From: a virus
IMG/VR virus record: IMGVR_UViG_3300048838_000104
Coordinates: 1-45,734 of that record
DNA: 45,734 nt
Direction: 5' to 3' (one strand)
Below, piece by piece: positions 1 to 45,734 of the stretch. The position numbers and the translations under genes were made by a program. The first letter of the stretch is position 1. Every line of letters starts with the position of its first letter. The notes under the pieces were generated by a model, which worked only from the letters and a program-made list of their open reading frames with translations, was not told the origin of the DNA and searched no databases.

Positions 1-127
1 AATAAAGGAAACGACTATACGCCGCTAACCTTTCATGCTTTACAGGGCTACCCATTGCTTCCAGAAGCTTTGATATAACAGAATGCAAAGGATAGCAATG
101 TCTTAAAATCAATGTAACGCCCGCCAC
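1..127. repeat. Terminal direct repeat, left copy
   Basis: These 127 bases are identical to the last 127 bases of the window. The reading frame of the long tail gene continues exactly across the join when the two copies are merged. This is what an assembler leaves when it closes a circle with a 127-base k-mer, so the window is most simply one circular genome of about 45,607 bp. A real short terminal redundancy cannot be excluded from sequence alone. Confidence 0.95.
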
Positions 128-1645
128 ACCATCAAATACATCCGTTGTCGTATCCTTCAGCCACCACAATGTAAACACCTCCGTTTTGCCCACAGACCAT
201 TGCTCACGCAAAAGGGCCAGTAAAAGATTTGAAAACCCTGGCCGATAATAGTAATTGTTCTCCAATCCTGCCACGCCCCGCACCTTTCCATACTTCGTTG
301 GAACCTGTCCGCTTTCAGTCGAATAATACACACTCCCGGTTCCATCCTGTGATACCTTATTATACGGGCCACTCCATTCCACAATATCATCCGCAGGCCT
401 GGTAAAGCCTCCCATTACGCTATCCACGTTAATCAAAATCCTGCGGCCTATCCGGTACTCAATAAAGCGTATCAGGCCAGTCTTTCCCGCTTCATTGTAC
501 CATGTCTCAGTCCATGGATCCCCGTTGCCCATTGTTCCACCATGGTATTCACCCGTTACCAAATTCTCCAAAACCCAAACCGTCCCTGAAGGGCTCCATA
601 TACGCCACTTACCGTCTATGCTATCGAAATAGTTTTGCGCCTGTGAATATGGATACCATTTAGGGCTTGTTCCCTGATGCCTAAAAAACTGGTTCGCCCC
701 TAAATGGTCACCCGTGCATTTATACCCCGCCAGATCCGTTGCGTTCTCAAACTTGTAGTCATCCGCAATCACATCCAAATCGCTCGTGGGCCATGGTACT
801 TTCTCCTCCCAACTCAATTGACCGCAAAAATTCATCATCGTATTGGCACCTAAGCGGTAGAACTGATGAACCGGCCTCAATGAATATTCCACCTCCTGAA
901 TTTCCGGCTCCAGATCAATCAAGTTATATTCCTTTTGCTTTCCTTTCAAGATCAATTCATAATCATCATCCGGGGTGGGGGTTACTGTTAACTGCCTTGC
1001 GTTTTGATTTATTTTTTTGCAATCAATCCTGTAAAAATAGCCCCTCCAATACAATGCCCACGCATTATGATACATGTACACGTGCATTTCAAACCGCGTG
1101 TCAAACGCCTTGCTCATTACCAGGTCATAATCCACTCCTACCAGCGTAAACTCCCCAGAAAGCTTTTCCCTGAAGCCCTGCTGATCTGAAATCTGCTCCA
1201 CATCCTTTGACGCCGTGCCATAAATCGGAGTTACCTCTGTTTCGATCAACACGCTGCGCAATACCTCAACATTATCAATCTTCCCCTCAAAGTCCACCTG
1301 TCCCCAGATGTAAAACGTCCCGCCTCCTGAAACAAACGTAAACGTAAAACTTCCATCAGCCGTATATGTTTGTTCCCCTACAAACCCAATTGAATCAGCA
1401 AAAGCAATCCCACCCGTGACATAATCCGAAATCGTAAACTTCACCTCATATTCAACGCCCGCCTCCAGTACTCCCTGCTGACCAAGTGACGCTGTTTCAT
1501 TCATTCCATCACATACCGCTTTGCCTCCCGTTATTGTCCAACCCGGATCCATCTGCCAGGCGCTCCCGTCTGCAAAGTCCCCATTCAGAACTACGTTCTC
1601 TTTATCTGGATAGTACTCGCCATATGTCAGTTTGAACTTATACAT
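1..1645 (-). CDS. Tail/baseplate protein, N-terminal part (crosses window end)
   Basis: This is the first 548 codons of a gene that continues on the other side of the circle, at 45607 down to 44766. The joined product is 828 residues. The ATG at 1643-1645 overlaps the tape-measure stop by 8 bases, which suggests translational coupling. I translated the frame and found no stop. Residues about 18-130 form a beta-rich, Gly/Thr/aromatic-rich segment resembling a carbohydrate-binding jelly-roll inserted near the N-terminus; this is a fold impression only. The remainder is rich in Trp and Tyr. Its place directly after the tape measure suggests a distal tail or baseplate-hub protein. Function is inferred from gene order, because I do not recognise a named family. 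Confidence 0.8.
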   Translation of the reverse strand, partial: MYKFKLTYGEYYPDKENVVLNGDFADGSAWQMDPGWTITGGKAVCDGMNETASLGQQGVLEAGVEYEVKFTISDYVTGGIAFADSIGFVGEQTYTADGSFTFTFVSGGGTFYIWGQVDFEGKIDNVEVLRSVLIETEVTPIYGTASKDVEQISDQQGFREKLSGEFTLVGVDYDLVMSKAFDTRFEMHVYMYHNAWALYWRGYFYRIDCKKINQNARQLTVTPTPDDDYELILKGKQKEYNLIDLEPEIQEVEYSLRPVHQFYRLGANTMMNFCGQLSWEEKVPWPTSDLDVIADDYKFENATDLAGYKCTGDHLGANQFFRHQGTSPKWYPYSQAQNYFDSIDGKWRIWSPSGTVWVLENLVTGEYHGGTMGNGDPWTETWYNEAGKTGLIRFIEYRIGRRILINVDSVMGGFTRPADDIVEWSGPYNKVSQDGTGSVYYSTESGQVPTKYGKVRGVAGLENNYYYRPGFSNLLLALLREQWSVGKTEVFTLWWLKDTTTDVFDGVAGVTLILRHCYPLHSVISKLLEAMGSPVKHERLAAYSRFLY

Positions 1646-4600
1646 GCTCGATCTTTATATTCTTGTAAATTTCAATGTGCCGTCCTTCAGAATAAATATG
1701 TTGCCTTTCTCTTTGTCTGCGGATAGCTTTCAAATCCTTTCCAATGTCGCCCAGATTCATGTTGATCTTTTCGCTCACATGGGTATCTTTTATCGTGCGC
1801 TGCCGATCCATTTCCCGGTGCGAAATCATATACCTGACAACATCACGTCTGCTTTCGCTTCTATCCACAACCTCTCGTGTACTTGTCATCGCCCTGCTTG
1901 CAAGGGAATTTTGCAGCGTGTTATTTGTAACCATTTCCTTAATAACCATTTCCTTACGCTCCCTCGGACTTACATACCCAGGTAAAATATAGTCACGTAT
2001 CTTTTCCGCTCCTGTTTTCTTTTTCGCCGGTTCCAGCTTACCCGTGTTGATCTGATCCACAATCTCAGGCAATACGTTCTTATACCTTTGTACCGCCTGC
2101 CTGGAAAATACCGCCATGCCTTCGCCACCTTCAGCATACACACTCTCCCCACCAACATCCGCCAGGTGAATATCTTTGCCCGACTCATGTGAACCTCCTT
2201 TCAGCTCCCTGTACCCTCCTTTTCTCATCTCGGTCTTAGTCAACTGTGCCGCCTTGGTTTTCGCTGCTATGAAGCTTCCCCACATTAGAGCAATTGCCGC
2301 AATCGCCAGAAGCGGGATACCCCCCAGGGATTCCCAAATCTTTGCCGTTGCCGTAATTAAACTGCTGGCCTGGGTAATTGAATCCAATTGCTGCTGTTGT
2401 TTTACGGCTGATTCCTTGCGTTTCAGGGCTTCCTTTTCCAGTTGTTCTTCCTGTTTAAATGCTTTCTGAGCGCCCTCGATATTTGAAGCATATCCAGCAT
2501 TGCGATTCTCATACTCCTGATCCAATGCCTGCCTGGCGTTTTCAACCCTCTCTTTTGCTTTGTCCACCTCCAACTGTGCTGCTTCGACCTGTTTCTGCAT
2601 CAATTCATTAATCTGCGATACGGCAAATTGAATGCTATCCCTTACAGCCGCTTTTTGCTCATCCTTCAGATCAAAACCCAACATGTCGAACAAATCAATC
2701 TTTTTTGCCGGGGGTTTATAATCGTTCAACTCACGTGTCACCCCATCCAGGGCTGCTTTTATTGTTGCTCTCTGAATATCCGTCATCTCCATCAATTCCA
2801 TTACCTTTTCAAGCCGTTTCTTCTCAGCCTGAAGCGTAAACAGATACTTTTCCTCCTCGGTTCTTTTTACGGAATTAAATACCGCCTCATCAAACTTCTG
2901 CTGCTCATCAAAAGCTTCCAGCATCTTATCTGATTTCTCCTTCGCCGTTTTTCTATCCAGCTCCTCAATCTGCTTTGCCCGCCATGCTTCGGCTGCGAAC
3001 AAATCCCGTCCGGCTGAAATTCTTTTGCTGTACGCCAATTCAATCGTGGCCAGTTCCTTTTCGTAACCGTCCTCCATGTCGTCAATGCGTCGTTCCTGGG
3101 CTTCATACTGTTTCTTTATCTCCTCCTGCCTGTACTTTTCGTTGATCTTTGCTATGTCCTCATTGTACCTCTCAAACAATGGCCCCGTATCAATCATTGC
3201 ATCCTTCCATAACCTTTCTTTCTCATCAAATGCAATCTTCAGCCCTGCCAGGTCTTTTTCCTGACCGTCCTTCATCGCATCCAACTTTAGTGATTCTGTC
3301 TTTTTTACCTTATCCTGGGCTTCTTTTTCGTACTTGTCATAAATCATTTGCTTTTTCACCCTGTACCATTCATCTACTGCCCGTGTGTCCTCCTGGGCTT
3401 CCACAAATTCATCGTACTTATCCTGATAGCTCAATTCCAGTTCCTTCAATTCCTTCTGCAACCCTTCACTCATTACGCTGATTCTGAGCTTCGCCTTTTT
3501 ATCCAAATCCTTTTCATCAATCTTTTTAGGACCTTCCGGCTCCGGTGTTTCCAGCTCAAACCCTGCCGCTTTTGAATAAAATGCACGGATCCTTTCCAGC
3601 GCCTCATCCTGTCCCTTTTTGCTTGCAATCAATGCGAAAATATCAATATCCAGATCCTCCCATGCAATCCCGTATGCGCTCATCTTTTTATCGAACTGTC
3701 CGACAATATCCAGCGTCTTACCAAATTCCTTCTTCAGTTCTTCCGTTTTCAGTTGTGAGGGATCCACAGCCTTAAACAAATCCATCGTGTCGACCGTGTC
3801 TTGAACCTTCATCACTTCATCCAAAAAGTCCTGAAACGCTCCCGCTGCTCCGGCTGCCATTTTTTCATTACCAGCCTCCCTTAATGATTCTGCTACCTTG
3901 TCCGTTGCTTCCTTCTCCTTAGTTAGCTGATCCAAGGTCACAGCCTCCATCTCCCGCACCATCTCCTTCAACGCGATATTCTTCCTCAGTTCAATATTAG
4001 CCGCCTTCTGGGCTGCCTCTATCCTATCAAGTTTGTCACCTTCCTTTATCAGATAAGGCAAATAACTTGCATACTCAGAATTGATAGTCTTAATCAATTC
4101 AGACCTCTCTTTTGTTCCCTCGCCTGCCATTTTCAGCCTTGCAAACAGGACGTTCAAGCTTGCGGACTCCTCAACTATCTGAGTCGTTACTCCCTTTGTG
4201 CTTTGCTTTGCTTCATCTGACCTCTTTTTGAACATCAAAAACGCAGCCCCGGCCGTTACAACTAAAGATAAAATCATTGAAATGGGTCCAAATGACGCCT
4301 TCATTGCAAGGTTAAACGCCTGCTGTGCTGCTGTTGCCCTCATTACTGCAACCGTCTTAATATGCAGCGCCAGGGTTTGTAATGTCATTGTTCGGATACC
4401 CATTTTCATATCAACAATAAGCATCCGCATTGCAATTCTATACGTTGCCCATGCCACCACGGCCAGCGTAATACCCTTTGTTATATTTACGATAACCGTT
4501 ATATTCCTGGTCATCCACTGAAACATACCCGTCAACCCGTCCACAATTACGCGAATAACACCGTTTGCCCCGGACATCGTTAACATCAATCCCTCCCAGG

Positions 4601-6155
4601 CTGATTTCATTATCGTCACGCTCCCGGCCAGATTGTCCATCATCGTATCGCTCATCTTTTTTGCTGTTCCCTCTGCCTGCTGATACTTTGCGTCAAGTTG
4701 GTCGATCTTATCTATGTTCTCAGTCAACACCAGCAACCCGGCAAATGCCCTCTTGCCCATGATCTGCATAGCTTCACTCATACTCAATCCACTTTCTGCC
4801 AGTCGTCTCAAACTCACATTAAACGGCTCCCCTTCTACTGCTATCCGTGCAAATACGTTCTTTAATGTCGTTCCTGCCATACTCCCATGTATCCCTGCAT
4901 CAGCCAAAGCCGACATCATAGCCGTTGTATATTCCAATGACGTTCCCGTTATCTTTGAGACAGGGGCTACATGCTTCATTGCTTCCCCAAACCTTTCCAG
5001 GTTCAAAGCTGAAGAAGTAAACGAGCTTGCCATTACGTCAACCACCCTGGTCGTTTCTGAAGCATCTAACCCAAACCCTCTCAATGTCGCCCCTGCTGTT
5101 TCTGCACTCTTTGACAAATCCTCCATAGTTGCCTGAGAGAGCATGATAGTCGCTTCAGTGGCATTCAATATTTCTTTTGTCGAAAATCCTAACTTTCCAA
5201 ACTCCACCTGCAGCCCACCTACCTCCGTGGCCGTGCGTGCCGTCACCGCTCCTAATCTCTGTGCATCATCTCGCAACATCTTGAATTGCTCATCAGTTGC
5301 CAGGGTGATAGCTCCCACTTTACTCATCTGTTGCTCAAAACCTACCAGAATCTTTGACGTGCTGGAAAACAACCTCATCGCTGCTGCAAAACCGATATAC
5401 ATACCAGCCATCATTTTTAGGTTCCGCCACACGCCCATCATCGCTGAACTTTGCCCAGTCTGCGCCTGGTTTAAATTCTGTATCTCAGCCCTGGTTCCGG
5501 CAATATCCTGTTTCATCTGCTTGTAAGCCGCACTATTGCGCTTTCCTCCCTGCTCCAATGCCTTCAAGGATGCCTGTTGTTTTTTCAGCGTTACCAGAAG
5601 CCCCTCAGTTGCCAGCTTGTAATTCCCTACCTGCAGATTATAAACACCCGTTGCCTTCTGCATCCGGTTCATCTGCTCGTATATCTGCCTGCTTTGACGC
5701 TCCAACTTCTGACCCTCCACCGTGGCATAACGCTGTTGATCGGTCATTCCAGAAAGCCTAATTTTATTCATCGCATAAGTAGCAGACAACCTATCATAGC
5801 TTCCCGGGGCTGATGCTGCATACTTCGCCTCAAGCTTGTTTATCGTTTGCTTGGCCTGAAGTTCGTTCTTTACCCCTGCAATACTCTTTGCCGTTTCCGT
5901 TTGTGCAAATTTTAACTTTTCATTCTCCTTTCTCAATAGTTCCGCGTCCTTGGATGCATCCTTTATGACATCCTGTCCTTGTGAACTTCCCGGACTTGCT
6001 CCCTTTACCTTTACATCTAATTTACCAGCATTCTCCTTTACCGAAGCGGCAAGTCCCTTTAATCTACGATCAAACTCCTCCATATCAGCGATAGCCCGCT
6101 TTATGGAAGAATCATATTTGAATAAATCGCTTAATTTGATCGGGTTACTTGCCAT
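1638..6155 (-). CDS. Tail tape measure protein
   Basis: This 1505-residue protein sets tail length and occupies the tail lumen. It begins with a coiled-coil region (about 1-240). A TP901-type tape-measure core follows at roughly 260-500, with alternating Ala/Gly/Ser-rich helices after a QQMSKVGAIT-like start. Hydrophobic segments follow at about 530-640, then long charged coiled coils (about 870-1240). A further membrane-like segment near 1310 contains LLAIAAIALMWG. The length would fit a tail of roughly 200 nm or more by the usual rule of about 0.15 nm per residue. The start overlaps the end of the upstream gene by 11 bases, and the stop overlaps the next tail gene. The family is secure. Confidence 0.95.
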   Translation of the reverse strand: MASNPIKLSDLFKYDSSIKRAIADMEEFDRRLKGLAASVKENAGKLDVKVKGASPGSSQGQDVIKDASKDAELLRKENEKLKFAQTETAKSIAGVKNELQAKQTINKLEAKYAASAPGSYDRLSATYAMNKIRLSGMTDQQRYATVEGQKLERQSRQIYEQMNRMQKATGVYNLQVGNYKLATEGLLVTLKKQQASLKALEQGGKRNSAAYKQMKQDIAGTRAEIQNLNQAQTGQSSAMMGVWRNLKMMAGMYIGFAAAMRLFSSTSKILVGFEQQMSKVGAITLATDEQFKMLRDDAQRLGAVTARTATEVGGLQVEFGKLGFSTKEILNATEATIMLSQATMEDLSKSAETAGATLRGFGLDASETTRVVDVMASSFTSSALNLERFGEAMKHVAPVSKITGTSLEYTTAMMSALADAGIHGSMAGTTLKNVFARIAVEGEPFNVSLRRLAESGLSMSEAMQIMGKRAFAGLLVLTENIDKIDQLDAKYQQAEGTAKKMSDTMMDNLAGSVTIMKSAWEGLMLTMSGANGVIRVIVDGLTGMFQWMTRNITVIVNITKGITLAVVAWATYRIAMRMLIVDMKMGIRTMTLQTLALHIKTVAVMRATAAQQAFNLAMKASFGPISMILSLVVTAGAAFLMFKKRSDEAKQSTKGVTTQIVEESASLNVLFARLKMAGEGTKERSELIKTINSEYASYLPYLIKEGDKLDRIEAAQKAANIELRKNIALKEMVREMEAVTLDQLTKEKEATDKVAESLREAGNEKMAAGAAGAFQDFLDEVMKVQDTVDTMDLFKAVDPSQLKTEELKKEFGKTLDIVGQFDKKMSAYGIAWEDLDIDIFALIASKKGQDEALERIRAFYSKAAGFELETPEPEGPKKIDEKDLDKKAKLRISVMSEGLQKELKELELSYQDKYDEFVEAQEDTRAVDEWYRVKKQMIYDKYEKEAQDKVKKTESLKLDAMKDGQEKDLAGLKIAFDEKERLWKDAMIDTGPLFERYNEDIAKINEKYRQEEIKKQYEAQERRIDDMEDGYEKELATIELAYSKRISAGRDLFAAEAWRAKQIEELDRKTAKEKSDKMLEAFDEQQKFDEAVFNSVKRTEEEKYLFTLQAEKKRLEKVMELMEMTDIQRATIKAALDGVTRELNDYKPPAKKIDLFDMLGFDLKDEQKAAVRDSIQFAVSQINELMQKQVEAAQLEVDKAKERVENARQALDQEYENRNAGYASNIEGAQKAFKQEEQLEKEALKRKESAVKQQQQLDSITQASSLITATAKIWESLGGIPLLAIAAIALMWGSFIAAKTKAAQLTKTEMRKGGYRELKGGSHESGKDIHLADVGGESVYAEGGEGMAVFSRQAVQRYKNVLPEIVDQINTGKLEPAKKKTGAEKIRDYILPGYVSPRERKEMVIKEMVTNNTLQNSLASRAMTSTREVVDRSESRRDVVRYMISHREMDRQRTIKDTHVSEKINMNLGDIGKDLKAIRRQRERQHIYSEGRHIEIYKNIKIEHV

Positions 6156-6879
6156 TTTTTAACGTCTCAATTGCCTGGTAAAACTCAAATGCCGTTAACT
6201 GCTTCGGATCAATATTCGCCTTAATTGCCAACATGATTGAAATATCTGTAAACTGCCTCAAATGCTCCGCTTCAATTCCGTTGCTTCCATCGTACTTCCT
6301 TGGTGGGGACAATATCAGCATTTCATCATCAATCGCTTTTATCTGCTTCTCGTTGTCCGCATCCGTTAACACCTCATCCAATACCAGTAATGTCCTTTTC
6401 TTCAGTAACATGAAATATTCCGTTACCCCGCTTCCTTTTTGAAGCCCCGGGAACATTACATCAAGCTCTTGATCGCTTTTTTTTTTGAAGGCATCTACCA
6501 CCTTCTGAATAAAACCATACGGCACCTCCTGCAACTTGCTCAGCAACCGGGTTGCCCCTTCTGCTGAAGTATCTGTTAACTGCACCCCATCTATCGACTT
6601 TAGCAAAGCAACAAAAGCCAAGTACTTAGGACTTATGTTCTGAATTATGAATCTCAGGTTTTGGCTATAATTCTCCAGCTCCTGGGCCAGCTTCTTCTTT
6701 TCATCCCTCTGCACATACAACACCAAGCGTTCCATGTGTCGCTGTACGCTCTCCATGTCCCCGCCTATATCCGCATCCATCATCAGGTACAGATTAAACG
6801 TGTTGAAACGCCCCATGGGAATCTCACTCACCGAATCATAAAACTCCAACTCTCTGCCGCCGATTTTTTCTACCCTCAT
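6145..6879 (-). CDS. Tail assembly chaperone-like or pre-tape-measure protein
   Basis: A 244-residue, mostly helical and charged protein immediately upstream of the tape measure. I take the ATG at 6877-6879 (MRVEKIGGRELEF), which overlaps the stop of the preceding gene as ATGA; the longer open frame to 6924 lies inside that gene. Siphoviruses often carry a tail assembly chaperone here, and the acidic helical character is compatible with that role. I see no classic slippery-site frameshift arrangement. The function is inferred from position only. Confidence 0.75.
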   Translation of the reverse strand: MRVEKIGGRELEFYDSVSEIPMGRFNTFNLYLMMDADIGGDMESVQRHMERLVLYVQRDEKKKLAQELENYSQNLRFIIQNISPKYLAFVALLKSIDGVQLTDTSAEGATRLLSKLQEVPYGFIQKVVDAFKKKSDQELDVMFPGLQKGSGVTEYFMLLKKRTLLVLDEVLTDADNEKQIKAIDDEMLILSPPRKYDGSNGIEAEHLRQFTDISIMLAIKANIDPKQLTAFEFYQAIETLKNGK

Positions 6880-7154
6880 AACTGTCGAATTATTGTCGCC
6901 GCACAAAATGGGACCACAAACCAACCTATATCTGTACTTGCTATTGCTCCAACCAAGCTAAATATCAAAGCAATCCAGAAGCCCATACAAAACCTGCAAT
7001 TTCCCAGCTTATGCAATCGGCCTTTTTGTAGCCATTCCACCGCCCCGGCCTTCGTAAATAACACCAGGCAAACATCAGCACACAAGGCAATCAAAACAAT
7101 CCTTAGTACTGTCTCATGCAGTCCGGCACAATGTACTGAACTGAAACTCTCCAT
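6876..7154 (-). CDS. Small membrane protein (DUF1360-like)
   Basis: About 92 residues with two hydrophobic segments: roughly 17-35 and a C-terminal region of about 57-90. Between them is a CRFCMGFW motif. The C-x-x-C-x-G-F-W pattern just before a membrane helix recalls DUF1360-type small phage membrane proteins. The start at 7154 (MESFSS) is preferred to 7172 because it reduces the overlap with the upstream gene, although 41 bases still overlap. It ends in an ATGA overlap with the next gene. A membrane protein inside the tail module is unusual; its role is unknown. Confidence 0.65.
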   Translation of the reverse strand: MESFSSVHCAGLHETVLRIVLIALCADVCLVLFTKAGAVEWLQKGRLHKLGNCRFCMGFWIALIFSLVGAIASTDIGWFVVPFCAATIIRQL

Positions 7155-7698
7155 CAATGCGAAACGCTCCATAGGGGTGCATTAAAAACTGACCATCTGC
7201 TTCCGTTAAACTGTATCCGTTATAAATATCCGTCCATGATTCATGAATCACTTCCGGTCGAAACGTTCCTTTTGTCGTCTTGCAAAACATCAATTCCCTC
7301 CATACTTCTGCCTTCACATAATCCAACGCCCTGCCTGTTTCTAATGTGTATATTGTACTTAGATCAACCCAGAACACCACTCCGCCCCGTGCCGTCATTT
7401 TGATCTGCTCCTGCCTGACCATTTCTCTCGCCTCATATGGCTGCTGAATGTCCCAGAAACAAAAATTCCCCACTCGGTCATTTGGCACCGCCTCAAAATA
7501 ATCATTCGGTTTTCCGTTTCCGATATAAATTCCAGGGAAACTATACAACTCATTTTCATGAACCCGGATCAACTTCTGCGCCCGGCCAAAACTCTGCGAT
7601 AACCAGCTGAATTTGTTCTTCAGTACAACCTTCAATTCCTGAATCAAAGGCTCCAGTAAGGCTTGCTTCACAATCGTAGGTTCACTTATCGTTATCAT
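7114..7698 (-). CDS. Putative tail completion/terminator protein
   Basis: A 194-residue protein, starting with MITISEP, between the head-tail connector-like genes and the tape-measure region. Its position matches the tail-terminator or tail-completion slot of siphoviruses. It has no signal peptide or membrane segment and shows a mixed alpha/beta composition. Its start overlaps the previous stop by 4 bases (ATGA type). The family is not recognised by me, so the role is inferred from order. Confidence 0.7.
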   Translation of the reverse strand: MITISEPTIVKQALLEPLIQELKVVLKNKFSWLSQSFGRAQKLIRVHENELYSFPGIYIGNGKPNDYFEAVPNDRVGNFCFWDIQQPYEAREMVRQEQIKMTARGGVVFWVDLSTIYTLETGRALDYVKAEVWRELMFCKTTKGTFRPEVIHESWTDIYNGYSLTEADGQFLMHPYGAFRIDGEFQFSTLCRTA

Positions 7699-8162
7699 GC
7701 TATTGCCTGTCTTAATTTATACTCCAAATGAGGCTTTACCAAAGTTCTTTTTACTGCTTCAAGGCTCTCATCCGTTAACCCTTCATGATCCGGGAACTGT
7801 CCCCTGAGCTTTCCGGCCAAATCCAGTTGACCTATCTTGCGTGTGCCTCGTATCTCCATCGAATCGCCAGTAATGAAAACCTTCAACGACTTCAGATACT
7901 TTCCGCTTAACTGCAAGTCAATAAACCCTTGATACAATCCTAAGCTTTTTTTATACGCCAGGTATGAGTCTGCATACCGTGATTCATTGAACCTTTTGTT
8001 AATAATCGGCTTCCCGTGTATGTTTATACCTTTGAACCCGACCTGCTCAACATTCCGCCATATAATTGCAGGCGACTCTTGTTTCAAACGCCTAATCAGG
8101 ATCTGATTCAAAGATGAATCAAACTTCTCTAATCTTTTCCTGATTCTTGTCATTCGCATCAT
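7695..8162 (-). CDS. Putative head-tail joining / neck protein
   Basis: A basic, helical protein of 155 residues with an Arg/Lys-rich start (MMRMTRIRKRLEKF). It is overlapped by 4 bases at each end by its neighbours, so it belongs to one co-translated run of structural genes. Its place two genes after the capsid fits a neck or head-closure protein of the HK97 gp10-like type (small, basic, about 120-160 residues). I cannot confirm the family from motifs. Confidence 0.65.
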   Translation of the reverse strand: MMRMTRIRKRLEKFDSSLNQILIRRLKQESPAIIWRNVEQVGFKGINIHGKPIINKRFNESRYADSYLAYKKSLGLYQGFIDLQLSGKYLKSLKVFITGDSMEIRGTRKIGQLDLAGKLRGQFPDHEGLTDESLEAVKRTLVKPHLEYKLRQAIA

Positions 8163-9412
8163 ATCATCCTAACTCTTACGCCTTGTTTCTTACAAGGCAA
8201 ACAATTCACATCAAGCCCTTCGGTTTCCAACCTTACCGCTTTCAATTCTTTTTCATACTGCGCCAACATCCCGGCCGGGTTATCCAAATCAAACATGATC
8301 ATATCCCGGTTAATGTTCCCGCTTGACATATTCACCCTGGAATTTGGCCCATGGGCTATTTCTCGCATCATCATAATTGCTACCTGCTTTGAAATAATCG
8401 GAGCAAAGACATTTCGCTGTCTCAATATAAACTGTGTCAAATCACAATACACCGATACCTGCAGATTCAACCCATAGTTCTGAGTATAAGTGTAACTGTT
8501 ATTCATAATATCAGGTAACACCCCTTCAGTACCTTCCACAGCAAACGGATGAACCTCGAAATACTTACTCACAAGCTCCCAATTACGATAAGCACCCCTA
8601 CCACAATCCTCGCATGGCATCAGGTTAGCAAAGTCACGGCCTCCATTTATCGCCACCGGTGCCGTATCCTGGTGGTAAGCCACATAATAAGCCGACCCAG
8701 GGCTAATAGCGTCATAACCAATTGTCCACTCTGTTAAATCAATCCATTGTACGTTTCCTGCTCCCGTGTAAACTATCTCTTTTGTCTTAACCGGTTCCTT
8801 CTTCCCGGAATTGAACAAATACAAGTTGAACGTTCCATTTGTTGCGAACTGAACTCCGACCCTGACCAGGGAACCCATTACCCCACCGCTTCGTCTTAGA
8901 TTCAATTCAAAGCCCACTACTTTGCCAGTTGAGGGAATCGTTTCTAAAATCCTTCCAGCACCTTCAAATAAATACTTGTCCTCAAATACCGTCCTGGACG
9001 TGCGTTCAATCTTCTTTTCCTTAATCCAATCATTCAACGCCCTTGTTATCCCGGCCTCCGTTTTCATCTTCAGCCAATCCCTGAACGGTTTATATACCTC
9101 CCAATACGTCACCTCAGTATTAGGCTGTTTGTTTAATCCTTCCTTAATCGAAATATAAACCACCGAAGTATATGTGACCAACGTTCCAACTGCATACGTG
9201 ACGGAACCGCTCCATGTTGGATGCACCATCTTTGAAAAAAATGGGGCCACCGATTCCAGGTTGTCCTGCGTCAACACCGGATGTTCGTCATTATACATCA
9301 ACCCGGTTTCACTATCGGTCAATCCTTCAATGCTCTGCGCAAGTGGATCCCTCCCTTGGCGCCAGCCTATCAGTCCAATCAACTCCGTGCGCAATGTGTT
9401 AATGTTGAACAT
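8159..9412 (-). CDS. Connector-region structural protein with CBM5/12-like insert
   Basis: A 417-residue virion-type protein directly downstream of the major capsid gene. Residues about 65-107 (W-x-G-x-V-T-Y ... G-T-L-V-T-Y ... Y-W-E-V) closely resemble the compact CBM5/12 chitin-binding fold, with its spaced aromatic residues. A second beta-rich segment lies at about 160-250. Cysteine pairs occur in CEDCGRG and near the C-terminus in CLPC. The flanking helical parts are probably the adaptor/connector core, and the beta domains look like surface insertions. The sequence supports the aromatic pattern; the sugar-binding role is inferred. Confidence 0.7.
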   Translation of the reverse strand: MFNINTLRTELIGLIGWRQGRDPLAQSIEGLTDSETGLMYNDEHPVLTQDNLESVAPFFSKMVHPTWSGSVTYAVGTLVTYTSVVYISIKEGLNKQPNTEVTYWEVYKPFRDWLKMKTEAGITRALNDWIKEKKIERTSRTVFEDKYLFEGAGRILETIPSTGKVVGFELNLRRSGGVMGSLVRVGVQFATNGTFNLYLFNSGKKEPVKTKEIVYTGAGNVQWIDLTEWTIGYDAISPGSAYYVAYHQDTAPVAINGGRDFANLMPCEDCGRGAYRNWELVSKYFEVHPFAVEGTEGVLPDIMNNSYTYTQNYGLNLQVSVYCDLTQFILRQRNVFAPIISKQVAIMMMREIAHGPNSRVNMSSGNINRDMIMFDLDNPAGMLAQYEKELKAVRLETEGLDVNCLPCKKQGVRVRMI

Positions 9413-9430
9413 TTTGCCGTTTTTATAAGA

Positions 9431-9463
9431 AAGGGGAGGAAGCCTTTACAACCCCCTCCCCTT
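9431..9463 (-). terminator. Stem-loop downstream of the major capsid gene
   Basis: Bases 9431-9439 and 9455-9463 form a perfect 9-bp G/C-rich stem (AAGGGGAGG with CCTCCCCTT) around a 15-base loop. It lies in the only sizeable gap (9413-9503) between the capsid gene and the next gene. On the minus strand it is followed by TTTCTTATAA, a weak U-tract, and it is preceded by an A-run. It probably acts as a partial terminator or as a 3' stabiliser that raises capsid mRNA relative to the downstream genes. Confidence 0.6.
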
Positions 9464-9503
9464 CGGTGTTTTTTTCTAAACGTACTTCTTTTTTAAGAAC
9501 GAA

Positions 9504-10898
9504 CTACGGCTTTTCCCATGCCGTTGCTCCTGCATTCATTTCAATGATGCTCGTGGTTGCCACAAGTGCATTGCCATTAGCATCATAAACAGGAAGTGCC
9601 AAATCAAACGTGTCAGTTGCTGCAACGTCACCCGCTACAATTACAAACGTCCAGACTTTACCCGTTGCGTCTGCTGTAACTGAAGTCAGCGTACAGGTCG
9701 TTGAACCCGTTGCCGGACTTGTAAGATATGCTGCAACATCACCCGTCAACAAAGTACCTGCTGTATCCGAGCAAAGCGCCTCTGAGAAGGTTACAACGGC
9801 TGCTGTCTTAGCTGCAGAAACAACTGTCGAAACTGCAGGGGCTGTTACATCCGCATCAACTTCAGAACGGTTAATACTGAACTTAATGTACGGACTTGGC
9901 AAGGTAGATACTGAGCTATTGTAAGCTGTGATGAACGCAATGTCCACCGCGAACCCGTAATGCTCTTTGTATGCTCTGGTAAACGACGCCGTCGAAGCAC
10001 CTCCAATAGCATTGTAGTCACCAACACCAGGGTAAAAATACGTACCAACCGGAATTCCAAGTAACGGCAAAGTGGAAATATCCCACTCGTGGCCAGTAGC
10101 CGAAATCCTTTTGTTGATCGCTTCACGCTCGAAACGGAACAACATTCCTAAGCTGCCAGGCTGAATTGCAAACCCGGTAGCATATCTTCCGGTGGCATTC
10201 GGTACCCTGCTTGAAAAATGCAGCACCTTATCCATGTACTGCAATTGCTTGTTCTCTGCATTCATAATTCCGCTCTGGGCAAGCTTGTTAATGACGCTCA
10301 TCACGCCTTCATTCCCCAGAACATCGACCTGGCCAAAAAAGTCATTTGCAAACAGCAAAGGGCCTAAATCACCGATTATGTCCTCCCTCTGTGCATAAGT
10401 GGCCTTCACCGTATTACCAAGGTTGGAATAAAGCAGAAGGTTATTGAATACCTGGGAACGTGCCGTGTTAATGGCAGCAACTCCAACAGCATCCAACGTG
10501 GCCCCTAACTTGTACAGGTACTTCAGGAACTTGCGTTCAAAGTCCCTCTGCATGTCTATTTCATTGTTGTCATACATCGACGGCACAATGGTGAATCCCC
10601 AACTGTATGTTGCGAAAGAAATCGTAACCATCTGGGAAGTGTTCTCGTCATCGGCAATCGTGGCCGACCTGGTATTACCGATCGTTACACCAGCATCGTA
10701 ATCAATTACTGGAATTTTCAGCGTATTGTCAATACTGACCATCGCTTTCTGCTCCAGCTCGGGAGTAATCATTGACCCTGCGGCCTTGGATTGTGTCATA
10801 AACAAATCCAATGCGCCATACTGAGACGGGCGTAACTCGAACTTATCCAGTCCGGCCTTTGCTCTCAACTCAAGTAGTCTCGTGTTAATTAAGCTCAT
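9504..10898 (-). CDS. Major capsid protein with C-terminal Ig-like domain
   Basis: A 464-residue protein that forms the icosahedral shell. Residues 1-346 read like an HK97-type capsid protein of Bacteroidota phages: a short N-terminal arm, then a mixed alpha/beta body rich in Tyr/Phe. Residues about 347-464 change character to Thr/Ala/Val-rich beta strands with the pattern VTAPAV...VVTFSEAL...YDANGN, typical of bacterial Ig-like (SwmB-type) domains. The gene follows the scaffold-like gene and is followed by a stem-loop, as expected for a highly expressed product. The identification rests on position, length and composition. The Ig-like domain probably projects from the capsid surface. Confidence 0.85.
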   Translation of the reverse strand: MSLINTRLLELRAKAGLDKFELRPSQYGALDLFMTQSKAAGSMITPELEQKAMVSIDNTLKIPVIDYDAGVTIGNTRSATIADDENTSQMVTISFATYSWGFTIVPSMYDNNEIDMQRDFERKFLKYLYKLGATLDAVGVAAINTARSQVFNNLLLYSNLGNTVKATYAQREDIIGDLGPLLFANDFFGQVDVLGNEGVMSVINKLAQSGIMNAENKQLQYMDKVLHFSSRVPNATGRYATGFAIQPGSLGMLFRFEREAINKRISATGHEWDISTLPLLGIPVGTYFYPGVGDYNAIGGASTASFTRAYKEHYGFAVDIAFITAYNSSVSTLPSPYIKFSINRSEVDADVTAPAVSTVVSAAKTAAVVTFSEALCSDTAGTLLTGDVAAYLTSPATGSTTCTLTSVTADATGKVWTFVIVAGDVAATDTFDLALPVYDANGNALVATTSIIEMNAGATAWEKP

Positions 10899-10945
10899 TT
10901 TGTTTAGTTGTTTTAGGTGAATTTATCGAGCTGCCCTTAACTCAG

Positions 10946-11884
10946 TTAACGAATTGGTAATTTGTCCACGCCGAGTTTGTCTCTTATCTCAGCGTGTTTA
11001 TCTGCAAAAGCGGAATCCTGTTTTAGCATTCCCTGCCTCAGCAAATGTTCTTCGATCAGTTTGTCTGCTTCGGTTTTGGTCCTGGCAGAACTTATGTCCA
11101 ACACCGGTGCGCCTGGTTCATCAGGTACGCGTCCCGTTCCGGTTTGTTTTACAGGCGTTGCCAGAATATCTTTTAAATCCTTACTCAACAATTCGCCCGC
11201 CGTATAAGGATGTAACCCATTCTCAGGATTCCTCAATATCTCATTCTTTTCATCCAGGAACACCAAGCGTTTGCCTCCGGCCTCATCAACCATCGAAGTC
11301 TTGTACTTCGTCAGTAGGGTTTCCTTTTTGGCCTGGATGAACGTGTTTCTCACTTCAACGGGTAATACCTTCTCATCCTTAAACTTCAGCTTTTGGATCT
11401 CACGGTCAAACTCCGTGTCAACCTTCAATCGGCTGATCCTGGTGTCGGCCTCTTGGTACTTCTTCTCCCATTCCTTTTCCTTTTCCTTGATCTGTCCCCT
11501 TAACTGTTCCACCAGCTTTTCAGATTCAGTTACTTTAGCCTTCAGGCTTTCATCGCCCGTGCCGTCTTTGATCTTTTTCTCCAAAGCTGATTTTTCAGCC
11601 TTCAAAGCTTCGATCTGTGATGTTAACACCGTACCGCCTTCGGCCTTCGCCTTCAGGTCTGTTAGGGTTTCTTTCAGAAAGTCATAGGTTTTCTTGCCTT
11701 GCGGCTTTTCCAAACCCAACACACTCTTAATGTCCTCGTCATATTGCCCATGCAATTTGCCGATCCTTTCGTTCATTACGGCCTGTTCGTCATTGGTTGA
11801 CAGAACCACCAGCGCACTAATTTGCTCAGGCGTTAATGTCGCCAGTGCGCTATTTGCTTTAATCAAATCTGCTGTCAGTGCCAT
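10946..11884 (-). CDS. Capsid scaffolding-like protein
   Basis: A 312-residue, highly charged helical protein immediately before the major capsid gene. Its central part (about 75-150) is a strong coiled coil rich in Lys and Glu. The N-terminus (ALTADLIKANSALATLTPEQISALVVLS) is a short helical domain. Length, charge, coiled coil and position are those of tailed-phage scaffolding proteins. I see no protease Ser/His signature, so an external or host protease may process it, or none may be needed. Confidence 0.8.
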   Translation of the reverse strand: MALTADLIKANSALATLTPEQISALVVLSTNDEQAVMNERIGKLHGQYDEDIKSVLGLEKPQGKKTYDFLKETLTDLKAKAEGGTVLTSQIEALKAEKSALEKKIKDGTGDESLKAKVTESEKLVEQLRGQIKEKEKEWEKKYQEADTRISRLKVDTEFDREIQKLKFKDEKVLPVEVRNTFIQAKKETLLTKYKTSMVDEAGGKRLVFLDEKNEILRNPENGLHPYTAGELLSKDLKDILATPVKQTGTGRVPDEPGAPVLDISSARTKTEADKLIEEHLLRQGMLKQDSAFADKHAEIRDKLGVDKLPIR

Positions 11885-11886
11885 AA

Positions 11887-12156
11887 CTATTCAGGTTGTC
11901 CGTAAACTTCAGGGTTCCAAATCAGTTTCCAATTCTTGCACCCGATTCTTTCAGCATCCGCTTTGAATGCGTCAAAATCCCTGGCATTGAAACATTGCTC
12001 TCGCTTTGTTTCATGTACCTCCTCATTGGCGTCTATTCGACGATTGATAATTTCCACCCAGTACATTTTCCTCGTGCCTTTGGGAGGAATAAACCCGTTA
12101 ATACTGCCGCTAACTTTCTCTTCAGGCTGCGGCTGTTCTTTCTGGAATTTTGCCAT
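11887..12156 (-). CDS. Conserved-type hypothetical protein
   Basis: An 89-residue protein between portal and scaffold, overlapping the portal stop by 35 bases. It is hydrophilic, with an N-terminal Gln/Pro/Glu-rich tail followed by a region rich in Trp, Asn and charged residues (NRRIDANEEVHETKREQC ... FKADAERIGCKNWKLIWN). There is no recognised domain. It could be a small head-maturation or cement protein by position. Confidence 0.65.
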   Translation of the reverse strand: MAKFQKEQPQPEEKVSGSINGFIPPKGTRKMYWVEIINRRIDANEEVHETKREQCFNARDFDAFKADAERIGCKNWKLIWNPEVYGQPE

Positions 12157-13828
12157 AACTTAATAACGTTTTTGTGATTAAATCAACGCGCCTAAACATT
12201 TCAAGATTCACTCCGAACTCAGTAACCGAAATGTTTTCACGTTCAAATCTGGCCACTAAGGTAGGAAAATTTATTTTCAGGTAAATATCCTCATCAGAAA
12301 CAATTCCTTTACCATGGTACTCAATAGCCTCCTGTACGTTCATATGTCTCAGTGGCTCAATCTCTAACAAGATTTTCATTCTTTCCCGCACATCCGGGTT
12401 ATTCTGATACTCGGTATCAATGATCTGCTCATACAACATGTCAAGCTGAGAAATCGTGGCACCGTTCTTTTTTGCCTTCCCATACATATCATACAACTCA
12501 TCCACAGAAAATAGATACCATTCCGTCCCAAGGCTGATGCTTGCATTCAAATAAGCATCTCCATACATCAGCTTGCAAATCGTTTCTTCAACCCATTGCT
12601 GTATCGCTTCAATGTTCCGCTTAATTCCCATCAGCACGGACTTACGCCCCTCAAATGATGCCATGATCTGCTTTTCATTGAAAGCCTGGTCATCGCTTCT
12701 TTGCCCGGAATATCCGGTTGCCTGGCTTATGATCAAGTCCTTCAATCTCTCCACTTCCTTTACATTGTACTCCAATGAAGGGCCGTCCACAGGTAAACTT
12801 CCAATCGGACTTTTGTACTCCGGTTGATCCTGCGTCGGGGCCGGCACTTCGACAAATGATCCGGGACCAGCTAAGCGCTTTCCTCCACAAGCCGGACACT
12901 TCGCAATGCCCTGGTTTCCTTGTAAGAAAATACCTCTTTGATCCTTCAACATACCATGGTAGCAATACTCCCCATCTTTGCTGACATAATCGCACTCCTG
13001 CTCTATGCCATAATAAATAGGATACGCCGCGTGCATGTCCAGGTGTTTCTTCCCGGTTGAAAACATCAAATACCAATCCAAATCACCCAACTGTTGTGAA
13101 ATAGGACTAAGCTTCAACCACGGTTCGTTATTATTCAATGTATCAGTCCAGAAAAACCGTGCTGGACAATAACCAAGGGGGTGGGGTGAGTCAATGATAG
13201 GGGAGTTACTGATTATGCCATCATTGTAGGGATATACACGGTAGGATAGGTCATCGACCACCACCATCTCCCCATTGGTTACGTACATTAAATATTGGAT
13301 TCTATCATCCTGATACGCAAAGTCAAACACCTTGTCAATGTCGATAAATATGAACTGTGCCTCTGGCCTGTCCCCTTCCTGAACTGCAGGCAGATCAACC
13401 AATACAATACTATTTATACTCGTGCGCATCTTTTGCAGGCACAAAGCCCGCCAGTAATCCTGCATCCCTAACACGTCCGACCGGTACCATTCCCAATCAG
13501 CCTCAATGTCAGAATCAGTAAATTCATACTTGTAAAATGGATTCCTTCCTTCGAACACCTTACCCAGTATCTTATAAATCTCTCCTACCACTCCCACCGT
13601 TGAAAGTGGGAACGTAAGCAGATTTGAAAAATACAACGCCTTATCGCGCGGAAGTAACAAAGTAACCCAATCCAGGAAGTCTTTCAAGCTTTGGCCCGTG
13701 TCGCTTTGATTCAGTCTGACCTCAGAATGCATCTCTATGCGCCTTTCGTGCCGCATGGCCTTACTTATTGCCTGCTGATTTTTTGGATTCTTTACTAATT
13801 CCTGAATCTGGTTTATAGATAAGACCAT
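12122..13828 (-). CDS. Portal protein with zinc-ribbon-like insert
   Basis: A 568-residue portal protein, the dodecameric ring through which DNA enters the head. The N-terminal KAMRHERRIEMHSE stretch, the length and the position after terminase fit portals of Bacteroidota siphoviruses. Cysteines at about 279, 289, 311 and 314 (the last two as CPACGGK) form a probable zinc-binding loop inside the protein. The start at 13828 is kept although it overlaps the upstream gene by 68 bases, because the N-terminal helix is typical. The C-terminal third is helical and charged. Confidence 0.85.
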   Translation of the reverse strand: MVLSINQIQELVKNPKNQQAISKAMRHERRIEMHSEVRLNQSDTGQSLKDFLDWVTLLLPRDKALYFSNLLTFPLSTVGVVGEIYKILGKVFEGRNPFYKYEFTDSDIEADWEWYRSDVLGMQDYWRALCLQKMRTSINSIVLVDLPAVQEGDRPEAQFIFIDIDKVFDFAYQDDRIQYLMYVTNGEMVVVDDLSYRVYPYNDGIISNSPIIDSPHPLGYCPARFFWTDTLNNNEPWLKLSPISQQLGDLDWYLMFSTGKKHLDMHAAYPIYYGIEQECDYVSKDGEYCYHGMLKDQRGIFLQGNQGIAKCPACGGKRLAGPGSFVEVPAPTQDQPEYKSPIGSLPVDGPSLEYNVKEVERLKDLIISQATGYSGQRSDDQAFNEKQIMASFEGRKSVLMGIKRNIEAIQQWVEETICKLMYGDAYLNASISLGTEWYLFSVDELYDMYGKAKKNGATISQLDMLYEQIIDTEYQNNPDVRERMKILLEIEPLRHMNVQEAIEYHGKGIVSDEDIYLKINFPTLVARFERENISVTEFGVNLEMFRRVDLITKTLLSYGKIPERTAAA

Positions 13829-13982
13829 CTTCGGTTAATTCAAACGGTGAATCCTCTGGCAAATTCCAGCCCCCTTGACGGGGCATGCTGAGAATCCGCT
13901 CCGCCAGTTGGAACTCGAAACTCTCAACACGCCCCTGATTTGATACAAGGGTAACTTCAACATTTTGGATTTTCTTTCCCAT
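13761..13982 (-). CDS. Small hypothetical protein upstream of portal
   Basis: 73 residues. The first 25 look like a beta hairpin (VEVTLVSNQGRVESFEFQL) and the tail is Ser/Lys-rich. It overlaps the portal start by 68 bases in another frame. There is no recognised family. It is kept because it fills the gap between two structural genes in the same direction and begins at a clear ATG. Confidence 0.55.
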   Translation of the reverse strand: MGKKIQNVEVTLVSNQGRVESFEFQLAERILSMPRQGGWNLPEDSPFELTEDGLIYKPDSGISKESKKSAGNK

Positions 13983-13984
13983 TT

Positions 13985-14629
13985 TTATGCAGGTACTAAG
14001 TCATACAAAGCATCGTAATCCAGAGGGGTTACGGCATAACTCAATGCAGCCCACCCAGTCGGGAACATAAACGAAATCTTATTCATGTCCGGGTTTTCAT
14101 AGCCTCCAACCTGAAGGTCAGAAACAAACACTGAATGAATAGGAATAGGATAGAATTTTGTCGGGCTTGCAAGGCTATCAACCTTTCCCCACACCTTTCC
14201 ATTCTCGTCAATCATGTAAACGCCGATCAACTTTTCACACATCAACGCCTGCATTGTGGTAATGGCATCCTGGCGTGTGTTGTGAATTTCGGCCGTAAAC
14301 TTGCTGGGACTTGATCCCAGGATTTTCTCGATACCACCCGGGGTTGCATTCCCTCCACCATAAACCCGTGCATCAGGAACTTCATGTCCTGGATTGGCAA
14401 GGATAGGGGAGCATACAACTTTGGTGGCTCCGGTTGCGGCAATAAGCGGCGTCCATGTTGCGATAACATTAGGGTTTGCGCTCGCAATCGTCAATTCATT
14501 CTTGACGCCTGCTGATGCGTATAACCTCTGGAAGAGTAATTTCTGAATCTGGCCTACGCGAAATTCGCAGGCATTAATGGTAATTGCTGTCAGTGCGGCA
14601 TTCGCAGGACAGGGGCAAACTAAGTTCAT
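13985..14629 (-). CDS. Putative structural protein expressed from its own promoter
   Basis: A 214-residue protein that is the first gene after the promoter at 14694-14724. It has low charge, is rich in Ala/Thr/Pro/Gly, and its C-terminal part (VFVSDLQVGGYENPDMNKISFMF) is beta-rich, resembling a tube or decoration protein. The position between large terminase and portal is odd for a tail-tube protein, so a decoration protein is equally possible. No family is recognised. Confidence 0.6.
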   Translation of the reverse strand: MNLVCPCPANAALTAITINACEFRVGQIQKLLFQRLYASAGVKNELTIASANPNVIATWTPLIAATGATKVVCSPILANPGHEVPDARVYGGGNATPGGIEKILGSSPSKFTAEIHNTRQDAITTMQALMCEKLIGVYMIDENGKVWGKVDSLASPTKFYPIPIHSVFVSDLQVGGYENPDMNKISFMFPTGWAALSYAVTPLDYDALYDLVPA

Positions 14630-14693
14630 TGCTTTAGATTTTTAGGTGTAACTGTGATTGAACAGCTTACCCATAGGCTGGAAGTAATGGCAA

Positions 14694-14724
14694 CAAATGT
14701 AAGGCAAAATATTCGATCTGTCAA
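14694..14724 (-). promoter_or_regulatory. Bacteroidota-type promoter P14.7 (structural genes)
   Basis: On the minus strand, TACATTTG (14694-14701) matches the TAnnTTTG -7 box. TTG (14722-14724, inside TTGACA) lies exactly 20 bases upstream. It sits in the 114-bp gap after the terminase gene, and the first gene starts about 60 bases downstream. Both boxes and spacing match the known phylum consensus. It should fire the virion structural genes separately from terminase. Confidence 0.75.
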
Positions 14725-14743
14725 TACCTTGACTGAACTTTTT

Positions 14744-16177
14744 TTAATTTACCGTGCGAACACCCCGCCGCTTCCCCTGGTTCTTTTCAACTATCCCGGT
14801 TAAACAATCCGCCGCATCTTTAAACTTATTCGCTGCATAAATCCTTTTGAACGTCCTGATATGCCTGGAAAACTCCGGCCATCTCGTCTGCCAATCCAGC
14901 GGCATTAACACCGTTTGCTTGACGTTTGCAGCATTAGTCAGTATCCGGCTTTCTTTATTCATCGACTGATTAAACCACCTGACCACCGTTCCCGGGGCTT
15001 TTGTCTGTATTACCCTGGCAAATCCCCTGCCCCCATTATTTGATTCAATATCAGCCTCACGGGTCAATGTCCTGGCCAACATCATAGGCATCAGCTTTTC
15101 AGTCTCCTCCATCGCTGCCTGAGTGTAAAGTACATCAGTTACATACGCCTTTCCATCTTTTGACCAATCATAACAAATCGAACACAGGTAATCTTCTCCC
15201 TGGTCTGCCGTATCTGTATAGTTGCCCTTCTTTATAATGTTGTTTGGGATCGTTTCATAAGTCTGCAAATCGCCATACAACAATCCTTCTGAGCTTTCCG
15301 GATTTCCCTGCTGCATACATTCAAATCGAATGGGGTCCAGATTATACTGTTTCTTCAGCTTTTCGTAACTGTGCCTTTCAGGCCACAATGGCTCGTCAAT
15401 ATTTCTCTGATCAAACTCCGTTTTCTCACTCTCCATAATTGCAGCCCAGTTTACCATAACCCAATCATCCGGGTTGCAATCTGCATATTCCGCCATGCAG
15501 GAAATTACGTTAACCTTTTCCGTTAACATTACCCTCCCAATAATATCATCTTCATGCCACCGTGTCATTACCATTAATTCTACCGTATCATTATGGTACC
15601 GGTTCCTGACTACATCCGTGTACCAATTCCATGCCGCTTCACGTGTTACAGGGCTGTTTGCCTCCATTGCATCCTTGTACAAGTCATCCATGATCATCAC
15701 ATCCACCGGGTCACCCGTTAGCTGCCCTCCACGGCCTACCGTTTTCAAACTCCCTTGACGGTTTATGATTTCAAACTTTGCACTTGTGCGAATATAAGTC
15801 GTGCGCTTGGCTTTCACCTCCTCAGAACGTGGAAGCCTTGCATCAGGGAAAATCTGAAGGTAGGGCTGATCTGTCATTATCCTTTGTACCGAACGATTGA
15901 ACTGCTGTGCGAATGCACCAGCATATGAAGCAATGACTATTCTCTTATCAGGGTCACGTCCCAGGATCCAGCTTGGTAATATCCTGCTGCTTCCTTCGCT
16001 CTTGCCGTTTTGGGGTGGGATTGTAACTATCAGCTTGCGGATGTTTCCCTTTGCGAACTCCTGCAGAAGAAAGTAATACCACACATGAAAATCCTTGAAA
16101 ATATTATCTGGCTTAATCCACCTGACATAATAGGCCAATTCCCTGCGTGCCCTCTCTATGTATGCCGGGTGCATCAT
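14744..16177 (-). CDS. terL: Terminase large subunit
   Basis: A 477-residue DNA-packaging motor. A Walker A-like loop is at residues 53-62 (TIPPQNGKSE), and a Walker B with catalytic acidic pair at about 159-165 (VMIMDD). The C-terminal half carries the RNase H-like nuclease region, with acidic residues near CYDWSKDGKAYVTD. It overlaps the small subunit gene by 4 bases. The packaging type (cos or headful) cannot be told from the sequence here. Confidence 0.93.
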   Translation of the reverse strand: MMHPAYIERARRELAYYVRWIKPDNIFKDFHVWYYFLLQEFAKGNIRKLIVTIPPQNGKSEGSSRILPSWILGRDPDKRIVIASYAGAFAQQFNRSVQRIMTDQPYLQIFPDARLPRSEEVKAKRTTYIRTSAKFEIINRQGSLKTVGRGGQLTGDPVDVMIMDDLYKDAMEANSPVTREAAWNWYTDVVRNRYHNDTVELMVMTRWHEDDIIGRVMLTEKVNVISCMAEYADCNPDDWVMVNWAAIMESEKTEFDQRNIDEPLWPERHSYEKLKKQYNLDPIRFECMQQGNPESSEGLLYGDLQTYETIPNNIIKKGNYTDTADQGEDYLCSICYDWSKDGKAYVTDVLYTQAAMEETEKLMPMMLARTLTREADIESNNGGRGFARVIQTKAPGTVVRWFNQSMNKESRILTNAANVKQTVLMPLDWQTRWPEFSRHIRTFKRIYAANKFKDAADCLTGIVEKNQGKRRGVRTVN

Positions 16178-16596
16178 TCATCCAACGCCTCAGTTATTTC
16201 CTTTAATGCTGAATCACTTAACTTACTGTAATCTATCCCTCCGCTATGTAACTGCTCCCCCTTTGTCGTTATGTCAATAGGCATTACAAGTTTGGGCATT
16301 GTCCTGTCCAACATCTTTTCAATAACATCGAATCCCTTACTACTCAATATTGCCTTTCCAATGATCCTCACCAATGCTGGCTGGTTTGCATCTGCTACCC
16401 TTTTCGTAATCACATCTAAAGGAAGGTTGACCAAAATCATATAGCAGTCGATAATGTCCGCCGTTCCAGCCGGGGCATAGCCTTCAGCTTTGAGCTCCGT
16501 GTTTATGAATGCAATAGTTTTTTTCGGCCTACCTTTAGGGTTGCCGCTCTGACCTTTCTTGAACTTGTGCGGTATTATGTTTTCTGGTTTTGGCAT
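16174..16596 (-). CDS. Terminase small subunit-like (DUF5681-type) protein
   Basis: 140 residues. The N-terminal motif FKKGQSGNPKGRPKK is the signature of DUF5681, a DNA-binding AT-hook-like start found in phage proteins encoded next to large terminases. The helical body and the ATGA overlap with terL support a role in recognising viral DNA for packaging. The DUF5681 motif is certain; the terminase role is inferred from position. Confidence 0.8.
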   Translation of the reverse strand: MPKPENIIPHKFKKGQSGNPKGRPKKTIAFINTELKAEGYAPAGTADIIDCYMILVNLPLDVITKRVADANQPALVRIIGKAILSSKGFDVIEKMLDRTMPKLVMPIDITTKGEQLHSGGIDYSKLSDSALKEITEALDE

Positions 16597-16616
16597 CGCT
16601 GTTTAATCGCTGTTGT

Positions 16617-17363
16617 TTAGTCACTTGCAATTGGTTCATATTTCTGCAAATCTTTCTTGATAAGATATGCCTTTCCCTTTAACGCTTGTAACACATCATA
16701 ATGGAATTTATTCCAATTTATCGTTTGTTCGTGTTCCTTCATGTGATTCAACTTTCCAATTTTCCAGAAGTCAACGTATTGGTGCAAATCTGTTATGACT
16801 TTTAGCGCCTCTTGATGATCCACAACTGGTTCAACACTAACCCATGTGTAAATACCCCGTTTTTTGGCTTCAATTACGGCTTCGTACCTGCTCTGTATTG
16901 ACGGAGCGCCCGGCTCCCACTGCTCCCTAAATTCCTCGCTTCTCATTATGATAGTGCTTCCAAACTTCCATCCATTGTTCCTTTCCAGTATGTCAAAATC
17001 TTTTACTGCCCGATACCCCGCCTTTGTTAACACGTTTACCTTTTTGAATCCAGCTTTTTCAAGCATCTCTAATGCATGTCGTGTTAAGTATGCCGCCTCG
17101 TCACTTTGATAACAGTCTGTCATAAATGACAGTAGCAACTCCTTACCTTTTTCCTTTTCCGTTGCCTGTTTGATGTTGTTTTCCAGTTGCCTCATGATGT
17201 TCGTGCGGGGGTGTGGATTGCTTGACCACTCCTCTAATGTCTTGCGCATAATTGCAGGACAGTAACAATATTTGCAGGCATGTTTACATCCTGTGTACAA
17301 ATTTGCAGCTAACTCGCTGTACTCCCTTGCTTTTCCCGAAGGTTCGTAAATGATTGTTGCCAT
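16617..17363 (-). CDS. Radical SAM enzyme (SPL-like)
   Basis: A 248-residue enzyme with the cluster-binding motif C-x3-C-x2-C at residues 26, 30 and 33 (CKHACKYC), expected to hold a [4Fe-4S] cluster and cleave S-adenosylmethionine. The following pattern (PHPRTNI..., LSFMTDCYQ, VNVLTKAG, TWVSVEP) matches the spore photoproduct lyase-like branch of radical SAM proteins. It is shorter than true SPL (about 340 residues). The gene start lies 55 bases inside the methyltransferase-like gene, so the two are co-translated. The substrate is unknown: a nucleic-acid base, DNA lesion or tRNA are the sensible options. Confidence 0.85.
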   Translation of the reverse strand: MATIIYEPSGKAREYSELAANLYTGCKHACKYCYCPAIMRKTLEEWSSNPHPRTNIMRQLENNIKQATEKEKGKELLLSFMTDCYQSDEAAYLTRHALEMLEKAGFKKVNVLTKAGYRAVKDFDILERNNGWKFGSTIIMRSEEFREQWEPGAPSIQSRYEAVIEAKKRGIYTWVSVEPVVDHQEALKVITDLHQYVDFWKIGKLNHMKEHEQTINWNKFHYDVLQALKGKAYLIKKDLQKYEPIASD

Positions 17364-17914
17364 TGTTCTGACGGTTTTTGTGTGTGAAAATAAAAATAAT
17401 TATAGCGATTGTCAAAATATCCTCTGACCTCTGATACCCCATTGTTTGCCAAATAATTGAGTGTCTTATCAATTCCATTACTTGTAGATAAGCACCTACA
17501 CTTACGTATCATTTCCTTTGTGTATCCTATGCTTTTTAATAATACCGTTGGTAGATTTCCGTACATTGACTGAATACACGTAACCACTACAAACCCATTA
17601 TAGTTTTTTTTGAACAGTATCTCCATTTGTTCATATGGTATGCCATATGCATCCAAATCAATTATATTATATGAGGACAAATCCATATGGTGGAGATACT
17701 TTATATTATCTCCAGGTAGGTACGTTTTGTTTCCTTTGCCTTTTTCCTTTTCTATCCTTAATATCTTGATTTTTTTATCTGTCTTTGACATAACAGTATC
17801 CCATAACCTACTTGTTCCTACGAAACATTCCAATATTAACGGCTCAGCCACATATCGTATGACCTCCAACCTTAGTTGTACTTTTTCATTTATATGTGAG
17901 TTATCCGTTTTCAA
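17309..17914 (-). CDS. Methyltransferase-like (Rossmann) protein
   Basis: 201 residues. Residues about 26-38 (LILECFVGTSRLW) look like a class I SAM-binding motif I. IDLDAYGIPYEQM (about 86-98) recalls the vDLDPYGsP motif of Trm1-type guanine-N2 tRNA methyltransferases, followed by a beta strand FVVVTC. The likely start is a TTG at 17912-17914 that overlaps the ParB stop as TTGA; no in-frame ATG lies nearby. It has lower GC than its neighbours. The methyltransferase fold is a motif-based judgement; RNA versus DNA substrate is open. Confidence 0.65.
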   Translation of the reverse strand: MKTDNSHINEKVQLRLEVIRYVAEPLILECFVGTSRLWDTVMSKTDKKIKILRIEKEKGKGNKTYLPGDNIKYLHHMDLSSYNIIDLDAYGIPYEQMEILFKKNYNGFVVVTCIQSMYGNLPTVLLKSIGYTKEMIRKCRCLSTSNGIDKTLNYLANNGVSEVRGYFDNRYNYFYFHTQKPSEQWQQSFTNLREKQGSTAS

Positions 17915-18429
17915 TTTGAAGCTATTTCTATTTCAATATCAGTCACTTTGTTCTTCATTGTTTCTATTATATCCTGCAATATAATCATTTGTTCTGGTTT
18001 TATGCTAATTAATATGTGGGTTTTTTTATATGGTTCAATGTTTTTTGTTTGGATTTTGCTTAGATCTTTTTTTTCATAACTATCCACCCCCCAATCTTCC
18101 AACTCCTGCTTATCCCAATTTGCCGCCAAATCAGCTACATCCCATTCACCTCCTGAAACATTATCAGCAATGATAAACCGCCTGCGCTCGTCTTCGCTCA
18201 GATCATCAGCCCTCTTTACCCATTCATTCGGGATCTCCTTCATTCCAAGGTGCTGCAATGCCTTGTACCTCATGTTTCCGCCCAGGATCACACCGTCCTT
18301 ATCCACTACCATAGGCCTCAACGCCATCATCTTTGGGAACTCCTCAATACTCTTGCATAACTTTTTGAACGCCTCATCCTTTATGATACGAGGATTGTTC
18401 GGGTTCGGCTTGATCGCTGATAGCTTCAT
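17911..18429 (-). CDS. ParB/sulfiredoxin-domain protein
   Basis: 172 residues with the ParB N-terminal nuclease-like fold: LSAIKPNPNNPR at the start, then VVDKDGVILGGNMRYKALQHLG (about 41-62), where GGNMRYKA corresponds to the G-E-x-R-x-x-A loop that binds CTP in ParB or ATP in sulfiredoxin. ERRRFIIADNVSGGEWD follows. There is no ParA nearby, so plasmid-type partition is unlikely. Such domains are often fused to or adjacent to DNA methyltransferases in phages, as seen here with the next gene, which overlaps it by 4 bases. Confidence 0.85.
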   Translation of the reverse strand: MKLSAIKPNPNNPRIIKDEAFKKLCKSIEEFPKMMALRPMVVDKDGVILGGNMRYKALQHLGMKEIPNEWVKRADDLSEDERRRFIIADNVSGGEWDVADLAANWDKQELEDWGVDSYEKKDLSKIQTKNIEPYKKTHILISIKPEQMIILQDIIETMKNKVTDIEIEIASN

Positions 18430-19103
18430 TCTTGCTCTTTTATTTTGTAGATCTTTTTTCTGCTCATGTGCCTGAGAATGATTTTTTCAACCTCAGACTT
18501 TGCTGTTTTAGCGTCTGGTGCATTGAGACGGCCAATGAGGTCATTTCCATAATACACCACATAATCGACTCCAACGTATCTTACCTCACTCGTTATCTCG
18601 GCATCGTAACGGCCTATCTTAGTATTGAATATGTTTATCCCGGGCTGTCCCTTAATACTCCATTGCAGAATACTTTTAGTAAACAGCTCAACCTTCTCAA
18701 GTGGTTTCATGGTTCTGCCTTGCTTCGGGGTTTCACATGAAGTATAATCCAAGTCCCCAGGTTTTAACCCACTACTTCGACCCCTCTGCTCCAACGGGAA
18801 ATAACCCAAACACACCAATTCGCTCGCCGGGACCCATTTAAAACCTATGTAATATTCCACACCGTTTACATTCCGCTCTGCCATAATGGGCATGCCTGCG
18901 ATAATATCGCCTACCGATAAACTTTCGGATGTTACTTCTTTTACGTGTTCTTTATATACAGAAGCAATTACGTCCTTCATGTTTTCTTTAATACGGTAAT
19001 TGTGTCCGGCTGCTTCTATCACTCTACAAATAGTTCCTCTCTCAAATGGCCAGCTTCCATAAGTTACTTTTACCGCTGTGCCTACTTTAAATACTTCTTC
19101 CAT
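18426..19103 (-). CDS. Hypothetical protein with KOW/SH3-like start
   Basis: 225 residues. The first 45 (VGTAVKVTYGSWPFERGTICRVIEA) look like a small beta-barrel of the KOW/SH3 type. The C-terminus is a charged helix (AKSEVEKIILRHMSRKKIYK). There is no catalytic motif that I recognise. It overlaps the ParB start by 4 bases, so it may belong to the same operon as the modification-like trio. Confidence 0.65.
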   Translation of the reverse strand: MEEVFKVGTAVKVTYGSWPFERGTICRVIEAAGHNYRIKENMKDVIASVYKEHVKEVTSESLSVGDIIAGMPIMAERNVNGVEYYIGFKWVPASELVCLGYFPLEQRGRSSGLKPGDLDYTSCETPKQGRTMKPLEKVELFTKSILQWSIKGQPGINIFNTKIGRYDAEITSEVRYVGVDYVVYYGNDLIGRLNAPDAKTAKSEVEKIILRHMSRKKIYKIKEQE

Positions 19104-19118
19104 GGTTTTTCCTCCTGA

Positions 19119-19556
19119 TTATTTTCTGAAAATTACATAGTTTTCGCTCAATATGTCAAATAATGCAGACATAACATCTTCATCAATACCTTCTGCCTGC
19201 ATTCTTAAATACAACTCATTCATCACGTTTTCCGGTGGCTCATATACCATGCCCTCCTCAAACTTTAGTCCATCACGAATTACCGCTTCCCCTTCTGTTA
19301 CCTTGGTTCCAGTAATGACACATTTCCCGCTCTCATCGTATCCCACAAATCGTACCCGGGGGCTGGGAAATGATTTAATGGCATTAATCTCATCCTTTAC
19401 GTCTTGTTTAACTTTTAGTTTCATACTTGCTCGTGGTATTATAGTACATAAGTCCTCCCACCAATTGCCAAGCCTTTTGCCGTTACGTCTTAGGTGGTAA
19501 TCCAGCTTCCAATTACCACACCCCTTTATCCTTTTCTCATTACCGTACGCTCTCAT
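19119..19556 (-). CDS. Hypothetical protein, possibly a two-part fusion
   Basis: 145 residues. The first 40 are very basic and rich in Trp, Tyr and Asn (GNWKLDYHLRRNGKRLGNWW), like small stand-alone phage proteins. The rest is acidic and mixed alpha/beta (VRFVGYDESGKCVITG ... GIDEDVMSALFDILSENY). An internal ATG at residue 45 (MKLKVKQ) could be a second start. The gene start overlaps the end of the frameshifted ORF upstream. No function is assigned. Confidence 0.6.
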   Translation of the reverse strand: MRAYGNEKRIKGCGNWKLDYHLRRNGKRLGNWWEDLCTIIPRASMKLKVKQDVKDEINAIKSFPSPRVRFVGYDESGKCVITGTKVTEGEAVIRDGLKFEEGMVYEPPENVMNELYLRMQAEGIDEDVMSALFDILSENYVIFRK

Positions 19557-19805
19557 CCTTTTTTGATTTCAGTATTTTTTCAAACTCTTCAAGTTCCAGG
19601 TTGAAGCTTTCAATCGCATCCTTTACGGTTTCCCCTTCACCCCTGCATGAAAAAACGCTATGCTCCTCACAAAATACAATATATTTCTCCCCTTCTTTAA
19701 CCACATAAATGACATATTCTATCCCGTCTCTGTCGGGATCATTATTGACCTTTTTATTGAATTCCCGTGCAAACTCAAATAAACTAAACGGTTTTATTGA
19801 CTCAT
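19540..19805 (-). pseudogene. Frameshifted small ORF (HicB-like pattern), broken near its start
   Basis: From 19803 down to 19540 one frame is open and reads like a real protein: ESIKPFSLFEFAREFNKK at the start, then EYVIYVVKEGEKYIVF and GETVKDAIESFNLELEEF. This is a small beta-strand/helix pattern similar to HicB-type antitoxin folds. That frame has no ATG, GTG or TTG. The only ATG (19803-19805) reads Met-Ser-Gln-stop in another frame. One extra A in the CAATAAAA run would join them as MSQIKPFSLFEF. It is therefore either a 1-base deletion, a consensus error, or -1 slippage. It lies just after the tRNA. Confidence 0.6.
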
Positions 19806-19813
19806 TCTTTTTG

Positions 19814-19886
19814 TAGCGGGGGAGGGATTCGAACCCTCGACCTTTAGATTATGAGTCTAACGAGCTGGCCTCTGCTCTACCCCACA
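19814..19886 (-). tRNA. tRNA with CAT anticodon (Met or Ile2)
   Basis: A full cloverleaf can be drawn: a 4-bp D stem GAGC/GCTC, a 5-bp anticodon stem TTAGA/TCTAA around the loop CTCATAA, and a 5-bp T stem GAGGG/CCCTC around TTCGAAT. The acceptor stem has six pairs plus a mismatched first pair (T-T), and the discriminator is A. CCA is not encoded. The anticodon stem lacks the three G-C pairs of initiator tRNAs. It is therefore elongator Met or a lysidine-modified Ile2; which one cannot be decided by eye. Confidence 0.85.
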
Positions 19887-19894
19887 ATATACCA

Positions 19895-20083
19895 TTAAAT
19901 CCTTACACTTGCCCTTACCCTTATACTAATCAGCTTTTTGACAGTATCGGTTTCATGCCACCTCGTTTCAACATAAATATCGACCTCGCATTCACCATTT
20001 TCTTCTATGAATGCTTTCACTTCCCCTTTAATACGGCCTTCTAACTTGCTGAGTTCAGCCTTAATTTCTTCTGTCTTTTTCAT
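19895..20083 (-). CDS. Small hypothetical protein
   Basis: 62 residues, with a charged N-terminal helix (KKTEEIKAELSKLEGRIKGEVKAF) and a beta-rich C-terminus. It lies immediately upstream of the tRNA. No family is recognised. Confidence 0.55.
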   Translation of the reverse strand: MKKTEEIKAELSKLEGRIKGEVKAFIEENGECEVDIYVETRWHETDTVKKLISIRVRASVRI

Positions 20084-20109
20084 GTGTCTGTTTTTTTAAT
20101 GATGTAAAG

Positions 20110-20574
20110 TTAACGCCAATTTTTGAATAGGCTCAGTAATCCCTTTGCCTTTTTTCTGATCTGAATTTTTGGATAGACTACAATGTCATCCTTTGCAAAG
20201 ACAATGTTGAATAATCCCTGGTGGCCGCTGGCCGGGATTTCCACTACCTTGCGAGGGTTCTTTACCTGATAACAGTAGCCTTGCAATACAACATCATCAG
20301 CATATCCACTTTTCGCCCGATCCGTTTGGGTCATTGCAGCAACCGGCGCAACACGGCACAAATCAACCACGCATATAGTCATTCCCTGCCTGGTATCATA
20401 ATCCGACCTGCCACCACTCACAATTAATACCTCCCCTCTGTATTTCGTTGGTTTGGACATAATGATCCTGCTTTGCTTTCCCTCAGCAATAGCATCAGCA
20501 TACGGTTGTATTACCCGGATGCCTTTGTACCTCGTATCCGTCCTCGGATTGTATTCTTTTGAATTCTTCTGCAT
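20110..20574 (-). CDS. ASCH/PUA-like domain protein
   Basis: 154 residues. The pattern IRVIQPYADAIAEGKQSRIIMS ... KYRGEVLIVSGG ... TICVVDLCRV matches the ASCH superfamily (PUA-like beta barrel), which binds RNA or nucleotides. The glycine-rich G-E-V-L-I-V-S-G strand and the E-G-K-Q motif are the family's usual landmarks. It overlaps the upstream gene by 80 bases. Phage ASCH proteins are of uncertain role; RNA binding or handling of modified bases is plausible. Confidence 0.75.
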   Translation of the reverse strand: MQKNSKEYNPRTDTRYKGIRVIQPYADAIAEGKQSRIIMSKPTKYRGEVLIVSGGRSDYDTRQGMTICVVDLCRVAPVAAMTQTDRAKSGYADDVVLQGYCYQVKNPRKVVEIPASGHQGLFNIVFAKDDIVVYPKIQIRKKAKGLLSLFKNWR

Positions 20575-20692
20575 GTCTCATTATTTCTCGGTACAACCTT
20601 CCAATCATCTGCTCAGTCTCCGCACATCCTGGATCCTTCTTCAGCTCGTTTTCCGCCTTCTGAAGTGTTTCCTGGTCAAAACGGTAAATCAT
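20495..20692 (-). CDS. Small hypothetical protein
   Basis: 65 residues from the ATG at 20690-20692 (MIYRFDQETLQKAENELKK). The longer frame to 20773 would lie deep inside the SSB gene, so the inner start is preferred; it overlaps the SSB stop by 17 bases. It is helical and charged. No family is recognised. Confidence 0.55.
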   Translation of the reverse strand: MIYRFDQETLQKAENELKKDPGCAETEQMIGRLYREIMRHAEEFKRIQSEDGYEVQRHPGNTTVC

Positions 20693-21098
20693 CCGCCACG
20701 GGTCCCATCCCTTCTGCCTTCGGTAATACTTCGTCCGTCTCAGATACTTCACGTGTTCTATCTCGCTGTACATTGATAAAAATTCTTAGTTCCTTGACTA
20801 TGTTTTCAACCTCCTTTTTTTTGTTCCCGTCCTTGTCCTGCCATTCTCTTGACTTCCACCTTCCACGTGTGTAAACCAGGTCACCCTTCTTTACATAGTC
20901 TGCCGCAAATTTACCAATTCCGTCCCAACAGACACAGGGAACCCATTCAGTCGTTTCGGTCTTTTCGCCCTGGTCGTTTTTGTAGCTCTCACTTACTGCG
21001 ATTGAAAACCTGCTGGCAATGCTTCCGCTTGCGAACGCCTTCACCTCAGGATCGCGCCCGACCCTTCCAATGAAAATAACTTCGTTAACTCCGTCCAT
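20676..21098 (-). CDS. ssb: Single-stranded DNA-binding protein
   Basis: 140 residues. The OB-fold starts with NEVIFIGRVGRDPEVKAFASG and continues with FSIAVSESYKN...TEWVPCVCWD and KGDLVYTRGRWKSREWQDKDG, the standard SSB strand order. It ends in the acidic tip DDLPF, which recruits host repair and replication proteins. It lies among middle genes and should protect phage ssDNA during replication and annealing. Confidence 0.95.
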   Translation of the reverse strand: MDGVNEVIFIGRVGRDPEVKAFASGSIASRFSIAVSESYKNDQGEKTETTEWVPCVCWDGIGKFAADYVKKGDLVYTRGRWKSREWQDKDGNKKKEVENIVKELRIFINVQRDRTREVSETDEVLPKAEGMGPVADDLPF

Positions 21099-21103
21099 GA
21101 TTT

Positions 21104-21334
21104 TTAGTTTTTTTCGATTAGTTCAAACTCATCTTTTCTTAGCCATAACCCATGTCCTGAAGGCACGGCGGGCGGACAACCTTTTAATGTACAATCATGC
21201 CCCGCCTTATGCCTTTTTAATGCTTTCAACTCAATTGCATAAAGCTTAATGAACTCGTTATACTGCTTCAATGTGCCTTTTGTGCCTTTCCTTAGGCCCC
21301 AACATGCCTTTGTTAATTTTACTTGCTGTTCCAT
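21104..21334 (-). CDS. Small hypothetical protein
   Basis: 76 residues, Lys/Leu-rich, with two cysteines in HDCTLKGCPP. Directly upstream of ssb in the same direction. Family not recognised. Confidence 0.55.
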   Translation of the reverse strand: MEQQVKLTKACWGLRKGTKGTLKQYNEFIKLYAIELKALKRHKAGHDCTLKGCPPAVPSGHGLWLRKDEFELIEKN

Positions 21335-21338
21335 GGTT

Positions 21339-21665
21339 TCAAGATTTTTGTTTTTCTTCCGTTTCTCCTTTGATAAATGATTCCTTGACCGTCTTTAGCA
21401 TTGCATCCAATGTATTAAATGAAACATACTTGCTTTCATGCTGCTTTGCTAAATTCTCGGCCGTTTGCTTAAACGTCTCAATGACCCTATTGTACTGCAA
21501 CCCTACTTCCTTTGCCGCACCGGATAACTCATCTACATCAATCCTAATTTTGTTCATTGTGACGTTTATCAGATAAACCGGGGCCGCGGTATGTCCCCAA
21601 TCCTTGCTAATCTGCTTGATCGTTTTTACCGCATTCTCGAAGTTCTTGAATATTTTCTTTTTCAT
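21339..21665 (-). CDS. Hypothetical helical protein
   Basis: A 108-residue helical, Lys/Glu-rich protein. The stop lies 4 bases from the next gene and the start overlaps the upstream stop by 4 bases. No domain is recognised. Confidence 0.6.
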   Translation of the reverse strand: MKKKIFKNFENAVKTIKQISKDWGHTAAPVYLINVTMNKIRIDVDELSGAAKEVGLQYNRVIETFKQTAENLAKQHESKYVSFNTLDAMLKTVKESFIKGETEEKQKS

Positions 21666-22015
21666 CCTGCTTGGTATTTGCCTGATTTGATAATCATAAT
21701 TGCAGCATCCTCTGGTTCATTGGTTTTCTTCACTCCATCGGCCATGATCTCCATTGTCGTTACTGCATGATACTTTGACCTGAGGATTTCTCTGCATTCC
21801 AGAATATTGATAGCTACCCGCATCGCTCCCATTTCACCGATCTCGTGATTCTTGCAATACCGGTTCCATTTTGTAATCAATTCTCCTCTTATCTCCTTTG
21901 TTGCCTTAGTCCAGCAATGCTTATCATTGTCGTACCTGGCCACTTTCTGGAAGCCCATTACAATACGATTCATTTCCACTTCAGCCTGATTCAGGGATCT
22001 TTTTAATCGTCTCAT
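21662..22015 (-). CDS. Hypothetical protein
   Basis: A 117-residue basic helical protein with ATGA-type overlaps at both ends, showing it is part of one translated run. The motif WTKATKEIRGELITKWNRYC is helical. No family is recognised. Confidence 0.6.
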   Translation of the reverse strand: MRRLKRSLNQAEVEMNRIVMGFQKVARYDNDKHCWTKATKEIRGELITKWNRYCKNHEIGEMGAMRVAINILECREILRSKYHAVTTMEIMADGVKKTNEPEDAAIMIIKSGKYQAG

Positions 22016-22206
22016 AATGGTGGTCGTGGTTTGTTAATGGGTTGCCAGGCAATTACCCGCTTTGTTATCTCCCGTCCATTGACATCAAAGTAACGGCCAT
22101 TATCATACGTTCCCATCTGCACCTGCTCATTGCCCATAAACTTAGGCATCCATACCCATAATGTTTCCATATTGTTTGGCTTTTGTTCTATTCTATTCCA
22201 TTCCAT
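22012..22206 (-). CDS. DUF551-like protein
   Basis: 64 residues. The pattern W-x-x-I ... V-W-M-P ... G-R-x-F-D ... V-I-A-W-Q-P-I-N-K-P-x-P-P matches the short DUF551 family, common in phages and of unknown role. It overlaps both neighbours slightly. Confidence 0.7.
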   Translation of the reverse strand: MEWNRIEQKPNNMETLWVWMPKFMGNEQVQMGTYDNGRYFDVNGREITKRVIAWQPINKPRPPL

Positions 22207-22492
22207 CGTGTTTCTGGTGGCATTTGCGCCCCCGCAGGGTTATGTTATTAATGTCCCAGGCCATTTCAGCCCGGCCGGTTTTAAAGCATTCATCAATCGA
22301 CACGTTGTGAGAACAATCAATCGGTTTGCAATCGTTGCGCTTGCACTCCTCACAAAAGTAATACCCATGCTCCAAAAAAAACTGGTCCAGCTTCTCTTGT
22401 TTAGCCTTGCGGATTTTGACCTCAGCCTGAGCACGGGTAAACTTCTCTCCATTTGAACACGTGACTTTATTCCTCTGACTGTACTTCTTCAT
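22193..22492 (-). CDS. HNH-like zinc-binding protein
   Basis: About 99 residues from the ATG at 22490-22492 (MKKYSQRNK). It contains CEECKRNDCKPIDCSHNVSI and, near the end, WDINNITLRGRKCHQKHDG. The cysteine pairs plus D-C-S-H and N-x-x-L-x-C-x-x-C/H-like tail resemble HNH nucleases or recombination endonucleases. The classical N and final H are present, but the order is compact. A nuclease role is plausible. The longer frame to 22612 is not favoured, as it lies inside the upstream gene. Confidence 0.65.
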   Translation of the reverse strand: MKKYSQRNKVTCSNGEKFTRAQAEVKIRKAKQEKLDQFFLEHGYYFCEECKRNDCKPIDCSHNVSIDECFKTGRAEMAWDINNITLRGRKCHQKHDGME

Positions 22493-22976
22493 CTTCCACC
22501 ACTTCAACCGACGGGAATAATTCCAGTTGCGCCTGCTTGTCCTCAAACAAATAGCAAAATACCTCCTCAGCCAACACATCCACTGCATCCTCAACCTCGC
22601 CTTCAATCCCATACGTGCTTTTTGCCGTGTCGATCCTGGGCGTGTTTACCGCGATCTTTGTATTGCCTTCTTCTATCATCAGCGTTGCCGTTATGATAAC
22701 GCCATACGTGTCACCCGCCCCGCTTACCGATACACCCGTTACCGTGACCCTATCCCGGTCATCGTCCGTCTTTTCCTCCACCCTGAGGATCCCCACTACA
22801 ATCGGCATGAGATCGTCCAGCTGTTTGAATAAATCCGGGTGCGCCACTTTGGAACTTTCCACCGCAATCGTTTGCCGGTTTCCATTCCCGTTCAAAATTT
22901 CATAAGAGACTTCCAGCCCCCCTTTTTTTGTCCGTTTAACCTTCTTTAAGGTAAACGCCTCACGTTTTTCTTGCAT
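22467..22976 (-). CDS. Hypothetical protein of a phage-conserved type
   Basis: A 169-residue protein, beta-rich in the middle (VTVTGVSVSGAGDTYGVIITATLMIE) and acidic at the end (VEDEEVQSEE). It overlaps the upstream gene by 17 bases. I believe similar proteins occur in other Bacteroidota phages near replication genes, but the function is unknown. Confidence 0.65.
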   Translation of the reverse strand: MQEKREAFTLKKVKRTKKGGLEVSYEILNGNGNRQTIAVESSKVAHPDLFKQLDDLMPIVVGILRVEEKTDDDRDRVTVTGVSVSGAGDTYGVIITATLMIEEGNTKIAVNTPRIDTAKSTYGIEGEVEDAVDVLAEEVFCYLFEDKQAQLELFPSVEVVEDEEVQSEE

Positions 22977-23571
22977 GACTTTGTTTGATTTGGTTAATGA
23001 ATTTTTGAAGCCGTAGCCATACCAGGCTATCGGTTGACGTGCCGTTACCGTTTTTTAGCGAATCAATACCGCTCTTTACGAATAACTCCGTATCCACAAT
23101 CATCACGCCCGGGTCGATCCCGTGCATGCCTTCAGGGATACCATATTTTTTGAAAAACTTTTCAATTTCCTTTGTGTCATACCTGAACTCTCCCCTTTTT
23201 ACCGATCCATCAGGCTGCAATACATGCGAACGCACAAAATCACCAGAAGCCAAAACCTTTGTTTTCCATAACTTTTTGTCGCCCTCACATACCCCATATC
23301 TGAGCAATGACATACGGTCGATCTTATAAATGTCCTTCCCGAATAAACATAAGCTTTCAATCCTTTGGCTTTCGGCCAATAGTCTGTATAAAATCTGATA
23401 GTCCCCGCTGTCCTTTATCTTAACATTAAGTTGCTTCTGGCCATAATTCAGGATTCCTATGTTTTCAATAATGGCCTGATCCAGACATAAGCTCAAAGAT
23501 ACCTGATCTTCTGCCAGATTAATCAACCCAATCCAATACCCTTCAACATCTTTGTTGCCTACTTGCTTCAT
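22960..23571 (-). CDS. Hypothetical protein
   Basis: A 203-residue mixed alpha/beta protein. HGIDPGVMIVDTELF is a notable central strand-turn. It overlaps its upstream neighbour by 4 bases. No family is recognised. Confidence 0.65.
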   Translation of the reverse strand: MKQVGNKDVEGYWIGLINLAEDQVSLSLCLDQAIIENIGILNYGQKQLNVKIKDSGDYQILYRLLAESQRIESLCLFGKDIYKIDRMSLLRYGVCEGDKKLWKTKVLASGDFVRSHVLQPDGSVKRGEFRYDTKEIEKFFKKYGIPEGMHGIDPGVMIVDTELFVKSGIDSLKNGNGTSTDSLVWLRLQKFINQIKQSHARKT

Positions 23572-23921
23572 CCTTTAATGTCGATTTGTAAATGTTCGGC
23601 GGCCCATTGTAGACAGAACTCAATATGCCGGATCATACTGTTTTTATCCTTGTCATGGACGCCAGAATTTGATCGCATGAATAAATCAATATCCTGCAAA
23701 TCTAAGTCCGTGCCGCTTTCGTAAATCCCCTGCTGAATGGCCGGGAGTATGATCTTCTCGTAAAATATCGTCTGCCTTTCGCTTGCGTCATCCGGCACCA
23801 CTTCTAAGGTTACCGTTATCCGCTTGCCCAAATTCCTGCGGCAAAACTCTCTTACCTGCTGGATACCATAAATTCCGTATCCCTCCTTGGTGGCCTGTCC
23901 CATTACCGTGACTTTTTCCAT
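23568..23921 (-). CDS. NinB-like recombination protein candidate
   Basis: 117 residues. After an N-terminal strand segment it reads RRNLGKRITVTLEVVPDDASERQTIFYEKIILPAIQQG, then an acidic stretch and a C-terminal helix containing WAAEHL. This strand-then-helix plan resembles phage proteins annotated as NinB-like or recombination mediators. The similarity is weak. A promoter-like -7 box lies only 4 bases before the ATG. Confidence 0.55.
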   Translation of the reverse strand: MEKVTVMGQATKEGYGIYGIQQVREFCRRNLGKRITVTLEVVPDDASERQTIFYEKIILPAIQQGIYESGTDLDLQDIDLFMRSNSGVHDKDKNSMIRHIEFCLQWAAEHLQIDIKG

Positions 23922-23925
23922 ATCA

Positions 23926-23933
23926 CAAATATA
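23926..23933 (-). promoter_or_regulatory. Promoter -7 box just before the ATG
   Basis: TATATTTG on the minus strand, 4 bases upstream of the start at 23921. No clear TTG lies at 19-22 bases. If used, the transcript would be nearly leaderless. Weak evidence. Confidence 0.4.
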
Positions 23934-23937
23934 CTAT

Positions 23938-24243
23938 TTAATTAATTATACTTTGCCTTTTTTTATTAACATAATCATACAAAATAATGTCAATGATCTT
24001 TTGTGCTGATTTTTGATCAATCGTTCCAATCTCGGGATAGTTAACTGACTTGATATGATACATTCCCTTGCTTTGTCTGCATGATAAAATCACTTGTCCA
24101 TCATCCGTTGCATACATCGGGAACGTGGTCTGCTTCCATATCTCAGTACTCGCTTCCTTCCAATCCCTTACCTCCTTATCCTGAACCATCATCGGTACAC
24201 TCAAATAAATCGTCAATATTACCGTGCTGATTATTTTGATCAT
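23938..24243 (-). CDS. Putative exported small protein
   Basis: 101 residues with an N-terminal hydrophobic signal-like segment (IKIISTVILTIYLSVPMMV), then a soluble region. There is no lipobox cysteine, so it would be periplasmic or membrane-anchored. The AT-rich composition matches the block upstream. Function unknown. Confidence 0.6.
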   Translation of the reverse strand: MIKIISTVILTIYLSVPMMVQDKEVRDWKEASTEIWKQTTFPMYATDDGQVILSCRQSKGMYHIKSVNYPEIGTIDQKSAQKIIDIILYDYVNKKRQSIIN

Positions 24244-24245
24244 TT

Positions 24246-24530
24246 TTACATATATTTATTCGCAATATGATCTCTCATTTTCTTCCATCTAATTTCAGTA
24301 TTAAACATTCCCTCCAAGCGGCTTATTTCTTCTTTTAAGATTTTATTCTCAAATTCCAGATTAGAATAAAGCTCTTTTTCGCTAATATCAGGCCCAGAAT
24401 ATTTTTTCACTTCCTGTTCATATAAATCGAGTATATGTTGCGGATAACTAAGACCCAGCGGCTTTCCATTCTTTATCCAACTTTCAATAAGTTCGATTGT
24501 TTCTTTTTGTAATTCAATTTTAGATTTCAT
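24246..24530 (-). CDS. Hypothetical coiled-coil protein
   Basis: A 94-residue helical, Glu/Lys-rich protein (ELYSNLEFENKILKEEISRLEGM is a clear coiled coil). It is AT-rich like its neighbours. No family is recognised. Confidence 0.55.
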   Translation of the reverse strand: MKSKIELQKETIELIESWIKNGKPLGLSYPQHILDLYEQEVKKYSGPDISEKELYSNLEFENKILKEEISRLEGMFNTEIRWKKMRDHIANKYM

Positions 24531-24594
24531 ATCGTTTCCCTTTTTTAATATCCGCCATATGGCAAATTACAACTCATTGATTGCTTTGGTATTA

Positions 24595-24665
24595 CAGAAA
24601 CTTGGCGATATCTACAGTTAGCAACAAGCACTACCGAACTACTAATCCGATAGTGCATTGCTTTT
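24595..24665 (-). other. attC-like imperfect palindrome A4
   Basis: On the minus strand, GCACTATCGGA and TTCGGTAGTGC pair (11 bp with two G-T pairs) around a 7-base loop. Outer AGCAA/TTGCT arms follow, ending in GTTGCTAAC. It directly follows the stop codon of the 24669 gene. The layout (nested short arms right after a stop, ending in a GTT...AAC core) is like an integron attC site. It fills the gap between the 24246 and 24669 genes. Confidence 0.5.
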
Positions 24666-24668
24666 AAT

Positions 24669-25283
24669 TTAGTTTTTATCATAATATTCAAAAACCTTAT
24701 CTAATTGTTTAGGGTCTTTTAAAATAGTATAATAGCACTCACCAAAACTATCTTCGATATAGTGCAAATCTCTTTGTTCTGCTTCTTCTTTTGAAATTGG
24801 AACACGAACTACATCTATGTAAAATGTTTTTGGTTTAAATGGAAACTTTACAAATTGGCTACTTCTTATAAACTCAAAGTCTTTATCGTCAACATAAACA
24901 CCTCCAGTAAATGTATCGTATTCTTCTACGCCTTTCCATACAATAGCATCTAAATAATGTGCTTTGCTCTCAATCCCATCTTTAAATAAAGCACTACATC
25001 TGTTATTTTGGTAGGTTACATTTCCTCCACAGGCTTCACTTACATCAAACCATTCACTTTCGTGTCCAGTTACATCACAAATTGGTTCTTGTAGTAATAA
25101 TTTCTTTACTGCTTTTGAAATTGCAGTTGCTGTATATGGTGCTGAACCACCACTTTGTCCACTCTTGCCAAATTTTTCACATAAGGCTAAAATTTCCTTT
25201 GCAAAAGGTGTTACAATTGCATCTGGTACTGTTGCTGCAAGAATATCTAATTCTCGCTTTGCATGTTTGTATGTATTTGTCAT
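24669..25283 (-). CDS. Cassette-type hypothetical protein
   Basis: 204 residues, AT-rich, with several cysteines (ICDVTGHES, SEACGG, NRCSAL, GECYY). The C-terminal half is rich in aromatic and acidic residues. It is bounded on both sides by attC-like palindromes (A3 and A4) and has no phage-type overlaps. No family is recognised. The context suggests an imported accessory gene. Confidence 0.65.
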   Translation of the reverse strand: MTNTYKHAKRELDILAATVPDAIVTPFAKEILALCEKFGKSGQSGGSAPYTATAISKAVKKLLLQEPICDVTGHESEWFDVSEACGGNVTYQNNRCSALFKDGIESKAHYLDAIVWKGVEEYDTFTGGVYVDDKDFEFIRSSQFVKFPFKPKTFYIDVVRVPISKEEAEQRDLHYIEDSFGECYYTILKDPKQLDKVFEYYDKN

Positions 25284-25344
25284 ATTTTATATGCGGTTCG
25301 CCTTTACACCACAAGGTTCTAAATTTATACTTTTAATCCGTGCC

Positions 25345-25482
25345 AGTTGCTAACAAAGGCTATAAAACATAGCGGTTGTAGTGAGTAATTCAACGGTAGT
25401 GGCTCGTATGTAACTTTGTGCGGTTCGAAATGTTGTCGCTTCGTACTCCGCTACGAGTTCATAGCCTCGACCGTTACCGCCC
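25345..25482 (-). other. attC-like imperfect palindrome A3
   Basis: Begins 3 bases after the GNAT stop codon. On the minus strand: GTAAC (R''-like, 25473-25477), AGGCTAT (25461-25467), about 95 bases, ATAGCCT (25357-25363), then GTTAGC (R'-like, 25349-25354). Paired arms, order and a length of about 135 bases match the R''-L''-L'-R' plan of integron attC sites. The 3' core GTTAGCA departs from GTTRRRY at one position. This explains the whole gap between 25284 and 25484. Confidence 0.55.
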
Positions 25483-25484
25483 AT

Positions 25485-25904
25485 TTAAAGAAGCGGCTTA
25501 GTCATCCATACAAATCCTTTTTGGTTATGGTCTTTTAAGTCAGAATATCCACGCCTTTGATACCATTTGTACATCCAGCTTTCTTTTTTGACCCATAAAC
25601 AAGAAGTCTTTGCATTTAAGTCTTTGCCAATTTGTTCCCGTATTTCCTGCATTTTTTTACCAATTCCTTTATTTCGGTAATTTGGATTTACAAGTAAGTT
25701 TGACAAATAAACTGTTGTGTTGTCATCAATATACCAGTACACACTGGCTTCCGCTACACCATCCGCTTTAATTGTCAATGTTTCGATTCCTGAATCCTGA
25801 GAGAAACAAAAACGGGCGGTAACACCGCATAGCACCAATAAAGGGTACATCGGTATTTGCAGCATTGTAGCCCGTTCAAATTGTGTTGTATATTGATAGT
25901 TCAT
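25485..25904 (-). CDS. GNAT-family acetyltransferase
   Basis: 139 residues from the ATG at 25902-25904. The acetyl-CoA loop is RNKGIG, following VYLSNLLVNPNY, the classical motif A (strand, then R-x-x-G-x-G). The C-terminal WMYKWYQRRGYSDL is motif B, typical of small-molecule or peptide N-acetyltransferases. The substrate is unknown. GNATs are among the commonest integron-cassette genes, and this one lies between two attC-like sites. Confidence 0.85.
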   Translation of the reverse strand: MNYQYTTQFERATMLQIPMYPLLVLCGVTARFCFSQDSGIETLTIKADGVAEASVYWYIDDNTTVYLSNLLVNPNYRNKGIGKKMQEIREQIGKDLNAKTSCLWVKKESWMYKWYQRRGYSDLKDHNQKGFVWMTKPLL

Positions 25905-25950
25905 CTCTCGCAATCCGCTTCGATTTCATACCGCCAGCCATTATGCCCCA
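25905..25950 (-). other. Half attC-like site A2
   Basis: On the minus strand this reads AAATGGGGCATAATGGC and then TATGAAATCGAAGCGGA, which aligns base by base with the start of A3 (AAATGGGCGGTAACGG ... TATGAACTCGTAGCGGA). Its second half is missing: the GNAT start follows at once. GGGGCATAAT also complements the GTTATGCCCC at A1. Confidence 0.45.
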
Positions 25951-25951
25951 T

Positions 25952-26140
25952 TTAAGAACGCAAAGCCCGAACTACCTTGCATTTTACTATTCTGTATTTT
26001 TCATTTTCAAATTCAGTTCTTTTAAGCCTTGAAAAATGATAGTACAAGGCATCTTCTTTTAATTCTGTTTTCGCACAGATAGCGGAAACACTCCCGAATA
26101 TTTCAGGAGTGTTTGTTTCTTTGTTTAAAAACCAGAACAT
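25952..26140 (-). CDS. Small HTH-like hypothetical protein
   Basis: 62 residues from the ATG at 26138-26140, just after the stop of the upstream gene (TAAAATG). SVSAICAKTELKEDALYYHFSRLKRTEF looks like two helices separated by a turn, as in small DNA-binding phage proteins. Second gene of the P26.5 unit. Confidence 0.6.
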   Translation of the reverse strand: MFWFLNKETNTPEIFGSVSAICAKTELKEDALYYHFSRLKRTEFENEKYRIVKCKVVRALRS

Positions 26141-26141
26141 T

Positions 26142-26474
26142 TTACAATTCGTCAAATAATAATTCAGCCTGTTCTTTGCAGTGAGAATAAATTTCTAAAT
26201 CTTCACTATCTTCAGCAAAATCTGCGTTGTCTTCTGCGTAATTATAAATTGTACCTGATTCGCTTTCGTATTGTAGCGCATTTGAGTTTTCAGCAACATC
26301 AGCAGCAGAATCTTTATCAACTATCTGAAAAATTGCACCTGTGTTGTCAACTGCGTGTTCATCATCAAGTTGAACGAAAAATAATTCATTTGCTTGTTTA
26401 AAGTTTGTGTTGTTTACTTTTAAACTTGCTTTTTCTCTTAATTGAGTACCTGAAATTTCATAAATTCTTTTCAT
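26142..26474 (-). CDS. Very acidic small protein, first gene of P26.5
   Basis: 110 residues, of which about 25 are Asp or Glu and only about 8 are Lys or Arg. Acidic clusters are spread through the C-terminal half (YAEDNADFAEDSEDLE). It is the first gene after a near-perfect promoter and a terminator. Acidity and position fit a DNA-mimic or anti-defence protein, but no family is recognised and the function is inferred only weakly. Confidence 0.65.
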   Translation of the reverse strand: MKRIYEISGTQLREKASLKVNNTNFKQANELFFVQLDDEHAVDNTGAIFQIVDKDSAADVAENSNALQYESESGTIYNYAEDNADFAEDSEDLEIYSHCKEQAELLFDEL

Positions 26475-26519
26475 TGTCGTAAATTTTATTTGTGAAACAT
26501 TTGATTAATTATTACACTA

Positions 26520-26551
26520 CAAATATACAACGTTATTTTGTAATTACCAAA
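26520..26551 (-). promoter_or_regulatory. Bacteroidota-type promoter P26.5
   Basis: On the minus strand, TTTG (26548-26551), exactly 20 bases, then TATATTTG (26520-26527). Both boxes match the phylum consensus. The gene start is about 45 bases downstream, and a terminator lies just upstream, so this is an isolated transcription unit. Confidence 0.8.
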
Positions 26552-26612
26552 CATTTCTACAATTATTTTCATTTATTTTGTAATTTAATTTTATTTTAAA
26601 TAAGAACGCAAA

Positions 26613-26636
26613 GAAAAAACGGGGCATAACAGCCCC
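26613..26636 (-). terminator. Rho-independent terminator
   Basis: On the minus strand, GGGGC-TGTTAT-GCCCC followed by G and six T residues. It lies 45 bases after the stop of the coiled-coil gene. The same bases contain GTTATGCC, the 3' end of attC-like site A1, so the two interpretations overlap. Confidence 0.75.
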
Positions 26637-26690
26637 TATATTCAACTCCGCTACGCTCCGCAGCATATAGCTGCATCACGTCATAGCGCT
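26621..26690 (-). other. attC-like palindrome A1
   Basis: On the minus strand, CAGCTATAT and ATATAGGGGCTG arms surround a GC-rich spacer carrying CGTAGCGGAGT, and the site ends in GTTATGCCCC. The same 11-mer CGTAGCGGAGT (plus-strand 26645-26655) occurs in A3 (25445-25455). The site overlaps the last codons of the coiled-coil gene, as if the block was joined there. Confidence 0.45.
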
Positions 26691-27799
26691 GTCCCAATTT
26701 TCTTCTCCACATATTCCTGCATTTTCCTGGCCATGGTCAAAATTGCCGCCCTCAATTCCAAATTTTTAATGAATGGAACATTGGCAACATCACAAAAATA
26801 CACCTTCAACTTTTCCTCGTCTCCGGCCTGATCTGCCTTTTTCTTTTCGGCTGCCAGCTTTGCCCGTGCTGCTTCTTCCGCTTTTTTGAACTCAGTAAGC
26901 CTATCTGCCTGCTCCTTTAATTTCCTGTTCGCTTCTTCCTGTGCTTTTTTTGCTGCTTCCTGGGCCTGCCTTACCCTTTCATTTGCCGCTTCCAGCTCCT
27001 TTTCCTCCCTCTGTTTTTCTGCAGCCCGGATCTTTGCTTGTTTGTCTGCTTCTTTTTTTATCCTTTCATTCTCGGCTTCAACCTGGGCAACTTTGATCCG
27101 GTGTTCCTCCATTGCCTTCATTGCATCTTCCAGGACTTTTTCAACTTCCTGATCCTCCATACTGGTCAAATCCAACTTTTCAAATTCCTGTATCCAGGAT
27201 TTCATTGGCAATAACCGTTCCCTACGCTCCTGCAGCCTCTTTGCCAATTCGGCGGCTTTGACCCTTTCCTGTTCTTCCCTCTCCTGCTGCTCCTTGCGTG
27301 CCTGAACCTGAATCTTTGCCCCTGATAACATTGCGCTGTATTCCTTTTCGCTCAGCTTCCCAAGCGGCAAGCCCTGCGGGATAAATTCTATGTATGGCAT
27401 TACTTCTGCCTCTCGTTCAATCCTTAACGCCTCAATCCTTTTTGCCTCCTGTATCTCAGCAAACTTTTCCTTTTCCTCCAAATCTTTTTCAATCGGCTCG
27501 ATCAAGTTCTTTAGGATTTTTGCCACATTGTCAATTGCCTGGCCTTCTCTTAAGGAAGCCTCTTTTAATTGTTTTCTGGTAGCTTCAATTGCAACCCTCT
27601 TTTCCTTCAGGAATAACCGTCCGGCCCTGGCCATTGCCATCTCGGCCCTTTGGTCTTCCCGTGTTACCTGAATCGCATCAGCCTTTTGACGCCATTCCTC
27701 GGCCAGGGCAAAATACCCCTGAAAGTTTTCAATCAGTACTTGCGCCTTAGTCTGATCCAGGCCACTTTCCTTTACCGTTGTGATTAGCTGGTTTTCCAT
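26681..27799 (-). CDS. Long coiled-coil protein (DUF1351-like)
   Basis: A 372-residue, almost entirely helical protein with Glu/Lys/Arg/Gln runs (residues about 60-140 and 160-330). The N-terminal part (FQGYFALAEEWRQKADAIQVT ... DNVAKILKNLIEPIEKDLEEKEKF) resembles phage DUF1351-type proteins encoded near recombination genes. Possible roles are DNA-end handling or a scaffold; the function is unproven. The C-terminus runs into the A1 palindrome. Confidence 0.7.
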   Translation of the reverse strand: MENQLITTVKESGLDQTKAQVLIENFQGYFALAEEWRQKADAIQVTREDQRAEMAMARAGRLFLKEKRVAIEATRKQLKEASLREGQAIDNVAKILKNLIEPIEKDLEEKEKFAEIQEAKRIEALRIEREAEVMPYIEFIPQGLPLGKLSEKEYSAMLSGAKIQVQARKEQQEREEQERVKAAELAKRLQERRERLLPMKSWIQEFEKLDLTSMEDQEVEKVLEDAMKAMEEHRIKVAQVEAENERIKKEADKQAKIRAAEKQREEKELEAANERVRQAQEAAKKAQEEANRKLKEQADRLTEFKKAEEAARAKLAAEKKKADQAGDEEKLKVYFCDVANVPFIKNLELRAAILTMARKMQEYVEKKIGTAL

Positions 27800-27824
27800 G
27801 TTTTTTGTTTGTTTGATTCTACCT

Positions 27825-28829
27825 TTAAAATAGTTTGACTTGATTATCTTCTGTAAACCTACTTTTAACGTCGCTTAGATTTTTTACTGCCTGCTTGTAA
27901 TAACTCTCTTTCAATTCTATTCCAATAGCCTTACGACCCATCGAAACAGGTGAATAAACCTCTGACCCTACTCCCATGAACGGAGTTAATACAACCTCTC
28001 CAGGGTTTGAATAAAGCTCTACAATTCTATCAATAACATCAAGTTGAAGTGGATGTACGTGTTTTTCGTCGTCTTCTTCCCTACTTTCTTTAAACTGTAA
28101 CACATTATTTGATCGAATATCATCCCACACGGATGAAGCATATCGCTGCCAAATAACATGACTTAATTTATTTGTTGCTCCATCCTTTGAATTTTTGTGC
28201 CGTGCTTTTATATGTTCAAATTTACCGTACTTTTCCAGCATTGACCGTTCTCGTGTAGTTGAGTATTCCAAAATTGGCTTTGCCCCAGCATAATGGAACA
28301 GCCCATGTTCATGAGTAACCGGCACCTCATTTTCGCCCCCCTTTCTAAATACCAATAAATAATCAGGCATAGCAGTATAACATTTTGTTGAATCTTCGCA
28401 TAGCTGCTTATGCTTTAAACTATTTACCATTGTTCTATTACGTACCTCCAATGGCTCTTTCCAGATCGTGATTCTATTGTTGTAGGTGAACCCATTTTGT
28501 AAATGCAAGCGAATTATTTCATGCGGAAAATCCCATAAATTATGCGCAGTCGTGTTAAGCAATATATCCTGACAATGCACGACCGTTATCCTCCCAGGCT
28601 TCATAATTTTTGCAACCTCTTTTACTAAAAACTCATATTGCTGTAAAAACTGATCCTTCGTTTCACAGTTTGAAAAATCATTCTCCGAACTTGAATAATT
28701 ATACAATCCGGCAAACGGCGGCGAATAAACCGATAAATCGATACTTCTATCTTTTAATGAAGGAAGTACATACATGCAATCTCCATTATAAATTGCATAT
28801 TCTTCTGTAATGACCTGATCTTTTACCAT
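27825..28829 (-). CDS. DNA methyltransferase, beta class (N4-C or N6-A)
   Basis: 334 residues. The catalytic motif SPPF is at residues 36-39 (YSPPFAGLYNYSS) and the SAM-binding motif FMGVG is at 284-288. The order catalytic motif first, SAM motif last, is the beta class. The middle holds a target-recognition region (about 180-260). It modifies N4 of cytosine or N6 of adenine in phage DNA. It overlaps the helicase gene by 7 bases, and no restriction nuclease is visible, so it is probably an orphan enzyme that protects phage DNA. Confidence 0.92.
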   Translation of the reverse strand: MVKDQVITEEYAIYNGDCMYVLPSLKDRSIDLSVYSPPFAGLYNYSSSENDFSNCETKDQFLQQYEFLVKEVAKIMKPGRITVVHCQDILLNTTAHNLWDFPHEIIRLHLQNGFTYNNRITIWKEPLEVRNRTMVNSLKHKQLCEDSTKCYTAMPDYLLVFRKGGENEVPVTHEHGLFHYAGAKPILEYSTTRERSMLEKYGKFEHIKARHKNSKDGATNKLSHVIWQRYASSVWDDIRSNNVLQFKESREEDDEKHVHPLQLDVIDRIVELYSNPGEVVLTPFMGVGSEVYSPVSMGRKAIGIELKESYYKQAVKNLSDVKSRFTEDNQVKLF

Positions 28830-30184
28830 TTTGGAAGTATTATTTGATTATTAAATGTTTCTTTTTTAAAGGTAATATTTGAGTTCAAATTAATGTTTAG
28901 CTTTTCAAAAAGGCTAATCGCTTTTTCTGTCTTCAATTCAATTGCATCAATTACCCTTTGTTGTCCATCGCTTAATACTCGATCTGCATATACATCCCTT
29001 TTTTGTCCAAATCTCCAAAATCTTCTAATTGCCTGATACCACTGTTCATAACTCCACGTTGGAAAATATGTAGTATGGTTGCAATGCTGCCAGTTTAACC
29101 CAAACGCAGTTATTTTTGGTTTTGTAATAAGCTTTTTTATTTCACCTTTTGCAAAGGCAACCAATATGTCCTCCTTTTTATCTAAATTCATTGATCCGCA
29201 TATTTGATATGCCGACTTGTCAAGTTCTTGGAGTAATTCCCCTTCGTAGTTAAAATTACACCAATATACGGATGTTTCATGTTTAGACGCAATCTCAACA
29301 GCACGTTCACATCTATTATGAATAGTCATTTGCTGCTCTTGCCTTACCTCGGTCATTGTTTTAGCTATTTTTCCAAACATTAATATTTGCCCATCAACAA
29401 CCCAATTTTTATCATTCTTTACATAATGATCATTAATATATAAATCTTTCAGGATAAACATTTCATCTGAGAATCCAAAGTCTGAAGGCTTGCGCATTGA
29501 AATAGACCAACTCGAAACCCATTTAAAAAAATCATTCTCAGCATGCGGCTTTAAATACCATTTACATGCAATTTCTTGCGGCCTGATATTATTTTCGTTG
29601 TTTGCGAAAAACTTTTGCAACATTTCCATATAAGGCATATATCCTAACGCTTCTGAACTTGTTCCTAATTCAATAAAATCGTTTGGTGAGGGCGTTGCAG
29701 TTGCCAGAAAACGATACTTCATTTTTTTTAAAAATGTAGTAATATGACTTTTTATTGCACCATCAAAGTTCTTTAAAATACTTGACTCATCCAGAATTAC
29801 ACAATCAAAGTCACTTGAATCAAACTTATCAAGCCTTTCATAATTACATAACACAATATCCGTTGAGTATTTGCCATCTTTTGAATATGCCACTGAATCA
29901 ATCCCAAACTTCTCCGCTTCTTTAACAAATTGAAATGCAACTGCCAATGGCGTAACAATCAGCACCGGCTTATTAGTGTGCCTCGCATAATTTTGCGCTA
30001 TTACTAATTCTATAATTGTTTTCCCTGTTCCAGTATCCAGAAACAATGCACACCTGCCTTTCTTTATCGCATATTCTGCAACATATTTTTGAAAGTCAAA
30101 TAGTTGATCATGGATAAAATTAGGAATAATTCCATAATCAGCAGATGTATGTTTCTTCCTTTCTAAAAATTCCTTGTAATCCAT
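28823..30184 (-). CDS. SNF2/DEAD-type helicase
   Basis: 453 residues. Motif I GTGKT at 52-56, motif II DESS at 132-135, motif III ATATPSP at about 161-167, and a motif VI-like QAIRRFWRFGQKR near residue 395, all typical of SNF2-family ATPases. It is shorter than chromatin remodellers, as phage forms are. First gene of P30.2 and paired with the methyltransferase. It probably remodels or unwinds DNA in replication or recombination. Confidence 0.93.
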   Translation of the reverse strand: MDYKEFLERKKHTSADYGIIPNFIHDQLFDFQKYVAEYAIKKGRCALFLDTGTGKTIIELVIAQNYARHTNKPVLIVTPLAVAFQFVKEAEKFGIDSVAYSKDGKYSTDIVLCNYERLDKFDSSDFDCVILDESSILKNFDGAIKSHITTFLKKMKYRFLATATPSPNDFIELGTSSEALGYMPYMEMLQKFFANNENNIRPQEIACKWYLKPHAENDFFKWVSSWSISMRKPSDFGFSDEMFILKDLYINDHYVKNDKNWVVDGQILMFGKIAKTMTEVRQEQQMTIHNRCERAVEIASKHETSVYWCNFNYEGELLQELDKSAYQICGSMNLDKKEDILVAFAKGEIKKLITKPKITAFGLNWQHCNHTTYFPTWSYEQWYQAIRRFWRFGQKRDVYADRVLSDGQQRVIDAIELKTEKAISLFEKLNINLNSNITFKKETFNNQIILPKW

Positions 30185-30193
30185 AATTCAATT

Positions 30194-30307
30194 GTTTTAG
30201 TGTGTTTCAATTGTGTTACAAATATATACTAAATATTAACACAATGCAACAAATTGTATAAATATTTTTGCTTTTTTATGTAATTTATAACGATTTTAAA
30301 TAGCAAG
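30194..30307. repeat. Promoter repeat, copy A
   Basis: This 114-bp stretch matches 36721-36836 at about 94% identity, with a handful of substitutions and one 2-base gap. It covers the end of the resolvase gene and the gap before the helicase, and contains promoter P30.2. The AT-rich sequence is shared even beyond the promoter boxes. Confidence 0.9.
30219..30249 (-). promoter_or_regulatory. Bacteroidota-type promoter P30.2
   Basis: On the minus strand, TTG (30247-30249), 20 bases, then TATATTTG (30219-30226). The start of the helicase gene is about 30 bases downstream. TTGTGTTACAA (30211-30221) overlaps the -7 box and is nearly palindromic, a candidate operator. Confidence 0.75.
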
Positions 30308-30791
30308 CCCTATATCCATAAATCATGATACACATTGCATCAGCATTCTCCAAGTTCAGTCCCCGGTATCCCTTGTAAACAACCTTCTGGCTTTTTATCG
30401 CCTCCCTTACATAATCCCGCACCCTTGCCTTCCTCTGTTGCTTCGTTTCCCCTGCAATAGCTCCTACCGTCATATCCTGCCAAACCCTGGGCGTTACCTC
30501 CACTACTTGAATGCCGAAATTTATCAACGTCGTTGTGATCTGTGAAAAGTGATTGAATAGCTTTTGAAGTTGAAAAACTTTACCCGGCACACTCGTGTCC
30601 CCAGCATACAATTGAACTTTCTCAACATACACAACCGGCTTCCTTCCTTGCGTCAATTCAATTAACTGCGCTTGGAATCCTTTTACATTGTACTCCACCT
30701 TCTGCACAAGGGCAAAGTCCTGATCATCCCTGTGACTGCATATTGTCCCCTTTTTGCCCGGGTCAATGCTGATCAACATATCGTACTTCAT
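30285..30791 (-). CDS. RuvC-like Holliday junction resolvase
   Basis: 168 residues with an RNase H-like fold: catalytic Asp10 in ISIDPGKKG, Glu57 in VVYVEKVQ, and Glu148/Asp151 in LNLENADAM. These three acidic positions and the spacing match RuvC-type resolvases. It would cut branched DNA before packaging. It overlaps the HhH gene by 4 bases. Confidence 0.9.
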   Translation of the reverse strand: MKYDMLISIDPGKKGTICSHRDDQDFALVQKVEYNVKGFQAQLIELTQGRKPVVYVEKVQLYAGDTSVPGKVFQLQKLFNHFSQITTTLINFGIQVVEVTPRVWQDMTVGAIAGETKQQRKARVRDYVREAIKSQKVVYKGYRGLNLENADAMCIMIYGYRACYLKSL

Positions 30792-30976
30792 ACGTAAATT
30801 GATCCCGTGTCAACGAAATGCTTCATCTTGACCGTTCCAATACCCTTGACCTTTGATATTTCGTGAATGTCCCTGTATGGCCTTCCGGCAATGATCAAGT
30901 TTGCCGTTATCGTGCCGACATACTTCAAAAAAGTTAATGTCTCAGCACTTGCCTTGTTAATGTTTACTGGTGCCAT
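30788..30976 (-). CDS. Helix-hairpin-helix DNA-binding protein
   Basis: 62 residues from the ATG at 30974-30976 (MAPVNINKAS). NKASAETLTFLKYVGTITANLII and ISKVKGIGTVKMKHF are two helix-hairpin-helix units of the ComEA type, which bind duplex DNA without sequence preference. Co-encoded with the resolvase, it may help it bind DNA. Confidence 0.85.
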   Translation of the reverse strand: MAPVNINKASAETLTFLKYVGTITANLIIAGRPYRDIHEISKVKGIGTVKMKHFVDTGSIYV

Positions 30977-30986
30977 GACTTTGTTT

Positions 30987-31358
30987 TTAAAGTAGTGATT
31001 TAAATGCTTTATTTGCCCTATTTGCAAAACAATCTAACAGCGCCCATTCTGCGCTACAAAATGCTGCTTTGCTCGTATCTGTCAGCGCATTTAACGCCCT
31101 GAATAACATCTCTACTTCTTCCGCTGTAATCTCTACCGTCACTGGCTCCGGAGCATATATCACCGGACACCATGTTTTTCCTGCATCTGAAATGTACATT
31201 TTCGATCCACCTCTATTCCATCGCAATCCAAATTCGCCATCTGTGATATATAGTGAGTTGTTGCCCTCCGGCATGATCCCAATACATTTACCGTCCTTCA
31301 AATACCTGACCGCCTCCAATAAATCCATGGGCTGATCTCTTAATACTTTAATTTTCAT
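30987..31358 (-). CDS. Hypothetical protein
   Basis: 123 residues. The first half is beta-rich with two WxxG turns; the second half is a helical segment (EVEMLFRALNALTDTSKAAFCSAEWALLDCFANRANKAF). The helical C-terminus recalls regions of other phage early proteins, but no family is recognised. It overlaps the loader-like gene by 11 bases. Confidence 0.6.
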   Translation of the reverse strand: MKIKVLRDQPMDLLEAVRYLKDGKCIGIMPEGNNSLYITDGEFGLRWNRGGSKMYISDAGKTWCPVIYAPEPVTVEITAEEVEMLFRALNALTDTSKAAFCSAEWALLDCFANRANKAFKSLL

Positions 31359-32169
31359 CTTTCTGCTGTGTTAGTGTAAAAATATCCTTTCCCTGATCGA
31401 CCAACTTATCAAATGCTAAACGGATGCATTTTATGTCCGCTTTGTTCCGCATGAAAATCATTGTGTAATGCCCAATGATCCCCTGCTTAAACTCCCCTAA
31501 CTCCCTCTGCTTATCCAACTCATGCACCCTCTTTGAACTCTGCATCTCATCAAACGCCTGACGCTGTTCTACCTCAGTCATTTCCACCTCCTCATCCAAC
31601 AACTCATGTTTTGCTAAAAACCGCATTACTGGCAATGTTACCAGAAATTCCGGTGCCTTCAAATCATCCCTGTAAGCGACAAACTCCCGCTGTATCATTT
31701 CAAAAAAGTCCTGATCAATCTTGACCTTTTCCTCCTCACTCAGTTCTTTCTTCGCCTCTGGAAGCAACCCCGATACTGCCAGCATGGTTTTACCCCGGTA
31801 CTGCTCATACGCCCTCAGAATCTTTGTTATGTACAGGATTGAAAATTGCTGGTAGTGTTCTATGCTTCCTTTTGTCAAATACTCATCCAGCTTGCCCATG
31901 ATAGCCAGCTCAAAGGCCAGCTTCACTTCATGCAGCGAAAACCGCGAATAATACCTTTGCAGAACTCCGGTCAATCTGGTAGCGTCATATTCATCATAAT
32001 TTCTCAACCCAATATCCCGGCTCACTCCCTGCATTAAAAGATTTACCCCAGCAATCAATTCATCATTACTAAGCTCCCCTATCGGCTTTTGTCCTGCTGC
32101 CTGCACTATTAATTGTCCGGCCTGGTCAAGCTTCTGTAATACCTCTAATTCTAACTTCAGCAGGTTCAT
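31348..32169 (-). CDS. Putative helicase loader / replication protein
   Basis: A 273-residue, mostly helical protein that directly follows the initiator gene (4-base overlap). It has no Walker A motif, so it is not a DnaC-type ATPase. Its position after the initiator is the usual place for a phage helicase loader or DnaA-like adaptor. This is inference from gene order. Confidence 0.6.
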   Translation of the reverse strand: MNLLKLELEVLQKLDQAGQLIVQAAGQKPIGELSNDELIAGVNLLMQGVSRDIGLRNYDEYDATRLTGVLQRYYSRFSLHEVKLAFELAIMGKLDEYLTKGSIEHYQQFSILYITKILRAYEQYRGKTMLAVSGLLPEAKKELSEEEKVKIDQDFFEMIQREFVAYRDDLKAPEFLVTLPVMRFLAKHELLDEEVEMTEVEQRQAFDEMQSSKRVHELDKQRELGEFKQGIIGHYTMIFMRNKADIKCIRLAFDKLVDQGKDIFTLTQQKDEN

Positions 32170-32837
32170 AAATTCAGGTATGATTTTAAATCATTTTCCT
32201 TTGCACTATTTACACACATTTTCAGCTTTCCTTGCTTTTTATCGTTTCTCATCATGTTCCTTGCTGTTGCTATCCACCCCCTGGCTGTTCGGTATTTTCG
32301 CTTGTCCCTGGCCCTTAACCCGGCCGTCCAATCTTTCACAACATGGTAGTAGTAATGAACATCTATATTTAGCTTTGCTTCCTCCTGCATCCTTTCCCTA
32401 AACTTTTCAATGTCGTAAACCTCCGAATTTTCAAAAATTGTTTCTTTTTCATTTTTTTCAATATTATTTGTTATTGGTTCTTTTGTTATATTAGTTATTA
32501 GTAGTTGCGGGTTTCCCGTAAGCGGGTTTCCCGTATCCGGGAAATCGGTAAACTTTACAGATGAAACGCAATAATCAATTCCGGCAAATTGAGTTCCCTC
32601 TTTTAATGTCATTCTTTTTGCATAGCCAAATTCAATTAGCTCATTCATTGCCGAATTTGTAGCATCCCTTCCATCCTTGCTTCTATTACATAAATCAGAC
32701 ATTGATATTTTCCAATCATCCGGCAAACTCATCAGATAGGCTAACAACCCTTTGGCCTTCCAGCTCATTTCAGTCTCCTGAAGGGGCTGATTGTCTATTA
32801 ACGTGTAATTGTCAACTGGTCTAATTCTCTGAATCAT
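32166..32837 (-). CDS. Replication initiator with winged-helix start
   Basis: 223 residues. The N-terminus (ETEMSWKAKGLLAYLMSLPDDWKISMSDLCNRSKDG) is the winged-helix region found in phage replication proteins. A linker containing DTGNPLTGNPQ at about 100-110 is encoded by two direct DNA repeats. The C-terminal RTARGWIATARNMMRN helix is the typical end of these proteins. It should bind the origin and recruit the host replisome, since the phage has no polymerase. Confidence 0.85.
   Translation of the reverse strand: MIQRIRPVDNYTLIDNQPLQETEMSWKAKGLLAYLMSLPDDWKISMSDLCNRSKDGRDATNSAMNELIEFGYAKRMTLKEGTQFAGIDYCVSSVKFTDFPDTGNPLTGNPQLLITNITKEPITNNIEKNEKETIFENSEVYDIEKFRERMQEEAKLNIDVHYYYHVVKDWTAGLRARDKRKYRTARGWIATARNMMRNDKKQGKLKMCVNSAKENDLKSYLNL
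32425..32548. other. Candidate replication origin (iterons plus AT-rich flank)
   Basis: GCGGGTTTCCCGTA occurs at 32507-32520 and 32522-32535, exact direct copies spaced 15 bp. A related inverted element (CCGGGAAATCGG) lies at 32537-32548. An AT-rich stretch with many ATT/TTA runs follows at 32425-32506. All of this is inside the initiator gene, as in lambda O. Confidence 0.65.
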
Positions 32838-32849
32838 GGCTTCCGTGTG

Positions 32850-33002
32850 TTATGATACGGCATTTTCATGCGGACATACTTTGAAATTAAACCTTTCCTT
32901 AATTTCTCCTTCAATCGAAATAGCCCCGGATATTTGATGTACTCCATTTTTCCACCACTTCACCCCGGTCGTTTCTAAATCGTAAAAAAACAACTTTTCC
33001 AT
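32850..33002 (-). pseudogene. Truncated DnaQ-like exonuclease
   Basis: 50 residues, beginning MEKLFFYDLETTGVKWWKNG with the Exo I motif DLETTG and continuing GVHQISGAI, the start of a DEDDh 3'-5' exonuclease. The frame stops at VS-TAA before the Exo II and Exo III motifs, which are needed for activity. Only a short gap separates it from the initiator gene. It looks like the remnant of a longer gene, or a small protein that kept only the first part. Confidence 0.75.
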
Positions 33003-33026
33003 AACATTCTTTTTTTTAATGAATAA

Positions 33027-33872
33027 CTACCTATCCGATCCCCACCCCTTGTACGGATTAAACTTCCACCCTGGAACCTCTACCGTGTGAGGAAGCCCAG
33101 AAATATGGTGTCTGAACTCATATCCCATGTGAAATAATTGTTTGTCAACACATATTCTAAATGCCTTCATCGTATCATGATATGCGTTCCGTGCATCATC
33201 CGTGTACTTCTGCGGACATTCAATTACCGATACATTATAAGGTTCCGTTGACTCAATGACCATATAAAGATAGAAAGGAAACATATACCTCGTACGCCTG
33301 TATCCTTCTAAATAACATCCAGCCTGCAATTCATAGTCCAGTTTTGCGGCCTGCTTTTTCCACTCCTCAGGATCCCCACTTGCCGCCGTTTTCATATCAC
33401 AAATTGCGTGCTTCCCTTTATACTCCGTTTCCAAATCAACATATCCAAGCATGGGTAATCCTGTAAGCTTATCGACCCATTTCAACCTTACCTGTGCCGC
33501 TTTTTTTCTGGCAATCAACTCAGAAGCTTCCGGATGTTCCCTAACCGCATCACACATCTTGTTTGCCTTCTCCATCGTTTCTGCATCCACCAGCAACCTG
33601 CCTGTTTGCTGAGCTAACGACAAAAAGGCTGCATGCTTCCCTTTACCGTCCTTTGTCCTTCGATCAAGATTAGGTATAATCATGAACTTTTTATCAAACT
33701 CATCCGGGGTCAATAGTATACAATCCACAACACTCCCCAGGGTCATCGCATCACACGGCGCTCGCTTTGTTGTCTTGTAAAGAATAAAGTGTTTAGGGCT
33801 TTTTCTAAACTCCTTCAGGCTTGAATATGACAAGTGATTCTCAGCAAGCCACTTATCGTTAATTACTAACAT
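33027..33872 (-). CDS. RecE-like exonuclease, PD-(D/E)XK family
   Basis: 281 residues. Catalytic pattern: Asp146 in GYVDLE, then Asp159-Met-Lys161 in ICDMKTA, followed by Q183 and Y187 in LDYELQAGCYLEG. This matches RecE/YqaJ-type processive 5'-3' exonucleases. The N-terminal YSSLKEFRKSPKHF is the family's typical start. It works with the annealing protein encoded just upstream. Confidence 0.9.
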   Translation of the reverse strand: MLVINDKWLAENHLSYSSLKEFRKSPKHFILYKTTKRAPCDAMTLGSVVDCILLTPDEFDKKFMIIPNLDRRTKDGKGKHAAFLSLAQQTGRLLVDAETMEKANKMCDAVREHPEASELIARKKAAQVRLKWVDKLTGLPMLGYVDLETEYKGKHAICDMKTAASGDPEEWKKQAAKLDYELQAGCYLEGYRRTRYMFPFYLYMVIESTEPYNVSVIECPQKYTDDARNAYHDTMKAFRICVDKQLFHMGYEFRHHISGLPHTVEVPGWKFNPYKGWGSDR

Positions 33873-34533
33873 TGCCTTCCAGTTTATTAATCATTGTCAA
33901 ATAAAATTCAGCATCAGCCCGGCCCTTGTCTTCAATCACAATCAATTGATCCAATACGGACTGTTTTAGATCGTTGTCCTGACAAAAGCCAATCATTTCC
34001 GAAAGCTTCGTTTTTAATTTTTCAACATCCCGTTCAGCCAGGTTGCCGTAAATCATTCCATGCTTCCTGTTTATATCCTTGCCGAATATCTTACCAAACT
34101 TCTCAGCCGCATCACTCAAAGCATACGATTCAGCCGCCGGTAATGACATCTGAACGCCTGCGCTGAGAATCTTATCCAAGTCCACCGGGCCCGCTCCTTT
34201 TTCGGTCTGTATAGGACTTGCCCCTAAACCGTCCTGCCACCAATCCCATTGTCCTGTGATCGGGTTCTTCACATGTAACCGAACGTGAACGCTTACGCTG
34301 TTTATGATCTGTTTGTAATCCCGTACTTCTAATCGCCATTCGGTGAAGATAGAAGTCAGCAGCCACTCAATTCTCTCAATCGGAATGTAATGGTAGTCAT
34401 TAATGTTATTGTGCTTTACAATCCATTCCTGCTTCGGCGGCCGGTTCAAAATGGTAATCAGGTCTTGCATCTTTTTCAATTCCTTCATACCCGTTGCCTC
34501 ATACAATTCAGGCAATAATACATCTTTGCTCAT
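33859..34533 (-). CDS. Single-strand annealing protein (Rad52/ERF-like)
   Basis: 224 residues. YHYIPIERIEWLLTSIFTEW near residue 45-65, a strand-rich middle part and SYALSDAAEKFGKIFGKDI in the second half are typical of Rad52- or ERF-type phage recombinases. It should anneal complementary single strands made by the adjacent nuclease (14-base overlap). Assignment to Rad52 or ERF is uncertain. Confidence 0.8.
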   Translation of the reverse strand: MSKDVLLPELYEATGMKELKKMQDLITILNRPPKQEWIVKHNNINDYHYIPIERIEWLLTSIFTEWRLEVRDYKQIINSVSVHVRLHVKNPITGQWDWWQDGLGASPIQTEKGAGPVDLDKILSAGVQMSLPAAESYALSDAAEKFGKIFGKDINRKHGMIYGNLAERDVEKLKTKLSEMIGFCQDNDLKQSVLDQLIVIEDKGRADAEFYLTMINKLEGNVSN

Positions 34534-34535
34534 AG

Positions 34536-34781
34536 TTAATCCTCCATTGGGTTTATGTTAAAAATATAGTTAGCATCCACACCCGTAAGGGCGCAAATAA
34601 CCTTCACTTCGTGAGCGCTGATTCTTTTTGTCTTTCCGTTAACCAGGTTACTTGCTGACACACGGGCAACATTTAATTTTGACTGCGGAAACACCTTCTC
34701 AGCCACTTCCGTAATCGTTATCTTGCTCCCCCTTTTACGTGCGCCCCATACAAGGGCTTCCTGAATCCTTAAATCTTCCAT
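34536..34781 (-). CDS. XRE-type helix-turn-helix regulator
   Basis: 81 residues with an XRE-like HTH: ITITEVAEKVFPQSKLNVARVSASNLVNGKTKRISAHEVKVICALTG. It is the only recognisable transcriptional regulator in the genome. It is preceded by a promoter-like sequence at 34796-34828. It may bind the conserved sequences at P36.7 and P30.2. Confidence 0.8.
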   Translation of the reverse strand: MEDLRIQEALVWGARKRGSKITITEVAEKVFPQSKLNVARVSASNLVNGKTKRISAHEVKVICALTGVDANYIFNINPMED

Positions 34782-34795
34782 AGCGTTTTTATTTA

Positions 34796-34828
34796 CAAAT
34801 ATACTATATTTTTTACAATATCATGCAA
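34796..34828 (-). promoter_or_regulatory. Promoter-like sequence P34.8
   Basis: On the minus strand, TATATTTG (34796-34803) and TTG (34826-34828) with a 22-base spacer, slightly longer than ideal. The distance to the gene start is only about 14 bases. The TAACAATTGCATGATATTGTTA-like flank has inverted short repeats that may be an operator. Confidence 0.55.
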
Positions 34829-34831
34829 TTG

Positions 34832-35032
34832 TTAACAATTTAATCTGTTCAACAATTGTTCAAAGCTTTCAAAGGTTCCCACCTTTTTCCAACCTCCGAC
34901 CATGACGGTATATAAATGCCATTCGTTTGGCTTGTACTTCACCTTCACCGCCCGGTGGCTTTTGTCCTTGCTGATCCACTCATCCACTAAGGCAGTTGTA
35001 TTTCTCAACTGAAAATCTAAATCAATATACAT
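34832..35032 (-). CDS. Small hypothetical protein
   Basis: 66 residues with Trp/Tyr-rich middle and a C-terminal helix (SFEQLLNRLNC). It overlaps the upstream gene by 11 bases. Family not recognised. Confidence 0.55.
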   Translation of the reverse strand: MYIDLDFQLRNTTALVDEWISKDKSHRAVKVKYKPNEWHLYTVMVGGWKKVGTFESFEQLLNRLNC

Positions 35033-35264
35033 CTTCGATTATTTTTGCTTTTAAAATTGCGTCGATCTCAGACAGGGGCAAATCGGCCATTTTCTTCAGA
35101 ACTGGCATCCTATCCCCAAACTCATCCAAAAGCTCCCCAAAACGCTCCCCTGGCAATCCTGATGCCAGTAAATAGGTTTTCCGCGCGCGCTTCATCACGT
35201 ATTTTATGTACCGGCTAAATTCCTTTTGTGTGCCGGCAAAACTTTCAGGCTTTTGTAACGTCAT
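35022..35264 (-). CDS. Small basic hypothetical protein
   Basis: 80 residues, with a Lys/Arg-rich N-terminal helix (YIKYVMKRARKTYLLASGL) and an acidic C-terminus. Early-region gene. No family is recognised. Confidence 0.55.
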   Translation of the reverse strand: MTLQKPESFAGTQKEFSRYIKYVMKRARKTYLLASGLPGERFGELLDEFGDRMPVLKKMADLPLSEIDAILKAKIIEDVY

Positions 35265-35412
35265 GACTTATCGTTTTTGGTGTGACTTTGCATTCATTCA
35301 ATACCCTTTCCAGGGCAATGTCTGTTTCCTCTTTACTGCCTGCCTCAATGACAATAGCGGTTTTTTCGGGCTTTCCTTCCCGTTCGGTTGTTATAACATA
35401 TCTACATTTCAT
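35245..35412 (-). CDS. Small early protein (55 residues)
   Basis: A 55-residue product starting MKCRYVITTEREGKPEKTA. Its ATG overlaps the end of the upstream gene and its stop lies 20 bases inside the next one, as for its neighbours. The EETDIALERVLNECK helix follows a strand pair. Found by direct translation; it is real by context. Function unknown. Confidence 0.6.
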   Translation of the reverse strand: MKCRYVITTEREGKPEKTAIVIEAGSKEETDIALERVLNECKVTPKTISHDVTKA

Positions 35413-35587
35413 CAAATCTGATTCTTTTGTTGTAAAACAATCGGTACACTTTGTCGCTGTCCTCCCGGTTGAAAACCGTCAACACATTCCCATTTAGCGT
35501 ATGATCAATAACCTGGCCTGTCATGGCCTCCTGTGCCTTTTCCATATCGGCGGGTTTTATTACAAACTTCCTTATCATAATTTGCAT
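35402..35587 (-). CDS. Small hypothetical protein
   Basis: 61 residues with a Met-rich start and a strand-rich C-terminus (VLTVFNREDSDKVYRLFYNKR). It overlaps both neighbours by 11-13 bases. Family not recognised. Confidence 0.55.
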   Translation of the reverse strand: MQIMIRKFVIKPADMEKAQEAMTGQVIDHTLNGNVLTVFNREDSDKVYRLFYNKRIRFDEM

Positions 35588-35763
35588 GTTTTTTTTATAT
35601 CATTACTAAGCTTCCCACACTTACACGGATCAGGTACAAATTCCCATTCAGCAAGATATTCATCGGCTTGGCAATTGTAAAAATTATATAAAAACCCTCC
35701 CTCTACCCGCATCTTTCTAAAATACGGGGGCTCGTGTACTTCAATAATCTGATGTAATTTCAT
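35575..35763 (-). CDS. Small hypothetical protein with Cys motif
   Basis: 62 residues. A C-x-C pair in DPCKCGKL and a lone Cys near the end suggest a metal-binding tail. The middle is aromatic-rich. Part of the early gene run. Confidence 0.55.
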   Translation of the reverse strand: MKLHQIIEVHEPPYFRKMRVEGGFLYNFYNCQADEYLAEWEFVPDPCKCGKLSNDIKKTCKL

Positions 35764-35793
35764 GGCCTTATTATTTAATTGAACGTGTTACGA

Positions 35794-36087
35794 TTAATCG
35801 TTCCTCCCCAAATCAGGGTCAAACCCGTCGTCCTCCCCTTCCTTATACGGTTCCATTTCCTCCACCTCACAAATCGAATATCCCGATATTCCTATGCCGG
35901 GATACTTCTCATTGTACATGTTCTTCAGCGTTATGACAAACATATCCGCCTCATTGTTGACATCATCATCCGACCTTACATCGTAATGCAAAGGAACGGT
36001 AAAGATTACCGTTACCTCCACCGGCCTAATGTCGTGCTTGCTTGGTGTGTCTGGTGGGCTTTGTAACTTCCAATCGTCGTAGCTCAT
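35794..36087 (-). CDS. Acidic hypothetical early protein
   Basis: 97 residues, rich in Asp/Glu especially at the C-terminus (EVEEMEPYKEGEDDGFDPD). It overlaps the upstream gene by 4 bases. No family is recognised. Confidence 0.6.
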   Translation of the reverse strand: MSYDDWKLQSPPDTPSKHDIRPVEVTVIFTVPLHYDVRSDDDVNNEADMFVITLKNMYNEKYPGIGISGYSICEVEEMEPYKEGEDDGFDPDLGRND

Positions 36088-36392
36088 GATTCCCTTTCTA
36101 TTTTGGTTAATACTTTTATGAAGTTACCAGTCAATCCTCCACGTGGAGCATCGTTCCCGGTTTCGAACTTCAAGCCTAACAATTTTAGAATCGCTACCGT
36201 CCTGCCGGTATAATCCTGATTTGAAATATGTCTGCCACTTCCTGAAGTTACCACCGGCCGGATTTCCTGACCGTTGACCATGTGAGTTGTTCTGCTCCCT
36301 TCTATCAGGTCTTTTACAATCTGATAGGGCTTGCAATTTTTTGCCCCATTGTACCGGGCGTCAAGTCTTTTTTGCAATGTTGTTGTTTTCAT
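36084..36392 (-). CDS. Hypothetical early protein
   Basis: About 102 residues from the ATG at 36390-36392 (MKTTTLQKRLDARYNG); the longer frame lies in the upstream gene. The leader AACAACACAGCC before the ATG is the same as that of the 36409 gene. The middle (SGSGRHISNQDYTGRTVAILKLLGL) may form a nucleic-acid-binding helix. Confidence 0.6.
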   Translation of the reverse strand: MKTTTLQKRLDARYNGAKNCKPYQIVKDLIEGSRTTHMVNGQEIRPVVTSGSGRHISNQDYTGRTVAILKLLGLKFETGNDAPRGGLTGNFIKVLTKIERES

Positions 36393-36408
36393 GGCTGTGT
36401 TGTTAAGG

Positions 36409-36711
36409 TTAGTTTGCTCTTTTTTTGTCCATTTCTGCAAAAGCTTTTTCACAATCTTCAAGGTCAAGCTGAATGTATTTTGCATTAGCATTGTAGCAAG
36501 TTAAAGCATCCTCTGCCCAAATAGCATAAACATCACCATCATTGTCAAACATGATATCACACCATTGGTTTTCTTCAAATTCTGGTAAGTTAGTTACTTT
36601 TGAAAGTAAGTCAAATGCTTCATCTTGAAATTTACCTGCATAGTCACCGCAATGGTCGAGAATCATTTGTGATGAAATTGTTCCGGTTGTTGTTTCAATT
36701 AAAATTTTCAT
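36409..36711 (-). CDS. Acidic first early protein of P36.7
   Basis: 100 residues, clearly acidic (GDYAGKFQDEAFDLLS, EFEENQWCDIMFDNDGDVYAIWAED). It is the first gene after P36.7. First-position acidic proteins in phages are often host-takeover or anti-defence factors, but no family is recognised here. Confidence 0.65.
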   Translation of the reverse strand: MKILIETTTGTISSQMILDHCGDYAGKFQDEAFDLLSKVTNLPEFEENQWCDIMFDNDGDVYAIWAEDALTCYNANAKYIQLDLEDCEKAFAEMDKKRAN

Positions 36712-36720
36712 GGCTGTGTT

Positions 36721-36836
36721 GTTTTAGTGTGTGTTTCAATTGTATTACAAATATATACTAAAAATTAACACAATACAACAAATTGTATAAATATTTTTGC
36801 TTTTTTATGTAATTTATAATGAGTTTAAATAGCAAG
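36721..36836. repeat. Promoter repeat, copy B
   Basis: The 116-bp partner of the 30194-30307 repeat, about 94% identical. It covers the end of the lysis region and the gap before the first early gene, and contains P36.7. The conservation includes non-promoter bases, so it is a duplication rather than chance similarity. Confidence 0.9.
36748..36778 (-). promoter_or_regulatory. Bacteroidota-type promoter P36.7
   Basis: On the minus strand, TTG (36776-36778), 20 bases, then TATATTTG (36748-36755). A perfect palindrome TTGTA-T-TACAA (36740-36750) overlaps the -7 box, a probable operator. It fires the early genes. Confidence 0.8.
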
Positions 36837-37205
36837 TAGCAGAATCAGTAAAATACCTCCCCCGGCAATGTATAGCTTTATCTTGTCATTTCTGATACGC
36901 TTCTCCCTGTCCCGTATCGCTGCCTCGAAATTTCGTACCATGGTAGTATCCATCGCCCGGTACTCTCCCAGCAATTCCCTCTGCAGCTCAATAACTCGGT
37001 CAAGTTCCCCTACACGTATCGTTAACTGGCTTACCTTGTTTTGCTCCCTTTCAAGGTAAATATAAGCTTGGTTTGCGTACCGGATGTTGCGTATCGGCAC
37101 CAAAGCCACCGTGTCCCCGGACGGCAATATCATCAGTCCACTTTGTGAAAAACTTGACGCTGCTATCAGCATTAAGCATAAGAATGTCAGCCAATGGTTG
37201 CGCAT
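36825..37205 (-). CDS. Spanin-like partner: signal peptide plus C-terminal membrane anchor
   Basis: 126 residues. A signal peptide (MRNHWLTFLCLMLIAASSFSQS) starts it, a coiled coil (about 55-100) follows, and a C-terminal membrane helix (LYIAGGGILLILLLAI) ends it. No lipobox is visible. It overlaps the upstream gene by 155 bases in another frame, the nested arrangement of Rz/Rz1 spanin pairs. Its role in joining inner and outer membranes at lysis is inferred. Confidence 0.6.
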   Translation of the reverse strand: MRNHWLTFLCLMLIAASSFSQSGLMILPSGDTVALVPIRNIRYANQAYIYLEREQNKVSQLTIRVGELDRVIELQRELLGEYRAMDTTMVRNFEAAIRDREKRIRNDKIKLYIAGGGILLILLLAI

Positions 37206-37389
37206 ATATGCTGTCTATGTTGTTTAACTCCTGAATCCTCGCTTCAGCCTGATGCAACAAAACATACAAGCTATCAATCCTGTCACGGTAAATCTGTACC
37301 GTCTGCATTTCATTGTAAGGCTTATCCCTGCTTACAAAGTAAAACACAATAACCAAAATCACCAAAATATGTAACGCCCATTTTCTCAT
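37051..37389 (-). CDS. Rz-like inner-membrane spanin candidate
   Basis: 112 residues. One N-terminal membrane helix (LHILVILVIVFYFVS) is followed by a periplasmic coiled coil (YRDRIDSLYVLLHQAEARIQEL), typical of an i-spanin. The downstream gene begins within it. Position next to holin and lysin-like genes supports a lysis role. Confidence 0.65.
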   Translation of the reverse strand: MRKWALHILVILVIVFYFVSRDKPYNEMQTVQIYRDRIDSLYVLLHQAEARIQELNNIDSIYAQPLADILMLNADSSVKFFTKWTDDIAVRGHGGFGADTQHPVRKPSLYLP

Positions 37390-37799
37390 GCTGAGTATAT
37401 CTCGATTTTTGACACATCCGGCAATATAGCCAGGATCTTTTCCAGCATCCTTCTGCTGTTGCTCACATCAATTATTCCATCCCCATCTACATCCGCGTGC
37501 GCATTTCCAAGCGCAATGCACCCTTCCAGCTCCCTGACATAATTTGCAACATGTATCTTTACCCCATCCCTTCCCGTTACGTCCTTGATCCACAAATGCG
37601 GGTATTTGAACAATGGGCTTTCCTTCAGCTTCTGCAGGGTATAAATCCCTGCCGGAATGCAGGACACCTTCTTTTTGTTGTCCTTCCACGGGAGTTCAAT
37701 CGTTTTACACGAAAATTCCACCACCTCGCCGTTATACACATATAAGTTGCCCAAAGTGCGCACACCATCATCGTCGAATCTTATAACTTTAACTATCAT
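37386..37799 (-). CDS. DUF5675 protein, probable endolysin
   Basis: 137 residues. The pattern KTIELPWKDNKKKVSCIPAGIYTL, then HLWIKDVTGRDGVKIHVANY and LEGCIALG matches DUF5675, which resembles cell-wall amidase or L,D-transpeptidase-like folds (Cys and His conserved). It lies directly after the holin gene with an 11-base overlap. Murein-degrading activity is likely but unproven. Confidence 0.75.
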   Translation of the reverse strand: MIVKVIRFDDDGVRTLGNLYVYNGEVVEFSCKTIELPWKDNKKKVSCIPAGIYTLQKLKESPLFKYPHLWIKDVTGRDGVKIHVANYVRELEGCIALGNAHADVDGDGIIDVSNSRRMLEKILAILPDVSKIEIYSA

Positions 37800-38226
37800 C
37801 TGTCTTTCCCGTTTTTTCGAATCTTTTTAACTTCTGAAGCAACCAGGCCGGGACCAAACGCTTATTGATCCGGGCCAGGTGCTCCAAAATTGAAATGCTC
37901 TCTTTGACTATCAGCACAGAATACCCAAGGTATTTTGCAAAAGTGAAAAGCGAAACCGGCCTTCCTGCAATCGTAAACTCAGCCAAAATATGGCATACGA
38001 TCAACAATGAAAAATATGTCAGTAGCTTTTCGATTATTTGCCCCCAGGCGCTGGCTGTTATCGTTTTGGATTTCAAAGCCCAATAGAATCCAAGTATGGT
38101 ATCGCCCACGATCAGAATTGCCAAAAAGGTCAGGTACTCCCAATCCCCAAATATGTACTTCTCCAACCACGTCAATAACCCGGCCGTTGTCATTGACAAT
38201 GCTGCAAACATGAGCTTTCCATGCAT
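37789..38226 (-). CDS. Holin, phage_holin_4 type
   Basis: About 145 residues from the ATG at 38224-38226, just after the upstream stop. Three or more hydrophobic helices (YLTFLAILIVGDTILGFYWALK; LLTYFSLLIVCHILAEF; YLGYSVLIVKESISILEHLA) and a basic tail match phage_holin_4 proteins. It permeabilises the inner membrane at lysis. Confidence 0.85.
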   Translation of the reverse strand: MHGKLMFAALSMTTAGLLTWLEKYIFGDWEYLTFLAILIVGDTILGFYWALKSKTITASAWGQIIEKLLTYFSLLIVCHILAEFTIAGRPVSLFTFAKYLGYSVLIVKESISILEHLARINKRLVPAWLLQKLKRFEKTGKTDDS

Positions 38227-38227
38227 T

Positions 38228-38611
38228 TTATTTCTCTTTAATGATTCCAAGGAGCTTCAAAATCCATTCAATTATTCCTGTGTCAAAGACCCCGTTTGCC
38301 GCAAGCGAAGCACCTAAGCCTACCACCAGCGATTGCCAAATTTCCAAGTCTGCGAACATCCCTAAGTTTAACAGGTATCCGAACCCTGCCAAAGCTATTC
38401 CTGTCACCCAGGATATGATTTGTGCGGCCGTGCCTCCTGTCACCCCTGCTATCTTTTTGATCGCTTCTGTAACAAAGGGAATGGCCAACACCAGCGCCGT
38501 AAATGTTGCGAATATCGCACCATAGGCCGGAGGGTCAACGGCAAAGCCCTGGGCCAATAAAACCACGGGTGCCGTTAGGATCAAAAATGTAATCAATAAT
38601 GTTGCTTTCAT
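38228..38611 (-). CDS. Second holin-like membrane protein
   Basis: 127 residues with an N-terminal signal or anchor (LLITFLILTAPVVLLAQG) and three further hydrophobic helices (GAIFATFTALVLAIPFVTEA; ISWVTGIALAGFGYLLNLGM; SLVVGLGASLAANG). Two different holin-type genes in a row occur in some phages as a holin/antiholin pair. The role is inferred. Confidence 0.65.
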   Translation of the reverse strand: MKATLLITFLILTAPVVLLAQGFAVDPPAYGAIFATFTALVLAIPFVTEAIKKIAGVTGGTAAQIISWVTGIALAGFGYLLNLGMFADLEIWQSLVVGLGASLAANGVFDTGIIEWILKLLGIIKEK

Positions 38612-38661
38612 GCTGCTGTTTTGTTTTTGTTATCGCCAACTTTTAAGGCATGGTCTAACTC

Positions 38662-39369
38662 CTATTGTTTTAATATCAATGTGTCCGGGAAAAAATATGT
38701 AGGATAATTGTAGTATCCATCACTTGAAAGGGCAAAGTTATTCGGATCCGTCCTGTCTATTGTGATCCAGTTTGTGGCCGTTGGGTTAGGGTCATAATAC
38801 CACATGTCAAGTATGATCCTGTTTGCGAATTCCAGCTGAAATGCATCCAAGCTGAAGTAAACAAAATAAGTGGCCGTTGGCGTGCAATGGTACAAAACGG
38901 TAGATGATCCGTGACCAGCAGGCGGAAAATCCAAATAATTCGGCTGCTCCAATTTGATTGACGCTTCAATGGGTTCCAATCCCGGGCTATTTCTCACAAT
39001 GAAACACATCGAGTGAATCCATGGCTGATACAATCCGTTAAAAATCATAAGTCTATACGCAACATGATAGCTTGTTATCATTGTAGGAATCTTATAAAGC
39101 TGAAACACCGCTTCCACGTTGGTTGTGTCCTGCGGCTTGGGTGCGCCTAACTTCCATTGTCCACCTTGATCTGAAGCGATCAAATCGTCAAGCATCTTTT
39201 GCCTTGTTGCCTGTTCCATGCCAGCCGTGACAGTAACGCCTGACTTATGAAGCTTTACAAGCTCTGCTGGCGTGTAAACTTTGACGGGATCTGGTTGATC
39301 CTCCTTATTGCAGTTCCACACAAGGAATGCAATCATAAATACCATTAATGCTACTACTGTTTTTTTCAT
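38662..39369 (-). CDS. Predicted surface lipoprotein (possible superinfection exclusion)
   Basis: 235 residues. A signal peptide ends with FLVWNC (Cys20), followed by NKEDQ. In this phylum, Cys-x-Lys-(Asp/Glu)2 right after the lipid cysteine is the known surface-export signal. Asn at -1 is unusual for a lipobox, so signal-peptidase II cleavage should be checked. The body is beta-rich with many aromatics. It lies between tail and lysis genes. Blocking reinfection or altering a receptor is a plausible role, not a proven one. Confidence 0.7.
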   Translation of the reverse strand: MKKTVVALMVFMIAFLVWNCNKEDQPDPVKVYTPAELVKLHKSGVTVTAGMEQATRQKMLDDLIASDQGGQWKLGAPKPQDTTNVEAVFQLYKIPTMITSYHVAYRLMIFNGLYQPWIHSMCFIVRNSPGLEPIEASIKLEQPNYLDFPPAGHGSSTVLYHCTPTATYFVYFSLDAFQLEFANRIILDMWYYDPNPTATNWITIDRTDPNNFALSSDGYYNYPTYFFPDTLILKQ

Positions 39370-39380
39370 GATCTTGATTA

Positions 39381-39845
39381 TTAAGTTATTGGTTCTGCTT
39401 CAAAGGCATCAAACAATGCCTTAATCTTTAAATTCGTCTGATTTGTCTGGATGTACTGAAGTGCTTGCTGTATTGTCAATGTCAGCGGCATATCAGGATC
39501 CAGCGTCCGGCACCACTGTATTGCCGCCCTTTCTTTTCCAGATACAATAGCCCCTGCGTTTGTTAAAATCCTTTCTCCTTTTCGATCTCTGACCTGTAAA
39601 AACGGACTACCTAACTGTGCGGCCTGGAATTGCTTTAATGGGTAAAGCCCAGCCTTCCATGCCCAATATTCTTCTGCAAAGGTTAGGTCCCACATTTCCA
39701 CTAACCATAGGTATTCCCCATTGACTTTTTCTACTGAACGCCTCGCACGTGGGAGCAATGTCTGTACATCAACTCCCAGCTCTGTTGCCATTGACAGCCA
39801 ATGACTCTGAAACCCTACCAAATACGATCCGTAGTATTTTTTCAT
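39381..39845 (-). CDS. Hypothetical tail-region protein
   Basis: 154 residues, Trp/Tyr-rich helical start (YLVGFQSHWLSMATELGV) and a C-terminal helix (LTLTIQQALQYIQTNQTNLKIKAL). It overlaps the LamG gene by 4 bases and could be an assembly chaperone for fibre proteins. Family unknown. Confidence 0.6.
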   Translation of the reverse strand: MKKYYGSYLVGFQSHWLSMATELGVDVQTLLPRARRSVEKVNGEYLWLVEMWDLTFAEEYWAWKAGLYPLKQFQAAQLGSPFLQVRDRKGERILTNAGAIVSGKERAAIQWCRTLDPDMPLTLTIQQALQYIQTNQTNLKIKALFDAFEAEPIT

Positions 39846-40660
39846 TTGATGAATTTCCTCTCTACATTAACCTTGTTCAATATTTGTGACGCTGTTAACA
39901 CCTTATTGTACCCGGCAAAGTAATACAGCCGTCCATCTACAAAATATTGAATCCCTGATGTGTCCTGTATCAATTCGGCCATTATATATAGGCTATCAGT
40001 TAAGCTTGTGTATAGGGTGTTTGTAAAACTGCTGTTATTTACAACCGTAAGCGATACTGCTGAACCATTGACATAAAGGCTAAACCCGCTTGCCGTTGCA
40101 CTTCCATCGTAAGTCCACGCAATGTGAAACGGCTTGTTCGCTACAACTGACGCCGGAAGGTTTGCACGTACATATTTAATCGTACTCGCTGCATTCGAAA
40201 AGTATAGCTCTGCTCTACCTGCTGAAAAATAAATAATCATATAGTGATACGTTGTGCCAGATATATATCTTTGTATCCCTATCAGCGCCTGCGTGTTAGT
40301 AAAAGCGGCCATGTCCATCCACGCCTCAATGCTCCATGTCTTTCCATTATCTAACCAGGTTTTTATACCCGTGCCGGCATTTAGGTGGTCATTAACACCC
40401 TCAAAATCCAAAGCTCCTGGCTCTCCATTACTCCACATTTGAGCTATCGAATTTCCACTCCCACCTGCCTGAACTGAAGCATTATACCCGTTTCCGCTTT
40501 GATCATATACGCTCCCTCCTGTCCGTTCGTGCATTGTTAACTGATACTTCAGATAAGGTGCCAACTCAGCATAGATACGCGGCAAGCCCTGCGCCGTGTA
40601 TGGGTTAACCATGCTGGCACGGGGTAAGATCAAACCTGACTTGCTACTTTGCCTCCACAT
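39842..40660 (-). CDS. LamG-like lectin-domain tail protein
   Basis: 272 residues. Residues about 60-260 form a concanavalin-like (LamG) jelly roll: MWSNGEPGALDFEGVNDHLNAG, WSIEAWMDMA, PFHIAWTYDGSATASGFSLYVNG and FVDGRLYYFAGYNKVLTASQI are its classical strands. Such domains bind sugars in phage tail fibres. It sits one base-pair from the fibre gene and could be the receptor-binding tip. Confidence 0.85.
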   Translation of the reverse strand: MWRQSSKSGLILPRASMVNPYTAQGLPRIYAELAPYLKYQLTMHERTGGSVYDQSGNGYNASVQAGGSGNSIAQMWSNGEPGALDFEGVNDHLNAGTGIKTWLDNGKTWSIEAWMDMAAFTNTQALIGIQRYISGTTYHYMIIYFSAGRAELYFSNAASTIKYVRANLPASVVANKPFHIAWTYDGSATASGFSLYVNGSAVSLTVVNNSSFTNTLYTSLTDSLYIMAELIQDTSGIQYFVDGRLYYFAGYNKVLTASQILNKVNVERKFIK

Positions 40661-40661
40661 A

Positions 40662-43600
40662 TCAAGCTATTTTTGTCGTCTTTACAACTACCCTGTAATT
40701 CCTGTTGTTCACCGCATCGTTGTTCTCAATGCGGACATAAATATTATTATCCCCATCTTTATTGTAGCACATCCCAAGGTTCTTTCTTTCATAAACCTGC
40801 ATCACATCCCTACCATCAGCCTGCTCCGCAACTAATCCGTCATAAATCGTAATACCCGTTGTCCCGGTTAATGCCTTTACCCTGTGATACTCCGCTCCTG
40901 CAATTATGATCAAATCATACTTCGATAATTTGTCGTTATCATCAACTGCCAGTTCATCCTCACCGGAGGGCTCCGTCGCCGTTAACTGAGTATTATGCAA
41001 TAAAATAGTGTCTTCCCGATAAATCAAATTAAACGTCCAATCAAGGTCGTGGTCTGCTGCTGCAGTTAAATCAATAGCTTCCTTCTGAAACACCTCAATA
41101 TTAAAGTTTAAATCTAAGTCTTCTCCTGAACTCGTTGAATAAACCAGTATTGCATCAATTAAAAACGCACCCGAACCCATATCAAGGGCAAACTCATAAA
41201 AGTCAGACGCGTCAACCTGGGTGGGCGTTGCTGATACAGTTGTCTCTGCAAATGTCGCACTCCCTCCACCAGTTGCCGTAATTACCAGCTTGTTTTCACT
41301 TGCTCCTGTTCCTTCAGCCAAACTAATTCCAGTCCCTGCAACAAACTTATCCGCTACATAACCCGCCGACGAGTCCCCTGCATCGTACTTTACCTTCTCA
41401 TCTGCAGCGCCTGCTGGCGTGGCCAAAACCATTGACGTCGTGGCATGATCGTATTTCAAATACTTCCCATCATCACCACTTGCCACCGTTGGGAGGAAAT
41501 ACTGCTCATACAGTTTAATCTTACCAAAGTTAGCATCATTGACGCCCCATATCTTTAGCTTAATGTTCTCAGTCGCGGCAGCCGTCCATTGGCTCAAAAC
41601 AATACTTGCCTTATATTCCGCATGCCAAACAGCATACAAACTCATCACCCTTTCGCTTCCTTCGTATGTTCCGCATATCCTAAAAATACCCAAAACATCC
41701 CCGTCCTGATGCGCTGCTGAACTCTCTCTTGACGATCCCAATTCCAAAAGTGACGCCGCTCCGTTTTTCACCGTTGCTATTCTTACAACTGCCTGATCAG
41801 AAGGATGTAAAATAGCCAATCCACGGAAGTAAGGCGAAGAACTCGTTTTGAGTCCCTGCGAAGTGTTGACCCTTTCCTTGCCTGATTCAGTATGTAAAAC
41901 CAGGTTCCCGTCCGAATGCAGTAACACATTTATAAGCCCTGAAGCTACTTCAGCCCCATACCCACCACCTAACAACAAATGGTTAAACCCTGCGATATTC
42001 ACCAAAAATACTGTCGAAGATAACGCCGTGCCAATATACCGAACCGTCACCCCGCTTGCCGTTGGCCGTGTTGCTGTCATTTCCCCACCTGTTCCAAGGT
42101 AATAAGCCGCTCCGGCTGTTAATGCAGAAAGTGTTACCACTCCCATCATCATAAACGATCCTGTGTCGTCCTCATCCATATTTCCCAATGCCATTCTCAA
42201 CTCCGGGGCTGATGTACTTTGCGCCGCATTACTCGCTCTCCAAAACTTCCCATCATCCTTCAAATAAACAATATCCCCAAGTTTCAACTGCTGCCCTGCC
42301 ACACCCTGACTGATAACACTTCTCAAATCCATGTCAACATCCAATCCCTGGGCCTGGGACAATGTTACCGCATCCTGCGGATCGACTGCATCAGCAAGGT
42401 TATTTATATTGAACGCTCCCGCATCCAGATCACCACCCAGCTCCGGGGTCGTATCATCCACAACCGCCGACAAACCAACTGCTGCAATGATCTTTAATTT
42501 GTTCTCATCCGCCCCGGTTCCTTCCTCTAATGTTATGTTTGCTCCAGCCACCACCTTATCAGCCAAATATCCCGCCGTTGTATCTCCTGCGTCATACTTC
42601 ACCTTCTCATCACTTCCGCCAGAAGTCAGCAACTCATTAAACGCGCCTATGTTGACAAATAACGTGGTCGTTGTTATCGCTGTTCCAATGTACCGTACTG
42701 TAACGCCGGCCGTTGTTGGCCTGGTGGTTGTCATCCCTCCACCGGTTCCCAAATAATACGCCGCCCCGGCCGTTAACCCGACAAACAGCGGAACCTTAGC
42801 ACAAATCAAAAAATCACCCTGATCACCTGTTGCCATATCAGCCGCAACCATACGCAACTCTCCGGCAGATGTTGCCTGATTTGCATTCGACGCCTTCCAA
42901 TACTTGCCGTCATCCTTCAGATAAACAATCTCATTTTTTGTCAAATCTTCACCAGCCCAACCCTGGTCCAAAATGCGTTTACTCATCAAATCAATATCCG
43001 CATTTTTCAACTGAAACACCGTTACCGCATCCTGATCATTTACCCCGTTCAGCAAGTCTTCAATGCCAAAACCGCCCGCATTAAGCGTACCTCCCAATTC
43101 CGGAGTAAGGTCATCAACCACCGCCGTTAATTCTCCACCTCCTGCCCCTGCCAAATCATTAGCCGCTCCAATATGCACAAATAATACCGTTGTGCTTTTT
43201 GCCGTTCCAATATAGCGCACATATTCACCCGCAGCCGTTGGACGGGTTGCCGTGATCGCTCCGCCAGTGCCTAAATAGTAAGGCGCACCGGCCGTTAATC
43301 CTGATAAGGTAATCAACCCAACCACTAAAAACACCCCCGTTTCATCTGCTCCATAGTCCTCCGAAGCCATACGCAATTCCGGGGCTGCTGTTGCTGCTGC
43401 TGCATTACTTGCCTTCCAGAACTTCCCGTCCGATTTCAAATAAACCACATCACCAATTACAAGTGCCTCTCCCGCCACACCGGTTTCAATAATACCCTTC
43501 ATCGAAAAGTCAACCGGATATTCTTTTACTTGTGAAAAGGTCGCCGCGTCGTCATCATCCGTTCCTTCTGCCAATTCCTTAACCTGAAATCCATTCATCA

Positions 43601-43931
43601 GCAAGTCCCATTCAAACGACGTCAAATCAGCCAAAACAATAGGCGTCAGCCATGCCGTCCCTGTCCATCGGAATCCTAACACCACGCCCCCGGTAGATAC
43701 ATACCCATCAAAATTTGTGTACGTACCTGGAAGGTAGGCCATGTACCATGAAGGGCCATCCGTCAATGTTGGCATTGTCGAAGGCGTTGCCACACCCTTA
43801 AACTGCGCTGCTCCCAATCCTGCAACCATCAGGTTATTGAGAACGTCCTGCAGTACGTTACCCGTTATCGCACCAACTCCGTTGGCTTTGATAATCGCGG
43901 CTATATCGGCTTTTAATTGTATCCAGCTCAT
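40662..43931 (-). CDS. Tail fibre protein with three internal repeats
   Basis: 1089 residues. Units at about 144-257, 316-432 and 536-651 are clearly related: each has a G-D/E-x-V-Y-L-K-x-D-G-K-x-W-x-A-S-N start, then ELRM, LTAGA-x-YYLGTGG, T-x-T-RPT and VRYIGTA. Two smaller repeats (DEKVKYDAG...AGY near 441 and 850) lie between them. The N-terminus begins MSWIQLKADIAAII, a helical attachment. The C-terminal part is more varied and beta-rich. It should bind the host surface. Confidence 0.85.
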   Translation of the reverse strand: MSWIQLKADIAAIIKANGVGAITGNVLQDVLNNLMVAGLGAAQFKGVATPSTMPTLTDGPSWYMAYLPGTYTNFDGYVSTGGVVLGFRWTGTAWLTPIVLADLTSFEWDLLMNGFQVKELAEGTDDDDAATFSQVKEYPVDFSMKGIIETGVAGEALVIGDVVYLKSDGKFWKASNAAAATAAPELRMASEDYGADETGVFLVVGLITLSGLTAGAPYYLGTGGAITATRPTAAGEYVRYIGTAKSTTVLFVHIGAANDLAGAGGGELTAVVDDLTPELGGTLNAGGFGIEDLLNGVNDQDAVTVFQLKNADIDLMSKRILDQGWAGEDLTKNEIVYLKDDGKYWKASNANQATSAGELRMVAADMATGDQGDFLICAKVPLFVGLTAGAAYYLGTGGGMTTTRPTTAGVTVRYIGTAITTTTLFVNIGAFNELLTSGGSDEKVKYDAGDTTAGYLADKVVAGANITLEEGTGADENKLKIIAAVGLSAVVDDTTPELGGDLDAGAFNINNLADAVDPQDAVTLSQAQGLDVDMDLRSVISQGVAGQQLKLGDIVYLKDDGKFWRASNAAQSTSAPELRMALGNMDEDDTGSFMMMGVVTLSALTAGAAYYLGTGGEMTATRPTASGVTVRYIGTALSSTVFLVNIAGFNHLLLGGGYGAEVASGLINVLLHSDGNLVLHTESGKERVNTSQGLKTSSSPYFRGLAILHPSDQAVVRIATVKNGAASLLELGSSRESSAAHQDGDVLGIFRICGTYEGSERVMSLYAVWHAEYKASIVLSQWTAAATENIKLKIWGVNDANFGKIKLYEQYFLPTVASGDDGKYLKYDHATTSMVLATPAGAADEKVKYDAGDSSAGYVADKFVAGTGISLAEGTGASENKLVITATGGGSATFAETTVSATPTQVDASDFYEFALDMGSGAFLIDAILVYSTSSGEDLDLNFNIEVFQKEAIDLTAAADHDLDWTFNLIYREDTILLHNTQLTATEPSGEDELAVDDNDKLSKYDLIIIAGAEYHRVKALTGTTGITIYDGLVAEQADGRDVMQVYERKNLGMCYNKDGDNNIYVRIENNDAVNNRNYRVVVKTTKIA

Positions 43932-44779
43932 TATGTTTCTGCGTTAAAATCAGGATTGAAATCGTTATTAAAATCTTTTCCAGTAAATTCCTTCGCCCGG
44001 CCAAACGAATGGATAACAGTATCGCATTCAAAATCCAGCTCTACCTCTGCGTAATCACCTTCGTTTGTCCATTCAATTACCGGAATTAACTTAAACACCG
44101 GATAAGTGATCCCGTTTGCCGTTATTTCAATGTTATCATGGTTTCTCAAAGTACGCAACACATCACAAAGATACTCAGGTGCGGCAAATTCAACAAAATA
44201 CGTCTTACGACTTGTTACCATCTTATCAAACTCATAGCCCTGCCGCATCTCACTCTTTATATCAATCGGATACTTCGGCTTGCTCACCTTTGCAACCAGG
44301 TAGATACGCTGCTCAAATCCGTCCGTATAATCAATATGCCCCCCGGTATAAAGTAAGTTTCCATCACAGGAAAACTCAATCTTCATAAAGTTTGTAAGAT
44401 CCGGCACAATCGTAAACACTTCCGTTTCCCATGTCTGTACTCCGTCTGTCATCCTTAGATACCAGAACCCGTCTGCCATGGCCGTTCCAAATTCCGTAGT
44501 TGCCGGGTATTTTATGACATCATAATTTGGTGTTTCCACAACCCTCACAGACGCCAGCATTGTAGAAGTTAGATCTACATTCGTGGTGTCGTCTAACCTG
44601 TACGCCTTTATCGAAGTCAAATCGTCGCCCGTTGGCGTGCTTCGTATCATTTGAAAAGGCAATATCCGCTTCCTGTCCGCCGGCAAATGAAACGGCACAC
44701 TCCCAGGATTCATCCTGTGAAACTGGTAATCCTTCGAAGGATAGACCGGTAAACAACTGTAATTGTTATTCTGTATCAT
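43931..44779 (-). CDS. Tail protein after the baseplate gene
   Basis: 282 residues from the ATG at 44777-44779 (MIQNNNYSCLPVY). A beta-rich protein with strands such as GFWYLRMTDGVQTWETEVFTI and KIEFSCDGNLLY, as in baseplate or fibre-adaptor proteins. The fibre gene starts at its stop codon. Function inferred from position. Confidence 0.65.
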   Translation of the reverse strand: MIQNNNYSCLPVYPSKDYQFHRMNPGSVPFHLPADRKRILPFQMIRSTPTGDDLTSIKAYRLDDTTNVDLTSTMLASVRVVETPNYDVIKYPATTEFGTAMADGFWYLRMTDGVQTWETEVFTIVPDLTNFMKIEFSCDGNLLYTGGHIDYTDGFEQRIYLVAKVSKPKYPIDIKSEMRQGYEFDKMVTSRKTYFVEFAAPEYLCDVLRTLRNHDNIEITANGITYPVFKLIPVIEWTNEGDYAEVELDFECDTVIHSFGRAKEFTGKDFNNDFNPDFNAET

Positions 44780-45734
44780 ATTCAAGCGTGCAGGTTACAT
44801 GCCTGCTCTCTAAGTCAATACTGTACTTCCTTATCTTTCCAACTCCTATCTCGGTTTCAATCAACCGATATGGCGAAGGGTCAACCACTAACGGAAACTG
44901 GTGTTCTGCATACTTGTACCTGCTCACGTTCGCCGTTAATGTTACCTGAGAATCGTTCATCTTTACTTCATTGCTCGGCAAATCGAAAACATGGTACATT
45001 GGATGAAGGTAGATAAACGAACAATACCCATTCTGTAACATTATAGACTCTCCTTCAAAATCCATGTTCACATACGGCACATATCCGTCCTCAGTAACAT
45101 CCAACACCAGAAAACCTTCCTTATCGACATCTCCCGAGCTCACAAGCATATAGTCCAAATCAGCAACAAAGCGATCTACTTTCCTTTGCTCCACTTTCCC
45201 GGCCTCTACATATCCGCTCATTACCTCAATCGGATAGCCGTCAAAATACTGACTTGTATTTTCCATCCAGGAATATTCAATTCTCTCAGGCATTTCAAAA
45301 TTATCATATTCAAAAGTCGTCGAATCAAACGCCCAGGACAATCCGCTCCGGGGGTGATAAATTGTTCTCAGATCCAATTGCACGGTCTGCGCCGTGTACC
45401 TTTGCCCATTCTGGTAGTAACGTATCGTTTCAATGATAAATCTCTTATTCTCAACATGCCAGAACGCCCTATACATCACCCTCAATAATTGTTCCACGTT
45501 GTCAAGTGAAATCATTGCCTTTGTTGCGGCCTGCGTGTAATTGTTATTCAACACGTTCGACTTAGGTGTTATGAAAATCCTGGGCTGATGGCCAATATAA
45601 GGGCTTGAATAAAGGAAACGACTATACGCCGCTAACCTTTCATGCTTTACAGGGCTACCCATTGCTTCCAGAAGCTTTGATATAACAGAATGCAAAGGAT
45701 AGCAATGTCTTAAAATCAATGTAACGCCCGCCAC
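44766..45734 (-). CDS. Tail/baseplate protein, C-terminal part (crosses window end)
   Basis: The C-terminal part of the 828-residue gene whose start is at 1645 on the other side of the circle. The frame joins without a shift at the repeat. A GTG at the window edge is not its start. It is beta-rich with a Tyr/Trp-rich surface. It overlaps the next tail gene by 14 bases. Confidence 0.8.
   Translation of the reverse strand: MAGVTLILRHCYPLHSVISKLLEAMGSPVKHERLAAYSRFLYSSPYIGHQPRIFITPKSNVLNNNYTQAATKAMISLDNVEQLLRVMYRAFWHVENKRFIIETIRYYQNGQRYTAQTVQLDLRTIYHPRSGLSWAFDSTTFEYDNFEMPERIEYSWMENTSQYFDGYPIEVMSGYVEAGKVEQRKVDRFVADLDYMLVSSGDVDKEGFLVLDVTEDGYVPYVNMDFEGESIMLQNGYCSFIYLHPMYHVFDLPSNEVKMNDSQVTLTANVSRYKYAEHQFPLVVDPSPYRLIETEIGVGKIRKYSIDLESRHVTCTLEYDTE
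45608..45734. repeat. Terminal direct repeat, right copy
   Basis: Exact copy of bases 1-127. It falls within the tail gene. See the left copy. Confidence 0.95.

Follow-up and report, generated by a model that had tools for sequence, protein, structure and literature searches.

A probable integron-type cassette array in a phage genome, with genes antisense to their attC sites

Integrons are familiar from bacteria, where cassettes are read towards their attC sites: in ordinary integrons each gene reads towards its own attC, an orientation that is usual rather than strictly defining. How, then, is one to understand a block of genes and attC-like palindromes that lies between two genes of a phage? 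The window analysed here is a complete IMG/VR virus record of 45,734 bases, belonging to a phage of Bacteroidota-type bacteria. Its terminase is nearest to those of Bacteroides fragilis phages (47-49%), its portal and structural genes match PHROGs families, and an Rfam scan yields a sole match:

19813-19886, minus strand: tRNA-Met (CAT) gene of the phage genome

The initial annotation saw in the block integron-type cassettes held by a phage without its own integrase, possibly captured by the host's integron. The two halves of this proposal have fared differently. The first is supported by a covariance-model match to one of the palindromes (A3), by box-to-box homology of the tad3 unit and by the lack of any PF00589 match; the second, as it was put, is not. 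We read the block as a three-cassette integron-type array, without an integrase of its own, in a phage genome (probability about 0.8). Several observations weigh against this reading: only one of the three attC in the window is intact; the window has no recombinase, and PF00589 is in 1 of 16 related records; the shared tad3 unit has different attC in the window and in L082; blocks of attC are common to phages by themselves; tad3 stands without attC in some contigs; and a model of IntI-type arrays misses A3.

The block and its attC sites

The block (24.6-26.7 kb) is indeed AT-rich, as had been noted, with a GC content of 0.34-0.39 against about 0.40-0.49 across most of the window (28-31 kb is low too), and the genes surrounding it are all on the minus strand. 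Read on the plus strand, it resolves into three units, each with mutually complementary, unit-specific ends and with a hairpin region after it (A3, then A2, then A1):

24617-25354, plus strand: tad3 unit, from GTTAGCAACAAGCAC (24617) to GTGCCAGTTGCTAAC (25354)
24617-24631, plus strand: outer R' box GTTAGCAACAAGCAC, left edge of the array (G/TT cut, written G|TT) and, in attC polarity, the tad3 cassette's 5' end; complementary to 25340-25354 (I8)
24621-24661, minus strand: A4, terminator-like hairpin in the 3' untranslated end of tad3, by its sequence; kept in the tad3 unit of phage L082
24669-25283, minus strand: tad3 gene, 204 aa, Pfam PF25185; antisense to its attC
25348-25479, plus strand: attC alpha (A3), intact, matched over its full length by model R3; the bottom strand forms a better fold than shuffled sequence does (z -2.6). 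Parts: R'' TGCTAAC (25348-25354), L'' GGCTAT.., L' ATAGCC, R' GTTACCG (25473-25479)
25473-25823, plus strand: GNAT unit, from GTTACCGCCCATTT (25473) to AAACGGGCGGTAAC (25823)
25473-25486, plus strand: R' box GTTACCGCCCATTT, where the GNAT cassette begins when read in attC polarity; complementary to 25810-25823 (I9)
25485-25901, minus strand: GNAT acetyltransferase gene, Pfam PF13508/PF00583; start putative
25817-25946, plus strand: degenerate attC beta (A2); its R'' reads CGGTAAC (25817-25823) and its R' has mutated to ATTATGC
25940-26630, plus strand: 110-aa/67-aa unit (gamma cassette), from ATTATGCCCCATTT (25940) to AAACGGGGCATAAC (26630)
25952-26155, minus strand: small ORF of the gamma cassette, 67 aa; an ORF alone, with no Pfam match
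26142-26474, minus strand: gene for a 110-aa protein, gamma cassette; an 88% identical relative, with no evident attC, is in phage contig L086/L087
26617-26630, plus strand: gamma-cassette R'' end AAACGGGGCATAAC, complementary in sequence to 25941-25953 (I12)
26624-26684, plus strand: attC gamma (A1), short and degenerate; right end approximate, abutting the stop of the 372-aa phage gene
26681-27799, minus strand: 372-aa phage gene, right flank of the block, its stop adjoining A1

The paired ends are GTTAGCAAC../..GTTGCTAAC for the first unit, GTTACCGCCC../..GGGCGGTAAC for the second and (A)TTATGCCCC../..GGGGCATAAC for the third. Cassettes of real bacterial integron arrays have unit-specific complementary ends likewise; since such complementarity, taken as a stand-alone statistic, is common by chance in a 45-kb sequence and not specific, it serves as a consistency check and not as proof. 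The outer R' box can be placed by other means: homology to phage L082 stops there (24614), and the same end also closes a different, C5-methylase-like, gene in phage L098.

Are the hairpins attC? Model R3, a covariance model built from 22 attC of other phages with the window held out, matches A3 end to end on the plus strand (43.2 bits, E 3.3e-7), its only significant match in 45.7 kb (the next in the window has E 1.5). Model R2, built from 40 attC of arrays adjoining IntI genes, matches neither A3 nor the positive control P12002L; because a phage with a reported active attC is missed as well, the miss is uninformative about A3, and it marks the phage attC type as divergent. R3 in turn recognises bacterial integron arrays outside its training set, which is why the phage sites are held to be homologous to attC; all 15 of these matches fall on the strand in which the array reads, an independent check on the polarity call. 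In all, 123 of 395 genomes of the phylum contain R3 matches. Many two-sided changes support pairing of the arms, in sites chosen partly for pairing.

The complete order R''-L''-VTS-L'-R', with C-GTT[AG] and AAC-[AC] flanks, is found in A3 alone. The AGGCTAT/ATAGCCT arms and GTAAC/GTTAGC boxes ascribed to A3 are there, and it begins directly past the GNAT stop, as described. It had been taken for the site of the GNAT gene, an assignment that does not hold: the attC polarity of A3 is that of the plus strand, antisense to the genes, and A3 is therefore the site of the tad3 cassette. The likeness of A2 to A3 is real for part of A3 (48 nt, 73%; repeat D2); A2 also resembles an attC that is intact in L044, a related phage (12383-12510; 79% identity), and it folds no better than shuffles (z +1.1). 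A1 does share an 11-mer, CGTAGCGGAGT, with A3 and folds better than shuffles (z -3.4), yet has no attC-model match; neither A1 nor A2 is matched by R3 up to E 10. A4, put forward as a further attC-type palindrome, has no attC-model match and is ruled out as attC; the outer R box (24617-24625) lies directly outside this hairpin, which is conserved in L082. The window contains one intact attC and two degenerate remnants having cassette-specific R boxes. The initial annotation had named the lack of an attC-model hit as counting against its reading: A3 has such a hit, with R3, and A1, A2 and A4 have none.

As for cargo, one of two units that had been left without a function encodes Tad3 (PF25185, E 4.8e-21; 75.2 bits against a curated cut-off of 27), a predicted inhibitor of type I Thoeris that is 87% identical to its L082 counterpart. 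The other is the gamma cassette with its 110-aa protein. (This protein looks strongly acidic by eye; a DNA-mimic type of counter-defence would be a guess.) The GNAT gene is what it had been called, its start being putative because the ORF extends, with its N-terminal part, across R'' and into attC beta; no relatives of it were found in viral contigs. By family, the cargo of phage cassettes comprises Tad3, GNAT, methylases, YopX and DUF4406, that is, accessory phage genes, several of them plausibly for counter-defence. A first scan of bacterial genomes for Tad3 came up empty and an alignment-based scan found one MAG (L088); in a set of 395 genomes of the phylum, tad3 was found in 1; none was found in plasmids. 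The tad3 gene stands without attC in L083, L085 and L088. (A side note on L083, a 324-kb viral contig: its tad3, at 5001-5615, has no attC boxes, and an unrelated attC cassette lies 4.5 kb off, at 10075-10167.)

Gene polarity in phages and in bacteria

All sets were scored by one rule, AAC[AC]...CGTT[AG] with paired arms and the unit's own 5' end complementary to R'', the longest ORF being the one scored; the phage set combined phages of the window's family with 57 viral contigs retrieved independently by attC arm motif. Among non-redundant phage cassettes 80 of 85 are antisense to attC and 5 are sense; in bacterial arrays of homologous attC, also non-redundant, 178 of 194 are sense and 16 antisense (Fisher p about 7e-47). 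Shuffle controls gave 2 + 0 in the phage sets, against 32 + 62 in the real sequences, and 3 + 1 in the bacterial sets. The bacterial set takes in arrays found with the phage-trained model, so that one and the same attC type goes with sense genes in bacteria but with antisense ones in phages.

The cassette genes of the window are likewise antisense to attC and do not read towards it. That polarity does not merely follow the direction of the phage is indicated by L041, where the array is opposite to the flanking genes and the cassettes are antisense to attC nonetheless. The strongest site found in P12002L (30005-30059) is antisense to its gene. (Another side note: gp24 of P12002L (L184), at 14499-15197, lies on the other strand from the genes around it and, having an attC of its own, is one of the rare sense cassettes.) In antisense phage cassettes the R box (TAAC) often supplies the stop codon, TAA, and attC contains the first ATG in 17 of 37 of them; the N-terminus would in consequence be encoded by an attC arm. 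On the sequences compared here, the cassette pool of these phages is generally one of inverted polarity. We found no report of it in the open-access literature, an incomplete body of work without most subscription journals and preprints; within what was searched, systematic inversion of genes relative to attC appears to be new.

Movement of units and candidate enzymes

The tad3 unit is common to the window and L082 (85% nucleotide identity over 742 bases), in a contig that is otherwise dissimilar. The homology breaks at both R boxes, as befits a modular unit, and the flanking hairpins are dissimilar there. Since the unit is common from box to box and its attC differs between the two phages, the gene did not simply bring its attC along. 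In L095 the 5' end of the tad3 unit recurs together with part of A3, a third and partial copy of the cassette, and in L098 a methylase-like gene has ends as in the tad3 unit and a clean attC. (The 16-mer TGTTAGCAACTGGCAC has 17 matches in viral contigs, about the chance expectation; its context fits only in L082 (=L104), L095 and L098, and the other matches are read as chance.) L044 has another cassette (DUF4406) at the corresponding place, which is downstream of its helicase-methylase pair, and an attC homologous to attC beta lies beside it. Chains of several cassettes are found in L017, L019, L022, L023, L041 and other relatives, and attC blocks of ~100-150 bp, 75-94% identical and with an end no more than a few nt from the R' box, are common to phages beside different genes (e.g., L203, L214, L217). 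The dissimilar hairpins of window and L082, together with hairpin blocks that are shared by themselves, are the grounds for saying that genes and attC seem to shuffle partly independently, something that simple cassette transfer does not explain.

The search for empty sites gave no clean one for the window's block (L002 and L003, 84-87% identical in the methylase, hold other genes there) and only distant relatives for L082. In L082 itself, joining the flanks of a two-cassette array (4057-5190) creates an almost perfect palindrome, TTTATACGAACG|TTCGTTATAAA, which might serve as a target for insertion.

What might move these cassettes? A CALIN is a cluster of at least two recognisable attC without an integrase; a complete integron has intI and attI, and the window is not one. 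The window has no integron integrase near its array: a PF00589 search of the 45.7-kb record found no tyrosine recombinase, in agreement with what had been annotated, and movement of its cassettes would therefore need an enzyme supplied in trans. PF00589 is found in 1 of 16 related records, many of which are fragments. In L022 a XerA-like recombinase (10550-11467, plus strand; TIGR02249 94 bits, below XerD at 119) is divergent from, and adjoins, an array of at least six attC cassettes, which makes L022 a candidate phage-borne integron. In twelve bacterial genomes with phage-type arrays no IntI scores above the curated cut-off; several of them have a divergent recombinase of 272-380 aa at the head of the array, scoring 185-211 bits with TIGR02249 (cut-off 265) and higher than with XerD in each case:

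L277 5539-6381; L301 1556-2374; L302 1586-2620; L303 1252-2373; L304 2325-3455, plus strand: array-head tyrosine recombinases
L305 4151-5215; L306 11559-12701; L310 16769-17896, minus strand: array-head tyrosine recombinases

These are possibly an unrecognised group of integron integrases, which profile-based finders would overlook: a lead rather than proof.

Explanations, and comparison with known systems

Cassette boundaries, attC homology and polarity are read directly from nucleotide comparison. Recombination, the source of the enzyme and the activity of Tad3 are what we infer from them, and the following scheme can be offered. Along the plus strand a cassette begins with its R' box, continues with an antisense gene and the R'' box, and closes with the attC hairpin; the array runs from tad3, with its intact attC, through GNAT to the 110-aa/67-aa genes, the last two with degenerate attC. 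An integron-type tyrosine recombinase, acting at the G|TT of R' on the folded bottom strand of attC, would add and remove cassettes; it would be provided in trans by the host, by a co-infecting element or, rarely, by the phage. Being inverted relative to attC, the genes are read on the phage coding strand, the same way as the rest of the phage's genes. Expression of the cargo would take place during infection, and Tad3, to judge by its family, would block Thoeris signalling. A wider proposal, advanced tentatively and at a little under even odds, is that Bacteroidota phages have an integron cassette pool of their own, apart from the bacterial one, with systematically inverted genes: the recombining attC strand would be the phage coding strand, leader and start codon would often lie within attC, and phages would trade cassettes with one another via integrases in trans, occasionally phage-borne, as a swappable store of counter-defence genes.

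Several other explanations have to be weighed. Could the units spread solely by homologous recombination between repeated attC blocks in mixed infections, with no integrase now active in phages? The 98 attC pairs that can be aligned between phage loci, the many records without a recombinase (most of them) and the degenerate attC of the window speak for it; the breakpoints of tad3 at both boxes, between dissimilar flanking hairpins, speak against it, and we consider it unlikely.

Capture from the host's chromosomal integron, as first suggested, draws on the fact that genomes of the phylum commonly have arrays of homologous attC and that some phage-bacterium attC pairs are 68-77% identical over 65-130 nt. 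It is nevertheless disfavoured, because gene polarity is opposite, because no cassette protein is common to the 124 phage and 236 bacterial cassettes in the sample of arrays compared, and because tad3 was found in 1 of 395 genomes of the phylum; host capture is thus unlikely, and a phage-to-phage cassette pool fits better.

A separate mobile unit with terminal inverted repeats (R' ... R''), moved by a recombinase of non-integron type while hairpins and genes shuffle as separate blocks, would account for the exact box-to-box sharing of tad3 with exclusion of its hairpin, for hairpin blocks that are common to phages by themselves and end within a few nt of R', and for the XerA-like enzyme that adjoins the L022 array. 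Against it, ordinary IntI arrays have the same attC type and the same end-complementarity, and one attC of the antisense class is in a phage for which PMC9892861 reports an IntI1-active attC; we put this explanation, too, among the improbable ones.

That the attC are chance look-alikes, intergenic regulatory hairpins (terminators, RBS hairpins) beside ordinary accessory genes, is very hard to credit: chance end-complementarity in the window, failure of the model to recognise A2 and A1, and the terminator-like A4 would suit it, but the held-out R3 match has exact ends on A3, R3 matches bacterial arrays in the right polarity, homology breaks at the boxes, and chained cassettes recur in many phages (32 + 62 against 2 + 0 in shuffles).

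If the phage-pool proposal is true, phages run their own version of the integron, for counter-defence genes such as Tad3 and methylases, and a testable question arises: what strand of the DNA does phage replication expose, and what enzyme is at work then? There is also a practical side, in that annotation programs relying on polarity or on a strict IntI profile may miss inverted arrays.

How does the array compare with known systems? The presence of attC in phages is already on record: CALIN have been described in P12002L, PH101 and TJE1, and five of six attC sites from virulent phages, P12002L_attC2 among them, recombine with IntI1 (Qi et al. 2023; PMC9892861). The window's array is like these in having attC-bounded cassettes without an integrase, in virulent phages in their case, and methylases figure among the cargo of phage cassettes in both data sets; several sites there are IntI1-active. 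It differs in polarity: TJE1 and PH101 are given as having typical same-direction arrays, P12002L as having "divergent directions", and no systematic inversion is described in the available part of that report. Sedentary chromosomal integrons (IntI, attI and attC arrays) share the R''-L''-L'-R' sites, the G|TT boundaries and the complementary cassette ends, whereas their genes are sense to attC and phage genes antisense, and the window is without an integrase. With the Tad3 family (PF25185) the match is a full one; what is different here is that the gene is carried by a mobile cassette, at least in the window and in L082, a partial copy being found in L095.
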